The notes under the pieces: model-generated
The model's input: only the letters and a program-made list of their open reading frames with translations
Databases searched by the model: none
Told to the model about the DNA's origin: nothing
Source of the DNA: Strigomonas culicis
Lineage: Eukaryota > Euglenozoa > Kinetoplastea > Trypanosomatida > Trypanosomatidae
Direction: 5' to 3'
Length of the DNA stretch: 29,436 bases
NCBI GenBank assembly: GCA_000482145.1
Contig: AUXH01000199.1
Coordinates: forward strand, 1 to 29,436
Position numbers and translations under genes: made by a program
Shown here: positions 1 through 29,436 of the stretch, one piece after another
Numbering within the stretch: position 1 is the stretch's first letter
Layout of the letters: every line of letters begins with the position of its first letter

Positions 1-988
1 CTTCTCTCTCTCTCTCTGTATTCAGTATAGTGTAATACTTCTGTTTTTTTCCCTTTTTCTTTCTCCCCTTTTCTTGAGTTTTTATGGCTTTTTTTTCTAA
101 ACTCAATAAACAAAAGAAAAAAAGAGAAAGAAGAAACGCAGTTTATTTGTAATCTCTTCTGACTCTTTTTTTGTTTTTTTTCTTGAATGTTGTATAGCCG
201 CGAAGGAAAAAAAAAGAGAATATTAAAGTGTCACCAGTAAGTGAAAACAAAGAAAAACAATTAATTAGCTTACAAAAGGAAATGTTCGAAACATGAACAG
301 CCATAGCAGCAAGAGAGAAAGGGAAATCTTTTTTTTTATAAAGTATTTGTTTTCTTTTCCTTGTTTATCATTTATAAAGTATTATAATAACTGCAAAAAA
401 AAAAAGACTAAAAAAAAGTCAATAGTATAAAGTATAAAATAAGAAAATAAGTGTTTTTTTTTTTACATCTTAGTAAATTTTATGAAATTGTCTGTCAGTA
501 ACGTTTTGATGCGTCTGTTTTGTCTGTTTTGTACTACGTGCGGTGAGGAGCTCTTTCGAAACACATCATATCTAAAAGGAATAATACATCCCTCTCTCTC
601 TCTTTCCTCTCTTTTTCTCTCATTGCTTCTCTATTGTGTTAAGAGTGTTAAACTATATTATTAAAGTTCAAAGTCAAAAAAGAAGAATATCGAAGAACAT
701 AAAAAAAAAAGGAGGAGCGTTCTGCATTTTTCTCTTTTTGATCATTGTCATTTTTCTATTGTTTTTTTTTTTTGGGTTTTGTGCTTTCTCTTCACGTTTC
801 TAGCATCAGTCTACACATCCGTGTCCACTTTTGTTTTCTTTTTTCGTTTAGTTCTCTTGTCCTCCTTTGCTCTGTGTGTTCGTTTCTCTCCACACCGCCA
901 CTGCCGAGCGCAACCACCGCCCTACTCATACGCCGAAGCCTAGCAACCACCACACCACACAAATCACCACCACCAAAAGAGGCACCTC
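1..988. other. AT-rich intergenic / UTR region upstream of first gene
   Basis: This stretch is AT-rich and full of A- and T-homopolymers, unlike the GC-rich coding sequence that begins at 989. The short open frames in it (for example 482-664) are AT-rich and pyrimidine-driven and look like chance frames. The left part is probably the 3' UTR or spacer of a gene outside the window. The right part (about 745-988) is pyrimidine-rich and holds the likely trans-splice acceptor and 5' UTR of the first gene. No RNA gene was recognised. Confidence 0.6.
747..851 (+). promoter_or_regulatory. Candidate polypyrimidine tract and spliced-leader acceptor, gene 1
   Basis: Long T/C-rich runs precede an AG at 802-803 and a second one at 850-851. 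The second follows an almost pure pyrimidine run and would leave a 5' UTR of about 137 bases before the ATG at 989. Use of either AG is inferred from the trypanosomatid trans-splicing pattern. Confidence 0.45.
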
Positions 989-3370
989 ATGGGCTGCGGC
1001 AACTCCAAAACGAAGGAGCGGGACGCCCCATTCCCGTCCGACTCGGGCTGCTGCACCGCCAGCGCCAAGACGCGCTACAGCGGCGCGTCGCCCGCTGCTG
1101 CCGTCCCACCGGCGCCGCTGGAGCAGCAGCTGATGACACCGCTGAAGGATCGGGCGCCGGCCGCCGCGCCGCCGTCGGACAACAGCGAGAGCGACAGCTC
1201 GGAGGACCCCACGTACCCCGCCGCCGCGCCCGGCCACGGCGACCCCCCACCGGTGGCGCAGGACGGGGAGGTGCGCCGCGACGTGGCGCAGCGCGCGGCC
1301 GCGGACACGGTTGACCGGGCCGCACCCGCCTTCCACATCCGCGAGGACAACACCCCGCGCCACGCGCACGAGCTGTTCCCGGAGGCGCAGAACGCGGCGT
1401 ACCATATCGCGCCCGGCGCGGACAAGTACGACACGCTGCGCGACCCGGAAGAGGAAGAAGAGGAGGAGGATTTCCACAGCCTCCACAGCTTGAGCATCGC
1501 CCCCAGCACGGCGCGGGAGCGGACGTCGGTGCCGCACTCCGACACACAGGTCGTGGTGGAGGTGCTGCCCGCCGCGGAGCACTCCGCGGCGACGCTGCGG
1601 TCGGACGAGTTGCGGTCCGCGCAGTCGGTGAGTGTATGGGGTGCCGCGCCGCCGCCGGCGCGGCCGAAGGGCGTGAAGGGCTCCATGTTCTCCGACGTCG
1701 ACACGAGCGTCGCGGCCGACACGGTGCATTCGGCGGAGGCCGCGGAGGCGGCCTCCGCGGCCTTCGCGACGCCGCGCAACGATGACGGCGCGTCGGTCTT
1801 TTCGCTCATGCCACACGACTACAACTACTACAACCCCGCGAGTGCCTCCGCCTCGATCTCGGCCCCGGCCTCGGCGCGCGCGCGCGTCCACCGCGGCTCA
1901 CTCACCGTGACGAGCACGCGCACGAACGAGCGCGTGGCCAGCACACATGGGGAGATCCCGCCCTCACCACACCCGCGCCGCGCGAGCCCGCTGGTCCGCG
2001 TGCCGCCGGCGCGCACAGGGATCAGCCCCAGCGCCGCGCCGCACCGCGACGAGCCTGCCTTTTACAGCTGCCGCAGCCTCAGCACGACGATGGGCGGCGC
2101 CGGCCGGTCGCCGATGCCGTCCGCGCGCGGGTACCTCTCGCAGCACCCGCCGCTGCCGGCGGAGTCGGCTGCCGCGCCGCTGCCGCCCCCGCCGCTGCGC
2201 ATGGCGACGTCGCCGGTCACCGGCACGGCACCGGGCGCGCGGCGCATGTCGGGCAGCATCCGCGCCGGCAGCGGCCGGCTTCAGACGCGCGCGGCCGTGG
2301 CGCGCCGCACGGTGACACCGCGGGAGGCGCGCGCGCGGCGGCGCGTCGACGCCGAGCCCTCCGCCACCCACCGGCGGCCGGCGACGAAGCCGACGCGCGC
2401 GCGGATTGACGCAAGGGCGGAGGCACCGAGCCCCCACAGCCTCCGGCGGTCCACGAAGGGGTCGAGCGAGGTAGGGGGGGTCTGGCCGGCGTCGGCGTCC
2501 GACACGCCGTCCTCCCACAGGCGTCCTGGCTCCAAGGCCTCGCGCGCGGCGATGGACGTGAGTCTCGACGCGCCGAGCACCCACAGCCGACGGTGCTCCG
2601 CGCCGGAATCGAGCGACGCGTCGCCGGCGAAGACGGCGTCGGCGGTTGACACGCCGGCGGCGCACCGGGACCCGTCGACGCAGGAGCCGAGTGAGGCGCC
2701 GTCGCCGTCGCCGCCCGCCGTCGCGACAGCGGAGGAGGCGGAGGAGGAGGCACCGCTGATTGTGCACCAACGACCGGCGTCGTCCATGTCGCGGCGGTCG
2801 GCCCACTCGCGGGTCAGCGCGCCGGTCGCGCTTCCGGAGGCGCGGGAGGCCAGCGTGATCTCCGCCGCGTCGACCGCGATGACGTTTCACACGGCGGTGT
2901 CCGCCCAGACGATGGCGACCACCACAGCGCCGTCGCACCGCCGCTACGAGCCGTCCTTTGCCACGGTGCAGAGCGCGGCGCTGACCGCGCCGTCGTACCA
3001 CTCGCCGATCCGCACGCTGGGCGGGCTGCCGCCGCGGAACCGCCCGGTGTCCAACATGCGCAGCGACGTCACCGGCCGGGACGACCGGGAGCTGTCGCTG
3101 GTTTCGACCGCCGCGCGCAGCTTCCACACGGCCGTCTCCGCGCAGACGATGGGCACCGCCGTCAGCGCCGCGCGCACGGCGGAGACGACGGGGTATGGGC
3201 GGTCGTGGCGCGGGGAGTCCGCGGTGGCGGACGCGCGCTCGGAGCTCTCCATGGACGGCACCGAGCGGACGTTCCAGACGGTGGTCAGTGCGCAGACGCA
3301 GGCGACGACAGCCAACACTTTTGGCCTATCCAATGACAGATCGAGAGCAGGTAGGGATGACTCCTACTAA
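989..3370 (+). CDS. Disordered, dually acylated (MGC) repeat protein, 793 aa
   Basis: The function is not recognised. The protein begins MGCGNSK, which fits N-myristoylation at Gly2 with palmitoylation at Cys3. Trypanosomatid flagellar and cortical membrane proteins of the SMP/calpain-like group start similarly, so attachment to the inner face of the plasma or flagellar membrane is inferred. The rest is rich in Ala, Pro, Ser, Arg and Thr, with an acidic run of glutamates near residues 150-160, and is probably disordered. Two repeat families are visible: a 49-residue tandem repeat from about residue 454 to 575 (histidines at 461, 510 and 559 are exactly in register), and three copies of an F-H/Q-T-A/V-V-S-A-Q-T motif at about 633, 712 and 762. 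The start is the first ATG after the likely splice acceptor and is supported by the acylation signal. No enzyme domain was seen. Several long antisense frames here are by-products of the GC-rich codon usage. Confidence 0.85.
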   Translation: MGCGNSKTKERDAPFPSDSGCCTASAKTRYSGASPAAAVPPAPLEQQLMTPLKDRAPAAAPPSDNSESDSSEDPTYPAAAPGHGDPPPVAQDGEVRRDVAQRAAADTVDRAAPAFHIREDNTPRHAHELFPEAQNAAYHIAPGADKYDTLRDPEEEEEEEDFHSLHSLSIAPSTARERTSVPHSDTQVVVEVLPAAEHSAATLRSDELRSAQSVSVWGAAPPPARPKGVKGSMFSDVDTSVAADTVHSAEAAEAASAAFATPRNDDGASVFSLMPHDYNYYNPASASASISAPASARARVHRGSLTVTSTRTNERVASTHGEIPPSPHPRRASPLVRVPPARTGISPSAAPHRDEPAFYSCRSLSTTMGGAGRSPMPSARGYLSQHPPLPAESAAAPLPPPPLRMATSPVTGTAPGARRMSGSIRAGSGRLQTRAAVARRTVTPREARARRRVDAEPSATHRRPATKPTRARIDARAEAPSPHSLRRSTKGSSEVGGVWPASASDTPSSHRRPGSKASRAAMDVSLDAPSTHSRRCSAPESSDASPAKTASAVDTPAAHRDPSTQEPSEAPSPSPPAVATAEEAEEEAPLIVHQRPASSMSRRSAHSRVSAPVALPEAREASVISAASTAMTFHTAVSAQTMATTTAPSHRRYEPSFATVQSAALTAPSYHSPIRTLGGLPPRNRPVSNMRSDVTGRDDRELSLVSTAARSFHTAVSAQTMGTAVSAARTAETTGYGRSWRGESAVADARSELSMDGTERTFQTVVSAQTQATTANTFGLSNDRSRAGRDDSY
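2348..2713 (+). repeat. In-frame 147-bp tandem repeat (49 aa), about 2.4 copies
   Basis: Within gene 1 a unit of 147 bases recurs in frame. Each unit carries a P-S/A-x-H-R-R/D-P motif followed, 22 residues later, by a second A-P-S-x-H-S motif. The anchor histidines are at residues 461, 510 and 559, and the second-motif histidines at 483 and 532, all 49 apart. The third copy is truncated. Copies are diverged in sequence, so this is an old duplication. Confidence 0.75.
2858..3300 (+). repeat. Three dispersed copies of an FHTAVSAQT-type motif
   Basis: Near the C-terminus of gene 1 the motif F-H/Q-T-A/V-V-S-A-Q-T recurs at residues 633-641, 712-720 and 762-770. Each copy is preceded by a Ser-rich lead-in of the type E-A/L-S-x. 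Spacing is unequal (79 and 50 residues), so these are dispersed motifs rather than a tandem array. They could be a short binding or targeting motif. Confidence 0.7.
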
Positions 3371-4079
3371 TAATTCGTTTCCTCTTTTTTTTTGTGTTTC
3401 GTTTTATTCTCCCTTTCCTTACTTCATTGCTACAATTCGTAGCCTTTGGTAGTTATACAGGTAGGCATGATTTAGTACACCGGAGATAAACATAAGAAAA
3501 AAAGAAAGAAGGTCCCACCAAGCGAAAACAACAAGAATACAAAAGTAACTTTAAATCATTTTGAAAAAAGAGAAGGATATAAACATATACGAATATGCTA
3601 TCTTTTTTGCTTGTCTTTCTCCTAAAAAAAAAATTAAAGAGAAGAAAAATACCATGATATTACTTCATTACTATTGTCATAATAATAATGCAAGTGTTCA
3701 CCACCGACAAATTCAATATATATATATGTGTGTACAGTAAATTTTATAAGTTAGATGGGTGTGAAGATGGTGGTGTTTTGAATTGCAAATATACCGATCA
3801 TGATGGTTCATGCAGGTGTTCTGTATGTTATTATTCTCTTTTAAGTTGGAAAAACAAAAGCATAGTCATCAAGCTGTTTTTCCCCCTTTATGATTGATAA
3901 TGTTAGATGGTGTTGTCCACACATCACCAAGTACATTTTTTAAATGATTATATCATAACTCTTCTACTCCTTCGTCAACCAACCAAACAAAAGGAAACAC
4001 CAAGGAATAGAATCCATACATTCTTACATTTCAAAAAAAAAAGAACACCCATAGCGTAGAAAACAACAAGAATAACAAC
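3371..4079. other. Intergenic region between genes 1 and 2
   Basis: AT-rich spacer with T- and A-runs, a short TA repeat near 3716-3728, and pyrimidine tracts near 3598-3624 and 3958-3975 that may serve trans-splicing of gene 2. The middle (about 3660-3900) is less homopolymeric than its surroundings and holds a small Cys-rich open frame (3688-3897) that I do not call as a gene. No RNA gene was recognised. Confidence 0.55.
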
Positions 4080-4847
4080 ATGGGTTCCACCATTAGTTCT
4101 ATCTCCCTCAAACGCAATGGGGATGTGAAGCCCAAAGAGGATTTCAGCGATGCCGCGGTGAATCCCGACATCGCCTCACAGAAGCACCTGTCGGACCGCT
4201 CCCTCAGCTCCGACCCCCATCACATGGATGCGCCCACGGGGCCTAGCTCGGATGTAGAAGCGGCGGAGCGGCGGCGCGCCGATCAGCACGCGAAGCTGCA
4301 GTCCGAACACGTGAAGAAGCAGAAGCAGCAGCAGGCGGCGGCGGTGAACCTCATCGAGGAGATCTACAACGAGGACTTCACGACGATCGACCACATCCAG
4401 GCCCTCCGCTTCCCTCTCCATGTGACGAACCAGATCAAAAACCTGATCCGCCAGGAGAGCGAGCGGCGCTGCGCGGAGAAGGAGAAGACGATGAGCCGCT
4501 GCCTGCAGGACAAGATGTGGACGACGTGGAAGTGCCAGAAGGAGCGGGACGCCTACTACTACTGTGTTGAGGCGGTGGAGGGGGCCGCGCTGCAGCCGTC
4601 GCGCGAGCGGCTACTTGCCGCGGAGGGGAAGGACGCGGCCGCGGCGGCGGCGACGACCAGTGGTGACGGCGCGGCGGCCGCGGAGGCATCGAACTATCCG
4701 GTGGATGTGCTGACGACGGACCGCTGGAAGTACAACCTTGGTGTGCTGAACGGCGAGATCATCGCGCGCAATAACATTATGCGGAAACTGTGGGCGGATC
4801 ACTACCCAGAGCGTGACCTGCCGCATCCTTGGGTCCGCGATGAATGA
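4080..4847 (+). CDS. Twin CX9C (CHCH-type) protein with N-terminal myristoylation signal, 255 aa
   Basis: Four cysteines sit at 131, 141, 152 and 162 in the pattern C-x9-C-x10-C-x9-C, the signature of small coiled-coil-helix proteins oxidised in the mitochondrial intermembrane space. The protein starts MGSTISS, so Gly2 is a good myristoylation candidate. Myristoylation plus twin CX9C with a 10-residue linker is known in NDUFB7 (complex I) and in MIC19/CHCHD3 (MICOS). The C-x-x-E-R-D-x-Y-Y-Y-C stretch resembles NDUFB7 most, while the E-R-R-C lead-in also recalls CMC1. Residues 60-90 are charged and Gln-rich, likely coiled coil. An Ala-rich linker (about 185-202) separates the CHCH from a distinctive tail (about 213-255) of unknown role, making the protein about twice the length of those families. 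The domain is clear; the family is undecided. The next gene starts 391 bases downstream. Confidence 0.85.
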   Translation: MGSTISSISLKRNGDVKPKEDFSDAAVNPDIASQKHLSDRSLSSDPHHMDAPTGPSSDVEAAERRRADQHAKLQSEHVKKQKQQQAAAVNLIEEIYNEDFTTIDHIQALRFPLHVTNQIKNLIRQESERRCAEKEKTMSRCLQDKMWTTWKCQKERDAYYYCVEAVEGAALQPSRERLLAAEGKDAAAAAATTSGDGAAAAEASNYPVDVLTTDRWKYNLGVLNGEIIARNNIMRKLWADHYPERDLPHPWVRDE

Positions 4848-5238
4848 GGATGCACCACCATTACGGAGATCCCTGTTTTTTTTTTCACACATACACATGT
4901 GCGAACAAACGGAAGGTTTGTTCACGTACACACACAAAACAAAGGAATAATACTAATAAATGGAAGGATGAGGTGCTACTGCGGTGTTGCATAATGAAAC
5001 ATGGAGTGCTCTGTAAGGATACTTATAATAAAGTCATCAAAAAAGTGTCTGAATCTACGTACACACTGTTGTTGTTTTTTGTTCCAAGAGGATGCTAGTA
5101 ATAATATGAGTTTCTACTTTTTTAGTATCACCTTTTTTTCCTCCCTCTCTCTTGTTCAGCACCTCCACGCATTCATAGATTCCTTACATCAACACGCACA
5201 TAGAAGGACAACCTACTAAAAGAAAATAGCAAAAAAAC
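4848..5238. other. Intergenic region between genes 2 and 3
   Basis: AT-rich spacer containing the likely 3' UTR of the twin CX9C gene and, at its end, a clear polypyrimidine tract and splice acceptor for the next gene. The small open frames in it (for example 4844-5098) have no coding-like composition. Confidence 0.6.
5131..5159 (+). promoter_or_regulatory. Polypyrimidine tract and spliced-leader acceptor, Ctf8-like gene
   Basis: An almost uninterrupted T/C run from 5131 to 5157 ends in CAG, with the AG at 5158-5159. It would give a 5' UTR of about 79 bases before the ATG at 5239. This is one of the cleanest acceptor candidates in the window. Confidence 0.6.
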
Positions 5239-5907
5239 ATGATCCGAGTGTTTTCGGAGGGCACCGCCGTGCCTGTCATGCACATCATAGAGTTCCAAGG
5301 CGTTGTGAAGCGGCACGCGGCGGCCTCCGCGCCGCCGCCCGCCGAAGGGCCGCTGCCGGTGGGGGCGACGCTGTACCTCGGCCACGTCGATGCGGACCGT
5401 ATCAACAAGCAGCAGTGTGTGCTGAAGATGGACACCCTACACATCCAAGGCAGCCGGAAGGAGTACAAACACCCCCTCCTCGTGTTGAAGAAGCGCGACG
5501 CGGCGGCAGCCGACGGGGATGCACCCGCGGAGCTGACGGCGCAGGAGCGGAACGAGGAGCCGATGCTCTTCGAGGACTGGCTGCTGCAAAATGACCACGT
5601 GCTGCATCTAGATGACTTGTACGGAACGGCGAGGGAGGAGGCGCAGGGGACGTGGCCGCTGAAGAAGCAAAAAGTAGAGCCCGCCGCGCCGCCACTGGGC
5701 GAGGACGAGGAGGCAAGGCAGATGGAAGACAAGTACAGACACGTGCGTGTGGATGCAGTCGACAACGGGAAAGGTCCGACCACGACGGAGGCTAAGATGA
5801 AACAACCAGAGGAAGAAAACAAGTACTTGGATTACACGGCGGTCGGCATCATCGAATCCAGTTTCCTCTTCAATTCCAAACCCGCCCGAGTGTTCACCAA
5901 ACAATGA
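5239..5907 (+). CDS. CTF8: Ctf8-like subunit of the Ctf18-RFC clamp loader, 222 aa
   Basis: Ctf8 joins Dcc1 on the C-terminus of Ctf18 to form the alternative PCNA loader used in sister-chromatid cohesion and replication checkpoint signalling in the nucleus. The N-terminal block fits the family in order: a hydrophobic strand ending in E-F-Q-G (about 14-21), a G-A-T-L-Y-L strand (42-47), a turn with L-H-I-Q-G (67-71) and K-H-P-L-L-V-L-K-K (78-85). The final block, Y-T-A-V-G-I-I-E-S-S-F-L-F-N-S-K-P-A-R (199-217), matches the characteristic Ctf8 ending V-V-G-I-I-x-x-K-x-L-F-K-x-R-P. Between them, residues about 86-196 are a charged, Ala/Glu-rich insertion; yeast and human Ctf8 are only about 120-135 residues. 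The call rests on motif recognition alone and could be tested by profile search. The start is the first ATG after the acceptor and leaves no room for a longer N-terminus. Confidence 0.72.
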   Translation: MIRVFSEGTAVPVMHIIEFQGVVKRHAAASAPPPAEGPLPVGATLYLGHVDADRINKQQCVLKMDTLHIQGSRKEYKHPLLVLKKRDAAAADGDAPAELTAQERNEEPMLFEDWLLQNDHVLHLDDLYGTAREEAQGTWPLKKQKVEPAAPPLGEDEEARQMEDKYRHVRVDAVDNGKGPTTTEAKMKQPEEENKYLDYTAVGIIESSFLFNSKPARVFTKQ

Positions 5908-6338
5908 ACATAACGAAGAGCGACCGATTCTGCGAGGCATGGGATTGGTGCATTTGTATAGAAAACGACGATGCATTTTGGCACAGTGATTGTATTCTTA
6001 AACACCAAAAAAAAAAAAAGAATGAGTGTTCATGATCTACATCTGTGATTGCCTTTTTGTAATTTGAGTTGTTGTTGTTGTTGTTGTTATTACAAAAAAC
6101 ATCTTCACGTCTCCGCAACTCTCTCTTTCTTTTGACTATATAGCGCAGTTTTTTTTTTGTTGGTTGTAGTAGAATCGGTTTCTACATTTGTACACATCCT
6201 TACAACTTCGCGCATAACAATACATAAATAAGCAATTAGGAAGCAAAAAACAAAGGAAAAACGAAGTAACACATCTCTAGTTAGATCAAAAGAATAACAA
6301 ACGAGCACAGAATATACAAGCCGTATCATTGTGTTCGC
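5908..6338. other. Intergenic region between genes 3 and 4, with (GTT)n
   Basis: AT-rich spacer with an A-run near 6006-6019, a (GTT)n microsatellite at about 6068-6088, and pyrimidine tracts near 6118-6134 and 6149-6165. AGs at 6142-6143 and 6168-6169 are candidate trans-splice acceptors for the long gene that follows. No gene or RNA was recognised. Confidence 0.55.
6118..6169 (+). promoter_or_regulatory. Candidate polypyrimidine tract and spliced-leader acceptor, gene 4
   Basis: Two pyrimidine-rich runs are followed by AG at 6142-6143 and 6168-6169. Either leaves a 5' UTR of roughly 170-195 bases with no in-between gene. Choice of acceptor is not decidable from sequence. Confidence 0.45.
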
Positions 6339-9300
6339 ATGAAGCATAGTATCCGCTGTTGCGCGCTCATCCCGACGGCGCTGCTGCGTGAGGGCGCGGA
6401 GGCGGCCGCTAATGCGAGTCAGGGTGCGCACCAGAGCCCCAGGCGGCGGCGCAAACAGAATGACCACCCGTCGTCACCACAGTGGCAGCGCGGCCAGGCG
6501 GAGGCGCCGGCGCAGGGCCGACTGGCAGCCCTGCGCCTGCTGCGCGGCGATGCGCACCACCACCAGAATAAGAGTAGCACTAGTAGTAGTAGTAGCAGCA
6601 TCCACCACTTTACCGCCTCGTATTACCTCAGCAAGACCATCCGGCGGCAGCCGCAGGATACCATTTTGGTGAACGAGCTCTGTCTGTTCCACGACGACGA
6701 CAAGGCACTGTTCGCGGACCAGGGCCACTTTTACAATCGGCGGCACTCCCTGTACCTCAGCGACCGTCCGTACGTGGACTACATCCACACTTGGACGGAT
6801 GTGAGTCAGCCCGTGGCGGACGCCACCGCGTACGCGGCGCGGAATAAAGTAAAAGACGCCGCGGCCGGCGACCGCACGATTGATTTTTATGTTTCCTTTG
6901 AGGCCCTGCTCGCACAGCTGCTGGAGAACAAGTACCACCACGCGAGCCAGAGCCGCCAGTTCGCGAAGTGCCTCTACCACAGGGACTGCCCGTCGCCGCT
7001 GTTTGTGCTGCTGCGGCTGCTGGAGGTCCAGACGCCGTCCTTGGCGATGGTGCGCCACGCGCTGACCGCCTTCATCGTGGCGCGGCACCAGCGCCACCAT
7101 CATCACCAGCGCGATGCGCAGCGGCAGCGAACGATCGAGCTGCAGTCGACTCGGAGTGAGCGCGCGTGGCTGGAGGAGCTGGTCGGGACGCTGCAGAAGC
7201 ACTTCCCCGCCTTGTATCAGAACGTCTTTGTGAAGCACCAGCTGCTGGACGCGCTCATCGAGGTACAGGCCTACGAAACGGTTGTGCGCGTGCTGAACGA
7301 AGAGGTCCGGAAGCAGAACAGCGCCGCGAGTGGGGCGGCGGGACGGCGGGAGCCCATCTTCGTGCTCCAGTCGGGCCTGTGGAAGCGGCTCGTGCACCTC
7401 GCCGCGCGGTCGCGGCTCCCGAGCTCGGAGCTTTTATACTACCTTCTTACCCTCGTGCCGTCCGCCGCGTACGCGGAGCTGGCAGAGACGTCGCCGCTGC
7501 CCGAGGATGGCGCCGCGGCGGCCCCCGCACTGACAGCGGCCGGCTTCTCCTCCTTCCTGCAGCCATACTATGCGCGGGAGACGACGGCGGGGGTCGTGTT
7601 GCCGTTTCAGTCGACGCTGGATTACTACCAAAAGCACTTGTTGGGGGTCCCCACCGCCGCGGCGGAAAGCGACGGCGCGTCCAGCCACAGGCGGAGCCTT
7701 CTGCCGCCGACCGCCCCGACGCTGAAGGGCATCTACGCGCCGCGCCCGTACGAGCTCGTGCTGGACCACACGCACACGAACCACCACGGCAGCGTCGCGA
7801 GCGCCAGCGCGACGCTGCCGGTGCTGCAGCTGGAGGGCGCCGCGTCGTCGTCGCCGCCGACCGCGAGCGGCCGGACGCCGAAGGAACTGATGGTCACCCC
7901 CGCGGCGGCGGCGCGGGAGTCCATCCAGTGGCGGCTGCTTCAGCCGACGGAGATTGGCTATCAACTGAAGCACCCCTCGAGCGGCTTCGAGAGCCTGTCC
8001 GGCGTGACGATCGAGCGGTTTGACTATCACGAGGCCACCGCGGCGCGCCGGCGCTACCCTTACTGCGTGGGGCTGCATTACAGCCTGAGCGCGGCGCTTG
8101 CGAGCCAGCTGCTGCTGCAGTGTTACAACGCCCGCGACACGAAGCAGCGGGAGTGGGCGCCGCTGCTCGCGCTGCAGATCATGCGGCGCTACATGGACTC
8201 GTGCGACGCGCAGCGGGAAGAGGCCGCGCGGCTGGAGCGCGCGATCGCGGCGCAGCAGGCGCTCATCTTTGCCCACGCAGACCCCCCTCCCGCCGCCGCC
8301 GTCCACGCGGCGGAGAAGGCGGTGGCGACGCTCCAGCGGCAGAAGCAGAGGGCCGCCGCCGCGGGTCGGCCGCACCCGCTGCCCTTCCTCCTCTTCACAA
8401 AGATCTGCAACGACACGCTGACGACCATGTCGACGGCGGCCGCGGACGGCAGCGCGCCCGCGGCAGAGGTCGCCCCCACCGCGGCCGAGCCTGCGGAGGC
8501 GGACGCGACGGCGGTTGCGAGCGCGGACCGCCCGCCGACGCTGCTGCTACACTGGGAGCTGCCGTGGGCCTACTTCCGCTACCTCAACACGCACAACCGG
8601 ACGTGGCACGAACCAGGCGCGACATCCGCAGAGGGGGCGGCGGCAGACCTGCAGGCGATGCCGGCGCACATGTCGCCGGAGGAGGTGAAGGACCTGTGCT
8701 TCCTGCTGCTGCGCGCGCTGGGGCGCGGCGCCAACCCGTGGCTGACGCTCAATCTGGCGCGGCTCTTCTCGCGGCGCTACCTCGTGGACCCCATCGAGGT
8801 CTCTTTTTTCCTGCTGAATCAGATCCAGCAGGCGGCGCCGACCACCACCGCCGCCGCCGCCGCCGCGCCGTCGCAGGAGCTCAACCGGACGATGCTCGGC
8901 TCGCTCTTTTTTTATCAGAATGAAAACCGCAGCATCGCGCGCAAGCTCTTCTACTGGCTGCTGCAGGACGTGGGCGTGCACCTCCACCCCACCTTCCACC
9001 CCTCGCTGCTGCCGACCGCGCGGACGCTGTTGACGCTGCACCTCTACACGGAGTTTGCGATGCTGTACAACACGATTCTCGACAATGTCTTCTTCTTTTC
9101 GGAGAGCTTCAAGGAGCGCTTCATGCTGGCGATGGCCGACCTGGTCTGCCCCCACTGCCAGAGCTTGCTGGTGCAGACCGCGGACGGGTCGCAGGCGTCG
9201 GAGGCCTCGGCGGCCGCGCCCGTCATCAACCTCAACCTGTACGCCGACCGCGTCTGCGAGAACTGCCAGACGGTCATCCCCGCGAAGGACATCAACGTGC

Positions 9301-12300
9301 TGCCGAGCTACGTCTACAACATGACCGCGCGGCATGTGGAGGAGCGCCGTGCGCGGCGTCAGGCACAGAAGGCGGTGCGGCGCCAGCGCATCCAGGACAC
9401 CATCTACCAGGGCAGCAGCAGCGGTCCCCGCCGGTGGGGTGGCCGCCCAGCCACAAACGGCGGCGGCGATCGCGCGGTGCGACGCTTCGAGACGCAGGTG
9501 CTGGCGGACGGGGCGGCGGGCGAGTCGCTGCTGCTGCTGCCGGGGCTGCAGCCCTCGCAGCCGACCGTGCCGCTGTTCCCGACCGAGGCCGCCTTCCGCG
9601 CGGCGGCCAAGGCGCGCTACGCGGACATCAACGTCGACGCGGCCGCGGCGGCGTCGCGCGCGACGCTGCAGCAGCTCTATGCGCAGCAACGCGCCGCGTG
9701 GGCGCAGCGCGGCTACACGGAGGAGCAGATGACCCACCTCACGCCCTACTACCAGCAACAGCACGTCGTGTCCGCCGCGGAGGCAGACGCGCGCCCACTG
9801 AGTCGCTACAACGCCCTCATCGCCGCCGTGCACCGCCGCCCGGCGCGGCAGGCGCCGGCCGCGAGCCTGCAGGGCGCGTGGAGCTGCCTGTGGTGCCGCA
9901 CCCGCAACAGCGAGTTCTCGCACCGCATCCAGTGCGGCGGCTGCGGCGCCTTTACCGGCCCGGCGGCGCCGTGGCGCACCTTCAGCTACGCGCGCGTGCG
10001 GCTGCCGGGCACCGGCGCGGACGGCGGCGCGCAGTACGCGAACGGCGACGCGCTCGAGGAGATCCGCGCACGCATCCGGCACTGCGCCGACGTCATGGTG
10101 GACGCCGTTGTGGCCGCCTATCTCCTTCTGTTGTACAAGAAGGCATTTCTGCTGCGCGCCAACCCGCGCGACGAGGAGCAGCTGGTCTATCTCATCGGGC
10201 GGCTCTGCGCGCTCCAGGAGCGCGTCCTTGCGGCGTACCTCTACCTCCACTTCATCCCCGGGGCGAAGCGGTGGCCGCTGGAGCTCAGCCAGCGGCCAAG
10301 CGACGGCTCGGCGAGCGGCGCCAACCGCAGCGTGGTGCTGCAGCTGTCGCTGCTGTTCCAAAAGGGCAGCCGCGCCGGCTACGACGCCCTGACGAAGGAG
10401 GACTTCACCGACCCCGAGCGCGAGGCGGACTTCTTCACCAAGGTGTTTTCCGCGTCCATCTGCCGCGCGTGCTTCGGCGAGCATGCGACCGCGCAGTGCC
10501 CGCTGCTCACGCGCAACTTCCAGCAGGCGCACGACGGCGCGGCGCGGCCGGCCGTCCAATTCGTGCAGATGAATTTGTCGCCGGAGGAGAAGCAGCGGCT
10601 CATCTTCGAGCAGCTCACGACGGCCATCACCGCAGCGCAGGAGGCATACCGGCAGTACCTCGACGCCAAGGACGCGCGGAGCAACGCGCACTATGCGGAG
10701 CGCGTGATCAGCGCCTACGCGCAGTTCGTGCGCTCGCCCTTCCGCGAGACCTTCGCGGCCGCGGCGGCGCCGGCGGTGAACCAGCTGTCACGACTGCTGT
10801 CCCTCGCGCGGGAGTACAAGCGCGCGGCGCTGGTGCTGTGCCACATCCCACTCGCGCGCCGCGACAACGAGAGCTACCTTAAGCTCATCCGCTACTTCAA
10901 CACGAGTGAGGAGGACGCGATGGTGCTGCTGCGCCAGCGCGTCGTCGCGGAGGCGGGGGTGGCGGCGGCGGGGCCGCAGTCCCACCCCAACTTCTCGCAG
11001 GTGACCAGCACGTGCTGCATGTGCTTCGCGGACGAGAAGCACCCCTCCCACGACTGCCCGCGCCTGCGGCACTGGCTGCGCGAGGCGGAGGCGCTCGTGC
11101 GGCGCCCGGCGGAGACCCTCATGGCCGAGGACGTGCTCCGCCGGCTGCGCGCACAGGTGGATGGATGGACCTCCGCGGGCCCCGAGCGGCTCACCTCCTT
11201 CTACCGCTTCCTACTGCAGCACCTATTCCTGCTGCGGCCGCGGCTGCCGTTTGCGGACGCGGACGCGGAGGTCGTCGAGCAGTGGAACGATGCGATCCGC
11301 CGGCGCCGCCGGATGAACACCGCGGGCGGCGACGGCGGCAGCGCGCTGTGCGAAGACCCGTTTGTGTACGCGGTGAACAAGACGATCACGACCCTGCTGC
11401 CGCCGTCCGACGCGGGGGAGGACGGGAGGCTGCACGCGAGCTACGCGTACCGGCTCTACGCCCACACGCCCGTCGCGTTTCTCCGCCGGGCGACGACGCT
11501 TCACTTACTCCGCGCGCAGCGGTTCTCGGAGGCGTCCATCCAAATGCTGTTCGCGGGGGGTGACGGTCGGCAGCAGATCACGGAGGCCGCCCACGCGGCC
11601 GCGCTCCCGCTCACGGCCGCTGACGTCCGGCGCCCCGGGCAGACGCGGCACCGCTGTTTGGTCTGCTTCCAGGAAGACCATGACATGCACAGCTGTCCGG
11701 AGCTGGCCGCGCAGCTGACGGTGCCGGAGAAGATCATCTATCTATGCGACCACGTCGGCACGATCCAGCACTTCCTTTTGCACACGAGCCACACGACTGC
11801 CAGCACGGCTGCAACCACGAGCAGCAGCGGTACTAGTAGGTTCTACTACGGGGTGAATGCGACCGCCTTGTATATTTATTACCTCTACAACAAGGGGCTT
11901 ATCAGCCCAGACATGCTGAAGTGGCCGCGCTACGCGGATGAGGCACTGCCGCAGCGCTACCACCGCCGCTACAGTGCCTTCGCGTCCACCCCGTCGCCGC
12001 CGCCGCCGCTGGAGGAGAACCTTTTAGTGAAGGAGATACTAACCGTGGTGCGCCGCGGCTTCGCGGTGGGCGAGCTCGCCCTCGGCATGAAGCTGCTGCG
12101 CGCGATGGTGCCGCTCGAGCTCGTGTCGGTCGACCATGTCTACCGCGAGTACTTCACCGCGGCGCAGCTGCCGGAGGCGGTGGTGGAGGAAAAGGTGACG
12201 AACCTGAAGGCGCTGCTCTTCGCGGAGCACCTGCGGCCGTCGCTGAGCTACTTCGCGGCGCCCGGGAGCGCGAAGCGCTCGCCGCTCTCCACCATCTTCA

Positions 12301-13712
12301 TGTCCAAGTACAACTACTACATCCACGATGGGCTCTGCCGCCACTGCGGGGCCTCGGATCATCAGCTGCAGCACTGCGATGTGTTCCGTGAGGAGGTCGC
12401 GTTTGGGCGCGATTTTCTGGCGGCGTACCGCATGGCGGTGATGTCGGAGCAGCTCTCCTTCACCTTCCAGAAGCACTACCTCATCCTGTTGCTCCTGTTC
12501 TTCCACGAGTACCTGTGTCTTATGCCGCTGCACATTGTCGGCGTCAGCAACGCCATCAACGCGCTCTCCGCCATGTTCAGCTTTTACAACGAGGTGGGCA
12601 TCGCGCTGTACAACGTGTGTGAGAACGTCTACCCCTCGTACCGCAAGAAGCACATCTTCAAGCACATCCTCACCGCGCTAAAGGTGGACCCGGTGGAGGT
12701 GAACGATGTCCTCCAGCGCTTCCACTTCTCGCCCGACGGCAGCGGGCTGCAGCACGAACGCGACGGCGGCCCTGCGGTCGCCGCGCAGCACCTGCTGCTG
12801 CCGAAGCCGGCGCTGAAGGACGTGGCGAAGGCGCAGGTGTTCCAGCGGTACCCGCTCGCCATGGCCGCCCTCGAGGACGCGCCGCGGCGGATGGCACAGC
12901 TTCTCGCCGCGGAGCTCACCGCCGCCCCGCGCGGGGCGGAGCCCGCCCTCAACACGAGCCTCGAGGCGATCGTGCGACGCTACGTGGCGGCGGCGACGGA
13001 CGCGCCGGGCACACACACGCTGGCGCGCGTCGGCCACGTGCCGTACGGCGGCATCAAGTCGCTGCGGGAGGGCTTCGAGCCGCTGCTGTCGCTTCTCGAG
13101 CACATGATCGGCATGCGGATTGGCAGCCGCCACGTGCTCTTCGCGTCGCACATTAGCGTGCTGCAGCCGGAAGAGAAGGAGCGCGAGCGCGCGGCCGGAC
13201 AGCGCGATCCTGCGGCGGATGGAGCATCGGAGGAGAAGGCGGAGACGGTTGTCACGATCGATGTACAGGGCGTTGCGGAGGTTCCCACTCAACCTAATAC
13301 AGCACAGCGGACATCGCCACCCCCACCCCCACCGCAGCAGCAACAGCAGCAACAGAGGAGAATGAATAATAACAATAATAATAATTATAATAATAATAAT
13401 AAGAGACGGAATAGGCGAAATAATAATAATAATAATAATAATAATAATCAACGAAGAAACCATAGCGGCAGCAGCAGACATCATACTCACAACAGCAGCA
13501 GACATCATACTAACAACAGCAGCAGACATCATACTAACAACAGCAGCAACATCATACTCACAACAGCAGCAGACATCATACTCACAACAGCAGCAGACAT
13601 CATACTCCTACGAATGAGAAGCGAAGGGGAAACTAGATTTCATCTCAAGGAAATAAATAAAAAAAAAGGAACTACTTTTTTTTTGTGTGTTTATTTGGAT
13701 TACCGTTTTTGA
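6339..13712 (+). CDS. Giant multi-zinc-finger protein (zinc ribbon, RanBP2-type finger, four zinc knuckles), 2457 aa
   Basis: No named family was recognised. Four kinds of evidence stand out. A zinc-ribbon-like pair lies at C937/C940 and C973/C976. A RanBP2-type finger lies at 1181-1202 (W-S-C-L-W-C, then N, then C-G-G-C; C1183, C1186, C1199, C1202), with a loop two residues longer than usual. Four CCHC-like knuckles lie at about 1375-1387, 1559-1573, 1773-1786 and 2000-2013; the last two have exact C-x2-C-x4-H-x4-C spacing and the first two deviate by one residue. They recur every 190-230 residues, each followed by helical sequence, which suggests duplicated modules. RanBP2 fingers and knuckles commonly bind single-stranded RNA, so RNA binding is inferred. 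The N-terminus (basic, Cys- and Leu-rich, no early acids) could target mitochondria, but this is weak. The last 110 residues are poly-Pro, poly-Gln, poly-Asn and a frame-shifted 24-bp repeat, so the annotated C-terminus is uncertain. Confidence 0.82.
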   Translation: MKHSIRCCALIPTALLREGAEAAANASQGAHQSPRRRRKQNDHPSSPQWQRGQAEAPAQGRLAALRLLRGDAHHHQNKSSTSSSSSSIHHFTASYYLSKTIRRQPQDTILVNELCLFHDDDKALFADQGHFYNRRHSLYLSDRPYVDYIHTWTDVSQPVADATAYAARNKVKDAAAGDRTIDFYVSFEALLAQLLENKYHHASQSRQFAKCLYHRDCPSPLFVLLRLLEVQTPSLAMVRHALTAFIVARHQRHHHHQRDAQRQRTIELQSTRSERAWLEELVGTLQKHFPALYQNVFVKHQLLDALIEVQAYETVVRVLNEEVRKQNSAASGAAGRREPIFVLQSGLWKRLVHLAARSRLPSSELLYYLLTLVPSAAYAELAETSPLPEDGAAAAPALTAAGFSSFLQPYYARETTAGVVLPFQSTLDYYQKHLLGVPTAAAESDGASSHRRSLLPPTAPTLKGIYAPRPYELVLDHTHTNHHGSVASASATLPVLQLEGAASSSPPTASGRTPKELMVTPAAAARESIQWRLLQPTEIGYQLKHPSSGFESLSGVTIERFDYHEATAARRRYPYCVGLHYSLSAALASQLLLQCYNARDTKQREWAPLLALQIMRRYMDSCDAQREEAARLERAIAAQQALIFAHADPPPAAAVHAAEKAVATLQRQKQRAAAAGRPHPLPFLLFTKICNDTLTTMSTAAADGSAPAAEVAPTAAEPAEADATAVASADRPPTLLLHWELPWAYFRYLNTHNRTWHEPGATSAEGAAADLQAMPAHMSPEEVKDLCFLLLRALGRGANPWLTLNLARLFSRRYLVDPIEVSFFLLNQIQQAAPTTTAAAAAAPSQELNRTMLGSLFFYQNENRSIARKLFYWLLQDVGVHLHPTFHPSLLPTARTLLTLHLYTEFAMLYNTILDNVFFFSESFKERFMLAMADLVCPHCQSLLVQTADGSQASEASAAAPVINLNLYADRVCENCQTVIPAKDINVLPSYVYNMTARHVEERRARRQAQKAVRRQRIQDTIYQGSSSGPRRWGGRPATNGGGDRAVRRFETQVLADGAAGESLLLLPGLQPSQPTVPLFPTEAAFRAAAKARYADINVDAAAAASRATLQQLYAQQRAAWAQRGYTEEQMTHLTPYYQQQHVVSAAEADARPLSRYNALIAAVHRRPARQAPAASLQGAWSCLWCRTRNSEFSHRIQCGGCGAFTGPAAPWRTFSYARVRLPGTGADGGAQYANGDALEEIRARIRHCADVMVDAVVAAYLLLLYKKAFLLRANPRDEEQLVYLIGRLCALQERVLAAYLYLHFIPGAKRWPLELSQRPSDGSASGANRSVVLQLSLLFQKGSRAGYDALTKEDFTDPEREADFFTKVFSASICRACFGEHATAQCPLLTRNFQQAHDGAARPAVQFVQMNLSPEEKQRLIFEQLTTAITAAQEAYRQYLDAKDARSNAHYAERVISAYAQFVRSPFRETFAAAAAPAVNQLSRLLSLAREYKRAALVLCHIPLARRDNESYLKLIRYFNTSEEDAMVLLRQRVVAEAGVAAAGPQSHPNFSQVTSTCCMCFADEKHPSHDCPRLRHWLREAEALVRRPAETLMAEDVLRRLRAQVDGWTSAGPERLTSFYRFLLQHLFLLRPRLPFADADAEVVEQWNDAIRRRRRMNTAGGDGGSALCEDPFVYAVNKTITTLLPPSDAGEDGRLHASYAYRLYAHTPVAFLRRATTLHLLRAQRFSEASIQMLFAGGDGRQQITEAAHAAALPLTAADVRRPGQTRHRCLVCFQEDHDMHSCPELAAQLTVPEKIIYLCDHVGTIQHFLLHTSHTTASTAATTSSSGTSRFYYGVNATALYIYYLYNKGLISPDMLKWPRYADEALPQRYHRRYSAFASTPSPPPPLEENLLVKEILTVVRRGFAVGELALGMKLLRAMVPLELVSVDHVYREYFTAAQLPEAVVEEKVTNLKALLFAEHLRPSLSYFAAPGSAKRSPLSTIFMSKYNYYIHDGLCRHCGASDHQLQHCDVFREEVAFGRDFLAAYRMAVMSEQLSFTFQKHYLILLLLFFHEYLCLMPLHIVGVSNAINALSAMFSFYNEVGIALYNVCENVYPSYRKKHIFKHILTALKVDPVEVNDVLQRFHFSPDGSGLQHERDGGPAVAAQHLLLPKPALKDVAKAQVFQRYPLAMAALEDAPRRMAQLLAAELTAAPRGAEPALNTSLEAIVRRYVAAATDAPGTHTLARVGHVPYGGIKSLREGFEPLLSLLEHMIGMRIGSRHVLFASHISVLQPEEKERERAAGQRDPAADGASEEKAETVVTIDVQGVAEVPTQPNTAQRTSPPPPPPQQQQQQQRRMNNNNNNNYNNNNKRRNRRNNNNNNNNNNQRRNHSGSSRHHTHNSSRHHTNNSSRHHTNNSSNIILTTAADIILTTAADIILLRMRSEGETRFHLKEINKKKGTTFFLCVYLDYRF
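13365..13448 (+). repeat. AAT-rich microsatellite inside gene 4
   Basis: Runs of AAT, interrupted by a short Arg/Lys-coding segment (about 13400-13420), encode two poly-Asn stretches. AAT stands out against the GC-ending codons of the rest of the gene, which points to microsatellite expansion rather than selection for asparagine. Confidence 0.85.
13469..13606 (+). repeat. 24-bp minisatellite with one 23-bp unit at the 3' end of gene 4
   Basis: Six units of a CAG-CAG-CAG-ACATCATACT-type repeat start at 13469, 13493, 13517, 13541, 13564 and 13588. All full units are 24 bp except the fourth (13541-13563), which lacks one base around 13548. The first three units are read as Ser-Ser-Arg-His-His-Thr-x-Asn. 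After the short unit the frame changes and the same DNA is read as an Ile/Leu/Thr/Ala sequence. Confidence 0.9.
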
Positions 13713-14138
13713 GTTGTGAATAGTTCTTGTCGTTACATTTTTTTTTTTTGTTGGATTGACATTACTAAATATGTTTCCTTATTTGTGGCGACTTTTGATT
13801 TTTCCGTTGTTGTCTAATTAATATATATTGTTCATTAAAAACAACAACAACAACACCCCCTCGTACGCTCAATGTATATATATATACATGTTTATAGTTA
13901 GTGGAGCGTGCACCTTTCTTCTAGGAGACTGAAAGATGTTTTTTTCTCCCCCTCTCTCTATATACTCTCTCTTTTTTCTCGCACATCTGCTGAAGGAAAA
14001 TTAAAAGATAGATATCTTGTATCGAAAGCACAGACGGATCTGAGCTTCGTGTATATAAATATTATTTGTTGCTTGGTTATTATCGACTTTATTCTCTGTC
14101 TCATAGTAGTAACAAAACTAAAAGGCATAGAAGCGACC

Positions 14139-14199
14139 TTCTTTTTCATTTGTTGTTTCTTTTTTTCTCTCTCACTCTTTTTTTTTTGTGTGTGTTTAG
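14139..14199 (+). promoter_or_regulatory. Polypyrimidine tract and spliced-leader acceptor, gene 5
   Basis: A pyrimidine-rich run from about 14139 to 14190 leads to TTTAG with the AG at 14198-14199. The 5' UTR would be about 129 bases and would contain the (CAAA)8 repeat. Confidence 0.55.
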
Positions 14200-14236
14200 G
14201 TGTCTTCATCTATTCTAAAACGCATCATCCTACTCA

Positions 14237-14268
14237 CAAACAAACAAACAAACAAACAAACAAACAAA
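14237..14268 (+). repeat. (CAAA)8 microsatellite in the presumed 5' UTR of gene 5
   Basis: Eight uninterrupted CAAA units lie between the likely splice acceptor and the start codon. The sequence is unstructured and C/A-only, so it should not impede scanning ribosomes. Confidence 0.85.
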
Positions 14269-14328
14269 AAATAATCAGCTCGACCAGAAGGAAAAAAAAA
14301 GAGCAGACAGGCGTTATCTTCTGTAGTC

Positions 14329-16488
14329 ATGCAAAAGCCATCTTCGACCCCGACCCCCTCCTGTGCGGAGGAGGGCGCCGAGCAGCCGTCGCACCCCCGC
14401 AGCGCGCATTACTCGCGGACGACACCTTCCGTGGAGCCACACAGCAGCGCGGCGGGCCAGATGAGCTCGACGCTGCGGATCCCCAAGTGGGGGGTGTTTA
14501 TCCACCCCTCCATTTTCCGCGTGAAGTGCTCCGCACGGCAGCTCTTCACCGATCTCTACCGCAACGGCAGCTTCGACTACGTGCAGCAGTATGTGGCAGC
14601 GGGGGGTGCGGCGCCGCACTGCATGCCGAGCACCGTTCTCCTGCTGGGCCTGTCACCGGTCGATTACGGGAACGCGAATCTGCCAGCGCTGGAGGCCGCC
14701 ATGGCGTCTCCCTCGCCCTCCCCCCCACCCCCACCAGCGGCCGCTGCGGAGACGCCCACGACGCCGCCGCCCGCGGACGACAGGGCGCGCAGGGAGGCGA
14801 AGAGAAAGGCGGCGGGTCGGACGCCGAACAGCTCTTTTTTCTTCACGCCGCAGCTCGTGTCGTTCGACTACCACCTGCTGCCGGCGAGCATCCCGCGGCT
14901 GCGGGAGGAGGAGAAGGTGCTGATCGTCAACAAGAACAACGTGTACCGACAGATGAAGTCGTCGCGCTTGAACGCCTTCGAGGAGATTGTGCGGTCGCAC
15001 AGCAGCCACCGCATCCCAACGTTTTTCCAAAAACTGCAGAGCGAGGAGATAGCGGCCACGGAGGCGATGCTGGCGTCCCCGCAGGCGGCGGCGAACGGCG
15101 TGGACCTGGTCGCGCGGCAGGCCCTCTGTAGGCAGGCCGCGGAGGCGCTCGAGACGCGACTGCACTGCAGCCGCGTCAACGCGGACAGCTTTCTCTACCT
15201 CTACGATGCGGAGGTGGAGGAGGAGCTGGAGCCGGCGAGCGCGACGGGCGTGAACATGCGGGGGCGCGTGCGGGACCAGGTGATTAACTTCGGCGAGGGC
15301 ACGAAGGTCAGCACCTTCTCCTCCTCCGCCTTTGTCTCCGCGCTGCAGGTGATCCTGAACAGCATGTGTGTCGGGCGCCGCGCGGATTACATCATCAACG
15401 CCACGCAGCTGTTTAGCTACACGACGTCGGCGGAGACGGCCAACTCGTACAATGCGAATCTGGGCTCGAGTCGCGGCGACGCGACGGGCCTGTTGGAGTT
15501 CGAGCAGGCCGTGCGGCGCTGCGTCAGGAATACGAATCGCTTGGTTAGTGAGGACGCGCTCTATCTCATCGTAACGCTCACCAAGAAGGTGCCGCTGTTC
15601 CCGGTCATACGCCACAACAGCCTGATGCTCCATAGCATCAACAACTTTGAGAGTTTGTTTCACAATGTACATACCTACCTAGCGAGAACCTATCCGGCAC
15701 TGTCGAATCGTCCGCGGCAGGCCGCGGCGTTTCGAAACCCGTATTATTATGTATTGAAAACGAATGCGGTTCGTTTTCCGTCGATCGGCGTCTTTAAACG
15801 GCTGGCCGATGCGGGTCCGTACCCGTCTCAGACGCTGAATGAGCGTATCGAGGCACTGCTGTTCAGCCCGCTGCCCAACGCAAGTCGCCAGGAAAGCGGC
15901 GAGACGCTGTTTTACAAAAGTGTGCTCGCTTCGTTTCAAACCGCTTTTGCGTTTTTCCTGAGCCCGTCCAGCACCCACTTCCATACGACGGGCACGACCG
16001 CTGCGAGTGCGGATCATGTCGTGCCTTTTTCCTTCTTCGAGTTCACGCTGAAAGATGCGATACAGCACTACCAAAGAGAGGCGGAGAGGGGTCTGAGCAG
16101 CGACGACGCTGAGGCACAAGGCACGGAGTCCCAGCTGCCTTTTCACAGCTACCTGAACCAGAACAGTCGTTTCTTCTCTGCCTTCTTAAAGGAGGAGCTG
16201 GCGTACCCCGTCTTGTACTACGTGTACTACAGTCGGCTGAACGACTTCTCGATCGCGCAGGCTGGTGTGAGCTTTTATAACATTTTTCACAAGGTGTACA
16301 GTGCGGCGGCTTCGCCTCCGGTGCGTCCGACGAACGAACATGAGCACCCCGGCGGCGTGGAGCTACGCTCCGGCGGCGCCTCCTCGACAACCTCTCAGGC
16401 CACCTTCAGCTCGACCCATGCGGGCAGGGAAGCGCTGAATCAGGGTTATTTGAAGATGGTGAATCAAGAGTACGTGTCGCAGTTTCTC

Positions 16489-16528
<40 letters not shown>

Positions 16529-18648
16529 CGAATAAAGATGTGCTGATAGGCTCTTTGGAGGTTCCGACGTGGCTGGACTTGGCGCTACGCACCATTCCGC
16601 TACCGCTTAGCACTACCACCACTACAGCTACTGTAACCAATGCGAGTAATAGTAATACAAACATCATAGCACAATCGCACTTGTTTTTCCAGCTTTACAA
16701 TATTTTTTCGATGGACTGCAATGAAACGATTTTTGCCTTTCTGTTGTTCGACATCCACAAGCAGTTAACGGGCGAGACCGTGCCGCTGTGCGTGCCACCG
16801 CACGCGGCCACCACCACCACTGCTGCTACTACGACTAGCACAGAAAAGGAACAGGAAGAAAAGCGTGAGGCGACGGGGGAGGCAACGGCAGCCCCGACGA
16901 CAGGTAATGATACTAATAATAACGGCAGCAGTGATGCGAATGCGAGCGCCAGCGCGAGCGCGGCGACGACGCAGAGTCACACGACGGCGGCCAATCTCTT
17001 GTTGTGCTACGAAGAGAACCTGAACGAGAAGCGGCTCAGATATTACTACGCCAACAGCAACAACAGCTCCTTCCTGCCGCAGAAGCGGAAGAACGAGTAC
17101 CATGTCAAAATCCAACTTGAGGCGTTCCGCAAAATGTACTATGTCGCACGCGAGAGTCGCGCCCACAGTGTGAGTAGCACGAATGTCTACGGCCTGCAGC
17201 ACACCCTTGTAGCGCCTGTCGCCACGAACGGTGCCAGCCATAATAACAACAACGCGTATACCGCCACAACGCCCCTCTCGGAAGCGGCAGCGTCGTCTCC
17301 GTTAGCAAGTGGTAGCGCGGCGAGTGCAAATTCGAACAAGCTACCGAAAAAGCATCCCTTCTTCTTCGAAGATCCGCACACGGCACTCAGCAACACCCGG
17401 TCTATTCTGTCGGAGGTGTGTGTGCTGCTGGATTTCTTCAACGAGCACAGGCAAACGCACTTCTGGTCTTGCTGTCAGTATGAAGGAAAAGCGTCAGCCG
17501 AGGCTGCTGCCGCAGACCCGGGGAGCACCGCGCACGAGGCGACGGAGGGGTATGACATGCAGCGCAGCACGACAGCGGCGGCGCCGGCGGCTCCAGACAT
17601 TTTATTCGAGGAGCTGGAGCAGCATTTCCCAAAGTGGAACACACGGCTGCAGAGGTCTAAAACACAGAAGCACTCGGTGCTGCTGGGCTTGTTCCAGGAG
17701 GATGGGAGCCCTGCCAGTCCGAGCACCGCCACGCCCGCCTTCGAGGTTGTGCAGCACGCTGCGAGCTACTACTACCCCTGCGGGATAAACAATTTGTTCT
17801 TCCGTCTCTTTTTCAAAGTCATTCACAAGTGCTACCTGTGCATCTTCTTGCTGTGCTTCAACGTTGACGAGGAGCTCGCGCGGCCGAAGGGTTTCGGTCG
17901 GCACTTTGACTGCTACTTCGCGGAGACCGCGGACCGAGGCACACCGCCGGGAGCGACCGGAGTGGCGGCGCCGGCGGAGGCGGCCGCCAACGACGAGGAC
18001 CCGTTGGATCTGCGCAAATCAGCTTCCCCGGCAAATGCCAACAGTACGAACAATGCGCCCAGCGAGGGCAGTGTGGCGGAGGAGCACATGGAGACCTACA
18101 AGAAGCGGCGGTATGAGTATCTCTATGAGATCTTTCATTACCTGAGCTTTTGCTTTTTTTTCCTCAACGGATTCACGTGGATGGCCGCCGAGACAATCAA
18201 CGCTGGCTTTCTTTATAACCCCAAGTCCATCTCTCTCTACCTCCTGAAGGCGCAGATTCTTATGAAACTATACGTCTCGACACCGCCGCAGTCGAATCCA
18301 AACACCTCTCCTCTTCCTAATAATAATAATAATAGCAGCGGGTATTATGATTTGGCCGTGCAGTACGTGGCCGTCGGTAAGACGATGGTGGAGCAGCAGA
18401 TCCACTACCTGGAGGTGGCTATCCGTAGCATGGGCGGCGCAGCGGACGAGCCCATGCTGAATGAAGACGGCGACGACTTCACGGACTCGTTAGCGGGTCT
18501 ACAAAAGCGATTGGCATTCATCCGGACGCTGGAGGCGGCGATGACGCGCACCTATGAGAGGCGGGAGCGAGCGATGCGGGAGGAATTGGAGGAAAACCAC
18601 AAGTGGTTTAGTCATTTGTTCAAAGGTGGCTATGCAGTATTACATTGA
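14329..18648 (+). CDS. Unrecognised large helical protein, possibly TPR-like C-terminus, 1439 aa
   Basis: No family was recognised. The first 44 residues are Ser/Pro-rich and non-conserved in character; a second Met at residue 45 (14461) just before a compact, folded-looking block (K-W-G-V-F-I-H-P) is an alternative start. Folded blocks rich in aromatic and aliphatic residues alternate with low-complexity inserts (poly-Pro near 130, (AAT)13 poly-Asn near 721-733, Thr-, Ala- and Asn-rich runs later). Around residues 1260-1320 a pattern of paired helices with N-P-K-S-x-S-L-Y-L-L-K-A-Q resembles tetratricopeptide repeats, which would suggest a protein-protein scaffold; this is a weak inference. 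Hydrophobic aromatic segments near 1160 and 1270 could be buried helices rather than membrane spans. From about 15600 to 17500 the codons are less GC-rich than in the neighbouring genes. The C-terminus is a charged helix, probably coiled coil. Confidence 0.8.
16489..16527 (+). repeat. (AAT)13 microsatellite encoding poly-Asn in gene 5
   Basis: Thirteen uninterrupted AAT codons lie in frame. Shorter AAT/AAC-rich Asn runs occur elsewhere in the same gene, for example near 18319-18333. Confidence 0.9.
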
Positions 18649-19237
18649 GTGAAAAAAAAAAAAACAGAACGGAAACAAAAAGAGTATTGAAATCGCCCCT
18701 TTTTAAATATTTTTTATTTTAAATTCTGTCAAATGAACTGTATACTGAATTCATTTTTTTTTTTGAACATATATATTCTATACCAAATAATCTTTTGCTC
18801 TCTTTATTATACGGGATCACTCCTTCCTTTGCAGCCGAACTTGAACTGAACGAAGCGAAGAGAATGTGCGAGCGCACCTAGGCCTCAACTTTATTATTAT
18901 TACTATTTTGCTCTGATCACGATGACTGTTCCTTATTACGTACTCTATCTCTTTCTCTGTTTCTCTCTACATACTAGTTTACATTTGTAAATCAAGAAAA
19001 AGATAAACCTTCAATCCAAAGAAAAAAAACTACTCACTTTTATTTGCTCTTTTTTTATTTTGTACTTTCCTTCTTTTTACATCTCTCTCTCTCTCTATAT
19101 ATATATACTTCTGTGCTTCTTTTTCATTACCCAAGAGCAAATACTACCCCCGGTGCGCAGCTTCCCTCCATCCCTGAAAACGATCCCAGACCCCACAGGA
19201 AACACACACCACTCGACCCCAAAACTCCCACAAGAGG
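18649..19237. other. Intergenic region between genes 5 and 6
   Basis: AT-rich spacer containing A- and T-runs, a (CT)n and (TA)n tract at about 19081-19107, and the presumed splice acceptor of gene 6. The small open frames that cross into 19240 are pyrimidine-tract artefacts. Confidence 0.55.
19041..19135 (+). promoter_or_regulatory. Candidate polypyrimidine tract and spliced-leader acceptor, gene 6
   Basis: T/C-rich sequence including a (CT)n run precedes an AG at 19134-19135; another AG follows at 19159-19160. The 5' UTR would be about 78-103 bases. Confidence 0.5.
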
Positions 19238-21679
19238 ATGATCTCGAAAAAGTATAAGATCCTGGTGACGGTGCATGCCGCGGCCGACCTCCTCCCGCTG
19301 AACGCCGGCGGCACCTCCAACCCCTTCGTGAAGGTGACGCTGAACACGGACGGCAGTGCGCTGGCCACCGCGCCGCCGCAGAGCTGCGAGACGACGGTGT
19401 GTGAGAAGACGCTGAACCCGTCCTTCGCGGACGCGACCTTTGCCTTTCTCCACGAGGGGCTGCTGCCCGTGCAGCTTGTCTTTCATGTGCTGAACAAGCT
19501 GCCCTACGTGGACGTCGAGGACCTCCTCGGCACCGCGACCGTGACGCTCTTCGACGTCACCGCGCACCGCAACCAGAGCGGCGGCGGCGCGACGTACGAC
19601 AGTGTGGAGGAGGCGAACGCGGCGGCCGGCACGATCGAGAAGGAGCTGGTGCTGACCGCCGAGGGCAACCCGTCCCTCGGGGCGAAGATGCGGCACGGTA
19701 AGAAAGATTGCGGCACGCTTTACATCAACTACCGTGTGGAGGAGGTGCCGGCGACCGCGTCGCCGCCGCTGCAGCCGCAGCCGCAGCAGGTGCCCTCGCC
19801 CTTCCCGCAGCAGGCGCCCGGCCACATGATGGTCGCCGCGCCTGTGTTCGCGGGCGGCAGCAGCACCGGCAGCCGCACGCCGCCGCAGCTGACGAACTCG
19901 CCGCCGCTGAACCCGAACAACACCGTCTTCTCGCTCCCGCAGAACGCGCGGACGCCGCCGTCGCTGTCGCGCGTCACGTCGACGAGCGCGATGCCGATGC
20001 TGGTGCCGCAGGCCGGCGGCGCGCCGCTGCCCGGCAACCTCACGCCGCCGTCGCTGTCGCAGATGGCGCCGCCCACCGCCGTGCCGGTGCCCATCCTGAA
20101 CAACAACACCGTGACCGCGCTGCCGCACGCGGGAGAGGTGGGGCCGGACAGCGCGCCGCACACGCTCAGCGCAAGTGAGCAGCGCTACATGCCGCCGCAG
20201 CTCGTCGCGCCGACGCCGAAGATGCCGACGAGCGCGCCGGTGCTCGGCGGCCCGTCCGACCCCAGCCTGCAGTACGTGAGCTACCCCGTCCCCGGCGCCC
20301 GCACGCCGCCGGCGCCGCCATCGCCGCCGCAGGCCGCGGCGGCCGCCGCCGGCCACATCCTCTTCGCGAACAACAGCACGATGGTCCCCGCGGCGGTGCG
20401 CACGCCGCCGTCGGTGGCGCTGAGCCCGCCGGCGCAGGCCGCCGGCACGCCGCCGACGCTGTACACGAACTACGCCCAGCAGATGGCGGCCGCGGCCTAC
20501 CCGCCAAACATTGTGCACCCGCACCCGCAGAACTGCGCACAGGACCACGTGCAGGCACCCATCGCGAACAACAACACCTGCCTCGACGGCGCCGCGAACC
20601 CGCCGGTGCTGCCGTCCCACGTGAAGCTCATCGCGACGCCGCCGAACATCGTCGGCAACAGCCAGGAGCGGCCGGGCCCCTTTGTGTTCCCCGCCTCGCG
20701 GCCCGGCGCCGCCACGACCAGCAGCAGCGCCACGACGACGACGACGACGGATCGCCACCGCCCGCGTGCGGTGCCGCACTCCGCGTCGAGCAACGGCCTG
20801 CTGGACGTGGCGCAGCCGCCCGTGTCGCCGCCGCTGTCGCAGCAGACAAGCCGTCGCGCGACGCCGTCGAGCCTGATGCCGGCGGCGGCCGCCGGCGGCG
20901 TGCAGAGCCTCTTCCCGGCCGCGCCGCAGACCTTCAACATCCAGGTGGGCGGCGCGGCGCCGCCGCCGACGATGGACCTCACCGCCCACACCCGCTTCAT
21001 CGACCCCAAGCAGTTTTCCTTCTTCGCGAACAACAACGTGACGCACCTCCAGGCCCACGCCCCGGCGGCGGCCGCGCCGGCGGTGCCCTCCGCGGTCGCG
21101 TCGTCGACGCCGCCGTCGCACTACGACGGCGCCTCCGTGGAGCAGCTGTACGCGGACCGCGCCCTGCTGCTGCGCGCGGCGCAGCATTTCCAGGCGCACG
21201 AGGGTCTCTTCCTGGCGCTCAAGCGCAAGGACCCGCTGCTCGTGAACGGCTTCCAGGAGGTGCGCGACCACAGCGGCGCCACGCTGCTCCACATCGCCGC
21301 GGCCCACGGCCAGCTGGCGCTGCTGCAGCTGCTGCTCAGCCCGCTGCAGCCGCAGGCGGCCACGTCCCACCCCTTCGCCTACCCCCTCGTGAACCTCTGC
21401 TCCCTCGTGACGGCGAACGGCGGCAACACGGTCCTACACGTCGCCGCGCTGCACGGCCAGCGACAGGTGTGCGAGTGGCTGCGGTACCACTACACAGCGC
21501 CCGTCACCGCCAGCGACGCCGCCGCTGAGGCGGACAGGCGCAGGGCGGACGCCGCGAGGAGCAATACGGAGGTCACGAACTGCCTGTGGCTTGTGCGGAA
21601 CAAGAACAGCAAGCTCGCCGCGGAGCTCGCGATGGAGGCCGGCTTCGAGGACATCTCACGGCTGCTGCTGCCGGCGTAG
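19238..21679 (+). CDS. C2 domain - TPP-rich linker - ankyrin repeat protein, 813 aa
   Basis: Residues 1-170 read as a C2 domain: K-Y-K-I-L-V-T-V-H-A-A-A-D-L-L, then G-G-T-S-N-P-F-V-K-V, then K-T-L-N-P-S-F and E-D-L-L-G-T-A. C2 domains bind membranes or proteins. At the first calcium loop the usual Asp pair is replaced by Asn (L-N-A-G-G-T-S-N-P) and later loop Asps are incomplete, so calcium-independent binding is likely. Residues 171-640 are a Pro/Ala/Ser/Thr-rich linker with at least eight T-P-P motifs (for example Thr214, 239, 269, 356, 389), potential proline-directed kinase or WW/SH3-type sites. Residues about 678-700 and 727-750 are ankyrin repeats (A-T-L-L-H-I-A-A-A-H-G and N-T-V-L-H-V-A-A-L-H-G), and a weaker third ends the protein. 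The combination suggests a membrane-linked adaptor; the cellular role is not known. A 747-residue antisense frame is a codon-bias shadow. Confidence 0.85.
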   Translation: MISKKYKILVTVHAAADLLPLNAGGTSNPFVKVTLNTDGSALATAPPQSCETTVCEKTLNPSFADATFAFLHEGLLPVQLVFHVLNKLPYVDVEDLLGTATVTLFDVTAHRNQSGGGATYDSVEEANAAAGTIEKELVLTAEGNPSLGAKMRHGKKDCGTLYINYRVEEVPATASPPLQPQPQQVPSPFPQQAPGHMMVAAPVFAGGSSTGSRTPPQLTNSPPLNPNNTVFSLPQNARTPPSLSRVTSTSAMPMLVPQAGGAPLPGNLTPPSLSQMAPPTAVPVPILNNNTVTALPHAGEVGPDSAPHTLSASEQRYMPPQLVAPTPKMPTSAPVLGGPSDPSLQYVSYPVPGARTPPAPPSPPQAAAAAAGHILFANNSTMVPAAVRTPPSVALSPPAQAAGTPPTLYTNYAQQMAAAAYPPNIVHPHPQNCAQDHVQAPIANNNTCLDGAANPPVLPSHVKLIATPPNIVGNSQERPGPFVFPASRPGAATTSSSATTTTTTDRHRPRAVPHSASSNGLLDVAQPPVSPPLSQQTSRRATPSSLMPAAAAGGVQSLFPAAPQTFNIQVGGAAPPPTMDLTAHTRFIDPKQFSFFANNNVTHLQAHAPAAAAPAVPSAVASSTPPSHYDGASVEQLYADRALLLRAAQHFQAHEGLFLALKRKDPLLVNGFQEVRDHSGATLLHIAAAHGQLALLQLLLSPLQPQAATSHPFAYPLVNLCSLVTANGGNTVLHVAALHGQRQVCEWLRYHYTAPVTASDAAAEADRRRADAARSNTEVTNCLWLVRNKNSKLAAELAMEAGFEDISRLLLPA

Positions 21680-23700
21680 CACACGAGAAGAACGAAGGAA
21701 CAGCAACAAACACACTCACATACACACAAATAAAACAATTCTTTTTTTTTTTGAATTGTTTTTGTGAGTTTTGTTCGCATTCAACATGTTTCTTGATTCG
21801 ATTCTTTTTCCTTTTTTCTTTTTTCTTCTTCTTTTGCTTACACCCACACCCTTGCTTTCTCAACGGCATTAATAGTTCGTTATTATTATTGATGTTCTTT
21901 TTTTTTCTTTTACATTACTTCTATTAATCTGATTCCTCGCTTGAGAACAAATATAAACAAATACATGAAAAAAATTACATAAACCGGATAAATCAAATAA
22001 ACTGGGAAACTGTAAAAATATTATTTTTCAAAAAAAAACTATATTGAATAGAAAAAAACAAACAACAAGTAAAAAAAAATAGTTTACTGACAAAGAAAAT
22101 GGTAAAATGCTGTTTTATTCCTTTTTTCTCTTTCCGTACTTGTTTGTGTATATACACACTGAATGCAATGTAACGGTGCGTGAAGAAGCAATTAGCGTAA
22201 CTTCGAAGAAGTACAGCTAAGAATAAGAAAACGAAATAAAAGAAAGAAAAATAATAAACATGCTATAAAAATAAAAGAAATCATTTTATTACTTACAAAT
22301 GAAAACAAAACAACAACAAATACTCTTTCTTTTGCTTGCTTCCGCACTTTGTTTTCTCTTTTTTTCACTTTTGATTTATACTTATTTTCAATATATACCA
22401 CGCACATACGAAAAGAATACGAAAAAAAAAAAAACGTATGTTTAAAATAAAACAAACAGACAAACAAAAAAACAATCAAAATGCACAATCCACCAGCAAT
22501 AATAATAATAGAAAAGGTCTAGCCGTTATCAAGTATTGAGCGTCTAGGAGTAGAAGTCTTCTTGTGACTTCTTCCTTTTTTTTTTGAAACACTCTTTTCC
22601 CCACTTTCTTTTATACAGATGTATTAATGAAAGTGTATGCAGTGAGTTTTTTTTTTCAGTTTCTCTTTTTCCCCTCTTTTTTCTTTTTTTCTTTTTGGTT
22701 TTCAATCTAATTCGTATTGATAACTTCAGAAAACGTTTTTGTTTTTAAATGAGATTTTCTTTCTCTCTCTCTTTTTATTTTTGTATGGTGTTGTTAATAG
22801 CCATTCATTTTTATTATTCATCTTTGATTTTCTTTCCCTTTCACTGTTTAGTGCTTCTTAAAAAATAAAACAAATGAAAAAAAACTAAATTATTTAAAAT
22901 ATACAAACAAAAAGAAAAACAAAATGAGAAGAGGAATTATATGTAAAGAAAACAACAAGAAAAGAGTAGCCGTTCCTTGGAATTCAGGAAGTGTCTACGA
23001 ATGAATAATAGTAAAAAAATGGTGGCTGATATACATTTATGTATATCTGTTTGTTGTTTTTTTTTGTTATTTTATATTTTGTTTTTGTTTTTGTTTTGAG
23101 ACACTATTTTAATTATTATGACAGCGGTTTCTTCTTTTTTTTTTCAATTACAGAAATAAAATACGGTATTAGCCAACTTTTGATAAAAGCTGTCTAATGT
23201 ACTGATAACCAAACAAAAATGGTAAATAAAGGAAGAATCAGAAAGCTTGTTCATAAACCAAAAACACTGTTTTTATTTATTTTTTTGTTTGAGTGAGCGA
23301 ATATATATTTGTATGAATAATCATATATACATCCATTCTTTCCTTGAAAAGAACACATAAATGTAAATATATGTATTATTTTTTGTATACGCTCTTTTTT
23401 GTTCAATGTTTTTTTCCTTCCTTCTACATTTTTGCCGTTCAAGAGGCAAATTCACAAAAAAGGAAAAAAAAAAGAAACCAACAAGCAAAAAGAAAGAGTT
23501 GCTTTATTGTTTTTATGATGTGCGTACATCTATACGTGCAGTGTTATTATACCTTTCACAAGTGATTGTAAGTAGCCCTCAGTTCGACATTTCAATCTTC
23601 TCTATCCTTCCTCTGCTCTTTTTTTTTCTTTTGTTGTTCTCTACAAGAAACGATAATAGATCTAGATACATCTAGTTCGCTCTCTCTCTCTCTCTCCCGC
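21680..23700. other. Two-kilobase gene-free AT-rich region
   Basis: This is the longest spacer in the window. It is AT-rich throughout with many A- and T-runs, and every open frame in it (both strands) is short and of low-complexity Phe/Lys/Ile/Tyr composition, so no protein gene is called. Small palindromes occur at 22146-22157, 22552-22572 (7-bp stem, 7-base loop, then a T-run) and 23028-23047 (8-bp stem, 4-base loop). The right end holds a pyrimidine tract for the next gene. No tRNA-like or snoRNA box motifs were recognised. It could be a long 3' UTR of the C2-ankyrin gene, or hold an RNA gene I cannot see. Confidence 0.55.
23593..23647 (+). promoter_or_regulatory. Polypyrimidine tract and spliced-leader acceptor, YEATS gene
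   Basis: An extended T/C run from about 23593 to 23642 is followed by CAAG with the AG at 23646-23647. The 5' UTR would be about 53 bases and ends in a (CT)n run at 23681-23697 directly before the ATG at 23701. Confidence 0.55.
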
Positions 23701-23861
23701 ATGCCCGTCGATACGCCACCGAAGAAGTATCACAGGCAGACCACCGCGGAGGAGGCGGACGGCGGCCGGCGGCGGCGGCGGCACAGCGCCGCGCCGTACG
23801 CGGACCTGGAGGAAGATATGGTCGCCCGCAAGCGGCGGCGGCGGCGGTCCCTGACGGCGAC

Positions 23862-23897
<36 letters not shown>

Positions 23898-26800
23898 CGG
23901 CAACGTGATCACGACCATCAATGAGCGCGGGGAGGTTGTAGTGAAGCGCAAGCGTGGGCGGCCGCCGAAGAACCGCAGCCTGACCGGCCACGGCGAGGCG
24001 GGCGGCGGCCCGGCGGTCCCGCAGACGCCGCGACCGTCGGAGGACCACACGAAGCGCACAAAGCGCCCCTACCGACGGTCGGACGCGCAGCCCCCCGCGC
24101 CAGCCCCCCCTACCACGACCGCGAATGCAAGTGGTGGGAAGGACGGCATGAAGAGCTTTTCGCAGGTGTCCTCCGCCTCCTCCTCCACCCTCAAGGCGCA
24201 ACCACTCGAGAACACGAGCACCGTTGCGACGAGTAGCAACAATACGACGAATCTCTCCATCGCACAGAGCGGCGATGGGGTGGGGGATGGAGACGGCGCC
24301 GGCGCCGGGGGCGCGGGCGGCAGGGAGGCGTCCTTGTTCACCATGTTTCATAAGAGCGGCGGGCCGAGCTTTCTCGCGACCCCGCCACTCGCCAGGCTGG
24401 ACTCCGACGACAGGACCTCGCAGGCGGAGGACGCGAACGTGGCAAGCCCGACGATCGAGGGCCGAAACACAACCCCCACCAACCCGAGTGGGGTGTACTC
24501 CGTGGAGGAGGAGATACTGAAAAACCGACTGGAGAAAGAACGGAAAGAAATTGAGAACGCGGAGCGGCTGCGCGTTGAACAGGAAAAGATGAAGCGGAGC
24601 GTCATTCTCACGTTTAATGACTTCGTCTTTGAGAACGATCACAGCAGCAGAGCGTCAGCCACGGCGACGCCCTCTCCCCCCCCTAGTACCACAACGGGTG
24701 TGCTGAAGGCAGGTGAGCGAACCTACGTGGAGCAACAGCTCACAGACCACTTCCGGCGGCTCTGCCAGGCCCAGCCGAGTGCGCACAGCCAGGCGGTTCT
24801 GCAAGACGCAGAGGAGCGTTTTTTGAGTGAGCATCAAACGCACTCCTTCCTGCTGGCCTCGCCGGAGAGCTACGTCGCGAGTCCGTTCATCTCCTTCTAC
24901 GGCCCCCTGCAGCGCCGCGCGTCTCGCGCCGCTCCCTCCCGCTCCCCACCCTCTGTGTCGCCAACCCAGGAGAGCATTAAGTTTCGAAAGCAGCGGAGTG
25001 TTCTGCTGCCTCTGCTCGTGGGCAGCTGCGTCACGCTCGTCGCCCCGGAGAGCAAGGAGAAGAGCCATCTGTGGACCGTATACCTGCGCGGGCTGCACAA
25101 CGGCCGCTACACGTGCGGCGCCGACAGCGCCGCGGAGCGCACCGACTATCTCTCGCTCTTCATCGACAAGGTTGTCTTTGTGCTGGACAAAAGCTTCAGC
25201 CCCTCCGTGCGCACCGTCACCGCGGCCCCTTTTGAGGTGACGGAGCGCGGCTGGGGCGAATTCCCCATCTTCATCTATGTGTACCTGAAGAAGGAATTCG
25301 CGGACTTGGTGACGCCGGCCGGGGCGAACCGCGAGGAGGTGCAGCTCAACAAGTTCTTCTCCGGCGTCACGCGCGGCATCCCCTACACACAGCAGAGAGT
25401 GTTCTACCAACACGTGACGGGCGCCACGAGCACGGCGGCGGCGCCGATGGAGGCCTTCCCGCCGCCGTCGTCGCCGTCGCTGCCGCCGCCGCCGCGACTC
25501 GGGGAGGGTCTGTTCATCGACACATCCGGCGCGAACGAGCCGAACGGCACGCCGGGTAGTGTATCCTCGCCGACCGGCGGGGTGGCGATGGGGGACCCAT
25601 CCTCCCCGACCACCGTGCTGCGCCAGTACCACCAGAGCAGTGGGACGACGACCGGGGCGGCGAGCGCGCCGAACCATGCGGCCGGCGGCGCGCCCATGCC
25701 GATCAAGGGCAGCACGAACATCAACGAGATGAACAACGACGCGTCCTGCAAGACCATCCTGTACAAGAGCCCCTTCCTGAATCCCTTCTGGCTCGGCTGT
25801 ACGCACCATCATCCGGCGGACGGCGGCGCGCGCCGGCGCCGGCGGCGCCGCCCGGTGCCAAACGTGTGCTCCAGCAGTGACAGCGGCAGCGAGCCGGGGG
25901 ACGGCCCGTCGCCGGGCAGCGACGCAGACGACGCGGAAGAAGTCGAGAGCGTGTGGGAGACCGCCGGCCGCGCGACGCCGCCGCTGCCGCCGATCACCGC
26001 GAGTGGCAGTGCGTGCCACGTGGTCGCGTTTCAGCACCTGCTGCGCTTCTCTCACCGCACGAAGGCACCGCCGGCGATCCCGCCCTCGCTGCCGAACATC
26101 AAGCGCAACAAGGAGAGCGGCACGGAGCAGATGGGCTACACGATTGTGGAGGGGCCCGTCGTGACGGAGCACTACGAGGAGATGGTGTTGGAGGTGCGCG
26201 CGCCGCCGGCGGCCAGGGCCCCACGCGTGAACAAGCGCTCGCCGCCGGGCAGGTCGCGTAAAGAAAAGAGTGAGGCGGTGAAGCTGGAGGACGGACCGCA
26301 TACGCGCGTGAAACAGGAGGAAGATGACGGCACTGGCGAGGAGCCTGCGCCTCCGCAGCGAGACGATGCGCACGCGGCCTATGTGGTGGTGGAGCAGGAG
26401 GCGGAGCAGCGGCTGTTCAGCGCCGTCGCGCAGCTGGAGCGGTTCCTCCGCTTTTACGTGTACGAGCAGCAGAAAATCATGCTCACGATGCTGTCGCAGA
26501 AGGTGGCGCCCGAGAAGGCGCAGCACCCGCATCCGCATGGCGCCTGGCCGGTGAGCCACTGCGCACATGGCCAACCCCTCTTCACAAAGGAGGAGCGGTC
26601 GCTTCTGGAAACGTACTATCATCACTTTCTGTTTTCTTCATCCTCATCGGCCACAAGCGAACATCGGGGCGGCGTCTCGTGCTTTCAGCAGATTTACGAA
26701 AACCACGACGTTTTCTTCTTCGACTTTTACAACAGCATCGCATACCTCAGCAGTGTCACCGCCACTGCGCGCGCGGAGGGCTGGCTGACCGACGCGCTCG

Positions 26801-27612
26801 ACGTCAACCGCGCCTACTTATTCGACCGCCGCCACGGTGCGAGGCGCAGACGTCGGGGCATGTGGGACGCCCCCGACGACGCGGACGGGGATGAGATCCA
26901 TCCGACGCCCCCTCCTCCTCATAATCACAAACCTGCTAGTGGTTCCATACTGCAGAGCGAGGTGTCAACGCTGCCGACCACCGATCTGTTCCAATCCTCC
27001 TTCCCGCCGCACCGCACGAATCAGAACGACTGCCACGTGCTCACCCGCGCCGAGTTTGACTGCATCGGTCACTTGGTGTCCTTCCCGTCGCACAAGAGCC
27101 TGAACACCGTGTTTCAGAGAGCCGTCGTGCCCGTCGCGCTGCTGCTGACCAAAACCGTGTCACTTTTGCTAAGCGCCCTCCGCAACGCGGACCAGCAGCC
27201 GAGTGAGGCGCAGCCGGTGTTCTACTACGCGGTGCATCCGGCCATCGCGGCGGTGGGGGATGCGAATCCACACGCCGCCGCGCTGCTGAGTAGGGAGGAG
27301 CACAACGTGGATGACGAGGACGACGATGACGTGGAGGAGCCGGAGGGGAGCGCCACCAGCCCTGGTGGCCATGCGCCGCTCTCCGCTGTGGGACTGGGCA
27401 CCCCTCATGCGAGGCAAAATCTGTTTGGGGAGCATCGATTTTATTTTCTCAACGGCGTACTGCCCAACGGGGAGAGGCGGAGTGACAGCAAAGGGCACTT
27501 CTCCGATTTGAGCAAATTGGAAAAGATGAAAAACGATTTGATGGCAGAAATTTTGAGTATGCGACGCGAGATCACGAAGCGCGAGAGTGCTCTGACCTTA
27601 CAAACCATTTAA
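23701..27612 (+). CDS. AT-hook and split YEATS-domain chromatin protein, 1303 aa
   Basis: YEATS domains read acetylated or crotonylated histone lysines in complexes such as NuA4, SWR1 and TFIID. The core spans about 430-535: L-W-T-V-Y-L-R-G (457-464), K-V-V-F-V-L-D-K-S-F and P-F-E-V-T-E-R-G-W-G-E-F (the G-W-G at 517-519), as in Yaf9/GAS41. The reader pocket keeps the S-F pair and the aromatic Trp, but the His found in AF9 (H-E-S-F) is Asp here. The fold then breaks off; its last parts reappear at 773-783 (H-V-V-A-F-Q-H-L-L-R-F) and 818-828 (G-P-V-V-T-E-H-Y-E-E-M), so about 240 residues are inserted. The insert has an Arg-rich nuclear-signal-like run. An AT-hook core R-G-R-P-P-K lies at 85-90, poly-Pro at about 56-66, coiled coil at about 265-300 and again at the extreme C-terminus, as in Yaf9. 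Two V-K-x-E sites near 860-875 are possible SUMO sites. Confidence 0.85.
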
Positions 27613-27922
27613 CAAAACAACAACAACAACAACAACAACAACATATTCTTTTTTTTTTTGTATTGCTTTCTGCCTCTTTTCATTTTGCATTTGCGTACAG
27701 GAAATGATGGTAACACGCCCCCCTTTTTTTTTGCTATTCTTCTCTGTCCACGCTTCTTCCCTTCTCTCGAAAAATTAAAAAAAGAAAAAGAACAAAAATA
27801 CCTCAATTGCTCGTTTATTCTGCAAAGATAAAACAACAACAGGGACTGTCACAACCTAATACTATACATAAAAAAAAGGAAGCACAAATCACCTATAACG
27901 AAAAAAAAAAGAAGAAGTAAAT
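27613..27922. other. Intergenic region between genes 7 and 8, with (CAA)n
   Basis: Begins with a (CAA)8 microsatellite at 27618-27642 immediately after the stop codon. Two pyrimidine tracts follow (27646-27698 and 27718-27770), and then A-rich sequence up to the ATG. No gene is present. Confidence 0.6.
27646..27700 (+). promoter_or_regulatory. Candidate polypyrimidine tract and spliced-leader acceptor, gene 8
   Basis: A T/C-rich run ends in ACAG with the AG at 27699-27700. A second tract at 27718-27770 with an AG at 27783-27784 is an equally good candidate, giving 5' UTRs of about 222 or 138 bases. Confidence 0.45.
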
Positions 27923-29212
27923 ATGTTCAACAATAAGGACATCACATTGAACGATATCCTGGCGGCGCGCCAGGTGCTCAAGGGCTACATTTTTGAAACA
28001 CCGACCATCGAGAGTCACTCACTGGAGTACAAGACGGATCACGACCACGTGGTGCTCAAGTGCGAGAACCTGCAGCGCGCGGGCAGCTACCACATCCGCG
28101 GCATGCTGAACAAGGTCATCAAGACGAAGGAAAAGGACCTCAGCATCAATAACTTCGTCGTGGCGTCGACCGGCAACACCGGCGCGGCGCTGGCGCTCGC
28201 GGCGCACTACTTCCAGGCGAGCGCACACGTCGTGCTGCCCTCCACCATCAAGGAGATCATCCCGCGCAGCATCAAGCACTACAAAGGGTCGGTCTATGTG
28301 TGCGAGCCGAACGTGGCGGCCCGCGATAAGGTGATCACGGATATCCTGTCCACCTACCAGAACCGCAAGATGACCGTGCGGAACAAGAACGAGTTTCAGA
28401 AGGCGGTGCTGGTGCACCCGTACGATGACCGCCACATCATCACCGGTTACGCGACGCTCGGCGTCGAGTTCATGATGCAGACAAAGCAAACGCTGGACTG
28501 CCTCATCGTGCCGGTCTGCGGCGGCGCGCTGCTCGCCGGTGTCGCGCTCGGTGCGAAGAAGATGAAGCCCGGCCTCGTCGTCATCGCGGCAGAGCTTGAG
28601 ACGCAGTTCCAGGACCTCAGCATCCTCATGAACAACAACAGCAGCGACAGCGCCACAATCGCGAAGGCGGCGGCGGCTGCGGCGACGGCGGCGGCGGCGG
28701 CTGCGGCTGCGGCCGTGGACGGCAAAGAGAAGGGACCCATCACGATGAACGACCTGTTCAACCCCGATTACTTCCTCTTCAAGCACGCAGACCCGACGGG
28801 CGTGACCAACAAGGCGAAGGCGGAGGCGGAGAAGCAGCAGCAGCAGGCGGCGGCGCCGCAGAAGGAGCAGCCTCCGGCGGTGGTGCAGCCGCCCACCCCT
28901 AGCGCCGCGGCCGAGCTGTCGCGCACGCCGGTGTCGGAGACGCTCTCGACGCCCATCTCCGGCAGCACGAAGGCCATCATCGATCAGATGGTGCACGGTG
29001 TCGTGAAGGTGAGCGAACAGCAGCTCCAGTACGCCTTCCGATACGTCTACGAGCGCTGCAAGCTCGTGGTAGACATCCACGCGGCCACCGCCGTCGCGGC
29101 GCTGCTCTTTGGCACGAAGCACCTGCAGGACTACGATGAGGTCGGCATTCTGCTCTCGGGCGGCAACGTCGATCTGTCGGACGTGCCGCGCCTCGCATCG
29201 GCAAGGCTGTAA
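27923..29212 (+). CDS. Serine racemase / threonine dehydratase-fold protein lacking the PLP lysine (probable pseudoenzyme), 429 aa
   Basis: The fold-type II PLP enzyme layout is clear: K-C-E-N-L-Q-R-A-G-S-Y-x-I-R-G (46-60), A-S-T-G-N-T-G-A-A-L-A-L-A-A (81-94), a H-P-Y-D-D-x-x-I-I-T-G segment (165-175), P-V-C-G-G-A-L-L-A-G (197-206) and a C-terminal L-S-G-G-N-V-D-L (411-418). In the family the lysine in S-F-K-x-R-G forms the Schiff base with PLP (Lys56 in human serine racemase); here that position is His57 (codon CAC). The second catalytic Ser (Ser84 there) is Thr83, and the four-glycine phosphate loop is reduced to C-G-G-A. Residues about 240-345, which in serine racemase include metal-binding and lid sequence, are replaced by poly-Ala, Gln/Lys- and Pro-rich sequence. 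The E-P-A-G-A block is D-I-H-A-A. Dehydratase or racemase chemistry is therefore unlikely; a regulatory or structural role is inferred. Confidence 0.85.
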   Translation: MFNNKDITLNDILAARQVLKGYIFETPTIESHSLEYKTDHDHVVLKCENLQRAGSYHIRGMLNKVIKTKEKDLSINNFVVASTGNTGAALALAAHYFQASAHVVLPSTIKEIIPRSIKHYKGSVYVCEPNVAARDKVITDILSTYQNRKMTVRNKNEFQKAVLVHPYDDRHIITGYATLGVEFMMQTKQTLDCLIVPVCGGALLAGVALGAKKMKPGLVVIAAELETQFQDLSILMNNNSSDSATIAKAAAAAATAAAAAAAAAVDGKEKGPITMNDLFNPDYFLFKHADPTGVTNKAKAEAEKQQQQAAAPQKEQPPAVVQPPTPSAAAELSRTPVSETLSTPISGSTKAIIDQMVHGVVKVSEQQLQYAFRYVYERCKLVVDIHAATAVAALLFGTKHLQDYDEVGILLSGGNVDLSDVPRLASARL

Positions 29213-29436
29213 AAGAAGCTCATGGAACGCATCAGAACAAAAAAAAGAAAAGGAAAAACTAAACAGAAGAAAAATTGAAAAGAAGGATGTAAAGAACAAC
29301 TGCACCAATAATAATAAAAAAAAAGATATCGAAACCACTGAAAAAGAAAGAAGTGTATAATGATGAAAAAAAACTGTATGAACTTAAAAAAAAAACTTAC
29401 CTTTTTGTTTACGTAAAAAAGTGTTGTAAAACAAGA
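29213..29436. other. 3' flanking region of gene 8
   Basis: A-rich spacer after the stop codon, with a short AAT run near 29307-29318. It is probably the 3' UTR and the start of the next spacer. Nothing else is recognised before the window ends. Confidence 0.6.

Follow-up and report, generated by a model that had tools for sequence, protein, structure and literature searches.

A Strigomonas culicis PLP fold-type II protein without the Schiff-base lysine: a candidate trypanosomatid pseudoenzyme family with a predicted glycosomal signal

What does a protein with the scaffold of serine racemase and threonine dehydratase do when the lysine that should form the Schiff base with its cofactor is a histidine? 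This question is raised by an open reading frame (ORF) of Strigomonas culicis in contig AUXH01000199.1 (assembly GCA_000482145.1). The whole stretch of 29,436 nucleotides that was analysed, read on the forward strand, is referred to here as the window.

27923..29212, + strand: the whole ORF, encoding a PLP fold-type II (PALP) protein of 429 amino acids without the Schiff-base lysine; frame open
27718..27768, + strand: polypyrimidine tracts upstream of the ORF, listed with tract and AG positions; putative trans-splice acceptor region

The scaffold had been named in the initial annotation, which was made from the letters of the sequence, and database searches confirmed it. The window protein matched PALP (Pfam PF00291, 5e-44, above the gathering score), as did all 26 listed members of the family described below. 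Its closest solved relatives by sequence are the Dictyostelium and mammalian serine racemases, followed by plant serine racemase and TdcB, and structure prediction gave the serine racemase/threonine dehydratase fold both for the window protein and for an asparagine-bearing relative from Trypanosoma conorhini. Of the NCBIfam models, NF045641 (BhcB, beta-hydroxyaspartate dehydratase) scored best with the window protein and with the five of its 25 relatives that were scanned, but the scores (169.9 bits for the window protein and 185-210 bits for the five relatives) all lie under the curated cut-off of 550, and the catalytic lysine is absent.

The Schiff-base lysine position across the family

To define the family, the window protein was grouped with 25 close relatives from protein searches, giving at least 26 members among the matches listed, which were the best 120 of 2605, 7978 and 6666 matches. 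One of the searches started from an alignment that included four canonical rows, and most of its matches were canonical. The 261 remaining homologues used for comparison are likewise listed top matches rather than a random sample, and they are largely prokaryotic where named. An organism is given for 10 of the 25 relatives, and all 10 are trypanosomatids: Leishmania tarentolae (a cluster of 19 sequences), Novymonas, Porcisia, two Leptomonas, Angomonas deanei, two Phytomonas, T. grayi and T. conorhini, the last being a close relative of T. cruzi.

28091..28093, + strand: codon CAC for His57, which stands where the Schiff-base lysine would be; Lys is found here in 261 of 261 listed others and in 0 of 26 family members

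His57 sits within KCENLQRAGSYHIRG of the window protein, which reads GSYHIRG where the aligned racemase chains read GSFKMRG or GSFKIRG; functional serine racemases and threonine dehydratases carry their lysine in G-S/A-F-K-x-R-G. In an alignment of 287 proteins, the lysine column of the 26 listed family members holds His in 22, Asn in two, Gln in one and Cys in one, while Lys occupies it in every one of the other 261. An alignment-free motif check returned identical residue counts for the 26, and for the others 258 Lys plus three proteins in which the motif was not found. The claim that the Schiff-base lysine has become His57 thus held by both routes. Orthologues with a lysine at this position were looked for among the listed relatives, and none was found (0/26). 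Nor was a non-lysine form found among prokaryotic genome loci, where the best 80 of 590 all carried Lys (80/80). The histidine itself fared less well as an essential feature, since the four other members have Asn, Gln or Cys. Both listed Trypanosoma proteins belong to these four, and that of T. conorhini combines Asn at this position with a C-terminal PTS1. A second lysine, at position 113, is invariant in the 261 listed others and has also been lost in the family.

In a tree that added 13 of the 261 others to serve as outgroup, the 26 family members fell on one side of a branch with support 100/100; its root is a midpoint placed for drawing only, and the sequences include no eukaryotic serine racemase. 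The window protein pairs with that of Angomonas at 96/94 in this tree of 26 plus 13, both on long branches. A subclade of seven (P0014-P0020) has features of its own: six have GGGG-G/S phosphate loops, the metal-site Glu is Val, and the C-termini of six read SNL, SKL, SKI or AKL.

The initial annotation had also proposed, from the open frame and GC-rich codons, that the gene is maintained. The frame is intact and the GC3 of the ORF is 0.89, within the 0.74-0.95 spanned by seven further large ORFs in the window; a non-lysine residue fixed across the family, together with the intact frame, argues for a maintained protein rather than an error. The annotation was right about the missing lysine, and the observation proved larger in scope: the loss is a feature of the whole family, and in most listed members it is accompanied by a PTS1 that had gone unremarked there.

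The remodelled pocket and the lid segment

Fifty-one columns are at least 97% uniform in the 261 listed others. Of these, the family keeps 27 (retained in at least 24 of the 26 members) and another 11 in part; the remaining 13 have been lost, seven of them within the GSFKxRGA, TIADG and EP motifs. Near the lysine, the preceding Phe (Tyr in 25/26) and an Ala four residues downstream have gone; elsewhere, the losses comprise the Glu and Pro of the EPS motif, two TIADG columns and positions 68, 77, 78, 176 and 267. An EPS-like motif was found, independently of the alignment, in 0 of 26 family members and in 245 of the 261 listed others. Kept in the family are Lys46, Arg59-Gly60, Ser82, Asn85, Gly200-Gly201, Gly206 and GGN, with Asn85, Gly201 and Asn415 present in all 26 and GGN in at least 25.

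28163..28189, + strand: asparagine loop ASTGNTGAA, residues 81-89; Asn85 in 26/26, the next canonical His lost in 25/26
28514..28531, + strand: phosphate (tetraglycine) loop V-C-G-G-A-L, residues 198-203; Gly200 in 25/26, Gly201 in 26/26, the fourth Gly being Ala in 16/26
29072..29074, + strand: Asp384 in place of the EPS-motif Glu; Asp in 26/26 family members, Glu in 261/261 listed others
29156..29176, + strand: SGGNVDL, residues 412-418; Ser412 present as Ser in 21/26
28610..28942, + strand: low-complexity insert, residues 230-340, where the canonical rows have the TIADG lid motif

By their known roles in serine racemase, we take Asn85 to contact O3' of PLP, the tetraglycine loop to bind phosphate, Ser412 to lie at the ring nitrogen of PLP, and Glu224 to be a metal-site residue. 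Glu224 is kept in the window protein and counts 15 of 26 in the family. The canonical Asp of column 263, which lies in a poorly alignable stretch, is found in 13 of the 26 and is Ala in the window protein. The loss of the loop His is not diagnostic by itself, as this residue is Phe in 15 of the 261 listed others. Thr83, the C-G-G-A loop and SGGNVD are present as originally described. Thr83 is unexceptional as an altered feature, the family having Thr in 13 members, Ser in nine, Val in three and Ala in one. In T. conorhini the pocket contacts are more degraded, with a SEGAL loop and AGGN. Taken together, the alignment points to a family pocket that is rebuilt in a shared way and not simply worn down, with that of T. 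conorhini apparently worn further. Relative to serine racemase and TdcB, the family thus shares sequence family, fold and, in at least 25 of 26 members, Asn85, the GG of the phosphate loop and GGN; it differs in having no Schiff-base lysine, Asp for Glu at 384, no TIADG and, in 17 of 26, a PTS1.

Loss of the lid had been attributed to replacement by low-complexity sequence. The insert is there, but the lid motif is missing family-wide, and only the length of the insert is special to the window protein. A TIADG-like motif was found by the alignment-free check in 0 of 26 family members, as opposed to 230 of the 261 listed others. In the window protein this segment, residues 221-356, has a length of 136; it measures 50-99 in the 25 relatives and 48-49 in 258 of the 261. 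Much of the insert was modelled with low confidence (pLDDT <50 at residues 230-243, 264-301 and 310-331). Inside the former lid, a GGC run at 28666-28713 (16 copies, 82% match) falls in the stretch coding for a polyalanine tract; the run may differ in length from strain to strain.

Lysine occurs in at least 20 of the 26 members in seven columns. Four of these, at window positions 17, 69, 215 and 269, are uncommon as lysine in the others (5, 2, 12 and 20 of 261, respectively), and the window protein itself has no Lys at 17 and 269. Lys69 (28127-28129) is a family-specific lysine, present in 25 of 26 members. As replacements for the Schiff-base lysine, all seven columns were rejected, none lying in a pocket motif; this was judged by motif, not by distance.

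C-terminal signal and genome context

29201..29209, + strand: C-terminal Ala-Arg-Leu (ARL), PTS1 by pattern; strict PTS1 in 17/26 family members and 0/261 listed others

A looser PTS1 pattern matches 23 of 26 family members and five of the 261 listed others, while the residue make-up would give a PTS1 by chance in approximately 0.27% of proteins. Three members match neither pattern: that of Angomonas, the C-terminus of which seems aberrant as predicted, and the two from Phytomonas (SAL). As the others are largely prokaryotic where named, absence of PTS1 among them is expected; given this, and the kinship among the relatives, what the contrast chiefly tells is that this lineage acquired the signal. 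A PTS1 string predicts location imperfectly (PMC7237986). In a review of the T. cruzi glycosome, "TDase, threonine dehydratase-like" appears among the proteins of the organelle (PMC7005584), but the main text of the primary proteome paper does not contain the word "dehydratase" (PMC7082770), and the main texts of PMC9512073, PMC7237986 and PMC7082770 make no mention of this protein. From its PTS1 pattern, the window protein is probably targeted to the glycosome.

The genome from which the window comes (17.7 Mb in 670 contigs) was searched with PF00291, and three PALP genes were found: that of the window, a cystathionine-beta-synthase (CBS)-like gene scoring 467.8 bits against the cystathionine beta-synthase model, just under the cut-off of 510.25, and a third that passes the cysteine synthase A cut-off. 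The latter two encode SVKDR, with the lysine kept, and neither ends in a PTS1. Queries with a canonical homologue (P0231) and a family member (P0005) returned the same three genes only. An iron-sulphur serine dehydratase (PF03313) was not found in the genome, nor was a canonical serine/threonine dehydratase or serine racemase gene found in this assembly, which may be incomplete. Blastocrithidia nonstop has been reported to have no serine-threonine dehydratase gene (PMC10874023), and the protein may thus be dispensable in at least one lineage.

Pseudoenzyme, unusual enzyme or activator

We consider it rather likely that the window protein is a copy of a glycosome-directed trypanosomatid pseudoenzyme family, derived from a serine racemase/threonine dehydratase-type ancestor, which binds a ligand and does not act as a dehydratase; that it is not the enzyme of its annotation is probable. 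According to established PLP chemistry, a protein without the Schiff-base lysine would have neither the usual internal aldimine nor the lysine-driven proton step, and ordinary Ser/Thr dehydration would be expected to be lost or very slow. Asn85 and the phosphate-loop GG are retained, as is Ser412 in 21 of 26 members, which suggests that the pocket may still hold a phosphorylated ligand, possibly PLP or PMP bound non-covalently. In the glycosome, the protein might then be a subunit with a binding or regulatory role that responds to a ligand, acting as a homodimer or with some partner. A catalytic residue lost from a maintained and conserved protein is what a fold-type II pseudoenzyme would be expected to display, and that is what was found. 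Pseudoenzymes derived from PLP enzymes are already known as a kind. TSB-like of eudicots is an example within fold type II, having given up catalysis but not binding, although the two key changes named for it are a Glu and an Asp rather than the Schiff-base lysine, and its partner, TSA, is known (PMC12727527).

Several observations count against this reading: the His in 22 of 26 members suggests more constraint than free drift would leave, even though the relatives are not independent; the degraded contacts in T. conorhini speak, on alignment, against a conserved PLP site there; PTS1 prediction is imperfect, and three of 26 members match neither pattern; B. nonstop is reported to lack the gene; and activity has been published for a T. 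cruzi protein. As T. conorhini has Asn together with PTS1 and is close kin of T. cruzi, the T. cruzi gene TcCLB.506825.70 is likely an orthologue of the family. Ser/Thr dehydratase activity of the recombinant TcCLB.506825.70 protein was reported in 2025; it had been made in E. coli BL21 Codon-Plus, with PLP added, and purified over one nickel column (PMC11934319). PMC12153322 merely repeats the T. cruzi claim in the passage concerned. The terms "empty vector", "boiled" and "heat-inactivated" are absent from the main text of PMC11934319, although controls of this sort may still have been run; of the 25 places where "control" occurs, the 12 examined concern other experiments and not the recombinant enzyme. 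If TcCLB.506825.70 is an orthologue, then either the protein works without the lysine, in which case other members may be active too, or the measured activity came from a contaminant.

ColD and E1 belong to fold type I, the aminotransferase fold, whereas the window family is of fold type II. They bear on an unlikely alternative, an active enzyme without the Schiff-base lysine in which His57 would act as the acid/base on non-covalent PLP or PMP. In the nucleotide-sugar 3-dehydratases ColD, E1 and SpnQ, which are aminotransferase relatives working with PMP on sugars, the same Lys-to-His swap has occurred on a PLP scaffold, and the His is catalytic (PMC8987622). The His in 22 of 26 members, the several cofactor contacts kept and the T. 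cruzi report (PMC11934319) fit such chemistry. A ColD/E1-type enzyme would be expected to have its catalytic His throughout the family, but four of 26 members have Asn, Gln or Cys, including both listed Trypanosoma, so that His is not required family-wide; in addition, the TIADG lid has gone, and so has the loop His in 25 of 26.

Also unlikely is a prozyme-like activator, a dead subunit whose pairing with an active enzyme turns that enzyme on. Trypanosomatids offer precedents in two polyamine-pathway enzymes, where the AdoMetDC prozyme and DHSp are likewise maintained, catalytically dead relatives (PMC3663545; PMC5201418; PMC6221367), and TSB-like shows that a fold-type II pseudoenzyme can be an activator in plants (PMC12727527). 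Those trypanosomatid proteins have an active paralogue as partner, but none was found for the window family in the genome. The canonical paralogue envisaged as a partner in the initial annotation did not emerge, with only the CBS-like and cysteine-synthase-type genes found besides that of the window in this assembly, both without PTS1; an unrelated partner would still be compatible with this absence.

It is distinctly unlikely, though it would explain the T. cruzi activity, that this is a glycosomal fold-type II family with lysine-less PLP/PMP chemistry that relies on His in most members and on another arrangement in Trypanosoma. It is very unlikely that the protein is an ordinary Ser/Thr dehydratase that relies on another lysine. 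This is how the database names (dehydratase, ammonia-lyase or racemase) and the reported activity (PMC11934319) would have it, and Lys69, found in 25 of 26 members and two of the 261 listed others, is the family-specific candidate. In the model, Lys69 lies 12 residues along helix 57-71 and would therefore be far from the pocket, and the T. cruzi protein came from E. coli BL21 through one nickel column (PMC11934319). A sequencing or assembly error or a decaying pseudogene, to which the long low-complexity insert and the long branch shared with Angomonas might point, is scarcely credible and was rejected, given the open frame, the non-lysine residue in all 26 members from several sources, and the retention, in at least 24 of 26, of 27 of the 51 columns that hardly vary in the canonical proteins.

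The pseudoenzyme reading matters for annotation, as the source names call the family serine-threonine dehydratase, threonine ammonia-lyase or serine racemase. If no internal aldimine can form, a metabolic step has been misassigned across the family, members of which occur in parasites of medical importance, and the T. cruzi protein with published activity (PMC11934319) should be checked for its lysine. What appears to be new here is that a fold-type II family has lost its Schiff-base lysine throughout and also bears a glycosomal signal; no remark on the missing lysine was found in the literature searched, subscription papers lying mostly outside that search. If the family proves active, it would represent a lysine-independent fold-type II PLP enzyme, and we know of no natural one.

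Other ORFs of the window were noted in passing. The neighbouring 1303-aa ORF at 23701-27612 (+) has a YEATS domain and ends 310 bases before the start of the 27923 ORF. An 813-aa ORF at 19238-21679 (+) carries an N-terminal C2 domain and C-terminal ankyrin repeats, and a 255-aa ORF at 4080-4847 (+) matches NDUFB7 below threshold (21.7 vs 26 bits) and is possibly a complex I subunit.
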